A stretch of DNA of 64,000 nucleotides from assembly GCF_007997135.1 (NCBI RefSeq), contig NZ_VORU01000001.1:372001-436000 (forward strand), in the 5' to 3' direction. The notes under the pieces are model-generated. The model was not told where the DNA came from. It was given only the letters and a program-made list of their open reading frames with translations, and did no database searches. A program made the translations under genes and the position numbers. This DNA is from Aequorivita lipolytica. GTDB lineage: Bacteria > Bacteroidota > Bacteroidia > Flavobacteriales > Flavobacteriaceae. Shown here one piece after another: positions 1 through 64,000 of this stretch. The first letter of the stretch is position 1, and each line of letters begins with the position of its first letter.

Positions 1-195
1 GGCATTGATGTTTCAACCTTCAAAGAAAAATATTACAAAGAAGTTTCTGAAGTTTTAAAAGAAGCCACGCTCACTGTTCCCGAAAATAAATATTTCACTA
101 AAGGTGGAAAAGAAGGAGTTCACAGCGAACATATGGGCTATATTTTGGCCGATTTGCAATATATGCAGCGTACTTATCCCAATATGCAGTGGTAG
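1..195 (+). CDS. paaC: Phenylacetyl-CoA epoxidase subunit PaaC, C-terminal end
   Basis: The open frame runs from the first base to TAG at 193-195, so only the last 64 residues are present. The tail ending in HMGYILADLQYMQRTYPNMQW-like sequence (HSEHMGYIL, then LQYMQRTYP and a terminal Trp) matches the conserved end of PaaC, the non-catalytic ferritin-like partner of PaaA in the multicomponent enzyme that epoxidises the ring of phenylacetyl-CoA. paaA and paaB are expected upstream, outside the window. The stop codon is followed after one base by an inverted-repeat arm, and paaD lies 433 bases downstream beyond a broken four-helix-bundle ORF. Confidence 0.9.
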   Translation, partial: GIDVSTFKEKYYKEVSEVLKEATLTVPENKYFTKGGKEGVHSEHMGYILADLQYMQRTYPNMQW

Positions 196-196
196 G

Positions 197-236
197 CAAT
201 GCTCAATGTTCAACTAACAATTTTCAATGTTCAATT
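197..236 (+). repeat. Left arm of inverted-repeat element A
   Basis: The word TCAAT(G/T)TTCAA is repeated here, starting one base after the paaC stop. The segment matches the reverse complement of 606-645 at about 31 of 40 positions. The two arms enclose the broken four-helix-bundle ORF at 249-611. Confidence 0.7.
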
Positions 237-248
237 AAAAAATGAATT

Positions 249-611
249 ATGGAAAAGAAATTTGATTTAGAAGATAGACTTATTGGCTTTGCAATCTTGT
301 GCATTAAAATTTTTACTAAAGTGGAATATAATTATGCGATAGACCATTTGTCTAAACAGCTTATCCGTTCAGCAACAGGAGCTGCACTAAATTATGGAGA
401 AGTGCAAGGAGCAGAATCTGCAAAGGATTTTACCCATAAAATGGGAATAGTTTTAAAAGAATTGAAAGAATCGAGAGTAAATCTTAAAATCTAAATTGGA
501 GCAGAACTTATAAAGGAAATCGAAAAAGCTGAAAAATGCTTAAAAGAGTGCGAAGAATTGACTGCAATTTTCGCGAAAAGCATTCAAACCGCAAAAGCTA
601 AGAAAAATTGA
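249..611 (+). pseudogene. Four-helix-bundle (S23/IVS-type) protein, broken by an in-frame stop
   Basis: ATG at 249 opens a frame that stops at TAA 492-494, but the same frame continues to TGA at 609-611 with sequence that aligns to the C-terminal helix of the relative at 5362-5673 (the pair KECEELTAIF and KECNELVAIF). A single substitution making a TAA codon is the simplest cause. The surviving part contains LIRSATGAALNYGE, the signature loop of this four-helix-bundle subfamily, distantly related to the protein encoded in 23S rRNA intervening sequences. No function in phenylacetate metabolism is expected. It lies inside inverted-repeat element A. Confidence 0.8.
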
Positions 612-645
612 AAATTGAGTATTGCTAATTGAAAATTGAAAATTT
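606..645 (+). repeat. Right arm of inverted-repeat element A
   Basis: Repeats of ATTGAAA form the reverse complement of the left arm at 197-236. The arm covers the end of the broken ORF (TGA 609-611), and its TTG at 629 is the apparent start codon of paaD, so the element reaches into the next gene. Confidence 0.7.
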
Positions 646-1129
646 AAATATCGATAGTTCTTTGGTCGAAACATTATCATCCGTTTCAGACCCGGAAATT
701 CCCGTGCTTACTGTTTTGGATTTGGGCGTAATTCGCGAAGCAATTGAAAAAGATGGAATAATTTATATAAAATTAACGCCAACCTATTCAGGTTGCCCAG
801 CAATGGACGTTATCGGCGACGATTTAAAAAAGGCTTTTTCAGAAATAGGGAAGCAAGCAAAAGTCGAATTGGTACTTTCGCCAGCGTGGAGCAGTGATTG
901 GATTTCCGAAGAAGGTCTGCAAAAAATGGAAGAATACGGCATTGCGCGTCCGCTTTCAGAATCAAACGATATTGATGTTTTATTAAATAGTAAAAAACTC
1001 GTAAAATGTCCACAATGCCAAAGCACAAACACGCATTTGGTAAGTCAATTTGGTTCCACGGCCTGTAAAGCACTTTTTAAATGCGACGATTGCCTAGAAC
1101 CTTTTGATTATTTTAAATGTCTTAAATAG
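629..1129 (+). CDS. paaD: Phenylacetyl-CoA epoxidase maturation protein PaaD
   Basis: This 166-residue protein has the DUF59/MIP18-like fold of iron-sulfur assembly factors (residues 10-100: SDPEIPVLTVLDLG, then PTYSGCPAMDVIG) and the C-terminal zinc-ribbon typical of PaaD: CPQC near 131, then FGSTACKALFKCDDC and EPFDYFKC. PaaD is needed for assembly of the phenylacetyl-CoA epoxidase; its direct role is inferred from the family. The first start available is TTG at 629; no ATG lies in frame before the conserved SDPEIP block. That TTG falls inside the right arm of repeat element A, so the element appears to have supplied the first codons. Confidence 0.9.
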   Translation: MKIENLNIDSSLVETLSSVSDPEIPVLTVLDLGVIREAIEKDGIIYIKLTPTYSGCPAMDVIGDDLKKAFSEIGKQAKVELVLSPAWSSDWISEEGLQKMEEYGIARPLSESNDIDVLLNSKKLVKCPQCQSTNTHLVSQFGSTACKALFKCDDCLEPFDYFKCLK

Positions 1130-1139
1130 ACGTTAGATT

Positions 1140-1252
1140 TTAGATATGAGATATGAGAAAGCTTAAAATTAACTTTAAACTCCCAATGTTCCTTCCCCTT
1201 TTTCAGGGGAAGTTGGCCCCGACTTTTTCGTTGGGTACGGAAGGGGTAAAGC
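1140..1252 (+). repeat. Word repeats and hairpin between paaD and paaG
   Basis: Two copies of AGATATGAG lie at 1140-1156. They are followed at 1192-1212 by a hairpin with arms TTCCCCTT and AGGGGAA, and by further purine-rich G4 sequence to about 1250. This is another word type in the same intercistronic position as the other repeat elements. It could act as an RNA-processing or attenuation hairpin; that is inference. Confidence 0.5.
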
Positions 1253-1265
1253 TAAATAAATACAT

Positions 1266-2042
1266 ATGACTATAACCACCCATATAGAAAACAAAATAGC
1301 AACCTTAACCTTGAACCGGCCCGAGGTTTTTAATAGTTTCAATCGCGAAATGGCATTGTTGCTTCAAAAAGAACTTGATGCCTGTGAAAAAAACCCTGAA
1401 GTTCGGGCAATAGTAATCACTGGCAGTGGAAAAGCTTTTTGCGCCGGACAGGATTTAAAAGAGGTTACTTCCCCAGATTTGAATCCGGGTTTTAAAAAAA
1501 TCCTTGAAGAACATTACAATCCAATCATTTCTCGAATCCGAAGTATTGAAAAACCTGTAATTGGCGCCATTAATGGCGTAGCCGCCGGAGCGGGAGCAAA
1601 TATTGCTTTAGCTTGTGATGTTGTAATTGCATCGGAAAACGCAAGTTTTATTCAAGCCTTCAGTAAAATAGGATTGATTCCTGACAGTGCTGGAACGTTC
1701 TTTTTGCCGCGACTTATTGGTTTTCAAAAAGCTTCGGCTTTGATGATGCTGGGCGATAAAGTTTCTGCCGAAGAAGCCGAAAAACTGGGAATGGTTTACA
1801 AAGTAGTTTCTTCAGAAAATTTTTCTGAAGAAGTAAATATCATTGCAAACACATTGGCAAATATGCCCACAAAGGCATTGGGTTTGACAAAACGATTATT
1901 GAATAATTCGATGAACAATTCTTTGGAAGAACAATTAAATTTGGAAAGCAAACTTCAAATAGAATCTGCCCAAAGCGAAGATTATGCAGAAGGTGTTGAT
2001 GCATTTGTGAACAAAAGAAAACCGAATTTTAAAGGAAAGTAA
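1266..2042 (+). CDS. paaG: Ring-epoxy-phenylacetyl-CoA isomerase PaaG (crotonase family)
   Basis: The protein has 258 residues and spans a full crotonase fold. Oxyanion-hole sequences are GKAFCAGQDL (about 58-67) and INGVAAGAGANIAL (about 99-112). The two catalytic glutamates of hydratases are absent; instead GLIPDSAGT carries the aspartate used by PaaG isomerases. PaaG converts the epoxide to the oxepin and later moves a double bond during chain degradation. It sits between paaD and paaH in the expected order. The ATG at 1266 follows TAAATAAATACAT, an A/T-rich leader normal for this phylum. Confidence 0.88.
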   Translation: MTITTHIENKIATLTLNRPEVFNSFNREMALLLQKELDACEKNPEVRAIVITGSGKAFCAGQDLKEVTSPDLNPGFKKILEEHYNPIISRIRSIEKPVIGAINGVAAGAGANIALACDVVIASENASFIQAFSKIGLIPDSAGTFFLPRLIGFQKASALMMLGDKVSAEEAEKLGMVYKVVSSENFSEEVNIIANTLANMPTKALGLTKRLLNNSMNNSLEEQLNLESKLQIESAQSEDYAEGVDAFVNKRKPNFKGK

Positions 2043-2130
2043 AAAAACCGAAAAATGTAAAACCGAAAAATGTAAAATGTAAAAGTGTTTGTCAACAATA
2101 CTTTTAACTTTTACATTTATCATTTAAAAT
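2043..2130 (+). repeat. Empty hairpin element between paaG and paaH
   Basis: The word AAAAATGTAAAA occurs in tandem directly after the paaG stop and is followed by its reverse complement up to 2 bases before the paaH ATG. The core stem pairs 2070-2086 with 2100-2116 (15 of 17 bases) around a 13-base loop. There is no ORF inside. Copies of the same word lie around 5191-5790, 7000-7049 and 10791-10857. Confidence 0.75.
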
Positions 2131-2132
2131 TT

Positions 2133-3338
2133 ATGATTAAAAACGTTGGAATTATAGGAAGCGGAACAATGGGTGCTGGTATTGCACAAGTGGCTGCCAC
2201 GGCCGGTTGCTCTGTGAAATTATACGATACAAAAACGGAAGCTTTGGAAAAAGCCAAAGCTGATTTGGAAAAAATAATGGACCGTTTGGTTGAAAAGGGT
2301 AAAATCGATTCCGAAGAAAAAAAACGTATCCAAAACAATATAAAATACGTCAGTTCCCTAAAAGAATTGAAGGATTCTGATTTAACTATTGAAGCGATTG
2401 TTGAAAATTTGGAAGTAAAAAAGAACGTGTTTTCAACGTTGGAAAAGTTTGTGAGTGATGATTGTATTATTGCGTCAAATACTTCATCATTATCCATTGC
2501 GTCCATAGCTTCATCTCTTGAAAAACCTGAACGCTGCATCGGGATTCACTTTTTTAATCCCGCACCGTTGATGAAATTGGTTGAGGTTATTCCTGCAATC
2601 CAAACTTCCGAAGAGATTTTAAAGATTTCCGTTGAAACTATTAAAAACTGGGGGAAAACGGTTGCCGTGGCAAAAGACACTCCTGGATTTATAGTGAACA
2701 GAGTTGCCCGCCCATTTTACGGTGAAGCACTTCGTATTTATGAAGAAGGAATTGCTTCATTTGAAGAAATTGATTCAGCTATGAAGGAAATTGGAAATTT
2801 CAGAATGGGCCCGTTTGAGCTGATGGATTTTATTGGTAACGATGTAAATTACATAGTAACCGAAACCGTTTTTGAAGCATTCTATTACGATCCGCGTTAT
2901 AAACCTTCTTTCACCCAAAAACGTTTTTCCGAAGCTGGCTATTTGGGAAGAAAAAGCGGAAAGGGGTATTATGATTATTCGGAAGAAGGAAAAATGTCAA
3001 TTCGAGCGGTTCCACTGAGCGAAGCCGAAGTGCAGTCGAGAACGAATTCTGGAGAGAAAATTTCAGATGAAATTATTTTTGAAAGAATTCTCGTAATGCT
3101 CATCAATGAAGCCGCCGACGCCTTATTTTGGAACATTGCTTCCGCAGAAGATATAGACAATGCGATGACAAAAGGCGTAAATTATCCAAAAGGTTTATTG
3201 GCGTGGGCAAATGAAAAAGGAATTGATTGGTGCGTTAAAAAAATTGACGAGCTTTATAATGAATATCACGAAGATCGCTACCGTTGTTCACCGTTGTTGC
3301 GGAAAATGAAAAAAGAGGGCTTAAGGTTTGAGCTGTGA
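2133..3338 (+). CDS. paaH: 3-hydroxyadipyl-CoA dehydrogenase PaaH
   Basis: A 401-residue 3-hydroxyacyl-CoA dehydrogenase. The N-terminal Rossmann domain opens with GSGTMGAGIAQ (about 9-19). The catalytic region includes the NTSSLSI segment and the histidine in GIHFFNPAPLMKLVEVI. The C-terminal 3HCDH domain contains GFIVNRVARPFYGEAL. PaaH oxidises 3-hydroxyadipyl-CoA to 3-oxoadipyl-CoA with NAD, just before the thiolase PaaJ. ATG 2133 was preferred over an upstream in-frame start at 2085 because the intervening 16 codons are repeat sequence. Near residue 300 the stretch GCAGTCGAGAACG resembles a repeat word seen elsewhere. Confidence 0.92.
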   Translation: MIKNVGIIGSGTMGAGIAQVAATAGCSVKLYDTKTEALEKAKADLEKIMDRLVEKGKIDSEEKKRIQNNIKYVSSLKELKDSDLTIEAIVENLEVKKNVFSTLEKFVSDDCIIASNTSSLSIASIASSLEKPERCIGIHFFNPAPLMKLVEVIPAIQTSEEILKISVETIKNWGKTVAVAKDTPGFIVNRVARPFYGEALRIYEEGIASFEEIDSAMKEIGNFRMGPFELMDFIGNDVNYIVTETVFEAFYYDPRYKPSFTQKRFSEAGYLGRKSGKGYYDYSEEGKMSIRAVPLSEAEVQSRTNSGEKISDEIIFERILVMLINEAADALFWNIASAEDIDNAMTKGVNYPKGLLAWANEKGIDWCVKKIDELYNEYHEDRYRCSPLLRKMKKEGLRFEL

Positions 3339-3360
3339 GCTCTGAGCTCTGAGCCGTGAG
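3327..3360 (+). repeat. Left arm of inverted-repeat element B
   Basis: An 8-base word TGAGCYNN repeats across the last codons and stop of paaH and continues to about 3372. It matches the reverse complement of 3790-3823 at 27 of 34 positions. The arms enclose an intact four-helix-bundle gene. Confidence 0.7.
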
Positions 3361-3402
3361 CTATGAGCTATGAGTATAGAGAAATAATAAATTCTTGAAA
3401 AT

Positions 3403-3774
3403 ATGTTTAAGAGTGAATATCAGTTTAGTTTTGAGAATCTATTGATATATCAAAAAGCAATGGTTTTCGGAGAAACTATTGATAAAATGGTTGAGTCTTT
3501 TCCGAAAAAAGAAATGTATCGATTGTCCACCCAATTCTGTCGCGCCGCAGATTCTATTGCAGCAAATATTTCAGAAGGTTCGGGCAGTACTGACCCTAAT
3601 TTTAATAGATATTTAAAAATGGCCTGGGATTCCAGCCACGAATGTGTCACTTGGAATTCAAAAGCTTATTTTAGAAAATATATAACTCACGAAGAATTTG
3701 AAAAAAACAGAAAAGAACTAACCGAATTGGGCAAAATGATTTCAGCGCTGCGGCGTAAATTAGTAACAAAGTAA
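3403..3774 (+). CDS. Four-helix-bundle protein (S23/IVS-type)
   Basis: The gene encodes an intact 123-residue protein of the four-helix-bundle family first known from 23S rRNA intervening sequences and related to the Avd proteins of retroelements. Family features are YRLSTQFCRAADSIAANISEGSG around residues 40-62 (the first half of the classic R-A-S-I-N-EG helix boundary) and helices rich in Lys and Glu on both sides. Members form pentameric, positively charged barrels that may bind nucleic acid; the cellular role is unknown. It lies between paaH and paaI with no pathway link and is flanked by inverted-repeat arms, so it is best read as element cargo. Confidence 0.85.
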   Translation: MFKSEYQFSFENLLIYQKAMVFGETIDKMVESFPKKEMYRLSTQFCRAADSIAANISEGSGSTDPNFNRYLKMAWDSSHECVTWNSKAYFRKYITHEEFEKNRKELTELGKMISALRRKLVTK

Positions 3775-3778
3775 ATTT

Positions 3779-4228
3779 ATGGTTAAAGACTCAAAGCTCA
3801 CGGCTCACGGCTCACGGCTCAAAGCTGAATTAATTCCCAAAAAAATGCTCAGCCAAGACGCTTTCAGCCAATGGCTCGGTATTGAAATTTTAGAGGTGAA
3901 AAAAGGAACTTGTAAGGTTGCAATGACTGTTCGGAAAGATATGTTGAACAGTATGCAAAAAGCCCACGGCGGCATCAGTTATAGTTTAGCCGATACCGCG
4001 TTCGGCTTTGCCGCAAACACGCATGGAAAATATGCTGTTTCCATTGAAACATCCATAAACCATATTGAAGCATTAAACGAAGGTGATTACTTAACGGCGG
4101 AATCCGTGATCGAAAAAGTAAATAACAAACTCGGTTTTAATATCGTTGAAGTAAAGCGTGGTGATGAATTGGTTGCGCTTTTTAAAGGCGTTGTTTACAG
4201 AACATCAAAAGATTGGGAAGAAGACTAA
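3779..4228 (+). CDS. paaI: Hydroxyphenylacetyl-CoA thioesterase PaaI
   Basis: This is a hotdog-fold thioesterase. The active-site segment QKAHGGISYSLADTAFG (about 60-76) matches the PaaI motif HGG...SLADTAF, including the aspartate nucleophile. PaaI releases CoA from dead-end ring-hydroxylated products and protects the pathway from CoA depletion. From ATG 3779 the protein has 149 residues, but residues 4-15 are encoded by the repeated word CTCACGG of element B. An in-frame ATG at 3845 gives 127 residues and begins close to where family similarity starts, so the true start is uncertain. Confidence 0.88.
   Translation: MVKDSKLTAHGSRLKAELIPKKMLSQDAFSQWLGIEILEVKKGTCKVAMTVRKDMLNSMQKAHGGISYSLADTAFGFAANTHGKYAVSIETSINHIEALNEGDYLTAESVIEKVNNKLGFNIVEVKRGDELVALFKGVVYRTSKDWEED
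3790..3823 (+). repeat. Right arm of inverted-repeat element B
   Basis: The word CTCACGG is repeated three times in tandem, the reverse complement of the left arm at 3327-3360. It lies inside the open frame of paaI, before or within its first codons depending on the start used. Confidence 0.7.
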
Positions 4229-4285
4229 CCTGCAAGGTGTTGTTTTCTTTTTGCGATAGCGGAAAAGAAAACCTCCTTGTAGGTT
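4227..4285 (+). repeat. Long hairpin after paaI (CCTGCAAGG / CCTTGTAGG type)
   Basis: The hairpin begins inside the paaI stop codon. AACCTGCAAGG (4227-4237) pairs with CCTTGTAGGTT (4275-4285) at 10 of 11 bases, and the inner stem pairs 4242-4251 with 4263-4272 at 10 of 10. The same outer word flanks hairpins at 55060-55103 and 58043-58086. It may act as a terminator or a processing signal. Confidence 0.7.
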
Positions 4286-4331
4286 TGATGCTTGATTTTA
4301 AATTAAACTAACAACTATAAACAAATAAATT

Positions 4332-5189
4332 ATGAAATGGCAAGGCAGAAGACAAAGCGGGAACGTGGATGACCGACGTGGAATGAGTAAAGGCAAGTTG
4401 GCAGCAGGTGGCGGTATAGTGGTTACATTGATTGTACTAGCTCTAAATTTTTTTGGTGGTGAAACCGGGCAACAACTCGCTCCTATTGTGGAGCAATTGG
4501 GAGGTAGCCAATCAACGCAACAAACGGAGCAAAGAGACCTTACTGCTCAGGAAAAAGAAATGGGAAATTTTATGGCTACCGTTTTGGCAGATACGGAAGA
4601 TGTTTGGAGTCAAATTTTCAAAGACAACAACTTGGGCGACTATGAATATCCTAAGATGGTTTTGTTTACCGATGCCGTGAGCACAGCCTGCGGAAATGCA
4701 AGTTCTGCTTCCGGTCCATTTTATTGTCCAGCAGACCAAGACTTGTATATGGATTTGGCTTTTTTTGATGAATTGAAAACACGTTTTGGTGCGCAGGGAG
4801 GCGATTTTGCCATTGCTTATGTAACTGCACACGAAATAGGCCATCACGTGCAAACCTTGTTGGGTACTTCGCAAAAAGTGAGACAATTGCAACAGCAAAA
4901 CAGAAACGAAGCTAATCAACTTTCGGTGGCAATGGAACTTCAAGCTGATTTTTATGCAGGGGTTTGGGCGCATTACAATAAAGAATATTTGGAAGAAGGC
5001 GATATTGAAGAGGCTATGAGTGCGGCAAACGCAGTGGGCGACGACGCCATTCAAAAAAAAACCCAAGGCAGCGTGAGGCCAGATAGCTTTACCCACGGAA
5101 GCTCTGAACAGCGTATGAAATGGTTTATGAAAGGCTATAAAACTGGCGATATAAAGCAGGGTGATACCTTTTCGGAAATTTTAAATTAA
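4332..5189 (+). CDS. YpfJ-type putative neutral zinc metallopeptidase
   Basis: The 285-residue protein starts with the family signature MKWQGRRQSGNVDDRRG, has one membrane segment (about 25-42) and then a metallopeptidase domain with HEIGHH near residue 170 as the HExxH zinc site. Downstream ELQADFYAGVWAH supplies the further acidic and hydrophobic residues conserved in the family. It is probably a membrane-anchored protease facing the periplasm; its substrate is unknown. It interrupts the phenylacetate operon without an obvious pathway role. All signature residues are intact. Confidence 0.88.
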   Translation: MKWQGRRQSGNVDDRRGMSKGKLAAGGGIVVTLIVLALNFFGGETGQQLAPIVEQLGGSQSTQQTEQRDLTAQEKEMGNFMATVLADTEDVWSQIFKDNNLGDYEYPKMVLFTDAVSTACGNASSASGPFYCPADQDLYMDLAFFDELKTRFGAQGGDFAIAYVTAHEIGHHVQTLLGTSQKVRQLQQQNRNEANQLSVAMELQADFYAGVWAHYNKEYLEEGDIEEAMSAANAVGDDAIQKKTQGSVRPDSFTHGSSEQRMKWFMKGYKTGDIKQGDTFSEILN

Positions 5190-5190
5190 A

Positions 5191-5339
5191 AAATTTAAAA
5201 CCGAAAAATGTAAAACTAAAAATGTAAAAGTCAGTTTGAGTAATACTTTTAACTTTTGCATTTAACATTTAAAATTTTGCCTTTAAAATCGAAAAATGTA
5301 AAACCGAAAAATGTAAAATGATAAAGTGAAAAGTTAAAA
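5191..5339 (+). repeat. Empty hairpin followed by left arm of inverted-repeat element C
   Basis: The element begins one base after the metallopeptidase stop. A first hairpin (5191-5279) is built from AAAAATGTAAAA words and their reverse complement. A second run of the word (5288-5339) ends with AAAAGTTAAAA (5329-5339), which matches the reverse complement of 5758-5768 at 11 of 11. The four-helix-bundle ORF lies between them. The 39 bases at 5241-5279 recur identically at 5752-5790. Confidence 0.7.
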
Positions 5340-5361
5340 TAAATATGATTTACAGGAGCGA

Positions 5362-5673
5362 TTGGTGAAATTTTCAGCAATGGTAGTTAAGAATACATCA
5401 TTAATAGAAAATAATTATGCTTCCCAACACTTAATCAAACAATTGATTAGGTCTTCCACGGCTGCAGCTTTAAATTATGGTGAAGCTCAATCTGGGGAAT
5501 CTAGGAAAGATTTTATTCATAAGATGAAAATATGTCTAAAAGAACTAAGGGAATCCCAGGTTAATTTACAAATCATTTCGGAAGCTGAATTGGTAAGAGA
5601 TGAGGAAAAATATAAAAATATTATAAAAGAATGTAATGAACTCGTTGCTATTTTTACAGCAAGTGGTTATTAA
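5362..5673 (+). CDS. Four-helix-bundle protein, probable 5-prime frameshift
   Basis: The 103-residue frame from TTG 5362 belongs to the same subfamily as the pseudogene at 249-611: LIRSSTAAALNYGEAQ matches LIRSATGAALNYGEVQ and the helices align throughout. Codons just upstream in the same frame read D-L-Q-E-R, aligning with the start of the relative. The only ATG there (5345) is out of frame by one base, as if ATGGATTTA had lost a G. The gene is therefore either frameshifted at its second codon or starts weakly at TTG or GTG. It lies inside element C, between the metallopeptidase and paaJ. Confidence 0.65.
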   Translation: MVKFSAMVVKNTSLIENNYASQHLIKQLIRSSTAAALNYGEAQSGESRKDFIHKMKICLKELRESQVNLQIISEAELVRDEEKYKNIIKECNELVAIFTASGY

Positions 5674-5702
5674 GGCAAAATCAAATATGTGATTAATAAA
5701 GC

Positions 5703-5790
5703 ACTAAATAATTAAAAATATAAAACAGTAAAATATAAAAGTCTATTTCTATAATACTTTTAACTTTTGCATTTAACATTTAAAATTTTG
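5703..5790 (+). repeat. Right arm of inverted-repeat element C
   Basis: Words of the AAAATATAAAAG type precede a 39-base segment (5752-5790) that is identical to 5241-5279. TTG codons at 5788, at the arm's end, and at 5794, 3 bases beyond it, are the only plausible starts of paaJ. Confidence 0.7.
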
Positions 5791-5793
5791 ACT

Positions 5794-6999
5794 TTGAAAC
5801 AAGCATATATTATAGACGGAATACGAACCCCAATCGGTAGTTACCAAGGAACACTTAGCGCTGTAAGAACAGACGATTTAGCGGCTTTGGTAATAGCTGA
5901 AATAGTAAAAAGAAATCCGAATATCCCAAAAGAAGCCTACGATGATGTAATTCTCGGCTGTGCAAACCAAGCCGGGGAAGACAACCGAAACGTAGCGAGA
6001 ATGGCAGCCTTGTTGGCTGGCTTGCCCGTAACGGTTCCGGGGGAAACGGTAAACAGATTGTGCAGCAGTGGTCTTTCAGCAATCATTCACGCCAACCGAG
6101 CTATAAAAGCGGGTGATGGCGATCTGTTTATTTCCGGCGGAGTTGAAAATATGACGCGTGGTCCGTATGTAATTGCAAAGCCTTCTTCCGCTTTCGGAAC
6201 CGATGCAAAAATGTACGATTCCAGTTTTGGATGGCGTTTTGTGAACCCCAAAATGGCCGAAATGTACGGTACAGACGGAATGGGAAACACCGCTGAAAAC
6301 TTAGTTGAAAAACACAATATTAACCGCGAAGATCAAGATGCTTTTGCTTATCACAGTCAGATGAAAGCCGCAAAAGCACAAGAAAGTGGAAGGCTGGCAA
6401 AAGAAATTGTTCCTGTGGAAATTCCGCAGCGAAAAAAAGATCCGATTATTTTTAAGGATGATGAATTCATAAAACCCGAAACAACCAAAGAAGTTTTAGC
6501 GAAATTACGTCCCGCTTTTAAAAAAGATGGAAGTGTAACCGCAGGAAATTCTTCGGGTTTGAATGACGGCGCTGCTGCGACTATCATTGCTTCGGAAGAT
6601 GCCGTTAAAAAATATAATCTAAAACCAATCGCTAGAATTGTAAGTTCTGCAGTTGTTGGAGTTGAACCTCGCATAATGGGTATCGGCCCCGTTGAAGCTT
6701 CAAACAAAGCTTTAAAAAAAGCGGGTTTAAAAATGGAAGATATGGACGTGATTGAGCTCAATGAAGCATTTGCTTCACAAGCTTTGGCGTGCATCCGCGA
6801 ATGGGGACTTAAAGATGACGACCCACGTATTAACCCAAACGGTGGTTCCATCGCCATCGGGCATCCGCTTGGGGTTACGGGAGCGCGGCTTGCTTATTCT
6901 GCAGCTTTGGAACTTCAGCTACAAAACAAACGTTACGCATTGATTACGATGTGCGTGGGTGTGGGACAGGGATATGCTGCCGTAATAGAAAAAGTTTAA
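5794..6999 (+). CDS. paaJ: 3-oxoadipyl-CoA/3-oxo-5,6-dehydrosuberyl-CoA thiolase PaaJ
   Basis: A thiolase of 401 residues, the same length as Escherichia coli PaaJ. The acylated cysteine lies in VNRLCSSGLSAI (about residue 88), the histidine in IGHPLG and the second cysteine in TMCVGVGQG near the C-terminus. The family block ILGCANQAGEDNRNVARMA is present. It cleaves oxoadipyl-CoA to acetyl-CoA and succinyl-CoA. No ATG precedes the conserved IRTPIG. TTG 5794 gives MKQAYIIDGIRTP, matching family N-termini; TTG 5788 is an alternative. Both lie at the edge of the right arm of repeat element C. Confidence 0.92.
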   Translation: MKQAYIIDGIRTPIGSYQGTLSAVRTDDLAALVIAEIVKRNPNIPKEAYDDVILGCANQAGEDNRNVARMAALLAGLPVTVPGETVNRLCSSGLSAIIHANRAIKAGDGDLFISGGVENMTRGPYVIAKPSSAFGTDAKMYDSSFGWRFVNPKMAEMYGTDGMGNTAENLVEKHNINREDQDAFAYHSQMKAAKAQESGRLAKEIVPVEIPQRKKDPIIFKDDEFIKPETTKEVLAKLRPAFKKDGSVTAGNSSGLNDGAAATIIASEDAVKKYNLKPIARIVSSAVVGVEPRIMGIGPVEASNKALKKAGLKMEDMDVIELNEAFASQALACIREWGLKDDDPRINPNGGSIAIGHPLGVTGARLAYSAALELQLQNKRYALITMCVGVGQGYAAVIEKV

Positions 7000-7049
7000 A
7001 CCGAAAAATGTAAAATTCTAAAGTCTAAAGTTTATTGCCTTTTACATTT
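7000..7049 (+). repeat. Empty hairpin between paaJ and paaZ
   Basis: The sequence starts at the base after the paaJ stop. AAATGTAAAA (7006-7015) pairs exactly with TTTTACATTT (7040-7049) around a 24-base loop. It is the shortest copy of the AAATGTAAAA word family, ending 12 bases before the paaZ ATG. Confidence 0.65.
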
Positions 7050-7061
7050 AAAATTTATTTG

Positions 7062-9599
7062 ATGAAAACACAACATTACATATTAGGAAATTGGGCGGAA
7101 GGCAAGGGTGAAGGTACGCCAATTCTCGATTCGGTAACCGGCGATCATTTTACGAACGTCACCACCGAAGGGCTGGATATTCCTGAAATTCTTCAGTACG
7201 GTCGCAACAAAGGCGAGAAGCTTCGGAAAATGACCTTTCAGGAACGTGGCTTAATGCTGAAAAAATTGGCAATGTACCTAACTAAAAAGAAAGACCAATT
7301 TTACGAAATAAGTTATAGAACCGGAGCTACAAAAATTGACAGTTGGATAGATATAGAAGGCGGTTTCGGAAATCTGTTTGCCAATGCTTCGCTTCGGAAA
7401 TTATTTCCAAACCAACCTTTTGACGTGGAAGGCGACCCGATCGATCTTTCGCGCGGTGGACGTTTTATGGCGCACCACATAATGGTGCCTCGAGAAGGTG
7501 TTGCGATACATATAAACGCTTTCAACTTTCCTGTTTGGGGAATGCTTGAAAAATGTGCTGTAAACTGGATGGCAGGAATGCCAGCTGTAGTTCTGCCAGC
7601 ACCGCAAACAGCTTATTTAACCGAGGCAGTCGTTAAAGAAATCATCGCTTCAAAAATTCTTCCTGAAGGTTCGTTGCAACTCATCAGTGGTACTGCCAAA
7701 AATATTTTAGATACTGTTGAATCTCAGGATGTGGTTACGTTCACAGGTTCTGCAAGCACTGGAAAAATTTTGAAAAAACATCCGCGATTGATTGAAGAAT
7801 CGGTTCCTTTTACGATGGAAGCCGATAGTTTAAACGCCGCTATTTTAGGTGCAGATGCAATTCCCGGAACCCCTGAATTCGATCTTTTCATAAAAGAAGT
7901 GCGAAACGAAATGACCGTAAAATGCGGACAAAAATGTACGGCAATCCGAAGAATCATCGTTCCCGAAAATTTGATTGAGGAGGTACAAATCGCAATAGGA
8001 AAACAACTCGAAAAAGTAACAATAGGCGATCCAAGACTTAAAGAAGTTCGAATGGGATCGTTGGTAAACGATGCACAACGCAATTCAGTAAAAGAACAGA
8101 TTTCAAAAATTACAAAAACCGCAAAAATAGTTTACGGAGATTTTGATGATTTTAAAGTAACAGGGGCTGATTCAAAAAAAGGATCTTTTATGAAACCTAT
8201 TTTGCTTCGCGAAGACAATCCGTTACAGAATGAAGCTGCACATATAACCGAAGCTTTCGGTCCCGTGAGCACACTAATGCCCTATAAAAACTTGGAAGAA
8301 GCCATCAAACTTTCAAAAATGGGGAAAGGATCTTTGGTAAGTTCCATCTTTACCAACGACGATAAAATTGCTAAGGAATACACTATTTCTGCAGCTACCC
8401 ATCACGGCAGGATTTTAATTTTGAATAGGGAAAGTGCCAAAGAAAGTACAGGTCACGGTTCGCCGTTACCAAACCTTATTCACGGTGGGCCCGGACGTGC
8501 CGGTGGCGGAGAAGAAATGGGTGGCATTCGTGGAGTAAAGCACTATTTGCAGCGTTGTGCAATTCAAGGTTCTCCAACAACTTTAACAGAAGTGACAGGC
8601 ATTTACCAGCCTAATGCAAAATATAAAGAAGCCGAACAACATCCGTTCAAATACCATTGGGAAGACATTGAGCCGGGAATGTCCCTTAAAACCCATAACC
8701 GAACTATTACCGATACGGATATTATTAATTTCGGAAATGTTACGTGGGATCATTTTTACGCCCATACCGATATCACTTCCTTGGAAGGAAGCATTTTTGA
8801 AAAACGAACTGCGCACGGTTATTTTATTTTGGCCGCTGCAGCAGGACTTTTCGTGTATCCCAATAAAGGTCCGGTAGCTGCAAATTATGGTTTGGAGGAA
8901 TGTAGATTTCTTCGCCCCATCTATCACAATGACACGGTTTATGTGCGGTTGACCTGCAAACAAAAAGTAGATCGCGAGCAAAAAGGAACCGAATTGCCTT
9001 CTGGAATTGTAAAATGGTACGTTGAGGTTTTTGATGCGAATATCAATGTCAGTTCGAGCGCAGTCGAGAACGCTTCCGAAGAAAACCCCTTGCTTGCCGT
9101 AGCTACCATTTTAACAATGGTCCAAAAAAAGCAAACTGTTTTTGCCGAAATGACTTCGGAATCAATTCAAAAATATTTGAATAAACTTTCAGAAGAAACG
9201 AAGCCGAAATGGGGAACAATGACACCGCAGCATATGCTCGAGCATTTGGAATATACATACAGGATTGCTTCTGGGGAAATTCAGGATTTTGAAATTGCAA
9301 CGCCAGAAAAATATTTAGAAGAAACACATTCAACATTATACAATTACCGAAAAATGCCAAGGGAATATGATTTTCCATTGGCAGAACTATCAAAAATAAA
9401 AGAGACCAATCATCCAGATTTGGAAACGGCAAAAACCAAAATGCAGGAAGCTCGGGGAGATTATTTGAAATATTTCAAACAAAATCCAGACGCAAAAACC
9501 AAAAATGTAGTGTTTGGCGAGTTGAATAAATTTGAGTGGTATTTGTTGGAACGAAAACATTTGAACCATCATTTTGAGCAGTTTAATCTTTTAGATTAA
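7062..9599 (+). CDS. paaZ: Bifunctional oxepin-CoA hydrolase/aldehyde dehydrogenase PaaZ with a C-terminal DUF1569/DinB-like domain
   Basis: The 845-residue protein begins with an aldehyde dehydrogenase domain (1-520): the NAD-loop motif FTGSASTGK near 227, a glutamate in MEADSLNA near 253 and the catalytic cysteine in KCGQKCTA at about 292. A MaoC-type hydratase domain (about 525-685) holds DHFYAHTD and RTAHGYF and opens the oxepin ring. E. coli PaaZ ends here at 681 residues. This protein continues with about 150 residues (KWGTMTPQHMLEHL ... KHLNHHFEQF) resembling the DinB-like DUF1569 family. ATG 7062 fits the family start. At 9050-9072 a repeat word encodes part of the linker (SSSAVENASEE). 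Confidence 0.92.
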   Translation: MKTQHYILGNWAEGKGEGTPILDSVTGDHFTNVTTEGLDIPEILQYGRNKGEKLRKMTFQERGLMLKKLAMYLTKKKDQFYEISYRTGATKIDSWIDIEGGFGNLFANASLRKLFPNQPFDVEGDPIDLSRGGRFMAHHIMVPREGVAIHINAFNFPVWGMLEKCAVNWMAGMPAVVLPAPQTAYLTEAVVKEIIASKILPEGSLQLISGTAKNILDTVESQDVVTFTGSASTGKILKKHPRLIEESVPFTMEADSLNAAILGADAIPGTPEFDLFIKEVRNEMTVKCGQKCTAIRRIIVPENLIEEVQIAIGKQLEKVTIGDPRLKEVRMGSLVNDAQRNSVKEQISKITKTAKIVYGDFDDFKVTGADSKKGSFMKPILLREDNPLQNEAAHITEAFGPVSTLMPYKNLEEAIKLSKMGKGSLVSSIFTNDDKIAKEYTISAATHHGRILILNRESAKESTGHGSPLPNLIHGGPGRAGGGEEMGGIRGVKHYLQRCAIQGSPTTLTEVTGIYQPNAKYKEAEQHPFKYHWEDIEPGMSLKTHNRTITDTDIINFGNVTWDHFYAHTDITSLEGSIFEKRTAHGYFILAAAAGLFVYPNKGPVAANYGLEECRFLRPIYHNDTVYVRLTCKQKVDREQKGTELPSGIVKWYVEVFDANINVSSSAVENASEENPLLAVATILTMVQKKQTVFAEMTSESIQKYLNKLSEETKPKWGTMTPQHMLEHLEYTYRIASGEIQDFEIATPEKYLEETHSTLYNYRKMPREYDFPLAELSKIKETNHPDLETAKTKMQEARGDYLKYFKQNPDAKTKNVVFGELNKFEWYLLERKHLNHHFEQFNLLD

Positions 9600-9601
9600 A
9601 T

Positions 9602-9631
9602 TGTCAATGCGGACTTGTTCCGCATTCGCTT
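9602..9631 (+). repeat. Left arm of inverted-repeat element D
   Basis: The arm begins two bases after the paaZ stop. It matches the reverse complement of 9981-10010 at 28 of 30 positions. Each arm is itself a small palindrome (TGCGGA ... TCCGCA). The arms enclose a broken GIY-YIG ORF. Confidence 0.85.
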
Positions 9632-9657
9632 AAATGCGATCCTAATTGTTAATTAAA

Positions 9658-9981
9658 ATGCCCAAAGTCCATAAATATTACACCTACATCCTAACCCACG
9701 AAAGGAACCATATATTTTAAGTAGGCGTAACAAACAACATTGAAAGACGGATTTTTGAACATAAAAAAGCAACACACAAAACGCACGCAGGCTATTATAA
9801 TATCAAAAAATTGGTTTATTTTGAAGAACACCAATGGATTCAAGAAGCAATACGAAGAGAGAAAACAATAAAGAAGTGGAAAAGGGAATGGAAGATAAAT
9901 ATTATAACGGAAAACAACCCTGAATGGAAAGATTTGAGTGATGGGTGGGATCTTTCTAAGTTTGAAACGAACAAGGAATAA
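9658..9981 (+). pseudogene. GIY-YIG nuclease (UPF0213 type), broken by an in-frame stop
   Basis: ATG 9658 begins a frame reading YYTYILTHERNHIF, then TAA at 9718-9720, then VGVTNNIERRIFEHK in the same frame and on to TAA 9979-9981. In intact relatives the stop position is the tyrosine of the second half-motif (YVGVT), so one TAT to TAA change has destroyed the active site. The rest (Arg and Glu of the nuclease core, KKWKREWKINI, then NPEWKDL) is well conserved, so the loss looks recent. Such single-domain GIY-YIG proteins are numerous in Bacteroidetes and their role is unknown. It is enclosed by a nearly perfect inverted repeat. Confidence 0.88.
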
Positions 9982-10010
9982 AGCGAATGCGGAATAAATC
10001 CGCATTGACA
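9981..10010 (+). repeat. Right arm of inverted-repeat element D
   Basis: Reverse complement of 9602-9631 with two mismatches in 30 bases. It begins in the last base of the GIY-YIG stop codon and ends 26 bases before the next gene. Confidence 0.85.
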
Positions 10011-10036
10011 TTATAAGAAAAATTTTAACTGAAAGA

Positions 10037-10789
10037 ATGGATAAACCACACGTAAACATAAAAACAGAAAACGGAATCGCAACCATCGAATTCTTCCACC
10101 CAGCACACAACAGTCTGCCGGGAGATTTGTTGGCAAAACTGGCAAATACAATCACCGAAGCTGGAAAGGACGATGCTGTAAAAGTAATTATTCTGAAAAG
10201 TGGCGGTGACAGAACATTCTGTGCGGGCGCCAGTTTTAATGAACTCATAAGCATCAACGATGCCGAAACCGGAAAAATTTTTTTCAGCGGTTTTGCCAAT
10301 GTTATCAACGCAATGCGCAAATGCCCAAAATTCATTATTGGAAGAATTCAAGGAAAAACCGTTGGTGGCGGCGTTGGGGTTGCTTCGGCGACAGATTATT
10401 GTATGGCAACGAAGTTTGCAGCCATTAAACTAAGTGAATTAAACATTGGAATTGGCCCGTTTGTGGTGGGTCCTGTTGTAGAACGAAAACTCGGTTTGAG
10501 CGGGATGAGCCAAATTGCGATTGATGCTAATTCCTTTTACGAAGCCGAATGGGCACGACAAAAAGGATTGTATAATCAGGTTTATGATTCTGTAGAAGAA
10601 TTGGACGATGCCGTTCAGAAATTCGCAGAAAATCTGTGCAATTATAATCCGGAGGCAATGAAAGAGATGAAAAAAGTATTTTGGAGCGGCACGGAAGATT
10701 GGGATGAATTACTTGCTGAAAGAGCTGTGATTTCAGGTAGATTGGTTTTGAGTGATTTTACAAAAGAAACATTAAAAAAGTTTGAATAA
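10037..10789 (+). CDS. Enoyl-CoA hydratase/isomerase family protein, probable PaaF role
   Basis: A complete 250-residue crotonase. Oxyanion-hole sequences are DRTFCAGASF (about 56-65) and GKTVGGGVGVAS (about 107-118). Of the two catalytic glutamates of classical hydratases, the first is replaced (GGGVGV instead of GGGCEL-like), while the second seems kept in LSELNIGIGP. Position between paaZ and paaY suggests it acts as 2,3-dehydroadipyl-CoA hydratase (PaaF), but the missing glutamate makes a different crotonase reaction possible. Function is inferred from context; family membership is clear. ATG 10037 is the only early start. Confidence 0.8.
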   Translation: MDKPHVNIKTENGIATIEFFHPAHNSLPGDLLAKLANTITEAGKDDAVKVIILKSGGDRTFCAGASFNELISINDAETGKIFFSGFANVINAMRKCPKFIIGRIQGKTVGGGVGVASATDYCMATKFAAIKLSELNIGIGPFVVGPVVERKLGLSGMSQIAIDANSFYEAEWARQKGLYNQVYDSVEELDDAVQKFAENLCNYNPEAMKEMKKVFWSGTEDWDELLAERAVISGRLVLSDFTKETLKKFE

Positions 10790-10790
10790 T

Positions 10791-10857
10791 AAACCGCAAA
10801 ATGTAAAAGTTTAAAGTCTTTTAAATTCACTTTTTACTTTATCATTTTACATTGAAA
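10791..10857 (+). repeat. Empty hairpin between the paaF-like gene and paaY
   Basis: AAAATGTAAAA at 10798-10808 is mirrored by TTTTACATT at 10845-10853. The element starts one base after the upstream stop and ends 4 bases before the paaY ATG. It belongs to the same word family as 2043-2130. Confidence 0.65.
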
Positions 10858-10861
10858 ATTT

Positions 10862-11467
10862 ATGATATATAGCTTCAAAGGCCATATTCCCGTAGTTCAC
10901 GAAAGTAGTTTTGTTCATCCCTTGGCAGCAGTAACAGGTAACGTAATTATCGGCAAAAACTGTTATATCGGTCCCGGAGCTGCCATTCGTGGCGATTGGG
11001 GCGAAATTATTTTGGAAGATGGTGTGAACGTACAGGAAAACTGCACTATCCATATGTTTCCCGGTAAAAGCATAGTGCTAAAAGAAAGTGCTCATGTGGG
11101 CCACGGCGCAATAATTCACGGAGCGAATTTGGGCAGAAATTGCTTGATTGGGATGAATAGCGTAATAATGGACGATGCCGAAATTGGCGATGAATGCATA
11201 GTTGGCGCAATGAGTTTTGTGAAGGCAGAGGAGAAATTTTCGAAGCGAAAACTGATTGTTGGTAATCCTGCAAAAGCAATTAAAGATATTTCTGATGAAA
11301 TGATTTCGTGGAAAACAGCCGGTACACGATTATATCAACAATTGCCAAACGATTGCCACGAAAGTTTAAGAGAAGTAGAGCCGTTGCGTGAAATTCCCAA
11401 GAATAGACCGGTGCAGGAAGATTTTTACAAAACTATTTCTGAATACAGACAAGAGAAAGAAAATTGA
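10862..11467 (+). CDS. paaY: Hexapeptide-repeat protein PaaY (gamma carbonic anhydrase-like thioesterase)
   Basis: A 201-residue left-handed beta-helix protein, with hexapeptide repeats from about residue 18 to 125 (for example VIIGKNCYIGPGAAI and NCLIGMNSVI). Histidines in ENCTIHMF and AHVGHGAIIHG correspond to the zinc ligands of gamma carbonic anhydrases. PaaY forms trimers and is reported in phenylacetate clusters as a thioesterase that removes toxic hydroxylated CoA intermediates. A C-terminal helix follows (about 150-201). It closes the recognisable phenylacetate genes. Confidence 0.88.
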   Translation: MIYSFKGHIPVVHESSFVHPLAAVTGNVIIGKNCYIGPGAAIRGDWGEIILEDGVNVQENCTIHMFPGKSIVLKESAHVGHGAIIHGANLGRNCLIGMNSVIMDDAEIGDECIVGAMSFVKAEEKFSKRKLIVGNPAKAIKDISDEMISWKTAGTRLYQQLPNDCHESLREVEPLREIPKNRPVQEDFYKTISEYRQEKEN

Positions 11468-11475
11468 TGCCTCCC

Positions 11476-11545
11476 CGAGCGCAGTCGAGGGGTCATTTGG
11501 AAGTTAAATATTGACTGGAACAATAAAGCACTTCGACTGCGCTCA
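11476..11545 (+). repeat. Empty inverted repeat between paaY and the E2 gene
   Basis: CGAGCGCAGTCGAGG (11476-11490) is mirrored by CTTCGACTGCGCTCA (11531-11545) at 13 of 15 positions around a 40-base loop. The same word occurs inside paaZ coding sequence at 9050-9072. Confidence 0.7.
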
Positions 11546-11565
11546 GTGTGACATTGAAATATAAA

Positions 11566-12873
11566 ATGAATAAAACAGAATTCAAAATGCCCAAAATGGG
11601 CGAATCAATTGCCGAAGGAACCATCATCAATTGGATGATAAATGAAGGCGATTCTTTTGAGGAAGGCGATATTTTGCTGGAAGTTGCGACAGATAAAGTG
11701 GACAACGAAGTTCCCGCGCCCGCTTCTGGAAAAATGCTGGAACATAAATTTAAAGCAAAAGATATTGTTCCGATTGGCGAAGTGATTGCCGTTTTGGAAA
11801 TTTCAGAAAATAAAAATTTTGAAAAACCGATTTCAAAATCTTCAGAAAAAAAGGAAAAGGCGAAAACTTCAGTTTCAACTCCAAATTCAATTTCATCTGT
11901 AGTTCCCCCTTCGGGGGCTAGGGGGCTTTCAAAGTCATTCAAAGTAAATGAAAACGTTTTCATTTCACCTTTGGTTGACAATATTGCCCGTAAAAACCAC
12001 ATCAGTTACGAAGAATTGGCTCGAATTTCTGGTACTGGAAAAGACGGACGTTTGAGAAAAAGTGATGTTTCATATTATTTGGAAAACGGTCGTCCGTTTC
12101 AGTTTGCACAGGCTGTTCCCGAAGTTTCTGGATTTCAAATTCCCGATTTAAAATTCGACAAAGGAAAAGGTAAAATTGTTGAGATGGACCGCATGCGCCA
12201 AATGATTGCGGACCATATGGTTTTCAGCGCCAGCACTGCGCCACACGTGACCGCGTATGTGGAAGCAGATTTAACCGATATGGTAAATTGGCGTAACAAA
12301 AACAAAGCTGCTTTTCAAAAAAAATACAACGAAAAACTTACGTTCACACCTTTGTTTATTGAATGCGTTGCAAAGGCAATCACAGATTTTCCAATGATAA
12401 ACTCAACTTTGGATGGTACAAATATCATTGTAAAAGATGAAATTAATATTGGAATGGCAACTGCGCTTCCTTCGGGAAATTTAATTGTTCCAGTAGTGAA
12501 AAACGCAGATAAGATGAATCTAAAAGAACTGGCTGAATCAACAAATGAATTGGTCGGAAAAGCCCGAGACAACAAACTAAAAGCCGACGATACCAAAGGA
12601 AGCACATTCACTATAAGCAATGTGGGAACCTTTGGGAGTTTGATGGGAACACCAATTATAAACCAACCCGAAGCCGCAATTTTGGCGACTGGAATCATAA
12701 AAAAACGTGCTGAAGTGATGGAGCGCAAAGACGGCGACACTATTGAAATTAGACAGATGATGTATCTTTCACTTTCCTTCGACCATAGAATTGTTGACGG
12801 GTATTTAGCGGGCTCTTTTTTAAGAAGGATAGCTGATTATATGGAACAGTTTGATATGGAAAGGACGTTTTGA
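11566..12873 (+). CDS. 2-oxo acid dehydrogenase E2 (dihydrolipoyl acyltransferase)
   Basis: The protein has 435 residues. Its lipoyl domain (1-80) has the lipoylated lysine in EVATDKVDNE. A linker follows, then a peripheral subunit-binding domain (about 125-165: SPLVDNIARKNHI, SGTGKDGRLRKSDV) and the acyltransferase core ending in SFDHRIVDGYLAG with the catalytic His and Asp. It is the core of a pyruvate or branched-chain 2-oxo acid dehydrogenase complex with the E1 just downstream. ATG 11566 was chosen over GTG 11548, which lies by the repeat arm. The linker segment VVPPSGARG is the translation of an inserted repeat word at 11900-11930. Substrate specificity cannot be read from sequence alone. 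Confidence 0.9.
   Translation: MNKTEFKMPKMGESIAEGTIINWMINEGDSFEEGDILLEVATDKVDNEVPAPASGKMLEHKFKAKDIVPIGEVIAVLEISENKNFEKPISKSSEKKEKAKTSVSTPNSISSVVPPSGARGLSKSFKVNENVFISPLVDNIARKNHISYEELARISGTGKDGRLRKSDVSYYLENGRPFQFAQAVPEVSGFQIPDLKFDKGKGKIVEMDRMRQMIADHMVFSASTAPHVTAYVEADLTDMVNWRNKNKAAFQKKYNEKLTFTPLFIECVAKAITDFPMINSTLDGTNIIVKDEINIGMATALPSGNLIVPVVKNADKMNLKELAESTNELVGKARDNKLKADDTKGSTFTISNVGTFGSLMGTPIINQPEAAILATGIIKKRAEVMERKDGDTIEIRQMMYLSLSFDHRIVDGYLAGSFLRRIADYMEQFDMERTF
11900..11930 (+). repeat. In-frame GGGGGCTAGGGGG word inside the E2 linker
   Basis: The palindrome-like CCCCCTTCGGGGGCTAGGGGG type word lies in the E2 linker and reads VVPPSGARG. Related words occur in metH (61738-61810 and 62612-62700) and after osmC (57710-57733). 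Confidence 0.75.
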
Positions 12874-13041
12874 ACCACAGCCTGTCCCGAAAATTCTTCG
12901 GGAACCGTTCGCTGATGCTCACTGCACGAATCACGAAAGTCTTGTGTCGAAAAGTCGTGTTTCAAACAGTCGTGGTTCGTGGTTCAAAATAAAAAAGTCG
13001 TGTCTCAAACCGTCGTGTTTCGTGATTCAAAAAATGAAAAA
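12874..13041 (+). repeat. Word-repeat element between E2 and E1 genes
   Basis: The gap is filled by variants of CGTGGTTCGTGGTTCAAA and AAAGTCGTGT. GAATCACGAAA (12928-12938) is mirrored exactly by TTTCGTGATTC (13018-13028). A separate short hairpin CCCGAAAATTCTTCGGG lies near 12887-12903. No gene is seen here. Confidence 0.65.
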
Positions 13042-15096
13042 ATGAATAAAGACATACTTAAAAAAGCCTTCAAAAATCTCGTCACAGCAAAGGCGATGAC
13101 CGAGATTTATGAAGAAAATTTCAAACTCGTTTCAAAATACGTGCACGCCACTTCTCGTGGACACGAGGTAATTCAAACAGCTGTGGGAATGCAGCTTTTG
13201 CCGCAGGATTATGCCTTTCCTTATTATCGCGACGACTCGATGTTGCTGGCAATCGGTATGAAACCGTATGAATTGATGCTTCAGGTTTTGGCGAAAAAAG
13301 ACGATCCATTTTCTGGCGGAAGGACTTATTATTGTCATCCAAGTTTACGGGATGACGATAAACCAAAAATCCCGCACCAAAGTTCCGCTACGGGAATGCA
13401 GGCCATTCCTGCAACAGGTGTTGCGATGGGGTTTTGGTATAAAGAATCTTTTAATTCAGAATTCAGAATTCAGAATTCAGAATTACCCATTGTAGTTTGC
13501 TCTTTGGGCGATGCTTCAGTGACCGAAGGTGAAATTGCAGAAGCTTTCCAAATGGCAGCTTTAAAGCAATTGCCCATTCTCTATGTGGTGCAGGACAATG
13601 GCTGGGATATTTCAGCAAATGCAGCAGAAACTCGCGCGCAGGATGCTTTTGAATATGCCAAAGGCTTTCATGGTTTGGAAGCTGTTTCAATTGATGGAAC
13701 CGATTTTGAGGAAAGCTATAATACCATTCAAGATGTAATTTCAAAGATTAGGAAAGAGAGAAGACCATTTTTGGTTCATGCTAAAGTTCCGCTTTTAAAT
13801 CACCATACTTCCGGAGTTCGCATGGAATTTTATCGTGATGATTTGGATGAAGCTCGAAGTCGCGATCCGTATCCGAAGTTGAAAAAGTTGTTGATTGAAA
13901 ATGGTTTTAAGGAGAAGGAGCTAGCTGAGGTTGAGACCTCGGCCTACGCCGAGGTGACAAAAGCGTTGAAAAACGCAATGAAAGCCGAAGACCCAAAACC
14001 CGAAGATTTATTTACGCACGATTTTGCACCTACTGAAATTACTGAAGAAGAAGGTGAAAGAAGTCCGAAAGGCGGTGAAAAAGTGGTAATGGTAGATTGC
14101 GCCCTTTTCGCCATTGAGGAATTGATGGCAAAGCACAAAGAATGTTTGCTTTACGGCCAAGATGTGGGCGGACGTTTAGGCGGTGTATTTCGTGAAGCCG
14201 CGACTTTAGCACAAAAATTTGGAGACAATCGCGTTTTCAATACACCAATTCAAGAAGCATTTATAGTTGGAAGTACAGTGGGAATGAGCGCTGTGGGCTT
14301 AAAACCAATTGTTGAAGTTCAGTTTGCGGATTATATATGGCCCGGACTCAATCAGCTTTTTACTGAAGTAAGCCGAAGCTGCTACCTTTCAAACGGAAAA
14401 TGGCCAGTTTCAATGATTTTACGAGTGCCTATTGGAGCTTACGGAAGCGGTGGCCCGTATCATTCTTCTTCCGTGGAAAGTGTTGTTACGAACATTCGTG
14501 GATTGAAAATTGCGTATCCAAGTAATGGTGCCGATTTAAAAGGACTACTGAAAGCTGCTTATTACGATCCAAATCCCGTGGTAATCTTTGAACACAAAGG
14601 TTTGTATTGGAGTAAAGTGAAGGGAACAAAAGGGGCGACTTCTGTAATGCCCGATGAAGACTATATTTTGCCTTTCGGAAAAGCTTGGGTTTTACAGGAA
14701 ATCTGGAAACAGGAAGAAGAGGAAACGCTTTCAATCATCACCTACGGAATGGGCGTGCATTGGGCGATGAACGCTTCCGAGGAGCTTGGAATGCAAGACA
14801 AAATTGAAGTGGTTGATTTACGAACACTTCACCCTTTAGATTATGACACGGTTTTTAATTCTGTCAAAAAATGTGGAAAATGTCTAGTTGTCACCGAAGA
14901 ACCTTCAGAAAATGGATTTAGCCGAGGTTTGCAGGGAAGAATTCAAGAGGAATGTTTTCAGCAATTGGATGCACCGGTGATGCTGATTGGTTCAGAAAAT
15001 ATGCCTGCGATTCCGCTTAATTCCACTTTGGAAGAAACGATGATCCCTTCCACCGAAAAAGTGAAGAAGAAAATACTTGAAGTACTTAACTATTAA
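13042..15096 (+). CDS. 2-oxo acid dehydrogenase E1, alpha and beta subunits fused
   Basis: This 684-residue protein joins an E1-alpha part (1-340) and an E1-beta part (about 350-684). The thiamine diphosphate motif is GDASVTEGEIAEAF ... VVQDNGWDISAN (about 158-195). The beta part starts at VDCALFAIEELMAKH and contains GQDVGG and RVPIGAYGSGGPYHS. The fused form is common in Bacteroidetes and fits decarboxylation of pyruvate or branched 2-oxo acids with the adjacent E2. ATG 13042 is preferred because the in-frame extension to 12979 is repeat sequence. Two repeat words are inserted in frame: FNSEFRIQNSE (13456-13485) and ETSAYAEV (13938-13962). Confidence 0.9.
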   Translation: MNKDILKKAFKNLVTAKAMTEIYEENFKLVSKYVHATSRGHEVIQTAVGMQLLPQDYAFPYYRDDSMLLAIGMKPYELMLQVLAKKDDPFSGGRTYYCHPSLRDDDKPKIPHQSSATGMQAIPATGVAMGFWYKESFNSEFRIQNSELPIVVCSLGDASVTEGEIAEAFQMAALKQLPILYVVQDNGWDISANAAETRAQDAFEYAKGFHGLEAVSIDGTDFEESYNTIQDVISKIRKERRPFLVHAKVPLLNHHTSGVRMEFYRDDLDEARSRDPYPKLKKLLIENGFKEKELAEVETSAYAEVTKALKNAMKAEDPKPEDLFTHDFAPTEITEEEGERSPKGGEKVVMVDCALFAIEELMAKHKECLLYGQDVGGRLGGVFREAATLAQKFGDNRVFNTPIQEAFIVGSTVGMSAVGLKPIVEVQFADYIWPGLNQLFTEVSRSCYLSNGKWPVSMILRVPIGAYGSGGPYHSSSVESVVTNIRGLKIAYPSNGADLKGLLKAAYYDPNPVVIFEHKGLYWSKVKGTKGATSVMPDEDYILPFGKAWVLQEIWKQEEEETLSIITYGMGVHWAMNASEELGMQDKIEVVDLRTLHPLDYDTVFNSVKKCGKCLVVTEEPSENGFSRGLQGRIQEECFQQLDAPVMLIGSENMPAIPLNSTLEETMIPSTEKVKKKILEVLNY
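13456..13485 (+). repeat. In-frame GAATTCA tandem word inside E1-alpha
   Basis: AATTCAG is repeated in tandem about four times, in frame with E1 (FNSEFRIQNSE), at a position just before the thiamine-binding motif where relatives normally have a short loop. The same word forms a hairpin at 30838-30865. Confidence 0.65.
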
Positions 15097-15187
15097 TTGC
15101 TTCTAGCTAATTTCAAAAGGCGACAGTTAAGTTAAGAAATTGATATTTTGATTGATGAATATAAAAATAACTTAAAAAATATTCTTT

Positions 15188-16726
15188 ATGAAGTCGATAT
15201 TTACTCTATTCGCAATTTTCGCGGTAACATTAGTACAAGCCCAATGGACAAATGATACCGATGTAAACACACTTGTAGGTGAGTCTGGAGAGCTAGACGT
15301 ACAGTCACGTGGCACATCTGACGGACAAACTTATGTTGTATATTGGAAAAATGTATCAGCACCGGTTAATATTGAATTGCGAATACAAGTTATGGATGCT
15401 GATGGCAACCAAACACTTGGTAGCGATGGTATTCTGGTAAGTGATTTATTACCAATGAGTACTTTTACTGTAATAATGACTACTACCGTAGATAATAACG
15501 ACAATCTTTATATAGGTGCTAATGGAGTTCAGGTTGGGAGCGGAAATATTGTAACAGTTTTACCGCTTTCTTCAGGTGGAGCCATTGTTAGTTGGCTTAC
15601 TGGAAGTGGTGCAGTTATGCAAAAACTTGATGCCAATGGTAGCCCAGTCTGGCCAGCCACCCAACCACTTACAACTGGTGCTGGACTTGCAGCACCAGGA
15701 AATTTCTTTGAAGTTTCTGGTGGAGAATACGTTGCTGTTTTCCATAAAGTTCTAAGTGGTATAAGCTCATTTTTATATGCTCAGAGGTTCGATGTAGATG
15801 GAAACCCAGTATGGGCAAATGCAGTGCAAATTGCAGACAGAGCAATTGCATTTAACCGCTCATATACAGGTTTACAAGACGGTGATGTAGTTTATATGGG
15901 TTATTCGGCTTCCGCTGGAACACGTTTTGACTCTTATTTACAACGTATAAACCCAGATGGATCATTGCCTTGGGGTGTTAATGGTGCCGATTTTGACACC
16001 AATGAAACTGATTACGAAATGGATACCAAAATTGCATTCCAAACTGGTTCACAAAACATTTGGGCCGTTGCAACTTATTCAAATACAAGCCAAGGGGAAC
16101 ACGGAGAATATGTTCAAAAGTTTGATAAAGATACTGGAGCACGCGCATTTACCAATAATGCAAAAGAACTATTTCCAATCGGTTCTGAAAAAATTCATGC
16201 TGGAAGTCTTCAACTAAGAAACAATAGTCCTTTGTTTATTATTAAGGATGGTTTAGATAATGGTGTTTCACCCGTAACGCTACATTCAGTTTATCTTGAT
16301 GAAAACGGTGATTTTTCTTGGCCGGAAGAAACACGGCCTGTTGCTACATTTTCAGCCTCAAAAAGTAGAATTGGATTTACTAAGCAAGCTGCCACGCAAA
16401 GTGTAGCCGTTTTTTCTGAAGACAAGGGTGATGGCCAAAAAATCTACGCGCAAAATGTGATTGATGAAACGGCAGGAGTTGAGAATTTCTCAAATGTAAC
16501 TATATTCTTAACCAACCCTGTAAAAGAAGAAATGTTTATTAGTAGCGATTCCCCGATTGAAGAAGTTTCAATTTTCAATGTTTTAGGACAGCAAATATTC
16601 GCCTCCAAATACAATGACGAAAGTTCAATTAACATAAATACCCAACATTGGAATAAAGGGATTTATTTTATGAATGTCTCTACTAATACAGGAATTAAAA
16701 CTGGCATAAAACTAGTTAAACACTAA
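15188..16726 (+). CDS. Secreted protein with type IX secretion sorting domain
   Basis: The 512-residue protein starts with a signal peptide (MKSIFTLFAIFAVTLVQAQ, cleavage near 19) and ends with a type A T9SS C-terminal domain of about 75 residues (SSDSPIEEVSIFNVLGQQIF ... KGIYFMNVSTN ... KLVKH). The middle is beta-rich and repeats the motif of a residue string LDANGSPVWPATQ / VDGNPVWANAVQ / NPDGSLPWGVNG, suggesting a repeated blade or strand module of about 70-80 residues. It is exported and probably attached to the cell surface or released. No enzyme motif was recognised. It is followed by a broken DUF4136 fragment on the other strand. Confidence 0.8.
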   Translation: MKSIFTLFAIFAVTLVQAQWTNDTDVNTLVGESGELDVQSRGTSDGQTYVVYWKNVSAPVNIELRIQVMDADGNQTLGSDGILVSDLLPMSTFTVIMTTTVDNNDNLYIGANGVQVGSGNIVTVLPLSSGGAIVSWLTGSGAVMQKLDANGSPVWPATQPLTTGAGLAAPGNFFEVSGGEYVAVFHKVLSGISSFLYAQRFDVDGNPVWANAVQIADRAIAFNRSYTGLQDGDVVYMGYSASAGTRFDSYLQRINPDGSLPWGVNGADFDTNETDYEMDTKIAFQTGSQNIWAVATYSNTSQGEHGEYVQKFDKDTGARAFTNNAKELFPIGSEKIHAGSLQLRNNSPLFIIKDGLDNGVSPVTLHSVYLDENGDFSWPEETRPVATFSASKSRIGFTKQAATQSVAVFSEDKGDGQKIYAQNVIDETAGVENFSNVTIFLTNPVKEEMFISSDSPIEEVSIFNVLGQQIFASKYNDESSININTQHWNKGIYFMNVSTNTGIKTGIKLVKH

Positions 16727-16760
16727 GTCTGCAATATTTTTATTTGCAAGTAAGTTCTTA

Positions 16761-16895
16761 TTATTTCTTAGTCCCCGGCGGATATTCTGCAAGAATTTTC
16801 ATCACTATTTCACGGATGCGTTCTTCTTTTCGTTCCCTATTTTGTGTAACTAAATGTGCACATCCATTACCTTGCCATACACGATTATTTGTGCT
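16761..16895 (-). pseudogene. DUF4136 gene fragment, truncated copy of the gene at 21355-21894
   Basis: Read on the minus strand, the frame encodes NNRVWQGNG, then RKEERIREIVMKILAEYPPG and a TAA at 16761. This matches the last 45 or so residues of the lipoprotein at 21355-21894 (NNLVWQGMG ... KKEERIREIVMKILAEYPPG). Over 30 bases around 16794-16828 are identical between the copies. No start or signal peptide remains. It is a duplicated remnant 4.5 kb from its parent. Confidence 0.85.
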
Positions 16896-16904
16896 TCAAA
16901 TAAA

Positions 16905-17552
16905 TTATAAATAATCCAAGTATTTATTCTCATTTACAAAACCAACAAGCCTGGCTGTATTATTTACATTTAGTTTTGAGTAGAGATTTTTTCTATGGCT
17001 ATCAACCGTATCAATACTTATAAAAAGCTTTTCAGCTATGTGACTATTTGTTAATCCTTCAACAATCAAAACTAGTATTTCTTTTTCCCGCTTCGTAATT
17101 TTCGGTAATTTTTTCTGCAGATTTAGCTCATAATTCAGTGCTTCTTGCGCTTCTGGGGATATATATTTTTGTCCAGAATGCACAACTTCTATGGCTTTCA
17201 AAATTTCAAATTTAGATGCATTTTTAAGCAAGTAACCTTTTGCACCGCTTTCAATCATTTTCCGAACGTAAGTGCCTTGTGTAAATGTGCTTAGGGCAAT
17301 AATGTTTAGTGTGGGATATTTTTTTAACAGTAAAGCGGTGAGGTCAATGCCACTTAAATCGGGCAAGTTTATATCCATAAAAACAATATCGGCAGTTTGT
17401 GTAATGAAAAATTGTTCGCAAAGTTTGGCATTTGTTGCGGTGCCAACAATTTTAACTGTAGTTTGGTCTTCCAGTAAAGATTGTATTCCTTCAATAATCA
17501 TTTGATGGTCATCAACTATTAAAAGTTTTATTGGATTACACATGTAGTTCAA
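16905..17552 (-). CDS. LuxR/NarL-family response regulator
   Basis: This 215-residue regulator has an N-terminal receiver domain (about 7-125) with DDHQMI, the phosphorylated aspartate in DIVFMDINLPDLSG, a Thr/Ser in ALSTF and the lysine in KGYLLKNAS. The C-terminal LuxR-type helix-turn-helix (about 150-210) has TKREKEILVLIVEGLTNSHIA and IDTVDSHRKNLYSKL. It overlaps the kinase gene 17536-19473 by 17 bases and is translated after it, so the pair forms a two-component system. Targets are unknown; the T9SS genes on either side are candidates by position only. Confidence 0.9.
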   Translation of the reverse strand: MNYMCNPIKLLIVDDHQMIIEGIQSLLEDQTTVKIVGTATNAKLCEQFFITQTADIVFMDINLPDLSGIDLTALLLKKYPTLNIIALSTFTQGTYVRKMIESGAKGYLLKNASKFEILKAIEVVHSGQKYISPEAQEALNYELNLQKKLPKITKREKEILVLIVEGLTNSHIAEKLFISIDTVDSHRKNLYSKLNVNNTARLVGFVNENKYLDYL

Positions 17553-19473
17553 TGTTTACTGAAGTTCCATTGTTTAGTGATGTTTCGGTATCTATAATAC
17601 CGTTAAGATAATGAACGCGATATGCAATGTTGTCTAAACCACTTCCTTCTTTGTTTTCAAGAGTGCTTTTATCATAGCCAATACCATTGTCTTCAACCGT
17701 TATGGAAGTTTTGCTTTCTGATAAAGCCAACTGTACAATTATTTCTGAAGCTTTTGAGTGCTTTACAGCATTGTTTGTTAGTTCTTGAATAATTCGATAT
17801 ACAAATACTTCAGCGGTATTTTTTAGTTTTCTGTTAACGCCTATTTTCTGATAGTTAACAGTGATCTTAGATGAAGACTGTATGCCATTACAATAATCGC
17901 GAAGGGCTTCATTGAGGCCAAATTTCACAAGTGCTTCTGGCATAAGGTTTTGTGCTACTTTTCGTAAATCTACGATAGTATTGTCTAGCATATTCAATGA
18001 TTTATCAAACTGAACAGCATTTTCTGGGGTAAGTATTAGGTTTTCTTTCATGTTTATAAAGGATAGTTTTGTGCCAGAGAGCAAACCGCCCAAGCCATCG
18101 TGAAGATCTTTTGCAATGCGGCCTCGTTCTTCTTCTTGGCCTTTTAGCATGGCATCTACGGTAAGAAGTTGTTTGTCTTTTTCGAGCTCAGCTATTTTCA
18201 GGCTTTGTACTTTCCGTTTGTTTTTAAAATTCCAATAGATTAAAAAGGCGATGAGCAATAAAGCTATCGATGAACCAATAAGGATTTTATTAAGATTTGC
18301 TTTTTTTTCGTTTTCTGTTTTTAGCTCGAATACTTCTTTTTCAGACATTAATTTAGCGATCTCGTTTTTGTTTTCTTGTGAAAATACCGAGTCGTTCATT
18401 TTTGTTGCTATTACTAAATTTTCATAGGCATTTTTATGATCCCCTTTTAATCCTTGCAGTTTAGATAGGTAAAGTGTAATATCGCCAACCGCTTGGATGT
18501 TATTGCTTTTTTTTGAAATATTTAAAGCTCTTAAATAAAATGATTCGGCATCATTAAATAATCCAATTTTAGTTTTAGGAACTATCGGGTTTTTAATGTT
18601 TTTTAAAAGCGAATCATTTGTTGCCACGATTACATATAAATCACCCAAATACGATAAACAATAGGCAGTTGTTGTTCTTTCCGGTGCTACTTCATCTAAA
18701 AGAGCTTTAGCTTCAAGTTTAAGATCAATACTTTTTAATGGATCTGATTCATAATATATATCTGATTGTTCATTTAAAGTACCCGCTAAATAGAATTTCT
18801 CGTCTAATTTTTTAAACGAGGTTGCTGCTTTACTTAAATAAGTATCAGCTTTTTTAAAGTCTTTTAAAAACCTATAAATAACTCCAGTCATCATTGAATT
18901 GTGTGCAGTAAGTACTTCTGGAGTACTTTTAGTTGTATACTTTTCTGCCAATAAATTATATTTCAGTCCATTTTGATAATTACCCTGGGCAACAGCTACC
19001 ATGGACAATCCAGAATATGCTTTTGCTGTGGTTACTGAATCATTTTCCTTTGTTATTTCAACCGCCTTTAAATAGTGTTTTGTGGCTTCTACATGACTGG
19101 ATTTTCTAGAATAATACCTGCCTAAACTGATATAATTTTTCGCAAGTTCTAATGTATTATTTAGCCTATTATTTATTTTTAAGGCTTCAGTTAACGTGGC
19201 TATAGCATGGTCTTGATCTACATATTTGCTTTCAACATCCGCTTTTGCTAAAAGTGCACCTGCCAGAATCTGGTCGTCCTTAAAGGAATGGGCAATCTTC
19301 ATCATTTCTTCAACCAGAACGAGTACAGAATCTTTATTGCTTGTTTGAATTTTGCTTATTTCATCACGCATTTCTTGAAATTGCGCTTCAGTCATTTTGG
19401 GTTTCGTTTGCTGCGAAAAGCCAATGAAAATCCCAAAAGAATAAACAATGCAGAGTGTTAGTAGTTGTCTCAT
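17536..19473 (-). CDS. TPR-containing sensor histidine kinase (HisKA_3 type)
   Basis: The 645-residue protein has a signal peptide (1-20), a long exported region of tetratricopeptide repeats (about 50-370, e.g. ATKHYLKAVEITKENDS), a membrane segment (IGSSIALLLIAFLIYW), a short coiled linker and a HisKA_3 phosphoacceptor box EERGRIAKDLHDGLGG. The HATPase domain ends the protein (N-box ELTNNAVKHSKAS, G-box VEDNGIGYD and GSGLDNI). This architecture senses periplasmic signals through the TPR region and pairs with the LuxR regulator translated from the overlapping downstream gene. The gene is divergent from the T9SS gene at 19625. Confidence 0.9.
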   Translation of the reverse strand: MRQLLTLCIVYSFGIFIGFSQQTKPKMTEAQFQEMRDEISKIQTSNKDSVLVLVEEMMKIAHSFKDDQILAGALLAKADVESKYVDQDHAIATLTEALKINNRLNNTLELAKNYISLGRYYSRKSSHVEATKHYLKAVEITKENDSVTTAKAYSGLSMVAVAQGNYQNGLKYNLLAEKYTTKSTPEVLTAHNSMMTGVIYRFLKDFKKADTYLSKAATSFKKLDEKFYLAGTLNEQSDIYYESDPLKSIDLKLEAKALLDEVAPERTTTAYCLSYLGDLYVIVATNDSLLKNIKNPIVPKTKIGLFNDAESFYLRALNISKKSNNIQAVGDITLYLSKLQGLKGDHKNAYENLVIATKMNDSVFSQENKNEIAKLMSEKEVFELKTENEKKANLNKILIGSSIALLLIAFLIYWNFKNKRKVQSLKIAELEKDKQLLTVDAMLKGQEEERGRIAKDLHDGLGGLLSGTKLSFINMKENLILTPENAVQFDKSLNMLDNTIVDLRKVAQNLMPEALVKFGLNEALRDYCNGIQSSSKITVNYQKIGVNRKLKNTAEVFVYRIIQELTNNAVKHSKASEIIVQLALSESKTSITVEDNGIGYDKSTLENKEGSGLDNIAYRVHYLNGIIDTETSLNNGTSVNIELHV

Positions 19474-19624
19474 ATTCTAAAGTTTTACTGAAATAAATGT
19501 AGGCAAAGATTTGCGATTATTTTTCAATTATTCTATCAGTAATCTAAAAATCACCCTTTTACGTGAGATAAAAATGTAGCGATAAACTGACCTTTGGAAT
19601 GTATTAACCATAAAAAATTTAATT

Positions 19625-20119
19625 ATGAAAAAAGCATCCTTTTTAGTAGTTATTGCAATACTAGCAATAAGCATGACACAGGCGCAGAGTTTGAGTCAAG
19701 TAGTAATAGCAAGTTCTGGAGCAACCATTAGTGGAGCGTCCAACACATTAAGCTTTACCGCTGGAGAAGCCGCTATTGGAAAAATCTCCAACGGCCCAAC
19801 CTTGGGCCAAGGCTTTTGGCTGGGCGCCATTGAAGCAGTGGTATTGAGCAATGAAGACTTCACCCTTGAAGCACAAATGACGGTATATCCAAATCCGGTT
19901 ACAGATCACCTTAATATCAAATTTAAAGATATGGCTGGAGAAGTTTTTGGTATATCGGTTTATGACGTTACTGGTAAGCAGGTTTATAAAAAAGAATTTA
20001 CAAATAGCGCTTCCAATGAAACCATAGAATTTAGTGGGTTTAGTAGTGGCTTGTATATTTTGAATATATCGCAAAACGCTACCAAAAAATCAAAATCATT
20101 TAAAATAATCAAGCACTAA
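19625..20119 (+). CDS. Small secreted protein with T9SS type A sorting domain
   Basis: A 164-residue protein with a signal peptide (MKKASFLVVIAILAISMTQA), a central short beta region with SFTAGEAAIGKISNGPTLGQGFW that recurs in many flavobacterial T9SS proteins, and a sorting domain from about residue 88 (VYPNPVTDHLNIKF ... GLYILNIS ... KSFKIIKH). Most of it is export and sorting signal, so it may be an adaptor or a very small surface protein. It precedes the next exported protein by 27 bases on the same strand and is probably co-transcribed. Confidence 0.82.
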   Translation: MKKASFLVVIAILAISMTQAQSLSQVVIASSGATISGASNTLSFTAGEAAIGKISNGPTLGQGFWLGAIEAVVLSNEDFTLEAQMTVYPNPVTDHLNIKFKDMAGEVFGISVYDVTGKQVYKKEFTNSASNETIEFSGFSSGLYILNISQNATKKSKSFKIIKH

Positions 20120-20146
20120 AAATTTCAACTTATAAATTTTACAATT

Positions 20147-21103
20147 ATGAAAACAATAAAAACAAGTATCGCTATTGCAATATCCGTACTAACATTTTCA
20201 GGAATGGTTGCGCAAAATAAAAATGAAGAAGGAGTAGCAACTACAGTTACTGCAAACAGGTCTGCCGCTGCTGAGCTTATAAACTATCAAGCAGTTGCAA
20301 GAAATGCTGGGGGAGCCCTTATGACGAATGCCGCCATAACTATAGATTTTGAAATAAGAAATGGTGCAGGAGGATCAGCCGTTTTCAATGAAACCCAAAG
20401 CCTTACTACAGATGCCAACGGCGTGTTTTCAGCACAAATTGGTGCGGTCACCTCACTTGAAGGAGTAAACTGGGCAGGTTTAGACCCATGGTTACAGGTT
20501 AAACTTAACGGAACCAATGTAGGTGAAACCCAAATGGCGAGTGTGCCCGGTGCTTTGTACAGTAAAAACAGTGGTTCTGTAATGATTTATGGATCAGGAT
20601 CATCAAACGCCAATAAAATGATAATTCAGCATTCTCCTGCACTTCCTAACTGGGGCATTGAGTATGACGATGTTCAAGATAAAATAGGATTTTTAAATAA
20701 TGGATTTAGGCAACTAAGCATCAATTTAAATGACGGAACTTTGCAAACTTATGGACACTTAGGTGTGTTTCAGACCACAACTACACCAGCATTAAACAGA
20801 ATTTATGGAAATTCTGTGCCTGTTGCCTTTGGGAAAATAGCTACGGGTGGATCTATTGTATCCGGTTATGGAATAACTTCAGTAACTAGAACAGGAACAG
20901 GTATTTATTTAGTGACTTTAGATATTTCAGCAGCTACAAGTGATGCTTTAATTCCTTTAATAACTCCCAATACAGCTTCTGGAGCTGGAGAAATAACTGG
21001 TTTCAATCAAGTTTCTGCAAATAGTTTTGAAGCGAAAATATTTAATGAGAATGGAGCAGCAAAGGACTCTGCCTTTAGTGTCGTAATTTTTGCTAATCAG
21101 TAA
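20147..21103 (+). CDS. Exported protein of unknown function
   Basis: 318 residues with an N-terminal signal peptide (about 1-22). The segment INYQAVARNAGGALMTNAAI followed by VNWAGLDPWLQVKLNG resembles the N-terminal beta-sandwich found in Bacteroidetes proteins annotated as tail-fibre-like or collagen-like surface proteins. The C-terminal half (from about 150) is beta-rich with a GITSVTRTGTGIYLVTL segment. No T9SS sorting domain is apparent. It sits 27 bases after the small T9SS protein, suggesting a joint surface role. No enzymatic motif seen. Confidence 0.7.
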   Translation: MKTIKTSIAIAISVLTFSGMVAQNKNEEGVATTVTANRSAAAELINYQAVARNAGGALMTNAAITIDFEIRNGAGGSAVFNETQSLTTDANGVFSAQIGAVTSLEGVNWAGLDPWLQVKLNGTNVGETQMASVPGALYSKNSGSVMIYGSGSSNANKMIIQHSPALPNWGIEYDDVQDKIGFLNNGFRQLSINLNDGTLQTYGHLGVFQTTTTPALNRIYGNSVPVAFGKIATGGSIVSGYGITSVTRTGTGIYLVTLDISAATSDALIPLITPNTASGAGEITGFNQVSANSFEAKIFNENGAAKDSAFSVVIFANQ

Positions 21104-21312
21104 TATATCCAAGTCCTACATCCAAACATATTCAGCCTTTGAGGAGGGGTTTTATATAGAGATATAGTTTTTTTCAGCGTATGCCGTAAGGTGTGCAGAA
21201 AAGGTTTCGGGAATTTATTTTTCTGAAATTTTTTTTTTGTGATACTTCTTTTTAATTGTTTAGGACTTCTATTTTGGTTCTTATTTTTTCATAGTCGCAA
21301 ACGATTAAAGAC

Positions 21313-21348
21313 AAAAGGCTTTTACAGATCTACCATAAAAGCCTTTTT
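21313..21348. terminator. Bidirectional intrinsic terminator
   Basis: AAAAGGCTTTTA (21313-21324) pairs perfectly with TAAAAGCCTTTT (21336-21347) around an 11-base loop, with a T run on one side and an A run on the other. It separates the + strand genes ending at 21103 from the minus-strand DUF4136 gene that stops at 21355, so it can serve both. Confidence 0.75.
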
Positions 21349-21354
21349 AAAAAA

Positions 21355-21894
21355 TTATTTCTTGTTCACGCCTGGCGGATATTCCGCTAAAATTTTCATC
21401 ACTATTTCACGGATGCGTTCTTCCTTTTTCTCCATACTACTAGTCACCAAGTCTGCGCTACCCATACCTTGCCAAACAAGATTGTTGGTTTTTGCGTCAA
21501 TTAAATCTATGTAAAGCGTGCCTTCAGTGGAACGAGAAATATTGCTACCGCCATAATAGCCGCCGTAATACCAAGGATTCCAGCCCCAGCCCATTCCAAA
21601 ATTATTGTTGTAAACATCAAGGCGCTCACGTTCTTTGGTGAAAATGCTAACAAGCAAATCTGGGGTCTCTGATTTTGCCATTCCTTTAATGGAAAGATTT
21701 TCCTCAATTGCGCGGAGAATACGTTTTTTGTCAAGGTCGCTGATTTCAGCTTTGTCTATTCCCGGCTTGAAAAATGCGAATGATTTGTACTGATTAAAAT
21801 TTACTTCTTTATCGAAATCTGTCGCCACACGAACAGTGGAGCAGGATGCGAATACAAAAAGCAATAATAGTGGTAAAAATTTAAGTGCTTTCAT
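21355..21894 (-). CDS. DUF4136 lipoprotein
   Basis: A 179-residue lipoprotein: signal sequence MKALKFLPLLLLFVFASC with the lipobox cysteine at 18, then the DUF4136 domain (VATDFDKEVNFNQYKSFAFF at the start; LYIDLIDAKTNNLVWQGMG and the final RIREIVMKILAEYPPG). A Trp/Gly/Tyr-rich loop (GMGWGWNPWYYGGYYGG) lies near residues 97-115. The family is attached to the outer membrane and its function is unknown. A 3-prime fragment of a second copy lies at 16761-16895. A 131-base gap holding an inverted repeat separates it from hutU upstream. Confidence 0.88.
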   Translation of the reverse strand: MKALKFLPLLLLFVFASCSTVRVATDFDKEVNFNQYKSFAFFKPGIDKAEISDLDKKRILRAIEENLSIKGMAKSETPDLLVSIFTKERERLDVYNNNFGMGWGWNPWYYGGYYGGSNISRSTEGTLYIDLIDAKTNNLVWQGMGSADLVTSSMEKKEERIREIVMKILAEYPPGVNKK

Positions 21895-21908
21895 AATTTT
21901 GTTTTTTT

Positions 21909-22012
21909 ACCACGAATACACGTATATTTTTTAAGTTCTCAAACCTTTAGTAGGTTTCTCACAATAGCCATCGAGAGCATTCTTCCTTAAATTTTATTCG
22001 TGTATTCGTGGT
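21909..22012. repeat. Inverted repeat between hutU and the DUF4136 gene
   Basis: ACCACGAATACACG (21909-21922) is mirrored exactly by CGTGTATTCGTGGT (21999-22012), 14 of 14. The 76-base loop contains a smaller hairpin (AAACCT ... AGGTTT). No ORF is enclosed. The arm word is close to the CGTGGTTCGTGGTTC word between E2 and E1. Confidence 0.75.
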
Positions 22013-22025
22013 TGTTTCTTTTCTT

Positions 22026-24008
22026 TTAAGTGAATAATTTATCATCAACGAAATTAGGAAGCGTAACCTTTAAACTCGGATTGTTTTCCATCGCACGTTT
22101 TATTGCGAAAACAGCTTCTTCATTCCGTGCCCAACTGCGCCGTGCAATTCCATTATTTACATCCCAGAAAAGCATATTTTCCAAGCGTCGTTGCGCATCA
22201 TCACTTCCATCAAGAACCATTCCGAAACCGCCATTTATCACTTCTCCCCAACCAACGCCACCGCCGTTGTGAATGCTAACCCAAGTAGCGCCGCGAAAGC
22301 TATCGCCAATTACGTTTTGTATGGCCATATCTGCGGTAAATCTGCTGCCGTCATAAATATTTGAGGTTTCGCGATAAGGTGAATCGGTACCCGAAACATC
22401 GTGATGGTCGCGCCCCAAAATTATAGTGCTAATTTTCCCTTCGGAAATGGCTTTGTTGAAAGCTGAAGCAATCTGCACACGCCCGTCTGCATCAGCATAA
22501 AGTATGCGCGCTTGCGAACCAACCACCAACTTATTTTCCTGAGCACCTTTTATCCACGTTATATTATCCTGCATTTGTTGCCGGATTTCCACAGGTGATT
22601 TTTTCATTAATTCTTCCAAAACTTCAGAAGCTATTTCATCCGTTTTTTGAAGATCTTCCGGTTTGCCTGAAGCACAAACCCAGCGGAAAGGCCCGAAACC
22701 GTAATCAAAACACATTGGGCCCATTATATCTTGTACGTATGAAGGATATCTGAATTCTTTGTTTTTATCTTCTGAAAGTACATCCGCACCGGCACGCGAA
22801 GCTTCCAATAGGAAAGCATTGCCGTAATCGAAAAAGTATGTGCCTTTTGCGGTGTGTTTGTTGATTGCTTCTACTTGGCGACGCAAACTTTTCTGAACTT
22901 CTTTTTTAAACTGTTCTGGGTTATTGGCCATCATTTCATTGGCTTCTTCATAAGTCAAGCCAACGGGATAGTAACCGCCAGCCCACGGATTGTGTAAGGA
23001 AGTTTGATCGCTACCCAAATCAATGTGAATATTATCTTCAGCAAATTTTTCCCAAACTTCAACTATATTTCCATCGTATGCGATAGAAACGGTTTCTTTA
23101 TTTGCCGTTGCTTCTTTCACACGTTTTGAAAGGGCGTTCAAATCTGAAATCACTTCATCAACCCAACCTTGGCTATGTCTAGTTTCAGTAGCTTTTTTGT
23201 TCACTTCGGCGCAAACTGTTACACATCCAGCAATGTTTCCAGCTTTTGGTTGTGCACCGCTCATTCCGCCGAGACCGGAGGTTAGGAACAAACCGCCTTT
23301 TGTCTCTTTTTTAATTTTTCTGAAACCATTCAAAACAGTAATCGTAGTTCCATGAACAATTCCCTGCGGACCAATGTACATATAGCTTCCCGCTGTCATT
23401 TGACCGTATTGGGTTACGCCAAGTGCGTTGAATTTTTCCCAATCATCTGGTTTTGAATAATTCGGAATCATCATTCCATTGGTGACCACAACTCGTGGAG
23501 CATCTTTATGTGAAGGAAATAAACCCATAGGATGCCCAGAATACACTGCGAGAGTCTGCTCGTCAGTCATTTCCGAAAGATATTTCATCGTTAAAAGATA
23601 CTGCGCCCAATTTTGAAAAACCGCGCCGTTGCCTCCATAAGTTATCAATTCGTGAGGATGTTGTGCTACGGCATAATCCAAGTTGTTTTGGATCATTAAC
23701 ATTATTGCTTTTGCCTGCTGAGATTTCCCTGGGTATTCATCAACGGGACGGGCATATATTTTATAATCGGGACGGAAGCGATACATATAAATCCGACCAT
23801 ATTTTTCAAGTTCTTCGCGAAACTCGGGTAGAAGTGTGGCGTGGTGTTTTGGCTCAAAATAGCGAAGCGCATTGCGAAGTGCCAATTCCTTTTCTTCTTT
23901 AGTAAGAATATCTTTGCGTTTTGGCGCGTGATTTATGGATGTATCGTAAGGCTTCTTTTCAGGTAAAAGGGAAGGAATGCCTTGTTGTATTGCTTCTTTA
24001 AAAGTCAT
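22026..24008 (-). CDS. hutU: Urocanate hydratase
   Basis: 660 residues, the long form found in Bacteroidetes. Urocanase signatures include GGNGAVFQNWAQYLLTM, TNGMMIPNYS, YGQMTAGSYMYIGPQGIVHG and the NAD-proximal GGLGGMSGAQPKA. It converts urocanate to imidazolonepropionate in histidine degradation using tightly bound NAD. No other hut gene lies in the window. It follows the small DUF5522 gene by 15 bases on the minus strand, so the two are probably one transcript. ATG at 24008 leaves a normal family N-terminus. Confidence 0.95.
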   Translation of the reverse strand: MTFKEAIQQGIPSLLPEKKPYDTSINHAPKRKDILTKEEKELALRNALRYFEPKHHATLLPEFREELEKYGRIYMYRFRPDYKIYARPVDEYPGKSQQAKAIMLMIQNNLDYAVAQHPHELITYGGNGAVFQNWAQYLLTMKYLSEMTDEQTLAVYSGHPMGLFPSHKDAPRVVVTNGMMIPNYSKPDDWEKFNALGVTQYGQMTAGSYMYIGPQGIVHGTTITVLNGFRKIKKETKGGLFLTSGLGGMSGAQPKAGNIAGCVTVCAEVNKKATETRHSQGWVDEVISDLNALSKRVKEATANKETVSIAYDGNIVEVWEKFAEDNIHIDLGSDQTSLHNPWAGGYYPVGLTYEEANEMMANNPEQFKKEVQKSLRRQVEAINKHTAKGTYFFDYGNAFLLEASRAGADVLSEDKNKEFRYPSYVQDIMGPMCFDYGFGPFRWVCASGKPEDLQKTDEIASEVLEELMKKSPVEIRQQMQDNITWIKGAQENKLVVGSQARILYADADGRVQIASAFNKAISEGKISTIILGRDHHDVSGTDSPYRETSNIYDGSRFTADMAIQNVIGDSFRGATWVSIHNGGGVGWGEVINGGFGMVLDGSDDAQRRLENMLFWDVNNGIARRSWARNEEAVFAIKRAMENNPSLKVTLPNFVDDKLFT

Positions 24009-24023
24009 TTTTTAAAAGTATTT

Positions 24024-24194
24024 TTATTCATGCTTTCCAGTTTTCTTATCAAATCCATACGGACAGTGCCTGCAACCACTTTCGCAACAATAGCCACGCT
24101 TTAAATGGTATTGCTCTGTGAAGCATTTATAACCTTCGGGCGTTATGTAATAATCGCCTTCTTCAATGATTGTATTTTTCTTTGGAAATAGCAT
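24024..24194 (-). CDS. DUF5522 small cysteine-rich protein
   Basis: A 56-residue minus-strand frame from ATG 24194 to TAA at 24024. It contains EGDYYITPEGYKCFTEQYHLK followed by RGYCCESGCRHCPYGF, the cysteine pattern of DUF5522 proteins common in Bacteroidetes. Four of the cysteines could bind a metal. Function is unknown. It lies 15 bases upstream of hutU on the same strand and divergent from era, whose promoter occupies the gap. Confidence 0.85.
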   Translation of the reverse strand: MLFPKKNTIIEEGDYYITPEGYKCFTEQYHLKRGYCCESGCRHCPYGFDKKTGKHE

Positions 24195-24267
24195 TATACA
24201 AAAGTAAGGATTTCAATGCTGAAAGTTTTAAAATTGAACCAAATCCAATGTTTTAAGATTTAAGCTT

Positions 24268-24275
24268 TAAATTTG
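24268..24275 (+). promoter_or_regulatory. era promoter, -7 box
   Basis: TAAATTTG matches the Bacteroidetes -7 consensus TAnnTTTG and lies 19 bases before the era ATG at 24295. Confidence 0.55.
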
Positions 24276-24294
24276 CAAAACCAATTCTAAGGAA

Positions 24295-25182
24295 ATGACA
24301 AAACACAAAGCCGGATTCGTAAATATTATAGGAAACCCAAACGTAGGTAAAAGTACGTTGATGAACGCGTTTGTGGGCGAGCGACTTTCCATAATCACTT
24401 CCAAAGCACAGACCACGCGCCACCGTATTTTGGGGATTGTGAATGGTGATGATTTTCAAGTACTTTTAAGCGATACGCCAGGAATCATAAAACCTGCGTA
24501 TCAGTTGCAGGAAAGTATGATGAATTTTGTAAAATCTGCTTTTGAAGATGCCGATATTCTATTGTATTTGGTTGAATTGGGTGAAAAGGAATTGAAGGAT
24601 GAAGCGTTTTTCAACAAAATAACCAATTCCAAAATTCCAGTCTTACTTCTTATAAATAAAATTGACACAGGCAATGAAGGGCTGCTTTCTGAAGCACTAC
24701 AACTGTGGCAGGAAAAAGTTCCGAATGCTGAAATTTTTGCAATTTCCGCACTTAAAAATTTTGGTGTGCCCGAAGTTTTCAATCGAATTATAGAATTGCT
24801 TCCCGAGTCGCCAGCTTTTTATCCAAAAGACCAACTGACCGACAAACCCGAACGGTTTTTTGTGAACGAAGCCATTCGTGAAAAAATCTTGATCCACTAC
24901 AAAAAGGAAATTCCCTATTCCGTTGAAATAGATACCGAGGAATTTTTTGAAGATGAAACCATTATCCGCATTCGCAGTGTAATTATGGTGGAGCGCGAAA
25001 CGCAAAAAGGAATTATTATCGGCCACAAAGGTTCGGCACTAAAAAGGGTGGGGACTGAGGCTCGAAAGGATTTGGAAAAATTCTTTGGAAAACAAATTCA
25101 TTTAGAACTTTACGTAAAGGTCAATAAAAACTGGCGTAGCGACGAAAGACAGCTACGTAGGTTTGGATATAACAACAAATAA
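24295..25182 (+). CDS. era: GTPase Era
   Basis: 295 residues. G1 is GNPNVGKST (about 12-20), G3 DTPG near 63 and G4 NKID near 122. The C-terminal KH domain has GIIIGHKGSALKRVGTEA. Era binds the 3-prime end of 16S rRNA and acts in small-subunit assembly. The next gene begins two bases after the stop and is probably co-transcribed. Confidence 0.97.
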   Translation: MTKHKAGFVNIIGNPNVGKSTLMNAFVGERLSIITSKAQTTRHRILGIVNGDDFQVLLSDTPGIIKPAYQLQESMMNFVKSAFEDADILLYLVELGEKELKDEAFFNKITNSKIPVLLLINKIDTGNEGLLSEALQLWQEKVPNAEIFAISALKNFGVPEVFNRIIELLPESPAFYPKDQLTDKPERFFVNEAIREKILIHYKKEIPYSVEIDTEEFFEDETIIRIRSVIMVERETQKGIIIGHKGSALKRVGTEARKDLEKFFGKQIHLELYVKVNKNWRSDERQLRRFGYNNK

Positions 25183-25183
25183 A

Positions 25184-25981
25184 ATGATTTATTTTATATT
25201 ATTTGTACTGCTTGTAGCCTTCGCTGTATATGCTTACATTCAAAATAAAAAACGTCCAGTAGAAAATTTCCCAGAAGCATGGAAAAGTATTTTATCTGAA
25301 AAAGTATATTATTATCAAGAGCTTTCTGAAACTGAAAAAGACAGATTTCGTAAACGGATGATGGTTTTTTTGAGCGAGGTTTACATTGATACGGTTAATA
25401 CGAAGTTGGAAACATTAGACAAGATTCTTATTGCGGCAAGTGCAGTTATTCCAGTTTTTGGTTTTCCAGAGTGGCATTATAATAATCTTAGTGGGATTAT
25501 TCTATATCCAAATGATTTTAACGACGATTTAGAATTTGATCAAAGTGGTGATGCCAAAATAATCAGTGGTTTGGTAGGTTCTGGTAGATTTGAAAAACAA
25601 ATGATTCTTTCTCGTAAGGCATTATATTACGGTTTTGAAAACGATACCGATAAAGCAAATACAGGAGTCCATGAATTTGTGCATTTAATAGATAAAATGG
25701 ACGGTGTGACAGACGGAGTGCCTGAAAGATTATTGCAACGGCAATACATAGCACCTTGGCTAAAGTTGATTCACCAGGAGATGGAAGCTATAAATAATAA
25801 TAAGTCTGACATTCGAAAATACGGCGGAACCAATCAAGTAGAATTTTTGGCTGTTGCTTCAGAATATTTCTTTGAACGCCCAGATTTATTTGAAAAAAAA
25901 CATCCAGACTTATACCAAATGCTTTCTAAATGCTTTCAGCAAAATTCTGTTGATAGTAAGACTAAAAATGCTGATGTGTAA
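25184..25981 (+). CDS. Zinc-dependent peptidase, MtfA/M90 family
   Basis: 265 residues with an N-terminal membrane segment (MIYFILFVLLVAFAVYAYI) and the M90 metallopeptidase motif HEFVH in GVHEFVHLIDKMDG near residue 170. EFLAVASEYFFERP downstream carries the glutamate that completes the zinc site in MtfA. Members are cytosolic or membrane-tethered peptidases; the substrate here is unknown. ATG 25184 was taken rather than an in-frame start inside era because it begins directly with the membrane segment. Confidence 0.85.
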   Translation: MIYFILFVLLVAFAVYAYIQNKKRPVENFPEAWKSILSEKVYYYQELSETEKDRFRKRMMVFLSEVYIDTVNTKLETLDKILIAASAVIPVFGFPEWHYNNLSGIILYPNDFNDDLEFDQSGDAKIISGLVGSGRFEKQMILSRKALYYGFENDTDKANTGVHEFVHLIDKMDGVTDGVPERLLQRQYIAPWLKLIHQEMEAINNNKSDIRKYGGTNQVEFLAVASEYFFERPDLFEKKHPDLYQMLSKCFQQNSVDSKTKNADV

Positions 25982-26008
25982 TTTATTGTTTGTGAAACTT
26001 GAAATTTT

Positions 26009-26497
26009 TCAGCCTAAAGTTTCTAGCATAAAATCATAAAGCTCCCGCATTCCAGGCTTGCCTTTTTTCTTTCCTATCCTTCCTGCTACATAAAGTAAAA
26101 CCCAAGCTATTATTAAGAATACAGCTAATCCTATTTGTAAATCTATTGGGTTTCCCAAGTTATAATTGGAGTACAACCAAGTTAAATCTACCATAAAAAG
26201 AATTCCCACGGCAACGTGAAGAAATATAAATAGCGTCCAAACGGTTGGGTTCGGCCCAAAAAAACCGTGAAGCGAACAATGATTTTCTGAAGTTTCAGAA
26301 ATTTCCAAATGCAACTGTGGCGACCAAAAATGCTGCTGGTTATTCGGAAGCTTTATAAAAACGTGGTCGTCCACGCAGGAAACAACAAATTTGTCTTGTG
26401 ATTTTTTTGCTTCTGAAAATTTCATAATCAGTTGTGAACAAGGCTGTTCAAGTTCCATTTGGAAACGTGGGCGCAATACTATTTCATTTGAAAGCAT
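26009..26497 (-). CDS. Conserved membrane protein of unknown function
   Basis: 162 residues. The first half is soluble (residues 1-75, with FWSPQLHLEISE). Two hydrophobic segments follow: TVWTLFIFLHVAVGILFMVDL and QIGLAVFLIIAWVLLYVAG. The C-terminus is basic, then MRELYDFML. I do not recognise a named family. Lying between the M90 peptidase and der it is convergent with the former and divergent from the latter, so it is its own transcription unit. Confidence 0.7.
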   Translation of the reverse strand: MLSNEIVLRPRFQMELEQPCSQLIMKFSEAKKSQDKFVVSCVDDHVFIKLPNNQQHFWSPQLHLEISETSENHCSLHGFFGPNPTVWTLFIFLHVAVGILFMVDLTWLYSNYNLGNPIDLQIGLAVFLIIAWVLLYVAGRIGKKKGKPGMRELYDFMLETLG

Positions 26498-26554
26498 TTT
26501 TTACCTTTTATTTTTAAAGCGGTTAAAATAATATTTTTTCTGCCAACTAAAAGC

Positions 26555-26562
26555 TATTTTTG
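26555..26562 (+). promoter_or_regulatory. der promoter, -7 box
   Basis: TATTTTTG fits TAnnTTTG and lies 19 bases before ATG 26581. It shows that the alternative upstream TTG at 26560 cannot be the start. Confidence 0.55.
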
Positions 26563-26580
26563 CACCCTAAAATTAAGATT

Positions 26581-27885
26581 ATGAGTATTGTTGCCGTTGT
26601 AGGAAGACCAAACGTAGGGAAATCTACTTTTTTCAATAGATTAATTCAGCGTAGAGAAGCTATTGTGGATGCCACTAGCGGCGTTACTCGTGACCGTCAT
26701 TACGGAAAAAGCGATTGGAATGGAAAAGAATTTTCGTTAATAGATACCGGCGGATATATAAAAGGAAGCGACGATATTTTTGAAGCTGAAATTGATAAAC
26801 AAGTAGAGCTAGCAATAGACGAAGCTGATGCTATAATCTTTATGGTTGACGTGGAAAGTGGCGTTACCGGAATGGATCAAGAAGTTGCAAAACTGCTTCG
26901 TCGTTCAAAGAAACCGATTTTTTTGGCAATCAACAAAGTTGATGCAGCCTCGCGTGTAAACGCTGCTTTGGAGTTTTATTCACTAGGTTTTGAGCATCAA
27001 TATAACCTATCAAGTATTAATGGCAGTGGCACCGGTGAATTGCTTGACGATTTAGTGAAAGCATTACCAGACCGCGAAGAAGAAGATAATAGTGAGCTTC
27101 CACGTTTTGCGGTGGTTGGTCGTCCAAATGCCGGAAAATCTTCTTTCATAAACGCCTTAATAGGCAAGGATAGATATATTGTTACTGACATTGCGGGAAC
27201 GACCCGAGATAGTATAGATACTAAGTACGACCGTTTTGGTTTTGAGTTTAACTTGGTTGATACGGCCGGGATTCGTAAAAAAAGTAAAGTAAAAGAAGAC
27301 TTGGAGTTTTACTCTGTAATGCGAAGCGTTCGCGCCATTGAGCATTGCGATGTAATCATCCTTATTTTTGATGCTACACGTGGTTTTGACGGGCAGGTTG
27401 AAAACATTTTCTGGTTGGCACAGCGCAACAATAAAGGGATTGTGATTCTAGCCAACAAATGGGATTTGGTGGAAGACAAAGAAAGTAGCAGCGTGAAGGA
27501 TTATGAAAAATACATCCGCCAGCAGTGCGAACCTTTTGTAGATGTGCCTATTGTTTTTGTTTCTGTACTTACAAAACAACGTATTTATAAAGCTATTGAA
27601 ACTGCGGTTGAAGTTTACCAAAACAGAAGTAAAAAAGTTAAGACAAGTGAATTGAACGAAGTTATGCTTCCTATAATTCAAGCTTATCCGCCGCCAGCTT
27701 ATAAGGCAAAATATGTGAAAATAAAATTCTGTACACAGCTGCCAACGCCCTATCCAAGTTTTGCATTTTTCTGTAATCTTCCGCAGTATGTAAAAGATCC
27801 GTACAAACGTTTTATTGAGAATAAACTTCGGGAAAACTTCGATTTTTCGGGGGTTCCGATTACGGTTTATTTTAGGAAGAAGTAG
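26581..27885 (+). CDS. der: Double-domain GTPase Der (EngA)
   Basis: 434 residues with two successive G domains: GRPNVGKST and DTGG and NKVD in the first (1-165), GRPNAGKSS and DTAG and NKWD in the second (about 178-350), then a KH-like C-terminal domain. Der is essential for assembly of the large ribosomal subunit. It lies close to era, another ribosome-assembly GTPase. ATG 26581 begins [11 protein letters not shown], the usual family start. Confidence 0.97.
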
Positions 27886-27953
27886 GTTTGAGTTAGATTA
27901 ATTTTTTAGGATATTTTTCTTAAACTTTTTGATGCCATTCTAGTTGCTTTGAT

Positions 27954-28463
27954 TTATGGGGTATTGCTATTATCCCATATTTTTATTATTGCGTTAACGC
28001 CCATATCTATTCCTTCATAATATTTATCTTCTTTAAATTTTGGGATCATAACACTGTCAATTATTTGCTTACAGATGGAATCGGTTAAAACTTTTTCTGT
28101 TCCGTAGCCCGTGCTTATGGCAACTTTTCTCAGTGGTTTTGAAAAAACAATTAAAAGACCATTATCAATATCTTTTTGCCCAACGCCCCAATAATTTCCT
28201 AAATCACTAGCATATTTTTGAATGTCATTATAAGGAGAAATAGAGTCTACAGTTACCACTGCTATCTGTCGCGTTGTTTTATCTCCGTATTGAACTAGTT
28301 TGGTGGCAAGGTCTATATTTTCTGAGATTGAAAATATATTAGAGTTATCTACTATCGCTAAAGAATTTGGGTTGTCTTGAAAAATTGTTAAGTATTCTTT
28401 ACCCTGACTTTTACAGGAAAAAATTGATGCAAAAATTACAAAGGATAATAATGATAGTTTCAT
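27954..28463 (-). CDS. TPM-domain lipoprotein
   Basis: About 169 residues from ATG 28463. The lipoprotein signal (MKLSLLSFVIFASIFSC) is followed by a TPM domain: LVQYGDKTTRQIAVVTVDS, NYWGVGQKDIDNGLLIVF and ISTGYGTEKVLTD. TPM domains occur in putative phosphatases and in proteins of photosystem repair; here the domain is likely periplasmic. It is the last of three TPM genes that follow lemA. An in-frame start five codons earlier (28478) would place extra residues before the signal peptide and is less likely. Confidence 0.82.
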   Translation of the reverse strand: MKLSLLSFVIFASIFSCKSQGKEYLTIFQDNPNSLAIVDNSNIFSISENIDLATKLVQYGDKTTRQIAVVTVDSISPYNDIQKYASDLGNYWGVGQKDIDNGLLIVFSKPLRKVAISTGYGTEKVLTDSICKQIIDSVMIPKFKEDKYYEGIDMGVNAIIKIWDNSNTP

Positions 28464-28484
28464 AATTAACATATACATTAAAAT

Positions 28485-29273
28485 TTACCACCCTCCAGAA
28501 GCACCACCACCACCAAAGCCTCCACCTCCGAAACCACCACCAAAGCCGCCACCGCCTCCACCGCCGAAACTTCCGCCACCACCACCGAAACCTCCACTTC
28601 GGCCAAGACTACTTAGCACAATAATATCTAGCAAGCCTCCACGTCCGCCTCCACGGCCTCCGCGGCCGCCTTTACTAATAAGCGCTATAACAATAATGAT
28701 AAAAATAAAGATGATAAAAAACGGAATTTTACCGCCTGTCTTCTTCCCAAAATCGCGATCTTCCTTGAATTCGCCTTTTAATGCTGCAAAAATTGCGTCA
28801 CTTCCTTGATCTAGGCCGTTATAATAATTCCCTTCCTTAAATTGTGGAATCATTATTCGATTTATAATGCGTTCAGACATTAAATCAGTGATTCTATATT
28901 CAATTCCGTAACCTGTGTTTATGTCAACTTTGCGGTCGTCTTTGGCGAGGGTGATTACAATCCCGTTGTCTTCGCCATCTTGGCCAATTCCCCATTTCTG
29001 GCCCCATTCTGCACCAAGAATAGAAATATCTTCCCCGTTTGAGGAACCAATAATAATGCAAACAATTTGTGTGGAAGTAGAATCTGCGTACCGTACCAAT
29101 TTGCTCTCCAATGCAGTTTTCTGTTCTGGTGTTAACAGATTAATATAATCGTACACCGAAGTCTGTTTTTCAGGCTTCGGCGGAATTTCATATTGCGCCG
29201 AAACATTTTGAGAACAAAATGTAATAGCGATTAAAACAAATAGGAATTTATATTTCTGAAGAAAGTTTTTCAT
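28485..29273 (-). CDS. TPM-domain membrane protein with glycine-rich tail
   Basis: 262 residues: signal peptide (about 1-26), TPM domain (about 40-160: YADSTSTQIVCIIIGSSNG, WGIGQDGEDNGIVI, VDINTGYGIEYRITD), a membrane segment (IPFFIIFIFIIIVIALI) and a Gly-rich tail with long GG runs and Phe that ends in GASGGW. This is the YgcG-like arrangement, usually found with LemA. The glycine tail is low-complexity DNA and not a repeat array. Confidence 0.88.
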   Translation of the reverse strand: MKNFLQKYKFLFVLIAITFCSQNVSAQYEIPPKPEKQTSVYDYINLLTPEQKTALESKLVRYADSTSTQIVCIIIGSSNGEDISILGAEWGQKWGIGQDGEDNGIVITLAKDDRKVDINTGYGIEYRITDLMSERIINRIMIPQFKEGNYYNGLDQGSDAIFAALKGEFKEDRDFGKKTGGKIPFFIIFIFIIIVIALISKGGRGGRGGGRGGLLDIIVLSSLGRSGGFGGGGGSFGGGGGGGFGGGFGGGGFGGGGASGGW

Positions 29274-29337
29274 TGAATTTGTTTACTGCCAACTTTTTTG
29301 GTTGCTGAGCGGAGCCGAAGCACTGAATACTTTAAAA

Positions 29338-29799
29338 TCAACCTACCGAAATATCGTTCGGCAATTCATTTTTATCGTCTTTTTTAAAAGGGAAATGCTT
29401 TTTAAGCTGTTCGCCTGCTTTTAAAATACCTTCTACCAAGCCTTGTTTCATCTCTCCATTTTTAAAATGGTTTATAATAATATCTTTGGTACTTTCCCAA
29501 AAATTTTGGCCAACAATATCATTAATGCCTTTATCACCCATAATTACTAGTGTACGGTCAGTTACGGCTACATATATTAGCACGCCGTTGCGTTCTGCTG
29601 TGTTTTCCATATTAAGCATATCAAACACTTCCGCTGCACGGTCAAAGGCGTCAATGTGTTCGTTTGGTTCTTCGGCGGAAATGGAACGTGGTTCTATATG
29701 CACTCGTATTTCACCAGAGGTGTTTTTTTCGGATATGCGTATGGCTTCAATTATTGCGGCTTCTTCTTCCGAAGTAAGAAAATCTTCAACTTTAGACAT
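29338..29799 (-). CDS. TPM-domain protein, soluble form
   Basis: 153 residues without signal peptide. The TPM domain runs from about 10 to 130: IRISEKNTSGEIRVHIEP, RNGVLIYVAVTDRTLVIMGDKGIN and VGQNFW. It is between lemA (upstream, 76 bases) and the Gly-rich TPM protein. The DNA between this gene and 28485-29273 holds a short GCGGAGCCGAAGCACTGA word. Family function is uncertain; partnership with LemA is inferred from recurring gene neighbourhood. Confidence 0.85.
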   Translation of the reverse strand: MSKVEDFLTSEEEAAIIEAIRISEKNTSGEIRVHIEPRSISAEEPNEHIDAFDRAAEVFDMLNMENTAERNGVLIYVAVTDRTLVIMGDKGINDIVGQNFWESTKDIIINHFKNGEMKQGLVEGILKAGEQLKKHFPFKKDDKNELPNDISVG

Positions 29800-29875
29800 C
29801 TATTATTTCTTTAAATTCCAAAATACTTTCAGCTGTATAAACTGACTACTGCGACTGAGCACTGAACACTGACAC

Positions 29876-30478
29876 CTATTCTTTTCCGAAGTCGAAATCT
29901 ACTTTTGGAGCATTTTCACTACCGGCATCTGCTTCAAAATAAGCTTTTTCGTGGAAGCCTAAAAGTCCAGCAAACATTTTTGTAGGGAATTGATTGATTT
30001 CAGTATTGAACATACGCGCCTCTTCGTTGAATCTGTTTCGTTCTACATTGATGCGGTTTTCGGTGCGTTCCAGTTCGTTTATCAATTCCTTGAAATTTTC
30101 GTTCGCTTTTAAATCTGGGTATCTTTCAAAAACAGCCAATAAGCGCGAAAGGGCAGAAGTAACACCAGCCTGTGCTTGTTGAAATTGCGCCAACTGTTCA
30201 GGGGTAATGTTTGAAGGATCAATGTTTATGGATGTAGCTTTGCTTCGTGCTTCGGTAACGGCTATCAAGGTTTCCTGCTCAAATTCGGCATAGCCTTTTG
30301 CTGTGCTTACAATATTTGGAATCAGGTCTGCCCGGCGTTGGTAGGAGCTTTCCACATTAGCCCACTGTGCCGCGGCTTTCTCGTCCAAAACTACCAATTT
30401 GTTGTTGACACTCGCCAAATAGCCTCCAATAATTAAAATTAGGCCGAGAATAATAATAATGGGTAACCATTTTTTCAT
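29876..30478 (-). CDS. lemA: LemA family protein
   Basis: A 200-residue protein with an N-terminal membrane segment (LPIIIILGLILIIGGYLASV) and the all-helical LemA domain: QWANVESSYQRRADLIPN near 40-58, then VTEARSKA, RLLAVFERYPDLKAN, ERTENRINVERNRFNEEARMFN split across helices. LemA and TPM-domain proteins recur together across bacteria, and this cluster has one LemA with three TPM genes. The order lemA then TPM is transcribed on the minus strand. Confidence 0.93.
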   Translation of the reverse strand: MKKWLPIIIILGLILIIGGYLASVNNKLVVLDEKAAAQWANVESSYQRRADLIPNIVSTAKGYAEFEQETLIAVTEARSKATSINIDPSNITPEQLAQFQQAQAGVTSALSRLLAVFERYPDLKANENFKELINELERTENRINVERNRFNEEARMFNTEINQFPTKMFAGLLGFHEKAYFEADAGSENAPKVDFDFGKE

Positions 30479-30492
30479 GATGCGATTGGATT

Positions 30493-30822
30493 TTAGAGTT
30501 GTTCTTTAATTTTTAAAAGTTCTGCTTTTACCGATTCCAATTTTCTGATAATCTCAAATTGGTCCAGTGTTTTTTGTTTGTTTTCCCTTAAATGAATTTT
30601 AGCGCCTTCCAGCGTAAACCCGCGTTCTTTCACCAAGTGATAGATAAGCTCAAGATTTGTGATGTCCTGTGGTGTAAACTTGCGGTTGCCTTTGGCATTT
30701 TTTTTCGGTTTCAATGCATCAAATTCCTTTTCCCAAAAACGAATCAACGAAGTATTAACGCTGAAAGCTTCGGCTACTTCGCCAATGCCGTAATATAATT
30801 TTTCTGGAAGGTCTATGTGCAT
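30493..30822 (-). CDS. MerR-family transcriptional regulator
   Basis: 109 residues with an N-terminal MerR helix-turn-helix (about 10-75): YYGIGEVAEAFSVNTSLIRFWEKEF and NRKFTPQDITNLELIYHLVKERGFTLEGAK in two parts. A C-terminal coiled helix follows. No metal-binding cysteines are present, so it is not of the metal-sensing type. This short form next to an M23 peptidase is common in Flavobacteriaceae. It lies 14 bases upstream of lemA on the minus strand. Confidence 0.88.
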   Translation of the reverse strand: MHIDLPEKLYYGIGEVAEAFSVNTSLIRFWEKEFDALKPKKNAKGNRKFTPQDITNLELIYHLVKERGFTLEGAKIHLRENKQKTLDQFEIIRKLESVKAELLKIKEQL

Positions 30823-30837
30823 TTTTTTCTAATTATG

Positions 30838-30865
30838 AATTTTGAATTCAGAATTCTGAATTAAT
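30838..30865 (-). repeat. GAATTCAGAATTC hairpin between M23 peptidase and MerR genes
   Basis: TTGAATTCAGAATTCTGAATTA is largely self-complementary and touches the stop codon of the M23 gene at 30861. It uses the same word found inside E1-alpha at 13456-13485. Confidence 0.55.
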
Positions 30866-31838
30866 CAAGGGATTGATTTTCTTCTTGCGATTTTCTCAGT
30901 ATCTCTGAAAATTCTTCTGAAGTTAAACTTCCATAGTAAAAGTTTATAGGGTTAATGCGTTCGCCGTCTTTAAAAACTTCATAATGGCAGTGGGGTGCTT
31001 CACTTCTTCCGGTACTTCCCACGAAACCTATAATGTCTCCGCGCTGCACTTTTTGTCCTGCGCGAACATTGTATTTGTACAAATGTCCATACAAACTTTC
31101 ATAGCCATAGCCGTGGTCTATTACAACGTGGTTTCCGTAACCTGTGGCGGTATTGTCGGCACGTGTAATCTTCCCGTCACCCGTTGCATAAACAGGCGTT
31201 CCTCGTGGAGCAGTAAAATCCATCCCGTAATGAAACTTTCGCGCTTTGGTAAAAGGATCTGTTCTGTACCCAAAACCTGAAGCCATTCGTGTAAGATCTT
31301 CGTTTTTTACCGGCTGTATTGCAGGAATTGCAGCCAAGAGTTTTTCTTTTTCTTCTGCAAGCTTTGCTATTTCGTCTAACGATTTTGATTGCACCACAAT
31401 CTGCTTCGTCAAAATATCCAGATTACGGCTTGTGTTCACAATCAATTTTGAATTGTTAAAACCTTCCAAGTCCTTATAACGGTTTATACCTCCAAAACCT
31501 GCTTTTCTTTGTTCTTCAGGAATGGGATTGGTTTCAAAGTACACGCGGTACAAGTTATTATCGCGATCTTCTACTTCAGCAAGCACGGCTTGTGCTTGAT
31601 TCATTTTTTTATTCAAAAGTTCAAACTGCAGTTCCATATTATTTAGCTCGCGCTGCAGCGCCAACTCCTTCGGTGTCTGCACTGAGGGAAGATTTATGTA
31701 CACCAAAAGCAGCAAAAAACCACTCAGAAACATACCCAGAAGGCTAAGGGCGAAAATCTTTAGTTTTCTTCCTTTTCTCTTTTCTATTTTTCTGTACGAA
31801 AGCGTTTCGCTATCGTAGTAATATTTAACCTTAGACAT
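30861..31838 (-). CDS. M23-family peptidase (LytM type), membrane-anchored
   Basis: 325 residues: a cytoplasmic basic N-terminus, one membrane segment (IFALSLLGMFLSGFLLLLVYI), a coiled-coil periplasmic region (about 55-175) and an M23 domain (about 185-300). The zinc and catalytic residues are visible in KFHYGMDFTAPRGTPVYA, HVVIDHGYG and HCHYEVF. It cleaves or regulates cleavage of peptidoglycan during growth or division. It is divergent from alaS. Confidence 0.92.
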   Translation of the reverse strand: MSKVKYYYDSETLSYRKIEKRKGRKLKIFALSLLGMFLSGFLLLLVYINLPSVQTPKELALQRELNNMELQFELLNKKMNQAQAVLAEVEDRDNNLYRVYFETNPIPEEQRKAGFGGINRYKDLEGFNNSKLIVNTSRNLDILTKQIVVQSKSLDEIAKLAEEKEKLLAAIPAIQPVKNEDLTRMASGFGYRTDPFTKARKFHYGMDFTAPRGTPVYATGDGKITRADNTATGYGNHVVIDHGYGYESLYGHLYKYNVRAGQKVQRGDIIGFVGSTGRSEAPHCHYEVFKDGERINPINFYYGSLTSEEFSEILRKSQEENQSLD

Positions 31839-31853
31839 GCGTTAAAAAATTGC

Positions 31854-31861
31854 TATTTTTG
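31854..31861 (+). promoter_or_regulatory. alaS promoter, -7 box
   Basis: TATTTTTG fits TAnnTTTG and lies 99 bases before the alaS ATG, leaving a leader of about 90 bases in which only a weak GCGC stem was seen. Confidence 0.45.
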
Positions 31862-31960
31862 CGCCTTGCTTGTCAGCGCGAAGTAAAGGTAACGTTTTTA
31901 CAAATATAGAAATTGTTTGCCAGTGCGCCCAACCATTAATTTAGTATAATTTTATAACAA

Positions 31961-34573
31961 ATGAACTCGAAGGAAACCCGTTCCCAATTTTTAGAATTTT
32001 TCAAATCGAAACAACACCTTATTGTTTCATCAGCGCCGATGGTTGTTAAGAACGACCCAACGCTAATGTTTACCAATAGTGGAATGGCTCCGTTTAAGGA
32101 ATATTTCTTAGGAAATGGAAAGCCCAAAAGCAACCGAATTGCCGATACCCAAAAATGTCTTCGCGTTAGCGGAAAACACAACGATCTTGAAGAAGTGGGG
32201 ATGGATACGTATCATCACACAATGTTCGAAATGCTCGGAAACTGGAGTTTTGGAGATTATTTCAAAAAAGAAGCTATTGAGTGGGCTTGGGAACTTTTGA
32301 CTGAAGTTTATAAAATTGACAAAGAGATTCTGTACGTAACCATTTTTGAAGGTGACGAAAGTGAGGGTTTGGAACGCGATACCGAAGCATACAATCTTTG
32401 GAAACAATTTGTTCCCGAAAACCGAATTTTAAACGGAAACAAAAAGGATAACTTTTGGGAAATGGGTGATCAAGGTCCCTGCGGACCGTGTAGTGAAATT
32501 CACGTTGATATTCGTTCGGCGGAAGAAAAAGCGAAAACTCCAGGGAAAGATTTGGTGAACAACGACCATCCGCAAGTGGTTGAAATCTGGAATCTGGTTT
32601 TTATGCAATTCAACCGAAAAGCCAGTGGCAGCCTCGAAAAGTTACCTGCCCAACACGTTGATACGGGAATGGGTTTTGAGCGTTTGTGCATGGTTTTGCA
32701 AAACAAACAAAGCAATTACGACACCGATGTTTTCACTCCTTTGATTCGCGAAATCGGCGCAATTACAAATACGAATTACGGAAAAGACGAGAGAAAAGAC
32801 ATCGCAATCCGGGTGATTGCAGACCACGTTCGTGCCGTTGCATTCTCTATTGCAGATGGCCAACTTCCAAGTAATACCGGTGCGGGATATGTGATACGAA
32901 GAATTTTAAGAAGAGCAATCCGCTATGGGTTTACGTTTTTGGACAAAAAGGAACCTTTCATTTATAAATTGATTGAAACGCTAAGCGCACAAATGGGCGA
33001 TGCTTTTCCAGAACTTATTACTGAAAAGAATTTAATAACAAACGTTATTCGCGAAGAAGAAAATTCTTTTTTACGCACGCTGGACCAAGGTTTGGTTTTA
33101 CTTGAAAATGTGATTGAAACTGCAGATTCTAAAGAAATTTCTGGAAAAAAAGCGTTTGAACTTTACGACACTTTCGGTTTCCCGATAGATTTGACTGCTC
33201 TGATTTTGCGCGAACGTGGTTATTCTTTAAACGAAAAAGAATTCGATACCGAACTGCAGCAACAAAAAGACCGTTCCCGCGCCGCAACAAAAGTAGAAAC
33301 TGGCGACTGGGTTGTTTTGGAAAAAGACGATGTGGAAGAATTTGTGGGTTACGATACACTGGAAACCCAAGTAAAAATTACCCGTTACCGAAAAGTAGAA
33401 AGCAAAAAAGATGGTGAAATGTACCAATTGGTTTTCAATCTCACACCTTTTTACCCCGAAGGCGGCGGACAGGTTGGCGATAAAGGCTATTTGGAAGCTG
33501 TGGATGGTGGTGTAACCTATATTGTTGATACCAAAAAGGAGAACAATTTAATTATCCACTTTACAAAAACGCTTCCTCGAAATCCCGAAACTACGTTCAA
33601 AGCTGTAGTTGATGAAAAACAACGAAGCCGAACTTCTTCAAATCATACAGCTACGCATTTGCTACACCAAGGTTTGCGAAATATTCTGGGCGAACACGTT
33701 GCGCAAAAAGGAAGTATGGTTCATAGCCGCAATTTGCGATTTGATTTTTCCCACTTCGCTAAAGTCAGCGATGAGGAATTGAAACAAGTTGAAGATTTTG
33801 TAAACGCAAGAATCCGTGAAGGCATTGCTTTGGAAGAAAGAAGAAATATTCCATACCAACAAGCTCTTGACGAAGGTGCAATTGCACTTTTCGGTGAAAA
33901 ATATGGCGATGCCGTTCGTGCGATTAAATTTGGGAAATCGATGGAACTATGCGGCGGAACGCACGTGCCAAATACGAATGATATTTGGCATTTTATCATT
34001 ACTTCTGAAGGTGCGGTTGCTTCGGGAATTAGAAGAATTGAAGCTATAACGGGCGATTCTGCAAAGCAATATTTTATTGACAGAAGTAACTCTTTTGCAT
34101 CACTTCAAAAAACATTGAACAACGCGCAGGATCCTGTAAAAGCTGTTGAAAGTTTACAGGAAGAAAATAATATGTTGCAGAAACAAATTCAGCAATTATT
34201 GAAAGATAAAGCCAAGAATTTAAAAGGTGAATTGAAAGCTGAAATAGAAGAAATAAACGGTGTAAATTTCTTAGCAAAAAAGATAGATCTTGACGCCGGC
34301 GGAATGAAAGATTTAGCCTTTGAACTTGGCGGCGAAACTGAAAATCTATTTTTGGTTTTTGGAGCTGAGCACGATGGCAAAGCTTTGCTGGCCTGCTATA
34401 TTTCAAAAGAATTAGCAACCGACAGAAACCTAGATGCCGGAAAAATTATTCGTGAACTTGGAAAATACATTCAAGGCGGCGGCGGCGGACAAGCATTCTT
34501 TGCAACTGCGGGAGGGAAGAATCCTGCTGGAATAGATGAGGCTCTATCTATGGCAAAGCAATACGTTAAATAG
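31961..34573 (+). CDS. alaS: Alanyl-tRNA synthetase
   Basis: 870 residues with the class II aminoacylation domain ([11 protein letters not shown], then [21 protein letters not shown] in the first 90 residues), the tRNA-binding middle region, and the editing domain whose zinc site is HTATHLLH and CGGTH (near 650). The oligomerising DHHA1 domain ends the protein. The stop codon is followed after one base by inverted-repeat element E. Confidence 0.98.
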
Positions 34574-34574
34574 G

Positions 34575-34599
34575 CTCGCAAAGGCGCAAAGACGCTAAG
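34575..34599 (+). repeat. Left arm of inverted-repeat element E
   Basis: These 25 bases are the exact reverse complement of 34802-34826. The arm begins one base after the alaS stop and is followed by its own partial mirror (to 34630), so it can also fold alone. The arms enclose a deleted GxxExxY gene. Confidence 0.9.
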
Positions 34600-34654
34600 A
34601 AAAAACTTTGCGACTTCGCGTCTTTGCGAGAGAAAAAACTGTATTTTAAAAATC

Positions 34655-34799
34655 ATGGAGCAAAATAATAATTTAACAGAGAATCAAATTGCTTCAATAA
34701 TTGTTGATTGCTGTTATCATATTCATGTTGAATTGGGACCCGGATTATTGGAGTCCATTAATAAAAAATGGAATTAAAAGAATTGTAAATAACCTGTAA
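34655..34799 (+). pseudogene. GxxExxY protein gene with an internal deletion
   Basis: ATG 34655 starts MEQNNNLTENQIASIIVDCC, then HIHVELGPGLLESI, the recognisable N-terminus of GxxExxY proteins. The frame then runs out at 34777. In the next frame KNGIKRIVNNL ends at TAA 34797-34799, which is the conserved C-terminus of the family. About 75 middle residues, including the GxxExxY motif itself, have been deleted. Family function is unknown, though the fold is related to PD-(D/E)XK nucleases. The remnant sits inside a perfect 25-base inverted repeat. Confidence 0.85.
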
Positions 34800-34801
34800 A
34801 A

Positions 34802-34826
34802 CTTAGCGTCTTTGCGCCTTTGCGAG
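34802..34826 (+). repeat. Right arm of inverted-repeat element E
   Basis: Exact reverse complement of 34575-34599 (25 of 25). It starts two bases after the end of the GxxExxY remnant and ends 8 bases before the next ATG. Confidence 0.9.
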
Positions 34827-34834
34827 ATAAAACA

Positions 34835-35806
34835 ATGAAACTAATTACCGAAATACCCCTTAATCAAGAAGAAAATCAAATTGATTATTCTTCAAGAATA
34901 CTTTTGTTGGGAAGTTGTTTCTCGGAAAATATTGGGGGGAAGTTTGATTATTATAAGTTTCAGAATTTGCAGAATCCATTTGGGATTATTTTTAATCCTG
35001 TTTCCATTGAAAAGCTGGTTGCTCGTGCAATTGAAAATCTGCCTTTTTCCGAAGAAGACATCTTTCAGCATAACGAAATCTGGAAATGTTTTGAAGTACA
35101 TTCTGAGCTCTCTTCGTTGGATAAAATTGAATTTTTACGAAATCTTAATTCAGCGCTTCAAAATTTACGGGAAGCTTTATTTTCGGCAACACATATTATT
35201 TTTACGTTCGGTACCTCGTGGGTATACAGAAATATTGAAAGCGGTGAAATTGTTGCCAACTGCCATAAACTTCCGCAGAAAGATTTCACAAAAGAATTGC
35301 TGTCCATTGCTGTAATTTCAGAAATTATTCAAAATACATTTCAAAGAATTTCAGAAATAAACCCGGAAGCAACGATAATAAATACCGTTTCCCCCGTTCG
35401 GCATATTAAAGATGGGTTTGCGGAAAATTCGCTTAGCAAAGCGCACTTACTTTCAGCAATCCATCAACACTTCGACAGGCTCTGTGCGTCGTCATCAACC
35501 ATCAACCATCAACCATTTTACTTTCCTTCCTATGAAATAATGATGGACGAGCTGCGCGATTACCGGTTTTATGCCGAAGACATGCTTCATCCCAACAAAA
35601 CCGCCATCGAAATTATTTGGCAGAAATTCTCAAACGTGTGGATTGCTTCGGAAACAGAATCAATTCAAAAAGAAATTGCCTCCATTCAAAGTGCTTTGCT
35701 TCATAAGGCATTCAACTCTGAAAGCGACGAACATCTTCGGTTTTCAGAAAAACTTCAACTAAAAATTTCTTCACTTCAGCAACAATTTCCGCATATCCAG
35801 TTTTAG
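34835..35806 (+). CDS. GSCFA-domain protein
   Basis: 323 residues with the family motif GSCFSENIGGKF (about 27-38) that gives the family its name, and the later blocks ITFGTSWVYR, NTVSPVRHIKDGF and the C-terminal DMLHPN. The fold is SGNH-hydrolase-like, with the Ser in GSCF and a His/Asp late in the protein as likely catalytic residues; the substrate is unknown. A repeat word is inserted in frame near residues 212-228 (FDRLCASSSTINHQPFY), where two different words follow each other. ATG 34835 follows the right arm of element E. Confidence 0.85.
   Translation: MKLITEIPLNQEENQIDYSSRILLLGSCFSENIGGKFDYYKFQNLQNPFGIIFNPVSIEKLVARAIENLPFSEEDIFQHNEIWKCFEVHSELSSLDKIEFLRNLNSALQNLREALFSATHIIFTFGTSWVYRNIESGEIVANCHKLPQKDFTKELLSIAVISEIIQNTFQRISEINPEATIINTVSPVRHIKDGFAENSLSKAHLLSAIHQHFDRLCASSSTINHQPFYFPSYEIMMDELRDYRFYAEDMLHPNKTAIEIIWQKFSNVWIASETESIQKEIASIQSALLHKAFNSESDEHLRFSEKLQLKISSLQQQFPHIQF
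35462..35518 (+). repeat. Two in-frame words inside the GSCFA gene
   Basis: CACTTCGACAGGCTCTGTGC is followed by three tandem copies of ATCAACC. The second word is the same as in the arms of element F at 60089-60518. The frame is kept. Confidence 0.6.
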
Positions 35807-35844
35807 AAATCGTAATTCTAAAATGATACTTCGTAAATCATTAT

Positions 35845-35862
35845 ACGTCAATTGCCCTATTG
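35845..35862 (+). promoter_or_regulatory. Conserved site 1, ACGTCAATTGCCCTATTG
   Basis: An 18-base motif about 80 bases before the lipoprotein gene at 35942. Very similar sequences occur upstream of three other genes or operons in this region (36620, 39402, 41708), always in this orientation. Probably a regulator-binding site or promoter part. Confidence 0.6.
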
Positions 35863-35941
35863 TGAAAACTTCTCATTTGGGCCAATTTTGCTTCAACAAT
35901 AATCACGTACTCGTTACGGCGGGGAACTAAAACCAAATATT

Positions 35942-36466
35942 ATGAAAATATTCAACAAAACAATTTTAGTATTGATGGCAGTTATTGCCGTGAGTTTAAC
36001 CTCTTGTAGTAAGGACGATGATGGTGGTGATGACCCAAGTGGTGGTACAGGTACTTTTTCTGCAAAAGTAGATGGGGCCAACTTTACATCATTAGACGGA
36101 ACTGTTGCCGGTCAATTAACAGATGCAGGACCAACAAAAGTTCTTGCAATTTCAGCAGGTACTAGCCGATCTCAAAATTTACAAATGATCGTTACTACCT
36201 TTGATGGAGTGGGCACATACGATCTAAATTTCACAAATATTGGTACGTACAGTTATTTGCCAGATCCTAGCAATCCTGATCCAAGTTCCGTTGTAATCTT
36301 CACTACTGGGAACGGACAACCTTCAAACGGTCAACTTAAGGTTTCAAGTTTTGAAGGAAACGTAGCAAAAGGAACTTTTAGTTTTACGGCCTACAACCTA
36401 AATGATCTTTCCCAATCTATTTCGGTAACGGAAGGTGCTTTTAATATTGAATTGACTGTAAAATAA
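35942..36466 (+). CDS. Exported lipoprotein of unknown function (DUF6252-like)
   Basis: 174 residues with a lipoprotein signal (MKIFNKTILVLMAVIAVSLTSC; cysteine at 22), an acidic/Gly spacer (SKDDDGGDDPSGG) typical of surface-exported Bacteroidetes lipoproteins, and a single beta-rich domain starting FSAKVDGANFTS. The domain resembles DUF6252-type proteins; I am not certain of the family. The acidic residues just after the lipidated cysteine fit the known flavobacterial signal for export to the cell surface. It is preceded by conserved site 1. Confidence 0.75.
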   Translation: MKIFNKTILVLMAVIAVSLTSCSKDDDGGDDPSGGTGTFSAKVDGANFTSLDGTVAGQLTDAGPTKVLAISAGTSRSQNLQMIVTTFDGVGTYDLNFTNIGTYSYLPDPSNPDPSSVVIFTTGNGQPSNGQLKVSSFEGNVAKGTFSFTAYNLNDLSQSISVTEGAFNIELTVK

Positions 36467-36507
36467 ATAGAGTTTTCAACTGATAATAATTCTAATTAGG
36501 GATTTTT

Positions 36508-36548
36508 AACCGTGGATAAATCGAAAGGTTTATTCTCGGTTTTTTTTA
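36508..36548 (+). terminator. Probable intrinsic terminator of the lipoprotein gene
   Basis: AACCG ... ATAAA pairs with TTTAT ... CGGTT in an imperfect stem followed by eight T. It lies 42 bases after the gene's stop. Confidence 0.5.
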
Positions 36549-36619
36549 AAAAAGTCGCTGGGTGTGACATCCACATGCCTTTTCAGTTTTTGAAACTCAA
36601 AGCCTAAAACTTCAACAAT

Positions 36620-36637
36620 ACGTCAAATGCCCTATTG
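36620..36637 (+). promoter_or_regulatory. Conserved site 2, ACGTCAAATGCCCTATTG
   Basis: Differs from site 1 in one base. It lies 56 bases before the ATG at 36693. Confidence 0.6.
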
Positions 36638-36692
36638 ATTTCACCTTTTTAAAGAAACATCTTTGAACTATCAACTTATAAAACCCACGATT

Positions 36693-38561
36693 ATGAAAAC
36701 TTCAATATTTTTTTACACTTTAATCTGCTTCGCATTTATAACGCAAAACCCAATGTTTGCACAAAAGGCAGAACAACCAGACTTTCGGTATGATACGGGA
36801 GCCAAAATAAACGAAATGAGTTTAACCCAAGGAGGAACAATGGTGGTTGCTACAAATGATGGCCTAGTGGGGATTAAGCCAGGTAGCAACCAACTGTTGT
36901 TTAATTTTACGGAATACGGTAGGGTAAAACCAGAAGAACTCACATTTATTCCAAACGCACCTTATGTAATCATTTACCAAGGTGGCTTTGCCAATTTGAG
37001 TTCTAAAAAAACGGTCATTGACTATATTTCCGGAAAAACACTTTTTAGTACTGAAAGTAATGGATGGAAAGATGTTATAACATTGAACGTTATGATGCCT
37101 CAAAACAAATTGGTGGTAAGCGGAAATAGGACCTCAAAAGAAAAATATGCACAACAAGTTGCTGTTTATGACCTTAACACTGGAAAAGAAGATTATAGGT
37201 TCGATATTGGCGAACCAGGACGAGTAGGTATTGCAAAGACGTATATGGTAACCGGAATACCACTTTTGTTAAAAAATAGTCTGGTAGTGCCAACTTCGCA
37301 AGGGGTTTTTAATATGAAAGCTCAAACTGGAGAACTTATTTGGCAAAACGATATGAAGAATATGAATGCGCTTGTTGCCGATGTTACAGAAACTGAGATT
37401 TACGCTTTTGAACAAGTAAACCAAGGAAAAAACACCCGCATCCACAAATTAAGTGTAAATGGCGCAGAACTTTGGAAAGATGATCATAAAGTAAAAGGGC
37501 AGGTGGTTAACTTCCAAATATTGCCTAAGGGTATCGCTGTGGTAAGCAACCAAAGCGATGGCGGGAGCAACAGTGTTTTTGCACCCAGCAATGAATCCAA
37601 CATTTCATTTTTAAGTGCTACCAATGGGGAAGACCTTTGGGACAAAGCTCCTAAAACCAAAGGCTACGTACAGCATTTCTATGTAATGGAAGACGGAATT
37701 CTCTTCGGAATTTACCAAGGCGGGATCAATAAAATTTCTTTTGAAGGGGAGACACTTTTCAAAAAACCCTTAAAGACAGGAGAAAATATTCTTACAATGG
37801 CACATACACCACAGGGATTGATTTATATAACTACCGAAGATGCAAATATTGTAGACCTAGAAACTGGCGAGCAAGTGTGGAATAAACCACTTAAATATAA
37901 AAGGGCAGATGCCGTAAGTTCTACTTTAGATAAAAAGAACAATCGGTATTTAATAAGTGTAGATGATGAATTGTTTGCTGTAGATGCCACTTCTGGTGAG
38001 GTTAGTACACTTGCAGAATCAAAATTTGATGGGAAGGAAGCACCGACCCATGTTGAGATTCGTGACGGTGGAATTTTACTTACCAGCGATCAAAATATGT
38101 TATTAATGGATTGGAAAGGCGCTAACCAATGGCAGGAATATTACAGAGCGCCCGGTAAAAGTGCAATGGGAGCAATCATTGCAGGAGTAGCGGCAGTAGC
38201 TTCTATGGCTGCTGCAACAGCCGCCGCAAACTCCTCTATGCAAAACAAACTAGCAGGATATGACAGTCAGTCTGAGCGCGATGCAGACTTGGCCGGTGGT
38301 ATGGCAGTAGCAGCTGGCGCATCGATTTCAGAAATGCTAAAACGTTTTAAGGCAACGGCTGCAACTCAAAACGACCAATTCATTCTTACAAAACTTGAAG
38401 ACGGTGTAGGACTTGTAAAAGTAAATAAGGATACCGGTAAAAAGGAAAAGGAAATTGTTCTAAAAGACAAGCAGCCGGAATATTTAGTGGACGAAATAGG
38501 AGGGATTCTTTATTACAAAGCAGATAACAATTCCATATTTGCTTACGATTTAACAAAATAA
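36693..38561 (+). CDS. Exported PQQ-like beta-propeller protein
   Basis: 622 residues with a signal peptide (MKTSIFFYTLICFAFITQNPMFAQ). The mature part repeats blades of the PQQ type: TGKEDYRFDIG, TGELIWQNDMKN, NGAELWKDDHK, NGEDLWDKAPK, EGETLFKKPLK, TGEQVWNKPLK. Between residues about 490 and 550 lies an Ala/Gly-rich hydrophobic stretch (AIIAGVAAVASMAAATAAA) that could insert in a membrane or be a flexible linker, followed by one more blade. No cofactor ligands are evident, so it is likely a scaffold or sensor. It is preceded by conserved site 2. ATG 36693 begins the signal peptide. Confidence 0.8.
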   Translation: MKTSIFFYTLICFAFITQNPMFAQKAEQPDFRYDTGAKINEMSLTQGGTMVVATNDGLVGIKPGSNQLLFNFTEYGRVKPEELTFIPNAPYVIIYQGGFANLSSKKTVIDYISGKTLFSTESNGWKDVITLNVMMPQNKLVVSGNRTSKEKYAQQVAVYDLNTGKEDYRFDIGEPGRVGIAKTYMVTGIPLLLKNSLVVPTSQGVFNMKAQTGELIWQNDMKNMNALVADVTETEIYAFEQVNQGKNTRIHKLSVNGAELWKDDHKVKGQVVNFQILPKGIAVVSNQSDGGSNSVFAPSNESNISFLSATNGEDLWDKAPKTKGYVQHFYVMEDGILFGIYQGGINKISFEGETLFKKPLKTGENILTMAHTPQGLIYITTEDANIVDLETGEQVWNKPLKYKRADAVSSTLDKKNNRYLISVDDELFAVDATSGEVSTLAESKFDGKEAPTHVEIRDGGILLTSDQNMLLMDWKGANQWQEYYRAPGKSAMGAIIAGVAAVASMAAATAAANSSMQNKLAGYDSQSERDADLAGGMAVAAGASISEMLKRFKATAATQNDQFILTKLEDGVGLVKVNKDTGKKEKEIVLKDKQPEYLVDEIGGILYYKADNNSIFAYDLTK

Positions 38562-38620
38562 TCTACTAACCAGATTATATTTCAAACTGAAAGTGATGTG
38601 AGGAGCACTTGAGGTTTTAA

Positions 38621-38646
38621 AACCCCATAGTAAAATATGGGGTTTA
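38621..38646 (+). terminator. Hairpin terminator after the PQQ-like gene
   Basis: AAACCCCATA (38621-38630) pairs exactly with TATGGGGTTT (38637-38646) around a six-base loop. Confidence 0.65.
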
Positions 38647-38663
38647 CTATTTAAAAATTTTAT

Positions 38664-39389
38664 ATGCTAAAAAAAGTATTTTTTCCAAATAGCACCAATT
38701 ATTATGTGTGGATTAATAGTCTTTTGATGCTATTGTTGTTGGCCGTCAATTTAGCGGAACCCATAACAATCGTTTTTGCATACTTTTTTGAAACTATAAT
38801 TATAGGTATTTTTCATATTTTGAAACTTTGGTTGGTTATTACCAAAGGCAGTTCGAACAAACAAAACGGCAAAAGGTCGAAAAGTTTTGGACTAATTCCT
38901 TTTTTTATTTTCCACTACGGAATGTTTGTGCTCGTGCAATCTATTTTTGTGTTTAGCTTTTTTGAATCCTCTGTTCCCGGCATCAGTAATGGTTTTAATA
39001 TTATTCACAACTTTGGAATTTTGCTCAATGAAAAGGGGATGGGCGTAATATTGACCTCTATCTTTTTTACAAACTTGGCTTATTTCTACAATAATTTTTT
39101 AGCTAATGAAAAATTTCGCGAATATGCTGCGGATGAAATTTTCTTTAGACCCTACGTGCGAATCTTTATTCAGCAATTTGTTGTTGTATTTGCAGGATTT
39201 TTCTTTGTGGTTTTTTCGGCAGCTTATGCCGCGGCGGTATTACTTATTTTCCTTCGTTTGCCAGTAGATTTAATTATAGTTTCAATTGAAAAAAAGTCGC
39301 CAGCTTTTGATGCAACTATGAAGAAATATTCAAAAAGTCACGATCACTTCTTACAGATGAAGAGAAAATATCAAGAGTTTTCAGAATAG
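38664..39389 (+). CDS. DUF6498-like integral membrane protein
   Basis: 241 residues with about six hydrophobic segments (e.g. YYVWINSLLMLLLLAVNLA, ITIVFAYFFETIIIGIFHIL, FFIFHYGMFVLVQSIFVF). FAYFFETIIIGIFHILKLW and the HYGMF block resemble the DUF6498 family of membrane proteins; the assignment is tentative. No signal peptide beyond the first segment. It follows the PQQ-like gene by 102 bases with a terminator between. Confidence 0.7.
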   Translation: MLKKVFFPNSTNYYVWINSLLMLLLLAVNLAEPITIVFAYFFETIIIGIFHILKLWLVITKGSSNKQNGKRSKSFGLIPFFIFHYGMFVLVQSIFVFSFFESSVPGISNGFNIIHNFGILLNEKGMGVILTSIFFTNLAYFYNNFLANEKFREYAADEIFFRPYVRIFIQQFVVVFAGFFFVVFSAAYAAAVLLIFLRLPVDLIIVSIEKKSPAFDATMKKYSKSHDHFLQMKRKYQEFSE

Positions 39390-39401
39390 CATTTAATAAA
39401 T

Positions 39402-39418
39402 AAGGCAGATGCCCTATG
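39402..39418 (+). promoter_or_regulatory. Conserved site 3, AAGGCAGATGCCCTATG
   Basis: The most divergent of the four sites, but it keeps GCA..TGCCCTAT. It lies 40 bases before the small gene at 39458 that leads into the histidine kinase. Confidence 0.5.
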
Positions 39419-39457
39419 TCCAAAATCGTAAAAGAGATTTATCTTTAAGATTGAATT

Positions 39458-39715
39458 ATGTGTAGTCAAATGTTTTTTCAAATATTAATTATCATCATAT
39501 GCCTTTCCGCAGGAATAGGTATTTTCATTTATTTTCATCTCAAAAATTCTTCGATGAACAAAATGCATCTTAAAAAAATTGCTAGCCTAAAGCGTAATTT
39601 TTTATTGAATTCTGAACAGATAAGGTATAGGAATACTGAAATTGGCCGTTACAATTTTTTAGAATACAACTTAAATGATGCGCTTGTTATACAGCCAAAA
39701 ATTATCTTACATTAG
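39458..39715 (+). CDS. Small single-pass membrane protein
   Basis: 85 residues: one membrane segment (about 5-26: MFFQILIIIICLSAGIGIFIYF) and a basic cytoplasmic tail (NKMHLKKIASLKRN). I do not recognise it. It precedes the TPR histidine kinase by 18 bases, so it may be co-transcribed with the sensor and could modulate it. The frame and position support a real gene, but codon evidence is thin. Confidence 0.5.
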   Translation: MCSQMFFQILIIIICLSAGIGIFIYFHLKNSSMNKMHLKKIASLKRNFLLNSEQIRYRNTEIGRYNFLEYNLNDALVIQPKIILH

Positions 39716-39733
39716 CATCAGAAAATCAAATAG

Positions 39734-41689
39734 ATGGCCCAAAAATCTTTTTTTATTCTTTATATCTTTTGTTTGCTTTTTTTTGTAAGCACTTCACAAA
39801 ATCCTGTTCAGATAATAGACAGTTTAAAAATTCAACTAAATAAAGCGACAAAAGATATTGATCGGGCAAAGATAATAGCAGATTTAACTTGGTATTATAG
39901 CATGGTAAATACCGATTCAGCTTATGTCTATGGAAAAAAATCTATATATAGTGCCAAAAAGATTGGGGATTCAACCCTAATTGCACAAGCCTTAAGTGAT
40001 TTTGCTGTGGTAAATTATAGTAAAGGAGATTTGAAAACAGCTCTTGATTATTATAAAAAATCTCTATTAATTAGGGAAAAACAGCGAGATTCTATCGGCA
40101 TTGCTTCGCTTCATTATAAAATGGGTACTGCTTATCACAAAAAAACCCAGCTTGACAGTGCGATGATCTATTATCTAAAAGCGTTGAAGTTTTATGAAGA
40201 TACTGGCAATGAAGTTTTGGCAAATTCTGCAGAGAGTAATATTGGTGCATTACATTTCAACCAGAAAAACTATAATGAAGCCCTTCGCTTTTTCAACAAG
40301 AATATTATTTTTTTTAGAAAGACCGACCAAAGCAAACTTCTGGGAAATGCGTTGGTCAATAAGGCGAGCATTCAGCTAGTGATGAAAGACACTTTAGAAG
40401 CTGTAAAAACACTAAAGGAAAGCATTAAAATTTCGGAAGCCATAAATAATGTTGAAACCCTAGGTGCATCTTACAATAATCTCGGGGAAGTTTTCATGGC
40501 GCAGAATAAAATTGAACAGGCAAAGGATGCATTGTCAAAATCAATTCAATACCGCAGTAATTCAAATATGGATGCTGATTTAACAAGTTCCAAGCTAACT
40601 TTGGCAGGAATCCATAATACATTGGGAGAATACAAAAAGGCACGATTGCTACTTGATGAAATTAGACCTTTTTATAAAAGGGAAGGAATCAAAGAAAAGC
40701 TATCAACTCTTTACTTGCAATATATTACGGTTTTTGCCAGTGAAAAAAGACCTGATAGCGCAAGATATTACAGTGCAAAATATGCCGAACTTCAAGAAGA
40801 GATAGTTGGCGAAAAAGCGTTAAATATCACCAATGAACTAGGCGCAAAATACGAATCCGAAAAAAAGCAAAATGAAATCCTAAAACAGCGCGCCCAACTG
40901 GCAGAAAAAGATTTGGAGGTTCGCCGCAAGAACACTTTTATCTTTGGCAGTTTAGGCTTCGCAATGTTACTGGGCCTTTTGGGTTATTTACTTTACAATC
41001 AGCAGAAATTAAAAAACCGTCAGCTACAGAAAGAGGGCGAATTAAAAACTGCTTTAGCGCAAATAGAAACCCAAAACAAATTGCAGGAACAACGCTTAAG
41101 AATCTCTCGCGATCTTCACGATAACATTGGCGCGCAACTAACCTTCATTATTTCTAGCATCGATAACTTGAAATATGGATTTACGGACATCAGTGAAAAA
41201 TTAGGCGATAAATTAACCAGCATCAGCAATTTTACTTCCCAGACCATTTATGAATTGCGCGACACTATTTGGGCAATGAACAAAGAAAACATAACCTTTG
41301 AAGATTTGCAGGCGCGCATTGCTAATTTCATAGAGCAGGCTAAAAATGCTTCGGAAAGAACAGAATTTTCTTTCACAATTGATGAAACTGTAAATGAAAC
41401 ACACGTGTTTTCGTCGGTAGAAGGAATGAATATCTATAGGATTATTCAAGAAGCTGTAAACAATGCCCTGAAATACGCTTCCGCAGACGAAATTGAAGTG
41501 AATATACTAAAGGAGGAAGGTGAGTACTTCATTGAGATTGCAGATAACGGTGTAGGGTTTGATCAAGCTTCAATAGAAATGGGTAATGGTCTAAATAATA
41601 TGAAAAAACGCGCAAGAGAGATTGGGGGGAAACTTCAAATAAAGTCTTCAAACCACGGAACTCGTATACTGCTGAGAGTGCCGAAATAA
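39734..41689 (+). CDS. TPR-containing sensor histidine kinase (HisKA_3 type)
   Basis: 651 residues: signal peptide (about 1-22), TPR region (about 45-370; KTALDYYKKSLLIREKQRD, NEALRFFNKNIIFFRK), membrane segment (TFIFGSLGFAMLLGLLGYLLY), coiled coil and a HisKA_3 box RLRISRDLHDNIGAQLTFI. HATPase motifs are QEAVNNALKYASAD and IADNGVGFD and NGLNNMKKRA. It is paralogous in layout to the kinase at 17536-19473 and is followed by its likely partner regulator at 41782. Confidence 0.9.
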   Translation: MAQKSFFILYIFCLLFFVSTSQNPVQIIDSLKIQLNKATKDIDRAKIIADLTWYYSMVNTDSAYVYGKKSIYSAKKIGDSTLIAQALSDFAVVNYSKGDLKTALDYYKKSLLIREKQRDSIGIASLHYKMGTAYHKKTQLDSAMIYYLKALKFYEDTGNEVLANSAESNIGALHFNQKNYNEALRFFNKNIIFFRKTDQSKLLGNALVNKASIQLVMKDTLEAVKTLKESIKISEAINNVETLGASYNNLGEVFMAQNKIEQAKDALSKSIQYRSNSNMDADLTSSKLTLAGIHNTLGEYKKARLLLDEIRPFYKREGIKEKLSTLYLQYITVFASEKRPDSARYYSAKYAELQEEIVGEKALNITNELGAKYESEKKQNEILKQRAQLAEKDLEVRRKNTFIFGSLGFAMLLGLLGYLLYNQQKLKNRQLQKEGELKTALAQIETQNKLQEQRLRISRDLHDNIGAQLTFIISSIDNLKYGFTDISEKLGDKLTSISNFTSQTIYELRDTIWAMNKENITFEDLQARIANFIEQAKNASERTEFSFTIDETVNETHVFSSVEGMNIYRIIQEAVNNALKYASADEIEVNILKEEGEYFIEIADNGVGFDQASIEMGNGLNNMKKRAREIGGKLQIKSSNHGTRILLRVPK

Positions 41690-41707
41690 TTTCTAACAAT
41701 AAATAAT

Positions 41708-41724
41708 ACGGCAATTGCCCTATT
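41708..41724 (+). promoter_or_regulatory. Conserved site 4, ACGGCAATTGCCCTATT
   Basis: Contains the perfect palindrome GGCAATTGCC and lies 57 bases before the response regulator gene at 41782. Best-formed member of the motif; autoregulation would be a simple explanation. Confidence 0.6.
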
Positions 41725-41781
41725 TTATAGTTACTCCTTAAAACGTATTTTTAGTATCTTTAAACCACTAACCAACCGAGG

Positions 41782-42429
41782 ATGCTTAAGATTGCAATTG
41801 TTGACGATAACTCTTTCCTTATACACGCCGTCAAGGAGAAGCTCTCCTTTTTTGATGACGTGGAGGTAAAACACACTTCTTTGAATGGTAGTGAGCTACT
41901 AACAAAACTACAGGAAAGCCATAAACTCGACTTGATTTTAATGGATATTGAAATGCCGGTTCTAAACGGTATTGAAACAACACAAATAGTAAAGCAGAAA
42001 TATCCGCACATCAAAATAATCATGCTCACAGCTTTTGATAACGATGAACATATTTTCAACGCCATAAAAGCAGGCGCAGACGGTTATCTGCTAAAAGAAA
42101 TAAATCCAAAAGATTTATACGACGGAATCTGTGAAACTTTAAATGGCGGTGCGGCGATGAATCCTTCCATCGCAATGAAAACCTTAAAACTGCTCAGAAA
42201 CCCAATCGATATTCAAAATCCGCGGGACCAAGAAGAAATCTCACTTTCAACCCGCGAAGTTGAGGTTTTGGAACAATTAAGTAAAGGTTTGAGCTACACC
42301 GTGATTGCTGATCATCTCTTCCTTTCACCCAGCACGGTAAGAAAACACATTGAAAATATCTACAAAAAGCTGCAAGTGCACAGCAAAATGGAAGCGGTTC
42401 AAAAGGCGAAAAATCATAATATTATTTAG
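41782..42429 (+). CDS. LuxR/NarL-family response regulator
   Basis: 215 residues. Receiver domain (about 1-120): VDDNSFL, the phosphorylated Asp in DLILMDIEMPVLNG, MLTAF and the Lys in GYLLKEINP. The LuxR helix-turn-helix (about 150-210) has STREVEVLEQLSKGLSYTVIA and SPSTVRKHIENIYKKL. It lies 92 bases after the TPR kinase. Separate site 4 in the gap suggests it also has its own promoter. It is the natural candidate to bind the four conserved sites in this region. Confidence 0.9.
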   Translation: MLKIAIVDDNSFLIHAVKEKLSFFDDVEVKHTSLNGSELLTKLQESHKLDLILMDIEMPVLNGIETTQIVKQKYPHIKIIMLTAFDNDEHIFNAIKAGADGYLLKEINPKDLYDGICETLNGGAAMNPSIAMKTLKLLRNPIDIQNPRDQEEISLSTREVEVLEQLSKGLSYTVIADHLFLSPSTVRKHIENIYKKLQVHSKMEAVQKAKNHNII

Positions 42430-42455
42430 GAAGGGTTACTGTTGCTGCTATAGAT

Positions 42456-42505
42456 ACTGTGGCCACTATTTTTCTCTGTGTTCTCTGTGCCTCTGTGACT
42501 AATTA
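42456..42505 (+). repeat. CTCTGTG word repeats after the regulator gene
   Basis: TTCTCTGTG and CCTCTGTG words occur in tandem with no reverse-complement partner nearby, a one-armed version of the intergenic repeats. No gene is seen between 42430 and 42610. Confidence 0.5.
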
Positions 42506-42610
42506 TTGCGTTTATTTCAGGTGCATTCATAAAGTTTTCAGTAGTCTAAAATATATTGTAGTTTTAGGTTTTACTTCTGAAAAAATCCCTTGAAATTTAA
42601 ACTCCTCATT

Positions 42611-44155
42611 ATGAAAAAATTATTCCTAGTTATCTTTCTCTTATCAGTAACCTTTTCAGCTTTCGCCCAAGAAAAAAATCCGGTAATTGAAAACATTCAA
42701 AAAGAAGCTTACAACAATTCCCAACTCGAAATTCTCGGACACGAATTACTTGACGATATCGGCCCACGATTGGTTGGAACGCCACAAATGCAGCAAGCAC
42801 ACGATTGGGCAGTAGCAAAATATAAAACGTGGGGAATTTCCGCAGAGAATCAACAATGGGGCGAGTGGAAAGGCTGGGAGCGCGGTATCACCCATGTTGA
42901 TATGGTTTATCCAAGAGTGCAAACTTTGGACGGAACGCAATTAGCTTGGAACCCTGGCACTTCTTCAAAGGGCGTTACTGCGGAATTGATTGTGCTTCCC
43001 GAAATAAAAGATTCTTTATCATTTCAGAAATGGTTGCCGAATGTGAAAGGAAAATTCGTGATGATTGCTATGAAACAATCCACCGGAAGACCAGACGATA
43101 ACTGGAAAGAGTGGGCCACACCTGAATCTTTAGAAAAGATGAAGAATGAAAGAGAAGAAACTACGAAAGCTTGGAATGAAAACGTAAAACGAAGCGGCTA
43201 TGACCGAAGAAGTATTATTCCCGCTTTGGAAGAAGCTGGCGCAGCTGGAATTGTAGATTCTTATTGGTCCAAAGGATTTGGTGTAAACAAAATTTTCGGT
43301 GCAAGAACTAAAAAAATTCCTTCCGTAGATATGGAATTGGAAGACTACACTATGCTTTACAGAATGGTGGAACACGGTGACAAACCGAAAATTCACGTAG
43401 TTGCGGAATCGAGAGATTTGGGAGTTGTTCCAACTTTCAACACAATTGCCGAAATAAAAGGAACTGAAAAACCCGAGGAATATGTAATTCTATCAGCGCA
43501 TTTTGATTCTTGGGACGGCGGAACAGGCGCAACCGACAATGGAACGGGAACTTTGGTAATGATGGAAGCGCTGCGAATTCTGAAAAAAGTATATCCCAAC
43601 CCAAAGCGAACTATTTTGGTTGGCCATTGGGGAAGTGAAGAGCAAGGTTTGAACGGTTCGTCTTCTTTCGTTGCGGACCATCCCGAAATTGTTAGTAATA
43701 TTCAGGCAGTTTTTAATCAAGACAATGGAACCGGAAGGGTAACAAAAATTAACGGTGCAGGTTTTTTACAATCGTATGATTATATTTCGCGTTGGTTAAA
43801 AGCTGTACCCGATACCATAAGTAAGCATATTGAAACTACTTTTCCGGGAGGACCTGCGCGCGGAGGTTCAGACAATGCTTCTTTCGTGGCTGCCGGCGCT
43901 CCGGCTTTTAGTTTAAGTTCGTTGAGCTGGGATTATTGGAATTACACTTGGCACACCAACCGCGATACGTATGACAAAATTGTTTTTGACGACGTGCAGA
44001 GCAATGTAATTTTAACTGCAATTCTTGCTTATATGGCTTCGGAAGATGATGCCAAAACCTCTCGTGAGCAAGTTATTTTGCCAATGAATGAAAAAACCGG
44101 AGAGCCACAAACATGGCCAACGCCAAGAGTTCCTGAGAGGAAAGGGGGAATATAA
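42611..44155 (+). CDS. Secreted M28-family zinc peptidase
   Basis: 514 residues with a signal peptide (MKKLFLVIFLLSVTFSAFAQ). A PA-like insert lies in the first half. The M28 zinc ligands are visible: His and Asp in HFDSWDGGTGATDNGTGT (near 292-309), the catalytic and ligand glutamates in WGSEEQGLNGS, Asp in FNQDNGTGR and the final His in WHTNRDTYDKI. It is an aminopeptidase or carboxypeptidase of the periplasm or cell surface. No T9SS sorting domain. ATG 42611 starts the signal peptide. It is convergent with metK. Confidence 0.9.
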   Translation: MKKLFLVIFLLSVTFSAFAQEKNPVIENIQKEAYNNSQLEILGHELLDDIGPRLVGTPQMQQAHDWAVAKYKTWGISAENQQWGEWKGWERGITHVDMVYPRVQTLDGTQLAWNPGTSSKGVTAELIVLPEIKDSLSFQKWLPNVKGKFVMIAMKQSTGRPDDNWKEWATPESLEKMKNEREETTKAWNENVKRSGYDRRSIIPALEEAGAAGIVDSYWSKGFGVNKIFGARTKKIPSVDMELEDYTMLYRMVEHGDKPKIHVVAESRDLGVVPTFNTIAEIKGTEKPEEYVILSAHFDSWDGGTGATDNGTGTLVMMEALRILKKVYPNPKRTILVGHWGSEEQGLNGSSSFVADHPEIVSNIQAVFNQDNGTGRVTKINGAGFLQSYDYISRWLKAVPDTISKHIETTFPGGPARGGSDNASFVAAGAPAFSLSSLSWDYWNYTWHTNRDTYDKIVFDDVQSNVILTAILAYMASEDDAKTSREQVILPMNEKTGEPQTWPTPRVPERKGGI

Positions 44156-44164
44156 ATATTCTTA

Positions 44165-44259
44165 AAATTCCAAAATAACAAATCCCAAATCCCAATTGTA
44201 TTTTTGGAATTTGGGATTTTGAGATTTATTTGGAATTTGGTGCTTGTATTTTGGAATTT
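44165..44259. repeat. Inverted-repeat element between the M28 and metK genes
   Basis: AAATTCCAAAATA (44165-44177) is mirrored exactly by TATTTTGGAATTT (44247-44259), with further inner words AAATCCCAAAT and ATTTGGGATTT. It fills the gap between the convergent genes and overlaps the metK stop codon. No ORF inside. It could end transcription in both directions. Confidence 0.75.
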
Positions 44260-45511
44260 AAATTCCAAATGCATCCTTCACTTTATCAACATAATCCAAC
44301 TTCTCCCAAGTAAAAAGCTCAACTTCTTTTTCTATTCTTCCGTTGTAAGGGCTTTCAAAAACTTTTGAAACCATTTCAGGAACACGACCCATATGGCCAT
44401 AAGCAGCGGTTTCAGAATAGATAGGGTTTCTCAATTTCAATCTTTTTTCAATAGCCGCTGGGCGCATATTGAAAATTTCTGAAACTTTTTTGGCAATCTC
44501 TCCATCGGAAATTTTCACGTTTGAAGAATTGTAAGTATTTACAAAAATGGAAGTCGGTTCTACAACACCAATTGCATAGCTAACTTGAATCAAAACTTCA
44601 TCCGCAACGCCGGCAGCCACAAGATTTTTAGCAATATGCCGCGCAGCATACGCTGCACTTCTATCTACTTTACTCGGGTCTTTTCCGCTGAATGCTCCAC
44701 CACCGTGAGCGCCTTTTCCGCCGTAAGTGTCAACGATAATTTTTCTTCCTGTAAGTCCGGTGTCGCCGTGGGGTCCGCCAATTACGAATTTCCCGGTTGG
44801 ATTTATATGATAAGTAATATCATCGTTAAATAATTCCTGAACGTATTCTGGCAATTGTTTTTTCACTCGCGGAATCAAAATTTCAACAATATCTTTTTTG
44901 ATTTTTTTCAGCATCGGCTCGTCTGCATCAAATTCGTCGTGTTGGGTTGAAACCACAATCGCAACTATTTTCTGCGGAACATTATCATCGCTGTATTCAA
45001 TGGTTACTTGACTTTTTGAATCGGGACGCAAATATTTTATTTCAGAATCTTCACGTCGAAGCGCAGCCAATTCAATCAAAATTTTATGCGAAATATCCAA
45101 CGCCAAAGGCATATAGTTTTCGGTTTCCTTTGTGGCGTAACCAAACATCATTCCTTGGTCGCCAGCGCCTTGTTCTTCTTTATTTTCACGATCCACACCT
45201 TGATTAATATCTTGGGATTGTTCGTGAATTAAGGAAATTACACCACAGGAATCACCGCTGAATTTATAAGCTCCTTTCGTATAACCAATTTTGTTGATCA
45301 CTTCCCGGGCAATATGCTGTACATCCAGGTACGTGTTGCTTTTCACCTCGCCCGCCAAAACAACTTGTCCTGTAGTAACAAGTGTTTCACAAGCAACTTT
45401 ACTTTCGGGATCAAAAGCTAAAAAATTATCTAAAAGCGCATCGCTAATTTGATCCGCAACTTTATCTGGGTGTCCTTCAGAAACACTTTCCGAAGTAAAT
45501 AAATAGGCCAT
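44258..45511 (-). CDS. metK: S-adenosylmethionine synthetase
   Basis: 417 residues. Signatures: GHPDKVADQISDALLD near the start, the ATP-binding GDQGMMFGYA, GGPHGDTGLTGRKIIVDTYG and GGGAFSGKDPSKVDRSAAY. MetK makes SAM from methionine and ATP. A SAM-II riboswitch lies in its leader at 45668-45717, giving product feedback. About 156 bases separate riboswitch and start codon, partly filled by a repeat element. Confidence 0.98.
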   Translation of the reverse strand: MAYLFTSESVSEGHPDKVADQISDALLDNFLAFDPESKVACETLVTTGQVVLAGEVKSNTYLDVQHIAREVINKIGYTKGAYKFSGDSCGVISLIHEQSQDINQGVDRENKEEQGAGDQGMMFGYATKETENYMPLALDISHKILIELAALRREDSEIKYLRPDSKSQVTIEYSDDNVPQKIVAIVVSTQHDEFDADEPMLKKIKKDIVEILIPRVKKQLPEYVQELFNDDITYHINPTGKFVIGGPHGDTGLTGRKIIVDTYGGKGAHGGGAFSGKDPSKVDRSAAYAARHIAKNLVAAGVADEVLIQVSYAIGVVEPTSIFVNTYNSSNVKISDGEIAKKVSEIFNMRPAAIEKRLKLRNPIYSETAAYGHMGRVPEMVSKVFESPYNGRIEKEVELFTWEKLDYVDKVKDAFGI

Positions 45512-45561
45512 AAAATGTTTTTTAAATTTTAAAAAATTGAAAACGACGCAGGATAAAAAGA

Positions 45562-45622
45562 CGTAAGACGTAAGACTAAAATTATTTCTTAATATGGATT
45601 AAATATATAATAGTCTTATGTC
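45562..45622 (-). repeat. Repeat element in the metK leader
   Basis: GACGTAAGACGTAAGACT (45562-45579) is mirrored by AGTCTTATGTC (45612-45622), 10 of 11. The element lies between the SAM-II aptamer and the metK start. The same word occurs at 57150-57232. Confidence 0.65.
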
Positions 45623-45667
45623 ATTATTACAGAAGATTTGACGAAAGTGCCGAAGGGTAGTTTTCAC

Positions 45668-45717
45668 TGCCTTTAGCATTTTTTAATGAGGTTGCAATCA
45701 GTCAAATCTGTCCTCTT
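45668..45717 (-). promoter_or_regulatory. SAM-II riboswitch upstream of metK
   Basis: On the minus strand the order is GAGG, GATTTGACTGATTGCAA, CCTC, then AAAAAATGCTAAAGG. GAGG (45712-45715) pairs with CCTC (45688-45691). The loop and A-rich tail fit the H-type pseudoknot consensus of SAM-II (conserved GATTTAA-like loop, TTGCAA and GCTAAAAGG). It starts about 7 bases after the expected transcription start. Confidence 0.85.
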
Positions 45718-45730
45718 AATTTGTCTTGGG

Positions 45731-45759
45731 CAAAAGTAAAAAAATTAAATGAATAGCAA
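45731..45759 (-). promoter_or_regulatory. metK promoter
   Basis: On the minus strand TTG (45757-45759) is followed after 18 bases by TACTTTTG (45731-45738), matching the Bacteroidetes -33 and -7 boxes. Transcription would begin just before the SAM-II aptamer. Confidence 0.6.
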
Positions 45760-45857
45760 TTTTATTTGAAGTTTTTTGGCGAAATAATTAGTAGTGGTGC
45801 AATACCAACAAGTATGCATCTATGTTATTACTAAAAACCTTATAATCGAATTACCCC

Positions 45858-46217
45858 CTATTTAGGTAAAAGCTGTTCAATCTTTGCTATCAAATCGGCC
45901 ATATCAAAGGGTTTGGAGATAAAATCTGAAGCTCCTGCCTTCATGCAGTTTTCTCGTGCGTTGCTAAGTGCAGACATCATTAGTACAGGGGTTTTGGAGG
46001 TAGCGGCTGTTTTTCTGATTTTGGCACAAACGTCCGTGCCGTCCACCCCGTAGATAAGTTTGTCCAGCAACACAAGTTTTATGTCATGTTCAATTATATC
46101 TTCATTGGTGTGCAGGGGTTTTCTAGACAGCATAACATCGTAGCCGCTAAACCCAAGCATTTCTTCGATCATGATTCCCAAATTGTGATCATCTTCTACT
46201 ATTAGTATCTTGTTCAT
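45858..46217 (-). CDS. Single-domain response regulator
   Basis: A 119-residue receiver domain only: VEDDHNLG at the start, the phosphorylated Asp in KLVLLDKLIYGVDG, MMSALS and the Lys in FISKPFD. Without an output domain it must act through protein contacts or as a phosphate carrier. It is the last gene of the minus-strand cluster with the hybrid CheB-CheR kinase, 29 bases after its paralogue. Confidence 0.9.
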   Translation of the reverse strand: MNKILIVEDDHNLGIMIEEMLGFSGYDVMLSRKPLHTNEDIIEHDIKLVLLDKLIYGVDGTDVCAKIRKTAATSKTPVLMMSALSNARENCMKAGASDFISKPFDMADLIAKIEQLLPK

Positions 46218-46246
46218 TGGGTAGGTTGTTTAGTATTGTTTTATTT

Positions 46247-46612
46247 TTAGTCGGTTTGGTTGAAGACCTTTTCAATCTTGTTAAAAAAGTCATTCATATC
46301 AAACGGTTTTGTTATGAAATCATGGGCTCCAGCCTGTATGCATTCTGCTTTTGCCTCCTCCAGCGCAGACATCATAATAACGGGAACGTGTGCCGTGGAG
46401 TTGTTGGTTTTTATTTTGTTGCATATTAGCAAACCGTCCAAACCGCCCAGAAACTTATCCAAGAGCACCAAGTCTATCCTATTTTCCTGGATATTATTAT
46501 CTATTTCGCCCGGGTGTTGTTGCACCCAAACTTTATATCCCTTAGAAGTAAACATATATTTTAACATTTCCCCAATTATGCGGTCATCTTCAACTATTAA
46601 AATGTTCTTCAT
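46247..46612 (-). CDS. Single-domain response regulator
   Basis: A 121-residue receiver domain closely related to the one downstream: VEDDRIIGEML, Asp in DLVLLDKFLGGLDG, MMSALEEAKAECIQAGAHDF and Lys in ITKPFD. It overlaps the end of the large kinase gene by four bases (ATGA), implying translational coupling and a direct phosphotransfer partnership. It and 45858-46217 seem to be a tandem duplication. Confidence 0.92.
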   Translation of the reverse strand: MKNILIVEDDRIIGEMLKYMFTSKGYKVWVQQHPGEIDNNIQENRIDLVLLDKFLGGLDGLLICNKIKTNNSTAHVPVIMMSALEEAKAECIQAGAHDFITKPFDMNDFFNKIEKVFNQTD

Positions 46613-49600
46613 ACATCCTTTATTTTATCGCTTCCAGAAATAATGGGAAGGGTAAAAATAAATTCAGATCCTTTTCCTTTTTTGCTCTTTAGGTCAACGC
46701 GCCCATTATGACGCTCTATAATTTCTTTGGCCAAATAGAGGCCAATCCCAAACCCGGTAAAGTTGGTTTCGTCTTTTCCACTTACACGGTAAAACCTTTC
46801 AAAGAGGTGTTCGTGATCCTTTTTGTCGATCCCGATTCCTTTGTCTTTTACGCTTACGGCCCCATTTTCTTCATCTACTTTGTAAACACGAACAGTAATG
46901 TTTTTATCATCTGGGGAATACTTGATGGCATTAGTAATGAAGTTGATAAGGACTTGGTTGATCCTGTCCTTGTCGCCATATACACTGAATGTATCATCAT
47001 GGGTTATCTTTATTTTGTATTCGGCGTTGGTATATTTTATGTCCTGAACATTGCTTTCCACGAATTGGTTTATGCCGAATGTTTCCTTTTGCAATTCCAG
47101 TTTGCTCTCCTCCACACGCGAAAGATCCAGCATTTCTGAAATTAGTCGGGTAAGTCGCGATACTTGGTTGTCTATGCGCTCCAGGCTAGGGATCATTGGA
47201 ATGGCGCCCAAGGTTTCCTGCGTCCCACTTTCCAACATGCTCAACAACAATTGGGTATATCCTTTAATGGACGTAACCGGAGTCTTGAGCTCATGACTTA
47301 CCATTTTAAGGAAATCCTCCTTATTTTTTTCCTCATCCTTTAATTTCTGTATTTGGGTACTGGCACCTACCCACATATTTATTTTTCCGGTTTCATCCTT
47401 CACGGGAACGGCGCGGTTAATATGCCATTTAAAATCGCCATTTTTGTCAAGAATTCTAAATTCCATATCAAAATCGTTCCCAGTTTTCACTGCTCTCATC
47501 CAGTTTTCTTCAATTGTGGGCAACTCCTCTGGGTGCATTAATTTCCCCCAGCCTTCTTTTTTTATTTTTTTTAGATTCCATCCCGAAAAATCGGTCCAGA
47601 CTTTGTTGAAAAAAAATACTTCCCCATCTGCAGTTGCATTGATTATCATGTCTGGCACCAAGTCGGTCATTTGGTGGTAACGGGCTTCACTTTCCCTTAT
47701 TTCTTTATTCAATTCTGCCTCTGCCGTGACCACGTTGAGGATTATCGCCACACCCACAATATTTCCTTGAACATCCCTTTGGGGCTGATACACAAAATTA
47801 TAATAGGAGAGTTCCTTTTTTCCGTGCCGCACTAAGGTTACGGGCACTTCATGTGCGCTATAGGGTTTCCCGGTTTTATAGACATCACGTAAAAGGTCGC
47901 CAAATCCTTGTTCTTCCAGTTCTGGTACCGAATCTAGGTATGGTTTACCGATAATTCCCTTCCCTTTTCCCAGTTGATTTAACAGGGCATCGTTAGCCAC
48001 CGTAAGTATAAAATTTTCACCCTCGAGGATACCAATAAGGGAGGGGGAAGAATTGATCATTTCTTTATACTTGTGCTCGCTTTCTTCTACTTTTTTACGG
48101 GCAATTACCTGGTCGGTTACTTCGTTGACGATCACCATGATCCCGGTAATAATGCTGTCTTGATCGTACATGAGTTGGCACATAAAATTATAATACCCCG
48201 GTTCGGACTTTTTGCCCCTGCCCATTTTCACTTCCATTTCGTTCGCGTAATAAGGTTCCCCGCTTTTTAGTGCTTTGTACAGAAGTTTATTAATGCCTTG
48301 TTCTTTAAGTTCTGGCAACGATTCAAAAATGGGCTTACCCACAAAGTTTTTCCCTTTTTCAACCAACTGCAAGAAAAGATCGTTGGCCAGTTCTACTTTA
48401 TAATTTTTACCTTTTAAAAACATGATGGCCACGGGGGCCTGCATTACCAAGTTTTTAAATTTCTCTAAAAGTTCTTGTTTTCTTTTCCAATGAAGCTTTT
48501 GTACCGTAATATCCTTAATTGCCAAGAGGATCAAATTCTTAGATCGGTCCTCGCGTTTAATCTCCGTGGCATTTAAACACATGCTGCGTTCCCCAATGTG
48601 TTCAAAAGTATGGACTACCTCAAAATCTTCAAAGCTATTTTTTTTGGACAGAATGGTTTCAAGCTGCCTCCGTAATTCGGGGATGTCCCATTGCTTGTTG
48701 CCCAATTCATAAATCAACTTGCCTTCAGTTTCCTTCTCTTTAGTATGGAAGGTTTTATAATAAGAATTGTTAGCGGCGCTTACTTTGAGGTTCTTGTCCA
48801 AAACCAACAAGGGTTCATGGATGGTTTCCACAATGCTTTCGGCATAATTGCGCTCTTCGGTTACCAGCTCGTTTAAGTTGATGAGCTCGTGGTTTATTAC
48901 TGTTATTTCTTCATTAGTGCTTTGCAGTTCCTCCTTACTGGTTTGCAGTTCCTCGTTCAGGCTTTGCAGTTCCTCGCCTCCGCTCAGCAGTTCTTCATTT
49001 GCACTTTGCAATTCTTCATTGGCGGCCTCTTGATCCTCGGTGATGCTGCGCATATCTTCAAGGGTCTGCTCAAGCTCATTTTCCAATTGCCTGATGCGCA
49101 GGTCCTTTTCATCTTTTTCGGAATCTTTTTTATTTAGGGTAAGATCTTCCTGGGCTGCTAACTGCTGGTGAAACAGTACCAAATAATGCGGTTCAACCAC
49201 ATTTGGAAGCGGCACGGCTTCCAAAGAAATCATCTGCCGGACGTCATTTTCAACAAAAGCGATATTTTCTTTTGTAACCGAAGTGCCCTCCTTCATTACT
49301 TTATGGATGATGTTTCGCAACTCAATCGCCAAAGTTCCTTTTGCCATTTTGAACAGGTTATGGCTGGGCTTGCCACTTTGCTGCCCTAAATAACTGTTGG
49401 TGTTTCCATTAAAAAGAATAATATCCATGTCCTCATTCACCACAACACTGGCAGGGGTAAAGCGGCTTAATAATAGCTCGTCTGCTATTTTTTTAAAATC
49501 GGTACGCTTTTTTTCGGTTTCGGGCTCAGATTCTTCATTAGTATGCAACCTTTTTTCGCTATATCTCGTGGAGGACTTTATAACGGAAGTCGCCGAGTTT

Positions 49601-51063
49601 TTCCGCATATATAGCTTGTCTTTCTTATTTGCTGGGCTAAATTGCTCAGACAAACTGCTGTTAGTTTCCGATTTTCCAAGCAACAGATATCCATTTTCAT
49701 TTAAGGAGTAATGAAACGTGGCAAGCGCTTTTTTCTGCAAGTATGGCTGAAAATAGATGAGTACGTTTCTGCAGCTTATAATGTCCATATTGCCAAAAGG
49801 GGGATCGCTCAGGAAATTATGTAACGCAAATACGCACATTTCCCTGATTTCTTTGTTAAGCTGGTAGCCTGTTTTGGTTTTGGTAAAGAATTCCTTCAGC
49901 CGCTTAGGGCTTACATTTTCCACTTCACTGGTTGTGTAGAGCCCTTTTCTTGCCTTTGCTATGGCGGGTTCGCTGATGTCTGTGGCAAATAACTGTATTT
50001 TAATACCTGCCTTAGCTGATTTGTCGCCATTTAATGTCGGGTTCGCATTTAAGTATTCCTTCAAGCAAATAAGAAGGGAGTATGCTTCTTGGCCGGTACT
50101 GCATCCTGCTGACCAAAGGCGTAAGGATTCATTGCCTTTTTTTTGCTGTAGCATCGGTATTAAGCGTTCGCATAGTGTATCAAAAACATCCACATCCCTG
50201 AAAAATGATGTTACGGGAATCAGCAAATCTTGGTATAACAAATCCTGTTCATCCTTGTTTCCCCTTAAATAGGAAAGATAGGTTGCTGGCTTTTTAATTT
50301 TATTGAGGGCCATCCTGCGGAGTATCCTTCGGCGGATGGTGGTCTGTTTGTAATAGGTAAAGTCTGTATTCTTGCGTATGCGCAACAACGAATGGATTTT
50401 CCGGAAAACCTCTTCTTCCTGATGCGAAATATCCTCTTTCTCAAACCCATTTCTATCCAAGGTGCTAACCAGTTCCAAAATTTTGGCTGGTATTTCCTCA
50501 GGCTTGAGTATAAAATCAACCACGCCAGCATCTACAGCGCTCCGGGGCATCCCGTCCCACTCGGCAGATTGTTGGTCTTGTGCAAAGGTAATCCCGCCAT
50601 TATCTTTAATGGCCATTAGCCCCGCGGTACCGTCAGACCCTGTGCCGGAAAGCACAACGCCCAAGGAATGATTTTGGTGCACTTCTGCCAGCGATCTGAA
50701 AAAGAGATCAATGGGCAGGTTTCGCACGCTCTTATTGGGGGTAGGCCGCGGGCTAAGTTCCAGAACCCCATCATTGGCCAGCAGCATTTTGTTGCTGGGG
50801 ATAATGTATATGTGATCGGGTTCTACTTTAATATCGTCTGCGATTTCCAGCACCGGGATTTTTGTAACCTTTTGCAACAGCTCTGCCAACAGACTTTCGT
50901 GGTTGGGATCTAAATGTTGCACAAGTACGTAAGCCATACCCGAATCTTCCGGGATGGCTTCTACTAATTTTTTAAATGCGCCAAGGCCACCGGCGGAGGC
51001 GCCAATGCCTACTACTGGGAAATTGTTAGCAGATTTTGTAAGGTTCTTTAATGGTTTGCCCAA
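46609..51063 (-). CDS. CheB-CheR-PAS multidomain sensor histidine kinase
   Basis: 1484 residues. CheB methylesterase domain (about 15-200) with Ser in GASAGG, His in VQHLDP and Asp in SGTGSDGT all kept. CheR methyltransferase (about 215-480) with SAM-binding WSAGCSTGQEAYS and the NVLIYF block. A degenerate PAS region, then a heptad coiled coil of ELQ/NEEL repeats (about 655-740). Four or more PAS domains follow (740-1235), then HisKA (SHELKTPVTSIKGY) and HATPase (NFITNAIKYS, VKDKGIGID, GFGIGLYL). It is probably cytoplasmic. Two receiver proteins follow in the same operon. Such hybrids link chemotaxis-type modification enzymes to signalling, though no chemoreceptor is present here. Confidence 0.93.
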   Translation of the reverse strand: MGKPLKNLTKSANNFPVVGIGASAGGLGAFKKLVEAIPEDSGMAYVLVQHLDPNHESLLAELLQKVTKIPVLEIADDIKVEPDHIYIIPSNKMLLANDGVLELSPRPTPNKSVRNLPIDLFFRSLAEVHQNHSLGVVLSGTGSDGTAGLMAIKDNGGITFAQDQQSAEWDGMPRSAVDAGVVDFILKPEEIPAKILELVSTLDRNGFEKEDISHQEEEVFRKIHSLLRIRKNTDFTYYKQTTIRRRILRRMALNKIKKPATYLSYLRGNKDEQDLLYQDLLIPVTSFFRDVDVFDTLCERLIPMLQQKKGNESLRLWSAGCSTGQEAYSLLICLKEYLNANPTLNGDKSAKAGIKIQLFATDISEPAIAKARKGLYTTSEVENVSPKRLKEFFTKTKTGYQLNKEIREMCVFALHNFLSDPPFGNMDIISCRNVLIYFQPYLQKKALATFHYSLNENGYLLLGKSETNSSLSEQFSPANKKDKLYMRKNSATSVIKSSTRYSEKRLHTNEESEPETEKKRTDFKKIADELLLSRFTPASVVVNEDMDIILFNGNTNSYLGQQSGKPSHNLFKMAKGTLAIELRNIIHKVMKEGTSVTKENIAFVENDVRQMISLEAVPLPNVVEPHYLVLFHQQLAAQEDLTLNKKDSEKDEKDLRIRQLENELEQTLEDMRSITEDQEAANEELQSANEELLSGGEELQSLNEELQTSKEELQSTNEEITVINHELINLNELVTEERNYAESIVETIHEPLLVLDKNLKVSAANNSYYKTFHTKEKETEGKLIYELGNKQWDIPELRRQLETILSKKNSFEDFEVVHTFEHIGERSMCLNATEIKREDRSKNLILLAIKDITVQKLHWKRKQELLEKFKNLVMQAPVAIMFLKGKNYKVELANDLFLQLVEKGKNFVGKPIFESLPELKEQGINKLLYKALKSGEPYYANEMEVKMGRGKKSEPGYYNFMCQLMYDQDSIITGIMVIVNEVTDQVIARKKVEESEHKYKEMINSSPSLIGILEGENFILTVANDALLNQLGKGKGIIGKPYLDSVPELEEQGFGDLLRDVYKTGKPYSAHEVPVTLVRHGKKELSYYNFVYQPQRDVQGNIVGVAIILNVVTAEAELNKEIRESEARYHQMTDLVPDMIINATADGEVFFFNKVWTDFSGWNLKKIKKEGWGKLMHPEELPTIEENWMRAVKTGNDFDMEFRILDKNGDFKWHINRAVPVKDETGKINMWVGASTQIQKLKDEEKNKEDFLKMVSHELKTPVTSIKGYTQLLLSMLESGTQETLGAIPMIPSLERIDNQVSRLTRLISEMLDLSRVEESKLELQKETFGINQFVESNVQDIKYTNAEYKIKITHDDTFSVYGDKDRINQVLINFITNAIKYSPDDKNITVRVYKVDEENGAVSVKDKGIGIDKKDHEHLFERFYRVSGKDETNFTGFGIGLYLAKEIIERHNGRVDLKSKKGKGSEFIFTLPIISGSDKIKDV

Positions 51064-51275
51064 GATGTTGTTTTAAATGGTTCAATTACTTTGGTTAGTT
51101 CTCTTGGAAGAGGGGAAAAATGAACGTTGGAATATAATACTTTATAGTTTTATTTTTCCTAATATTATGATAATAAATCCTCGGTGCAATTAAATTTTTT
51201 GTGTTCTGGCAACCCATAGAATTTGGAGGATCGTTAGATTGGGGTTGGGAATTTCTATATTTATTTCAAAAAAAT

Positions 51276-51307
51276 TTGGTTATTAAATTTTTCTGACGTT
51301 ATATTTG
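51276..51307 (+). promoter_or_regulatory. Promoter of the metY-metX-hom operon
   Basis: TTG (51276-51278) and TATATTTG (51300-51307) match the Bacteroidetes -33 and -7 boxes with 21 bases between. The SAM-I aptamer begins 30 bases after the -7 box. Confidence 0.65.
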
Positions 51308-51337
51308 CGCTCACAAAGTTCAAACCTTTATTGAAAT

Positions 51338-51453
51338 GTTATCAAGAAAGGCCGAGGGATTAGACCCTATGACGCCTTAGCAACCCTTTCTCAGGAAAGA
51401 AGGTGCTACATTCTACAACGATTCTGGAATTTTTAGAATTGACGATAGATAAC
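51338..51453 (+). promoter_or_regulatory. SAM-I (S-box) riboswitch
   Basis: GTTATC (51338-51343) pairs with GATAAC (51448-51453) as helix P1. Conserved core elements follow in order: AAGAAAGGCCGAGGGATTAGACCC, GACGCCTTAGCAACC (in two parts) and AAGGTGCTACATTC. SAM binding should switch off metY, metX and hom. A short stem at 51461-51480 (CAATTTC/GAAATTG) before a T-rich run could belong to the expression platform; this part is uncertain. Confidence 0.95.
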
Positions 51454-51581
51454 GACAAGACAATTTCTAATCTGAAATTGCTTTTCATTTATTCTTTTTA
51501 ACATTTTTCTATTAAAGTACGTCGCAAGGCGCATTTTGGCTTTTGTTTTAATCTTTTTATTAACTCAAAAAAACTAGAAAA

Positions 51582-52877
51582 ATGAGTACACAAAACAAAT
51601 TCGCAACAAACTTGTTGCACGCAGGACACGATGTAACCGCTAACGGAGGAACCAGAGCGGTGCCAATTTATCAAACTTCAAGTTACGTTTTCAAAAACAG
51701 CGACCACGCTGCAAACCTTTTCAATCTTTCTGAACCCGGATTTATTTATTCGCGCTTAAACAATCCAACGTGCGATATTTTGGAAAAACGTTTGGCGGCT
51801 TTGGAAGGTGGCATTGGCGCAGTTACTACAGCTTCTGGCGCTTCTGCCATTTCAACCACATTTTTAACATTGCTTCGTGCTGGCGACCACATTGTAGCAT
51901 CTAGCAGTTTGTATGGCGGCACTTTCAATTTGTTGAATGTTACTTTACCGCGTTTGGGAATTACAACCACTTTTGTGGATGCTACGGAGCCTGAAAATTT
52001 TGGAAAAGCAGTTAAAGAAAATACCCGTGCAATTTTTATTGAATCTCTTGGAAACCCAAAGTTGGATGTTTTAGATATTGAAGCGATTGCAACTGAAGCG
52101 AAAGCAAATAAAATTCCGCTTATTGTGGACAACACGGTTGCTTCTCCAGCTTTATTGAATCCCATTGCGCACGGTGCAAATATTGTAATCCATTCGCTAA
52201 CCAAATACATTAACGGAAACGGGACAACCCTTGGCGGCGCAATTATCGATGCCGGTAATTTTGATTGGACCAACGGGAAATTTCCCGAATTCACGGAACC
52301 TTCCGCCGGATATCACGGTTTGGTTTATTCCGAAGTTTTAAAGGAAGCAGCTTTTATAGCGAAAGTACGTCTTGAAGGTCTTCGCGATTTCGGCGCTGCG
52401 TTGAGTCCGTTTAGTGCTTTTCAAATTATTCAAGGTTTGGAAACTTTGGAAATTCGAATTAAAAAACACAGCGAAAATGCACTAAGATTTGCAAAATGGC
52501 TTCAAAGTCGCAAAGAAGTGGCTTGGGTGAATTATCCCGGTTTAGAGGAAAATCCTTATTTCAACCTCGCACAAAAATACCTTCCCAAAGGGCAAAGTGG
52601 TTTAGTTACTTTCGGCGTAAAAGGTGGTTTTGAAACCGCTAAAAGAGTAGTTGATAATGTGAAATTATTTTCACTTTTGGCAAATATCGGCGATACAAAA
52701 TCCTTGATAATTCATCCAGCAAGTACAACCCACCAACAATTAAGTTTGGCAGATCAAACTGCATCTGGCGTGAGTCAAGATCTGATAAGACTTTCTATTG
52801 GTTTGGAAAATATTGAAGATTTAACGGCAGATTTGGAGCAAGCTTTCGAAAGTGTTTTTAAAGAGGAATTGGTTTAA
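51582..52877 (+). CDS. metY: O-acetylhomoserine aminocarboxypropyltransferase (sulfhydrylase)
   Basis: 431 residues of the Cys/Met metabolism PLP family. The PLP-binding lysine lies in HSLTKYINGNGTTLGG near 206. Other blocks are GFIYSRLNNPTCDILEKRLA (near the start) and the C-terminal SLIIHPAS. The length and the sequence fit MetY, which makes homocysteine from O-acetylhomoserine and sulfide, rather than cystathionine synthase. It is first in the SAM-I-controlled operon. Confidence 0.93.
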   Translation: MSTQNKFATNLLHAGHDVTANGGTRAVPIYQTSSYVFKNSDHAANLFNLSEPGFIYSRLNNPTCDILEKRLAALEGGIGAVTTASGASAISTTFLTLLRAGDHIVASSSLYGGTFNLLNVTLPRLGITTTFVDATEPENFGKAVKENTRAIFIESLGNPKLDVLDIEAIATEAKANKIPLIVDNTVASPALLNPIAHGANIVIHSLTKYINGNGTTLGGAIIDAGNFDWTNGKFPEFTEPSAGYHGLVYSEVLKEAAFIAKVRLEGLRDFGAALSPFSAFQIIQGLETLEIRIKKHSENALRFAKWLQSRKEVAWVNYPGLEENPYFNLAQKYLPKGQSGLVTFGVKGGFETAKRVVDNVKLFSLLANIGDTKSLIIHPASTTHQQLSLADQTASGVSQDLIRLSIGLENIEDLTADLEQAFESVFKEELV

Positions 52878-52884
52878 TGTTTTA

Positions 52885-52945
52885 ATCTCACGTCTAATAT
52901 CTCACGTCTAATATCTCACACTTAATGTCTCAAATCTCAAGTCTA
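52885..52945 (+). repeat. TCTCACGTCTAATA word repeats running into metX
   Basis: A 14-base word is repeated with decay across the gap and into the first codons of metX (GTCTCAAATCTCAAGTC). No reverse-complement partner was found, so it is one-armed. Confidence 0.55.
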
Positions 52946-53932
52946 ACCATAAAAGAATACACCACCAAAAGTGGATTTCACTTTAAAAACCTTCCATTAA
53001 CCTATCAGGTTTTTGGAAAGAAATTGGGTACGGCGCCCATTGTTTTAGTGACGCACGCACTTACCGGAAACAGCAATGTTTGTGGTGAAAACGGTTGGTG
53101 GAAATCTTTGATTGGTACTGAAAAGTGCATTGATGTTAACAAATATTCCATTCTTGCTTTTAATATTCCCGGGAATGGATACGATGATTTTTTCATTGAA
53201 AATTATGAAGATTTTACCATTTATGATGTTGCCCAATTGTTTTTAATAGGATTAGCAAAACTACAAATACCGTCGGTTTTTGCAGGAATCGGCGGTTCTT
53301 TGGGTGGAAGTATTTTGTGGCAAATGGCAGTTTTGAAACCTGAATTGTTTCAGAATTTAATTCCCATTGCAACCGATTGGAAAGCTACAGATTGGTTGAT
53401 TGCGCAATGCAGAGTTCAAAAACAGATTTTAAATAATTCTGATAATCCTGTGCACGATGCACGTATTCACGCAATGACTTTCTACAGAACGCCGCAATCT
53501 TTTAAGCAGAAATTCAAAAGAAGTTTGAGTGAAACGGCGCCCATTTATAATGTGGAAAGTTGGTTGCTCCATCACGGTGAAACTTTAGACAAACGTTTTC
53601 AGTTGCAAGCCTATAAATTGATGAATCACTTATTGATGACGGCGATTTGTGAAACAGAAGATGAATTCTTGGAATTAGCCTCAAAAATTGAAGGAAACAT
53701 TTATTTGGTTGGAATAGACAGTGACGGACTTTATTTAAATGAAGAGATAAAAGAGACCTATTCTTTATTAAAACCTATAAAAAGCAACGTGCATTTTGCT
53801 GAAATAAACTCCATTCACGGGCACGATGCATTTTTAATAGAATACGAACAATTGGCGGGAATTCTGGACCCCATTTTTAATTCAGAAAAAATTACAAAAA
53901 CAAAAAATCATGAGCACGCAAATATTAGATAA
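52925..53932 (+). CDS. metX: Homoserine O-acetyltransferase
   Basis: 335 residues with alpha/beta-hydrolase fold. The nucleophile elbow is GIGGSLGGS (about 120-128), the oxyanion segment is VTHALTGNS, and the catalytic His is in HGHDAF near the C-terminus with Asp in GIDSDGLY. It activates homoserine for MetY, the preceding gene. The first codons lie in repeat sequence, so the exact start is less certain. It overlaps hom by 23 bases. Confidence 0.92.
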   Translation: MSQISSLTIKEYTTKSGFHFKNLPLTYQVFGKKLGTAPIVLVTHALTGNSNVCGENGWWKSLIGTEKCIDVNKYSILAFNIPGNGYDDFFIENYEDFTIYDVAQLFLIGLAKLQIPSVFAGIGGSLGGSILWQMAVLKPELFQNLIPIATDWKATDWLIAQCRVQKQILNNSDNPVHDARIHAMTFYRTPQSFKQKFKRSLSETAPIYNVESWLLHHGETLDKRFQLQAYKLMNHLLMTAICETEDEFLELASKIEGNIYLVGIDSDGLYLNEEIKETYSLLKPIKSNVHFAEINSIHGHDAFLIEYEQLAGILDPIFNSEKITKTKNHEHANIR

Positions 53933-55055
53933 TCCGGTTTTGGACCGAATTGACCTAAACAATATAAAAAAGAAAAAAATAAACATCGCCATTTTTGGCC
54001 ACGGAAATGTGGGCAGCCATTTGGTGAATCAAATTATCTCCTCGAAGGAGGAGATCTCCCGAAGACGCGATTTGGAGCTGAATATTTTCGCTATTGCCAA
54101 TTCAAAAACCGTTTTACTTCAGCAAAAAGATTTGAAGAAAAATTGGTTGGAAGAAAAAGGAAAGTCTGGAAAAGCGTATAATGTAGAAGATGTAATTTAC
54201 TTCGCAAAAACCAACAATCTTCAAAACCTGATTTTGGTTGACAATACAGCAGATGCTGGCTTTGTCCATAATTATTCGGCTTTTGTTGAAAATGGTTTCC
54301 ATTTGGTTTCCTCAAACAAAATCGCCAATACGTTGGACTTGAATTTTTATAAAGAACTTCGCCAAAAATTGACTTCCAAAAAACGTCAGTATTTATATGA
54401 AACGAATGTGGGCGCAGGACTTCCGTTGATTGATACAATCAAACTTTTACATCTTTCGGGAGAAAATATCACGCGAATTCGCGGGGTGTTTTCGGGTTCT
54501 TTAAGTTATATTTTTAATACATTTTCGGAAGAAGACAGATCGTTCAGCTCAGTTTTAAAATCTGCAATCGATAAAGGATTTACAGAACCAGACCCCCGCG
54601 AAGACCTTTGCGGGAATGACGTTGGAAGGAAATTGCTTATCTTGGCTCGTGAATTGGATTTGCATAACGAGTTCGCTGATATTTCAATACAAAATCTAAT
54701 TCCAAAGGATTTGCGCAGCGTTTCAAAAGAAGAATTTTTAACGCGATTACAGGAATTGGACGTTCCGTTTCAAATAAAAAAGAAAAATCAATCGAAGGAC
54801 TGTGTGTTTCGTTACGTTGCAGATTTGCACGGCGATCTTTCAAAAGAAACAGGCGCACTTTTGGATGTGAGTTTGGCTTCGGTTCCAAAAAATAGTATGT
54901 TGGGAGCACTTCGCGGCAGCGATTCAATTTTTGAAATTTATACCGAAAGCTACGGCGAAAATCCAATAGTTATCCAAGGCGCAGGAGCGGGAGCAGCAGT
55001 TACGGCACGAGGCGTTTTCGGGGATATTTTGCGGATTAGCGACAAAGAAAACTAA
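53910..55055 (+). CDS. hom: Homoserine dehydrogenase
   Basis: 381 residues with the NAD(P)-binding motif FGHGNVGSH near 28-36 and the homoserine dehydrogenase catalytic domain (TNVGAGLPLIDTI, GVFSGSLSYIFN, GFTEPDPREDL, GNDVGRKLLILARE). It reduces aspartate semialdehyde to homoserine, the substrate of MetX. It lacks both aspartokinase and ACT domains. A GGAGGAGATCTCC-like palindrome near 54040-54060 lies in frame. The last codons (ILRISDK) are duplicated at 57115-57144. Confidence 0.93.
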   Translation: MSTQILDNPVLDRIDLNNIKKKKINIAIFGHGNVGSHLVNQIISSKEEISRRRDLELNIFAIANSKTVLLQQKDLKKNWLEEKGKSGKAYNVEDVIYFAKTNNLQNLILVDNTADAGFVHNYSAFVENGFHLVSSNKIANTLDLNFYKELRQKLTSKKRQYLYETNVGAGLPLIDTIKLLHLSGENITRIRGVFSGSLSYIFNTFSEEDRSFSSVLKSAIDKGFTEPDPREDLCGNDVGRKLLILARELDLHNEFADISIQNLIPKDLRSVSKEEFLTRLQELDVPFQIKKKNQSKDCVFRYVADLHGDLSKETGALLDVSLASVPKNSMLGALRGSDSIFEIYTESYGENPIVIQGAGAGAAVTARGVFGDILRISDKEN

Positions 55056-55059
55056 ACTT

Positions 55060-55103
55060 CCTGCAAAGGTGTCCCCCGCTTTTTCCGCGGGGCTCCTTGT
55101 AGG
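55060..55103 (+). terminator. Long GC-rich hairpin after hom
   Basis: CCTGCAAAGG pairs with CCTTGTAGG, and inside it CCCCGC pairs with GCGGGG around a T-rich loop. It begins four bases after the hom stop. The outer word is the same as at 4227-4285 and 58043-58086, so it may be a dispersed repeat that also ends transcription. Confidence 0.7.
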
Positions 55104-55119
55104 TCTAAATACATAAATC

Positions 55120-55191
55120 ATGAAAGTTTCACTGAACAGAATAAACAACAACTATCTTCTAGAGAATGCCTTTGCCACAATGGCATTATAG
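55120..55191 (+). pseudogene. 5-prime fragment of an OsmC gene
   Basis: The frame reads MKVSLNRINNNYLLEN, nearly identical to the start of the intact OsmC gene at 57274 (MKVSLNRVNSNYLFEA), then diverges and stops at 55191. It marks the place where the original hom-osmC neighbourhood was split by the insertion of 55.2-57.1 kb. Confidence 0.85.
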
Positions 55192-55261
55192 GATATGTCG
55201 CTTATGGCAGCATCCCACACTATTAAATGTCATCATTTACCCTGAAATCATTATCAATAAA

Positions 55262-55289
55262 AAAGACCGCACGAATTTGTGCGGTCTTT
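55262..55289. terminator. Bidirectional intrinsic terminator
   Basis: AAAGACCGCAC (55262-55272) pairs exactly with GTGCGGTCTTT (55279-55289) around a six-base loop, followed by T-rich sequence. It serves the minus-strand gene that stops at 55315 and can catch read-through from hom. Confidence 0.85.
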
Positions 55290-55314
55290 CAATTTAATTC
55301 AAGTAATGGGATAA

Positions 55315-56088
55315 TTAGAATGTACTCTTTTCAGTTTTTTTCTTTTTATCTACATTCTTGTCGATATCAACTTTTGTTTCACGGACAGTGTCTTTTATAG
55401 TCTTATCTTTTTGTTTTACATCTTTGTTGAGAGAAATTTCCTCAACAACACGTGTTGATTTTCCAACTACAGCTTTTTCAGCAGTTTCAGTCATTGCTAT
55501 CGTTTTATCTTGAAAAGCTTTATCGCCCGAAACTTTTTTATCCATTGGTTTTCTAGTCACATAAACTCTTTCTTTACGTAAACGGATATCTTCTTTTACA
55601 GGTTTTTCTATAATACGGCTTTTAATGCTGACACCGCCCGTTTTTTCTTCCCGCTTTCCTACGGATATATCTTCTTTCATCACTTTTATGCTCTCAGAAG
55701 AGTCATCGGTGTTAGCTTTGTAAGCTTTGTTTTCCCGAAGAGATTTATCGTATTCGTCAACGTCCACTGCACCGCAATTGTCCATAATTCTTGTGGCTTT
55801 TTCAGCCTCTTTTCTATCTTTTGCATAAACTGATAGTATATTGGTGCGGGCACCCACTCTGCTATGACGATCCCTGATTTCATCATTATCATCACCAAAC
55901 AACCAATCCCAAAATCCAGAAGTTTCTTTCTCTTCTTCATAGTGGTAATCGTTGTCTTTATAATCTCCTTTTGTTTTAAAGTGAGATACATCTATCTGCG
56001 AATCGTTAAATCCGTCGTTGCACAGTTTTTTCGAAGCTGTAATGGCCTCATTTTTCTCATTGAACATTCCTACTATTGTGTAATTCAT
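55315..56088 (-). CDS. DUF2382-like (YsnF/AvaK) stress protein
   Basis: 257 residues. The N-terminal part (MNYTIVGMFNEKNEAITASKKL) resembles the general-stress YflT-like domain and ends near residue 110 (DNCGAVDVDEYD). The rest is charged with the repeated pattern of DUF2382: VMKEDISVGKREEKTGGVSI and KPVKEDIRLRKERVYVTRKP, and a Lys-rich tail. Related proteins are induced by stress. It is on the minus strand inside the insertion between hom and osmC, and 51 bases downstream of a similar gene. Confidence 0.78.
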   Translation of the reverse strand: MNYTIVGMFNEKNEAITASKKLCNDGFNDSQIDVSHFKTKGDYKDNDYHYEEEKETSGFWDWLFGDDNDEIRDRHSRVGARTNILSVYAKDRKEAEKATRIMDNCGAVDVDEYDKSLRENKAYKANTDDSSESIKVMKEDISVGKREEKTGGVSIKSRIIEKPVKEDIRLRKERVYVTRKPMDKKVSGDKAFQDKTIAMTETAEKAVVGKSTRVVEEISLNKDVKQKDKTIKDTVRETKVDIDKNVDKKKKTEKSTF

Positions 56089-56139
56089 AACTATTTTTAT
56101 TTAATTATTATTAATGGCTCAAACTTTTTGAGCTCTTGT

Positions 56140-56532
56140 TTAGTCTTCTTTATTTATTATTATTTTTTCTTTTCTAAGGGTTGTTTTTATAATCTTATTA
56201 GTTACTGTGCGTACCTTAATGATGTGTATTTCTTCTATTAGCATCAACTTTTTGGTTATAACAGCTACTTCCTTTACCACAGGTATAATTGTTATATTTC
56301 CTTTTTCACGAATTTTTGGGGTCTTTTTTACTTCTTTATTAAAGTCTATGTGTTTTATAATAAAGTTTTCAGTAGCTAAGGGGATTTTCTCCGAAAAGTT
56401 TTCGGTATCCACTTTTTTATGAATGTTTACTTTACCGGTTTCTACATCCTTTTTAGTGATATTTAATTCCTCTTCATGAACCTTGATGGTTTTATTATTT
56501 ATTATCGCTTTCTTCTTGTTCTCTTGTGTCAT
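56140..56532 (-). CDS. DUF2382-like (YsnF/AvaK) protein
   Basis: 130 residues, very rich in Lys, Ile and Thr. It has paired charged beta-strands typical of DUF2382 (IKVHEEELNITKKDVETGKV, then EVAVITKKLMLIEEIHIIK). No signal peptide or membrane segment. It probably forms an operon with 55315-56088. Base composition of both genes is more A/T-rich than the met genes around them, in line with acquisition as a unit. Confidence 0.7.
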   Translation of the reverse strand: MTQENKKKAIINNKTIKVHEEELNITKKDVETGKVNIHKKVDTENFSEKIPLATENFIIKHIDFNKEVKKTPKIREKGNITIIPVVKEVAVITKKLMLIEEIHIIKVRTVTNKIIKTTLRKEKIIINKED

Positions 56533-57102
56533 GTTTTATTTTGTATATTAACTGAATACATTGAATCTTAAACAGAATTTTCCTAAATAAAAACAATCCT
56601 TTTTCGAATGAATTCTTGCAGTTAGAACCTCAAATGATACAGCTAAATTTCCTCTTCCAACTCATAAGACAGTTTCTCAACATTTGTCTACCTTCAAATA
56701 AGTGTTGGAAAACGTTTCAAATTCTTCTGTTTTGAATGTTCCTCAAATCATTAAATTTTTTTTAATTTTGGCAGCCATTTGTTAGATACAGTGGCTACAA
56801 AAAGTTGGTTGAAATTACTTTGTGCTTATGATCCAGTAATGATCAATGGTAGGAGAACTAAATCTGATTGGAGTATAAAAGAGATAATTTCTTTGATCAA
56901 TATTATTTACATAAATATAATTGTTTTGATGGATAAAAAAAAGGAGATCTATAGCTTAACTATATAATTATGAATAGTTTAACTCTGAAGCCATTAATAT
57001 CATAACAAACTCCCATTTTATCATAGAGTAATTATCATATATTTATAATTAATAGAGATTGACATGAGTGCTTGTGTACATTTTTTACGGTTAATTCCTT
57101 AT
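56533..57102. other. Long A/T-rich gap without a convincing gene
   Basis: This gap lies upstream of the DUF2382-like pair and presumably holds their promoter. A 62-codon + strand frame at 56779-56967 has no recognisable features and an unlikely composition. No repeats or RNA signals were recognised. Confidence 0.5.
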
Positions 57103-57144
57103 GGGTTCGAGAAGTATATTTTGCGAATTAGCGATAAAGATTGA
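57103..57144 (+). pseudogene. 3-prime fragment of hom
   Basis: The frame GFEKYILRISDKD followed by TGA copies the end of hom (GDILRISDKEN, stop). In DNA, 57117-57141 and 55024-55048 are almost identical (two differences in 25). It lies upstream of the intact osmC exactly as the true hom end lies upstream of the osmC fragment. Confidence 0.7.
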
Positions 57145-57149
57145 AAAAA

Positions 57150-57232
57150 GACGTAAGACCATCCCGAAGTCTTGGGACTATAAGAGGTAAGACAAAAATG
57201 AGTTCAAATTTTTTAGTCTTAAGTCCTACGTC
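57150..57232 (+). repeat. Word-repeat element upstream of osmC
   Basis: GACGTAAGAC (57150-57159) and GGTAAGAC are mirrored by GTCTTAAGTCCTACGTC (57216-57232). The word is the same as in the metK leader at 45562-45622. Confidence 0.6.
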
Positions 57233-57273
57233 CTATGCCATTTCTAATTAAATGATAACAAAAATTTAAAACA

Positions 57274-57696
57274 ATGAAAGTTTCACTGAACAGAGTAAAC
57301 AGCAACTACCTTTTTGAAGCAAAAGGCGCTTCCGGCGTTCTTGTTTTAATCGATAACAAAACCGATGAACCCTCAAAAGGCGCAAGCCCGATGGAACTTT
57401 TGTTGATGGGCGTTGGCGGCTGCAGTGCGATAGATGTGGTTTCAATTTTACAAAAACAAAGACAGGAAATCACTTCCTATAAAATGGAAGTGGTGGGCAA
57501 GCGAAAGGAAGTCCGCGATGCAAAACCTTTCGAGGCAATCCACGTAACGCTTTATTTGGAAGGCAAAATCGATGAGGCAAAAGCCATCCGCGCGGCGCAA
57601 CTTAGTTTTGAAAAATACTGTTCGGTTTCCATCACGCTGGAGGCTTCGGTGAAAATTACTTACAGCATCATTTTAAACGGAGAGAAATTAAATTAG
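57274..57696 (+). CDS. OsmC family protein
   Basis: 140 residues. The OsmC/Ohr fold is shown by GASPMELLLMGVGGCSAIDV, where the Cys of GGCSA is the first redox-active cysteine, and YCSVS with the second near 116. OsmC-like proteins reduce organic peroxides or act in stress responses. It belongs to the YhfA-like branch often found next to met genes. Its 5-prime end is duplicated at 55120-55191. Confidence 0.88.
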   Translation: MKVSLNRVNSNYLFEAKGASGVLVLIDNKTDEPSKGASPMELLLMGVGGCSAIDVVSILQKQRQEITSYKMEVVGKRKEVRDAKPFEAIHVTLYLEGKIDEAKAIRAAQLSFEKYCSVSITLEASVKITYSIILNGEKLN

Positions 57697-57709
57697 TTTG
57701 GCCACAGTT

Positions 57710-57733
57710 TCCCCTTTGGGGGTTAGGGGGCTT
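57710..57733 (+). repeat. CCCCTTTGGGGGTTAGGGGG word after osmC
   Basis: One copy of the G/C word that also occurs in frame in E2 and metH. It sits 13 bases after the osmC stop. Confidence 0.6.
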
Positions 57734-57787
57734 GTGTATTAATTTTTTATACTGTTACTTTGTACTAGTTCATATTCATATTGAAAA

Positions 57788-57891
57788 GTTATCAAGAAAG
57801 GCCGAGGGAATAGACCCTTTGACGCCTTAGCAACCTCCCGAACTTTCGGGGAAGGTGCTACATTCTATTCGTCTTTGGCGATATAGATAAC
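57788..57891 (+). promoter_or_regulatory. SAM-I (S-box) riboswitch upstream of metH
   Basis: GTTATC (57788-57793) pairs with GATAAC (57886-57891) as P1. The core GGCCGAGGGAATAGACCC, GACGCCTTAGCAACC and GAAGGTGCTACATTC matches the copy at 51338-51453 closely. A hairpin ATTCCC ... AGGGAAT around 57938-57961 may be the regulated terminator. It controls metH, the inserted dehydratase and probably metF. Confidence 0.95.
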
Positions 57892-57983
57892 AACAAACAG
57901 GTTTTTCCTTCACCTTTTCTTGATATAAATTTTTTTGAATTCCCATATTTTTTTAGGGAATGTCAAATTGTATACTATAATTC

Positions 57984-58086
57984 CGCTCCCTCCCTTTGAA
58001 GGGAGGGCTGGGGTGGGATGTTTTTAGTCGACTATGGATTTTCCTGCAAGGTGTTCCCCGCTTTTTCAGCGTGGCTCCTTGTAGGT
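57984..58086 (+). repeat. Two hairpin repeats in the metH leader
   Basis: CCCTCCCTTTGAAGGGAGGG is a self-complementary word near 57989-58008. It is followed at 58043-58086 by the CCTGCAAGG / CCTTGTAGG hairpin also found after paaI and hom. Both lie between the riboswitch and the metH start, lengthening the leader. Confidence 0.65.
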
Positions 58087-58133
58087 ATAAAAGAAAATAA
58101 TAAAAGAAAAGACACCGGTTTTCACGGGCACTA

Positions 58134-59150
58134 ATGATGAATAAAATACAACAAGCATTACAAAACCGAATATTGATCCTCGACGGCGCTATGGGCACAA
58201 TGCTTCAGCGCTATAAATTTTCCGAGGAAGATTTCCGTGGCGAACGGTTTAAGGATTTTCATAAATCGGTTAAAGGAAATAATGATTTGCTTTCAATCAC
58301 CCAACCGAAGGCAATCGCTGAAATCCATTCAAAATATTTTGCGGCAGGAGCAGATATTGTGGAAACAAACACATTTTCCAGCACCACAATCGCAATGGCA
58401 GATTATGATATGCAGGATTTGGTTTACGAATTAAATTACGAATCCGCCAAAATCGCAAAAAAAGTTGCGGAGGAATTCACTGCAAAAGAACCCAACAAAC
58501 CCCGTTTTGTAGCTGGAGCCATCGGTCCGACCAACAAAACGGCAAGTATGAGTCCAGATGTGAACGACCCCGGTTTTCGCGCCATTTCATTTGAACAATT
58601 ACGCGTTGCATACAGGCAACAAGCTGAAGCTTTGATAGACGGCGGCGTGGATTTACTTTTGGTAGAAACCATTTTCGATACGCTGAATGCCAAAGCGGCA
58701 CTTTTTGCAATTGATGAAATAAAAGAAGAACGAAACCTGGACATTCCAATAATGATAAGCGGAACAATAACCGATGCTTCCGGACGAACACTTTCTGGTC
58801 AAACTGCTGAAGCATTTTTGATTTCAATTTCGCATATTCCACTTTTGAGTGTAGGTTTTAATTGTGCTTTGGGCGCCAAACAACTCACGCCCCATTTGGA
58901 AGTGATTGCAAACCGCACCAATCTTGCCGTGAGCGCCTATCCAAACGCCGGTTTGCCAAACGCCTTTGGCGAATATGATGAAAGTCCGTCGCAAATGGCT
59001 GAGCAAGTAAAGGAATATTTGGACAAACAATTGGTAAACATTATTGGTGGTTGCTGCGGAACAACTCCGGAACACATTAAAGCCATTGCCGAAATTGCTT
59101 CGCAATACTCACCGCGACCTGTTTTTTCATCTGAAAATATTGCTCTATGA
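58134..59150 (+). CDS. metH: Methionine synthase, homocysteine-binding subunit (split MetH N-terminal part)
   Basis: 338 residues forming only the homocysteine S-methyltransferase domain of cobalamin-dependent methionine synthase. ILDGAMGTMLQRY opens the barrel; zinc cysteines are in GFNCALG (near 244) and GGCCGTTPEHIKAI (near 310). The folate, cobalamin and reactivation domains are in a separate gene at 60483-63302. Split MetH is known in this phylum. It overlaps the next gene by four bases. ATGATG at 58134 gives two possible starts one codon apart. Confidence 0.93.
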   Translation: MMNKIQQALQNRILILDGAMGTMLQRYKFSEEDFRGERFKDFHKSVKGNNDLLSITQPKAIAEIHSKYFAAGADIVETNTFSSTTIAMADYDMQDLVYELNYESAKIAKKVAEEFTAKEPNKPRFVAGAIGPTNKTASMSPDVNDPGFRAISFEQLRVAYRQQAEALIDGGVDLLLVETIFDTLNAKAALFAIDEIKEERNLDIPIMISGTITDASGRTLSGQTAEAFLISISHIPLLSVGFNCALGAKQLTPHLEVIANRTNLAVSAYPNAGLPNAFGEYDESPSQMAEQVKEYLDKQLVNIIGGCCGTTPEHIKAIAEIASQYSPRPVFSSENIAL

Positions 59151-60088
59151 TTCCCACGAAACAAGAAGTTGAAGAAGCGTGTGAGCGTGTAAAACCGTAT
59201 GTTCATAACACGCCAGTGCTGAAATCTTCGTATTTAAATGAACTTTCCTGCGCTGAAATTTTCTTCAAATGTGAGAATTTTCAGAAGATGGGAGCTTTCA
59301 AAATGCGCGGCGCAACCAATGCAATTTTACAACTTTCCGAAGCACAGAAAAAAGCGGGAGTTGTAACACATTCCTCGGGAAATTTTGCGCAGGCACTTTC
59401 TTTGGCGGCAAAAAATCTTGGCGTAAAAGCGTATATCGTTATGCCCGAAAATGCGCCACAAGTAAAGAAGGAAGCAGTTAAAGGCTACGGTGGAATTATA
59501 ACAGAATCAGAATCAACGCCAATCGCTCGCGAAACCGAAGCCGAAAGAATTCAAAAGGAAACTGGCGCTACGTTTATTCATCCTTCAAACGACAGAAATG
59601 TGATTCTTGGAAATGCAACTTCCGCAGCAGAGTTATTGCAATCGTATCCCGATTTGGATTACGTTTTCGCGCCCGTTGGCGGTGGCGGATTGATTGCAGG
59701 CACTTCACTTTCTGTAAAATATTTCGGAAATAATTGTAAAACAATTGGTGGCGAACCTTTTGAAGTTGACGATGCTTTCCGAAGCCTAAAAACTGGAAAA
59801 ATAGAATTCAACGAAACCACAAATACCATTGCCGACGGACTGAAAACTTTTCTAGGCGATGTCAATTTTCCAATCATACAGGAATTGGTTTCAGAAATAA
59901 TAAGGGTTGAAGAAACTGAAATCATTTCAGCAATGAAACTTATTTGGGAACGAATGAAAATAATAATAGAACCGAGTTGCGCTGTACCATTTGCTGCTTT
60001 ACTTCGCGAAAAAGAACGATTTAAAAATAAAAAAGTTGGAATCATCCTTTCCGGTGGAAATGTGGATTTGAAGAATTTACCGTTTTAG
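59147..60088 (+). CDS. Threonine/serine dehydratase-like PLP enzyme
   Basis: 313 residues of PLP fold type II. The Schiff-base lysine lies in CENFQKMGAFKMRGATNA near 50 and the phosphate-binding loop is GGGGLIAG near 184. It has no C-terminal ACT regulatory domain, so it resembles catabolic threonine dehydratase or serine racemase rather than the biosynthetic IlvA. It is translationally coupled to metH (four-base overlap) and lies between the two halves of MetH. A role in removing threonine or serine near the methionine branch is possible but not shown. Confidence 0.88.
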   Translation: MIPTKQEVEEACERVKPYVHNTPVLKSSYLNELSCAEIFFKCENFQKMGAFKMRGATNAILQLSEAQKKAGVVTHSSGNFAQALSLAAKNLGVKAYIVMPENAPQVKKEAVKGYGGIITESESTPIARETEAERIQKETGATFIHPSNDRNVILGNATSAAELLQSYPDLDYVFAPVGGGGLIAGTSLSVKYFGNNCKTIGGEPFEVDDAFRSLKTGKIEFNETTNTIADGLKTFLGDVNFPIIQELVSEIIRVEETEIISAMKLIWERMKIIIEPSCAVPFAALLREKERFKNKKVGIILSGGNVDLKNLPF

Positions 60089-60116
60089 TTGATTGTTGTT
60101 GGTTGTTGGTTGATGG
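60089..60116 (+). repeat. Left arm of inverted-repeat element F
   Basis: GTTGTTGGTTG words begin at the base after the dehydratase stop. They match the reverse complement of 60491-60518 at 23 of 28. The arms enclose an intact four-helix-bundle gene. Confidence 0.75.
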
Positions 60117-60129
60117 AAAAAAAATAAAT

Positions 60130-60483
60130 ATGGAATATAGAGATTTGGATGTTTGGAGATTTTCTCGAAAATTGGTCAATTCTGTTTACGAGTTGACGAA
60201 AGGTTTTCCGAAAGAAGAATTATATGGATTCACCAATCAAATAAGAAGGTGCGCAGTTTCCATTCCATCAAATATTGCAGAGGGCTGCGGAAGAAGAACT
60301 TCAAAAGACACAATTCAGTTTTTATATATTTCACGTGGATCTTTATATGAATTAGAAACGCAATTATTTCTGGCATTAGATCAAAACTTTATTAGCGAAG
60401 AGCAATTAAATGAAATCGTTTCTCAAATTGAAAGTTGCAAGAAATTGTTGAACGGATTTATAAATTATTACAAAAAATTATAA
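60130..60483 (+). CDS. Four-helix-bundle protein (S23/IVS-type)
   Basis: An intact 117-residue protein with the classical signature of the rRNA-intervening-sequence family: [20 protein letters not shown], then [30 protein letters not shown] in two adjoining blocks (about 24-53), and the final helix ending in NYYKKL. The role is unknown; nucleic-acid binding is suspected from the family. It sits between the two halves of MetH and overlaps the second by one base (TAATG). ATG 60130 was chosen because the in-frame extension to 60103 is repeat-arm sequence. Confidence 0.9.
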
Positions 60484-63302
60484 TGAAAGTCCATCAACCA
60501 TCAACTATCAACCAACAACCAAAATACCTGAAATTATCAGGCTTAGAACCGCTTATCGTTACCCCCGAAAGCAATTTCATAAACGTGGGTGAGCGTACCA
60601 ATGTGGCAGGTTCAAAGAAATTTCTTCGACTTATAAAAGACCGAAACTTTGAAGAAGCACTTTCCGTAGCGCGCGAACAAGTTGAAAACGGCGCACAGAT
60701 CATCGATATCAATATGGACGATGGTTTGATTGACGGGAAAGAGGCGATGGTGAAATTCCTAAATCTTGTGATTGCCGAACCCGATATTTCGAGAGTCCCA
60801 ATAATGATCGATAGTTCTAAATGGGAAATTATTGAGGCCGGTTTGCAGGTTGTTCAAGGGAAATGTGTAGTAAATTCTATCAGCTTAAAAGAAGGCGAAG
60901 CAGAATTTATCCATCACGCAAAACTCATAAAACGCTACGGAGCCGCAGTAATCGTAATGGCTTTTGATGAAACAGGCCAAGCCGATAATTACGACCGAAG
61001 AATAGAAATCGCAAGTCGATCTTATGATATTTTGGTGAATCAAGTAAAATTCGCGCCGGAGGATATTATTTTCGATTTAAACATTTTCCCTGTCGCCACG
61101 GGAATGGACGAGCATAAAAAAAACGCAATCGATTTTATAGAAGCTACGCGCTGGGTTCGGGAAAATCTACCATACGTGAGTGTGAGTGGCGGTGTGAGTA
61201 ATGTTTCGTTCAGTTTTCGTGGAAACGATCCCGTTAGGGAAGCAATGCATTCGGTGTTTTTGTACCACGCCATTCAGGCAGGTATGAACATTGGGATTGT
61301 AAATCCGGCGATGCTGGAAGTTTACGATGATATTCCAAAGGATCTTTTGGATCGAGTGGAAGATGTGATGTTCGACCGTCGTGAAGATGCCACGGAGCGA
61401 TTATTGGATTTTGCCGAAACCGTAATAGGAACCGCCAAAGAAAGTAAAATTGATTTGTCTTGGCGAGAAGAACCCTTGCAAAAACGCATAACGAGAGCTT
61501 TGGTGAAGGGAATTGACGAATTTATTCTTGAAGATATTGAGGAAGCAAGGCAAGCGGCAGATAAACCGATTGAAGTAATCGAAGGGAATTTAATGACTGG
61601 AATGAATGTAGTTGGTGACCTTTTCGGAAGCGGAAAAATGTTTTTGCCGCAAGTAGTGAAATCGGCACGGGTTATGAAAAAGGCGGTGGGGTATTTACTT
61701 CCATATATAGAGGAAGAAAAGAAAGTTCAGGCAGCGAAGTCCCCCAAACCCCCAAAGGGGGCTTTAAAAAATTCCGAAACATCGGTTCCCCCTTCTGGGG
61801 CTAGGGGGAAAATCCTGATGGCAACCGTAAAAGGCGACGTTCACGACATTGGTAAAAATATTGTTGGCGTTGTTTTGGCGTGCAATAATTATGAAATAAT
61901 TGACTTGGGAGTAATGGTTCCGCCGGAAAAGATAATAGCAACCGCAAAAGAAGAAAACGTGGATGCCATTGGTTTGAGCGGGCTGATTACACCTTCGTTG
62001 GACGAAATGGTTTTTTTGGCGAAGGAAATGCAACGGCAAAATTTCAAAGTTCCATTGCTCATTGGCGGTGCCACAACAAGCAAAGCACATACGGCAGTAA
62101 AAATAGATACAGAATACGAATGCGCGGTTGTTCATATAAATGACGCTTCGCGGGCGGTGACTGTTGTTGGCGATTTGCTTAAAAGAGAAACTTCGGCTTC
62201 CTATAAAGATAATTTGAAAACGGAATACAACACTTTTCGACAAGATTTTTTGAAACGTCAAAAAGTAAAAATCTATTTGCCAATTTCCGAAGCGCGAAAA
62301 AATAAATATCAAATTGATTGGAATACGTCTGAAATAACAAAGCCGAAACAATTGGGCGTTCAAGCTTTAAAGGATTTTGATTTAAGTCTTTTGGAAGAAT
62401 TTATAGATTGGACTCCGTTTTTCAGAAGTTGGGAACTACACGGAAAATATCCAAACATTTTGACAGATAAAGTTGTAGGCGAGCAAGCTTCGGAATTATT
62501 TGAGGACGCAAAAAAAATGCTTCAAAAAATAATTTCAGAAAAACTATTGGAGGCAAGAGCGGTTTTTGGAATTTTTGAGGCGAATACGGTGAATGATGAT
62601 GATATCGAATTAGTCCCCCTAGCCCCCAAAGGGGGAACTGCCCACTCACACGAATTTGTCCCCCCTTTGGGGGCTAGGGGGACGGGGGCTGGGGGGACTT
62701 TCCGAACCCTGCGCCAACAATCCAAAAAAGCAGCAGGCAAACCCAACATAGCTCTGGCAGATTTTATTGCGCCAAAAGAAAGCGGAACTCAGGACTACAT
62801 TGGTTGTTTCTGTGTGAGCACCGGTTTTGGAACACAGGAATTGGCTTCAAAATATGAAAAGGAACACGACGATTACAATTCCATAATGGTAAAAGCGTTG
62901 GCAGACCGTTTGGCAGAAGCACTTGCGGAATATCTTCACAAAAAAGTGCGGACTCAATATTGGGGCTACGCTTCCGAAGAAAACCTTTCCAACGACGATT
63001 TGATTTCAGAAAAATATAAAGGTATTCGTCCAGCACCTGGCTATCCCGCTTGTCCCGACCATTTAGAAAAACTTACCATTTGGGAGCTTCTTAAAGTGAA
63101 AGAAAACATAGGCGTTGAACTTACCGAAAGTTTGGCTATGTGGCCAGCGGCTTCGGTTTCGGGATATTATTTTGCTAATCCCGAAGCGCGCTATTTCGGC
63201 CTTGGAAAAATCAAGGAAGATCAAATTGAAGATTTCGCAAAGCGGAAAAATATGAACTTAGATGAAGCCACAAAATGGCTGAAAACAAACTTAGCAGATT
63301 AG
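60483..63302 (+). CDS. metH: Methionine synthase, folate/cobalamin/activation subunit (split MetH C-terminal part)
   Basis: 939 residues. Pterin-binding domain (about 20-290: [26 protein letters not shown]), helical cap (310-415), cobalamin domain with the cobalt-ligand motif DVHDIGKN near 452 followed by SGLITPSL and GGATTSK, and the SAM-dependent reactivation domain ending with [12 protein letters not shown] near 842. The homocysteine domain is the separate gene at 58134. The first residues ([11 protein letters not shown]) are encoded by the arm of element F. Two in-frame repeat insertions lie between domains, near residues 419-443 and 710-740. ATG 60483 was chosen because earlier starts lie inside the preceding gene. 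Confidence 0.95.
60491..60518 (+). repeat. Right arm of inverted-repeat element F
   Basis: CCATCAACC words, the reverse complement of 60089-60116 (23 of 28), lying inside the first codons of the second metH gene. Confidence 0.75.
61738..61810 (+). repeat. In-frame word insertion in metH between cap and cobalamin domains
   Basis: CCCCCAAACCCCCAAAGGGGG is followed by CCCCCTTCTGGGGCTAGGGGG, in frame with the gene (PKPPKGALK ... VPPSGARG). The two words are inverted relative to each other and could form a stem. Confidence 0.8.
62612..62700 (+). repeat. In-frame word insertion in metH between cobalamin and reactivation domains
   Basis: CCCCCTAGCCCCCAAAGGGGG is followed by its near reverse complement CCCCCCTTTGGGGGCTAGGGGG, and then GGGGGCTGGGGGG. 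In frame it encodes VPLAPKGG and VPPLGARG. Confidence 0.85.
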
Positions 63303-64000
63303 ATGAAAGTAACCGAACACATAAAAAACGGCAACGGAAAAACACAGTTTTCGTTCGAAATTTTACCGCCTTTAAAGGGAGAAAATATACATTCCATTTT
63401 TGAAAATATAGATCCCTTACTAGAATTTAAACCACCGTACATAAACGTGACATATCATCGCGAGGAATATGTTTTTAAGGAATTGAAGGACGGTTTGATA
63501 GAGAAAAAAGTGGTTCGCAAACGTCCTGGAACGGTTGGGATTTGTGCGGCAATTCAAAATAGATATCAGGTTGATGCGGTGCCACATATTCTTTGCGGAG
63601 GTTTCACGAAGGAAGAAACCGAGAATTTTTTAATTGATCTTCAGTTTTTGGGGATTGATAATGTTATGGCTTTACGCGGCGATGCGGTGAAAAGTGAAAC
63701 TTATTTTACTTCTGAAAAGAACGGCCATAAATACGCTTGCGATCTTGTTTCGCAAATAAATGCTTTGAATAAAGGCAAATATTTAGACGATGCTCTTCAG
63801 CATACTTTCCCAACAGATTTCTGTGTGGGCGTGGCTGGATATCCCGAAAAACATATGGAAGCTCCAAGCAGCGAGAGCGATATTCATTTCCTTAAAAAGA
63901 AAATAAAAAACGGCGCAGAATACATTGTTACCCAAATGTTTTTTGACAATGAAAAGTATTTCAAATTTGTTGAAAAATGTAGGGCAGGGGGCATTACTGT
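63303..64000 (+). CDS. metF: Methylenetetrahydrofolate reductase, N-terminal part
   Basis: ATG 63303 directly follows the metH stop (63300-63302) and the frame stays open to the window end (232 codons). QFSFEILPPLKGENI matches the MetF active-site start, and later blocks ILCGGFTKEETENFL, NVMALRGD and VGVAGYPEKH fit the flavin and folate sites. MetF supplies the methyl-tetrahydrofolate that MetH uses, so the operon is consistent. The C-terminus is outside the window. Confidence 0.95.
   Translation, partial: MKVTEHIKNGNGKTQFSFEILPPLKGENIHSIFENIDPLLEFKPPYINVTYHREEYVFKELKDGLIEKKVVRKRPGTVGICAAIQNRYQVDAVPHILCGGFTKEETENFLIDLQFLGIDNVMALRGDAVKSETYFTSEKNGHKYACDLVSQINALNKGKYLDDALQHTFPTDFCVGVAGYPEKHMEAPSSESDIHFLKKKIKNGAEYIVTQMFFDNEKYFKFVEKCRAGGIT

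Follow-up and report, generated by a model that had tools for sequence, protein, structure and literature searches.

Tandem-word inverted repeats around GxxExxY genes, and a gene remnant between two such arms in Aequorivita lipolytica

How can an inverted repeat be perfect when the gene that it encloses has decayed? The question is raised by a locus in a 64,000-nucleotide stretch of the Aequorivita lipolytica genome (hereafter, the window), for which a preliminary description reported a perfect 25-base inverted repeat around a gene that had lost its middle. The arms were suggested there to be under selection, homogenised by gene conversion or very young. The locus and its neighbours are laid out as follows.

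31961 to 34573, forward strand: left neighbour, an open reading frame of 870 aa, which we take to be alaS; the element begins just past its stop codon
34575 to 34599, reverse strand: left arm, CTCGCAAAGGCGCAAAGACGCTAAG, three CGCNAAG words with an 8-nt period and the outer tip leftward, complementary to the right arm at 25 of 25 positions
34606 to 34630, forward strand: extra (third) arm, CTTTGCGACTTCGCGTCTTTGCGAG, forming a hairpin with the left arm
34655 to 34756, forward strand: N-terminal part of a broken GxxExxY (PDDEXK_3) gene, as far as GPGLLES, assigned from PF13366 and from alignment to same-site copies
34758 to 34799, forward strand: C-terminal remnant, LIKNGIKRIVNNL and then a stop codon, out of frame with the piece before it, the sequence between the two being deleted
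34802 to 34826, forward strand: right arm, CTTAGCGTCTTTGCGCCTTTGCGAG
34835 to 35806, forward strand: right neighbour, a GSCFA-family protein (PF08885, E = 2.7e-90), with its start at the ATG read in the sequence

The decayed gene and its site in related genomes

The reported repeat is indeed perfect: the arms are 25 nt long, 100% complementary and separated by 202 nt. They are not unique sequence: in each of them the 8-nt unit CTTNGCGN occurs three times in tandem. With up to one mismatch allowed, CTTNGCGNCTTNGCG is matched seven times in the window against 0.22 matches expected from shuffles, and six of the seven fall in the three arms of this locus. Perfect arms of at least 20 nt are rare. 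Of 219 elements whose gene keeps an open frame across most of the domain, meaning 86 or more model positions, 2 have them; a small number of these genes, for example L257 of the congener G021, do contain a stop elsewhere. The third arm and the left arm pair in an 84% hairpin, with a DNA fold z of −5.4; alignment shows no arm at that place in the copies from G004, G014 and G021, and it may be younger than the element.

That the gene has lost its middle is likewise confirmed. The N-terminal piece matches PF13366 with an E value of 9.3e-4 and 20.0 bits, under the 22-bit cut-off, and the C-terminal piece aligns by eye with the ends of the same-site genes in other copies. By manual count against the stop-free G004 copy, some 250 bp are missing, and the deletion removes catalytic positions, those of the family residues D67, E77, K79, Q91 and Y95. 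The remnant is orthologous to family members at the same site, aligning with the copies that precede GSCFA in G004, G014, G021 and G033. A TIGR04256 search of the A. lipolytica genome did not report it; remnants this short escape the family search, and dead genes may therefore be missed.

The gap before the GSCFA gene was inspected by eye in 25 loci from the same genus (L023–L047). Three gaps hold a GxxExxY gene or remnant (the window, G004 and G014), and 11 a gene-less hairpin of CTCTGTG- or CTCTGCG-type words, one of these (L036) having no alaS end that could be found upstream. In eight (L026, L027, L030, L033, L038, L040, L041 and L043) the hairpin is built on the unrelated word GCAGTT/AACTGC, to which no gene was linked in these congeners' gaps, and the remaining three have neither the gene nor either type of hairpin. 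Outside these 25 loci, the alaS–GSCFA site holds the gene with a stop in one more congener, G021, and a stop-free gene in G033, from another genus, where the arms match at 27 of 27 positions in letters unlike those of the window. Three of the five gene copies at the site are thus broken, each differently: by internal deletion in the window, by a frame change and a stop in G014 and by a stop in G021. The G004 copy has no stops and a shorter left arm.

With copies occupying one site in three congeners and in a second genus, the idea of a very young element is not supported. The preliminary description had proposed comparing the divergence of arms and remnant across orthologous gaps, and the outcome is mixed. 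The two arms of an element have diverged from one another in some orthologues, at 4 of 25 positions in both G014 and G021, and at 0 of 25 in the window and in G033, which has its own letters in both arms; out of 105 positions, the N-terminal part of the gene differs from that of the window at 13–20 in the congeners and at 35 in G033. Homogenisation by gene conversion was not supported. When elements were picked regardless of their own symmetry, arm identity averaged 0.765 within elements against 0.836 between same-side orthologues, and the within-element value was the higher in just 5 of 49 elements. A first comparison had favoured homogenisation (0.871 within elements; 0.829 and 0.801 for the same sides), but its elements had been chosen for symmetry and the result was reversed on the unbiased set.

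Elsewhere in the window, Rfam identifies two SAM riboswitches and one SAM-II riboswitch, at 57786–57893, 51336–51455 and 45662–45721. A strong GTCCCC...GGGGAC palindrome lies at 62613–62683, with similar ones in G012 and G022.

Tandem-word arms and the GxxExxY protein

Two intact GxxExxY genes are present in the A. lipolytica genome, each inside inverted arms, of the word CACAGAG at L001 and CACGAAT at L002. Both pass the curated family cut-off (for L001, PF13366 E = 4e-44), and a protein 98% identical to that of L001 was found in Aequorivita antarctica. Matches to GxxExxY occur in 130 of 198 Bacteroidia genomes. At least 582 loci lie in named genomes; the 80 that match best, many of them from MAGs, belong to Bacteroidota, Planctomycetota, Verrucomicrobia, Acidobacteria, Cyanobacteria, Chloroflexota and Proteobacteria, together with two archaeal MAGs; an arm pair scoring at least 28 was found at 46 of the 77 loci in this set that could be scored.

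The association was measured against mismatched flank pairs, a conservative control because loci share words. An inverted repeat scoring at least 28 joins the gene's own flanks in 143 of the 219 genes, compared with 27 of 655 mismatched pairs. For independent loci the figures are 96 of 149 and 29 of 741; at this threshold 53 of the 149 show no arm pair. The rule used for the gene end misses arms where the frame enters the right arm, as at L112 (score 15, otherwise 123) and L158 (22, otherwise 79). Chains of at least three words in the expected orientation are found in 64 of 153 5′ flanks (42%) and 56 of 157 3′ flanks (36%). In the opposite orientation, which full hairpins would yield, the counts are 15 of 153 (10%) and 18 of 157 (11%); chains occur in 1–2% of windows placed 500 and 800 bp away and at 0 of 158 loci inside the gene. 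A CRCNRRK chain is absent at 32 of 152 loci, 19 of which have an inverted repeat of at least 28 between their own flanks, mostly of other words, so that the chain count understates the presence of arms. We conclude with high confidence that GxxExxY genes have flanking arms of tandem words specific to their lineage.

The word varies from lineage to lineage: CACAGAG, CGCAAAG, CACGAAT, CCGAATT and others. Across 143 armed elements (9901 pairs from different genomes and lacking homologous flanks), protein distance and word distance are correlated with r = 0.43. When words were shuffled among paralogues within genomes (72 elements in 20 genomes), 0 of 2000 shuffles reached the observed correlation of 0.487, the mean being 0.093 and the standard deviation 0.046. 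Genome base composition therefore does not explain the link; the word goes with the protein and not with the genome.

The letters of the word are not equally free to change. In 369 comparisons of orthologous arms, involving 101 distinct target arms and with the words defined by pattern in one partner and left free in the other, positions 1, 3, 6 and 7 had changed in 3.6, 2.1, 5.2 and 3.1% of cases, respectively, and positions 2, 4 and 5 in 12.9, 24.9 and 14.2%; changes amounted to 33.3% in the spacers and 29.6% just outside the arms. This pattern supports selection acting on the arms at the level of words, and to that extent the suggestion of selected arms stands. It does not reach arms around a dead gene: the constraint was measured at loci where the gene is mostly open and so is no proof of arm selection after gene death.

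The GxxExxY protein is about 125 aa long and is assigned to PF13366 and TIGR04256, of the PD-(D/E)xK type. A structure model built from 53 aligned sequences has a mean pLDDT of 95.6. Its best solved match is Cas4 SSO0001, with a Foldseek E value of 1.6e-3 (Z = 9.5, rmsd = 4.4 over 102); no Foldseek match reached an E value of 0.001, and VIA-align also returned restriction enzymes and Holliday-junction resolvases at Z = 6–8, middling values that are not decisive. Residues E27, D67, E77, K79, Q91 and Y95, which we take to be the PD-(D/E)xK and QxxxY motifs, are invariant in 53 of 53 sequences, whose loci were fetched with patterns covering GPGLLES, and also in nine of nine sequences found by profile. 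The fold and the active-site pattern, including Q-x3-Y, resemble those of Cas4 and RecB-like nucleases. Cas4 binds an iron–sulphur cluster, whereas the small GxxExxY protein has no cysteine among its 17 invariant columns (53 sequences). It is probably, to judge from the model, a Cas4-like PD-(D/E)xK nuclease, and that it acts on its own word is a reasonably likely reading of the sequences.

One report places a GxxExxY gene near a CRISPR-like reverse transcriptase (PMC8934634). A role in anti-phage defence was considered and set aside, PADLOC having given just weak Cas4 hits, with E values of 0.015 and 0.036.

Spread of elements and gene-less hairpins

Copies of the element at different loci are alike approximately from arm tip to arm tip, most clearly in L176/L191 from one genome and L101/L167 from two. 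The limits of homology are harder to see in L170/L181 and L189/L196, and between L210 and L214, which come from two congeners and are 97% alike, the homology extends at one end over an additional hairpin and at the other dies away within the arm. In G018 a hairpin–gene–hairpin unit follows an apparent stop codon; in the siblings G012 and G022 the sequence runs on at this point with no such unit, whereas G024 has it too. Target duplication at the one clean insertion amounts at most to AAA, within a run of A. Stretches of 200–236 kb in G012, G022 and G018 have word hairpins or arrays at 6, 4 and 5 places, respectively, some hairpins occurring in one or two of the three species only. The arm tips very probably bound a mobile unit, as these comparisons suggest. 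At many loci the gene has come down to much of the genus by common descent, and its own movement therefore looks rare.

Nested alternating arms, a BIME-like arrangement, precede the GxxExxY gene in L214 and L210. Carriage on phages or plasmids was considered and rejected, the known vehicles being nearly empty: the element is in 0 of 50,697 phage records and 5 of 72,556 plasmid records, and viral contigs, searched with two short patterns, yielded one locus.

The words also occur away from the gene. The A. lipolytica genome contains 20 CTTTGCG arms at up to three mismatches, against none for the reversed pattern, and 14 of these form seven inverted pairs with starts 31–34 bp apart. In six of the pairs the order of the arms is opposite to that around the gene, the seventh being the window's own; the opposite order is not given by simple internal deletion of the gene-bearing form. 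Gene-less hairpins were intergenic at the sites inspected, and as many as 30 three-word arrays occur in one relative. Exact three-word CACAGAG or CGCAAAG arrays go together with the gene among the 198 Bacteroidia genomes, GxxExxY being present in 45 of the 47 that have such arrays and in 85 of the 151 that lack them (kinship-uncorrected Fisher p = 1e-7). For a single word the link is weaker. Five or more CTTTGCG arrays are found in 8 of 59 genomes (G000, G009, G012, G016, G021, G022, G025 and G051), and just two of the eight, G016 and G051, have an intact CGCAAAG-clade gene, a count that leaves out two unplaced genes, the only one of G009, which lies at a contig end, and a broken one of G022. 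A CGCAAAG-clade gene is present in G004, which has one array, and in G033, which has four. Array-rich genomes without a matching gene either have lost it once a burst was over, as happened in the window, or owe their arrays to other enzymes.

Among the Bacteroidia genomes, G172 has 150 matches to the three-word CGCAAAG pattern and just two GxxExxY matches.

We prefer, with a probability of roughly 0.6, to read the locus as a defunct copy of a small, REP-like mobile element that is worked by a Cas4-like nuclease, with its gene killed by internal deletion and its arms retained. The intact form would consist of a single GxxExxY gene, of about 125 aa, between inverted arms, each a few (mostly two to four) tandem copies of a 6–8-nt word spaced 8–11 nt. 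The nuclease would recognise its own word array and cut or nick at the arm hairpins, and this cutting would lead to elements and gene-less hairpins being copied or inserted, often in gaps behind stop codons. What the sequences themselves document of this is the anatomy, its recurrence across phyla, the approximate limits at the arm tips, the presence or absence of units among siblings, the coupling of word to protein, the constraint on letters and the scatter of gene-less hairpins; the enzymatic steps are what the proposal adds.

Other explanations and known systems

An unlikely alternative, in our estimation, is that the arms are mobile repeats run by another host factor, with the GxxExxY genes carried as passengers between two copies. 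It draws on an unrelated family, TIGR02436, which has 21 matches in the A. lipolytica genome, including two elements in the window.

3445 to 3762: TIGR02436 gene (four-helix bundle, S23-like), in an element at 3338 to 3826 with GAGCTGT-like arms matching at 32 of 38 positions
60151 to 60474: TIGR02436 gene (four-helix bundle, S23-like), in an element at 60083 to 60524 with GGTTGATGG-like arms matching at 29 of 35 positions

Genes of this family lie between inverted tandem-word arms at 19 of 27 loci, compared with 5 of 270 mismatched pairs, and their arms in relatives (L331–L359) use many words, among them GTCAGCT, GTGAATT, AGATTTT, GTTTAAA and CAGTCTC. The arm design is therefore not private to the nuclease, a common third factor may handle the arms, and the TIGR02436 genes would be passengers too. 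The frequent lack of an intact matching gene in CTTTGCG-rich genomes fits the same explanation. However, the word tracks the GxxExxY lineage within genomes, which passengers would show only if word and cargo were inherited together and rarely exchanged, and the active-site residues of the nuclease have been kept.

The GSCFA gene of the window contains, in a variable linker at 35440–35520, a CATCAACC array resembling the arms of a TIGR02436 element. Species-specific peptides are found in this linker (HPELVEG, SLSLRAQS and TINHQ), and they look repeat-derived.

It is improbable that the hairpins serve many genes as terminators of transcription or as signals for RNA processing and are retained for that purpose, with the gene between them incidental. 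Several of the inspected hairpins do stand directly behind stop codons, the RNA fold of the window locus has a z of −6.3 with its two arms paired over 25 bp, and most of the inspected congeners have another hairpin in the same gap. Yet a terminator scan found no intrinsic terminator (GC stem and T run) in 34450–34950, and a role of this kind leaves the lineage-specific words, the tie to GxxExxY and the presence or absence among siblings without explanation. Rfam reported nothing above threshold at the locus.

We give little credence to a homing-type process in which the nuclease cuts word hairpins, repair copies the element in and newer words overwrite old hairpins. Homing enzymes of the PD-(D/E)xK type exist, three mapped places in the sibling trio G012, G022 and G018 hold hairpins of different words in different species, and the G018 unit is flanked by two near-identical direct hairpins; the same pattern would, however, be given by repeated independent insertion into tolerated gaps, and the arms within an element are not homogenised.

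Mobilisation of a REP system by a Y1 (HUH) tyrosine transposase, in the style of REP–RAYT, is highly improbable, for although the anatomy and spread are REP-like and the A. lipolytica genome has one Y1_Tnp gene, that gene has a different flanking palindrome around GTCCCGTTAGGGAC and, by eye, no word arrays, and the tags GTAG/CTAC and CGTC/GACG, counted anywhere in the arm rather than at its end, occur in 9 and 26 of 286 arms, respectively, against 49 and 38 in one shuffle per arm. The CGTC in the arms of the window is itself internal and not at an end.

The preferred reading, a REP-like element served by a Cas4-like nuclease, can be set beside several known systems. Our searches of the open-access literature, with subscription papers mostly outside their scope, found no description of these elements. 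In way of working, the closest system is REP–RAYT: REPs and REPINs with their RAYT (TnpA-REP) enzyme are likewise short gene-less palindromes, and the enzyme gene is flanked by the same repeats. One study suggests that enzyme and repeat co-evolve (PMC6006769), and another describes REPs as occurring singly, as dimers in one or the other orientation and in clusters (PMC3733652). The enzyme family differs, a PF13366 Cas4-like PD-(D/E)xK protein here and a Y1 HUH protein in RAYT; moreover, the arms are tandem words rather than one stem, and GTAG and CGTC, counted anywhere in the arm, are not enriched.

In anatomy the closest are the 23S rRNA intervening sequences. Those with an S23 protein in Coxiella and Leptospira have a single small open reading frame in an inverted-repeat stem and are called selfish (PMC4990558). 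They sit in rRNA, from which RNase III cuts them out, and their protein belongs to a different family from GxxExxY; the copy in the window lies between the 870-aa reading frame and the GSCFA gene, not in a 23S rRNA gene. The TIGR02436 genes found here outside 23S rRNA do have tandem-word arms.

The TAACTGA heptamers of Beggiatoaceae, Cyanobacteria and Bacteroidetes are described, in an excerpt of their report, as tandem, largely intergenic and patchy across phyla, with mobility considered (PMC4679880). They differ in having one word only, in direct arrays, and the same excerpt describes no associated enzyme gene. MITEs and insertion sequences share with the present elements the terminal inverted repeats and the occurrence of copies with and without a gene; in contrast, no DDE or HUH transposase is encoded here, there is no clear target duplication and the ends are built of words.

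We put forward tentatively, and at somewhat less than even odds, that these elements form a class of prokaryotic mobile element not described before, in which short tandem-word arrays are read by a Cas4-like nuclease with one specificity per protein lineage, the arm design being shared by the mutually unrelated PD-(D/E)xK nuclease and TIGR02436 four-helix bundle. If this is true, the solo arrays would preserve, across the genome, a record of the specificities that nucleases had in the past. It would carry the REP idea, of palindromes with a resident enzyme, beyond the HUH transposases. Many genes are named GxxExxY, but no function is attached to the name, which is rarely mentioned in the open-access literature that we searched; the tie to its own flanking word arrays would give it a function that can be tested. 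Nucleases with naturally diversified word preferences, each with its presumed target alongside, would also be useful material for work on how Cas4-like folds recognise sequence.
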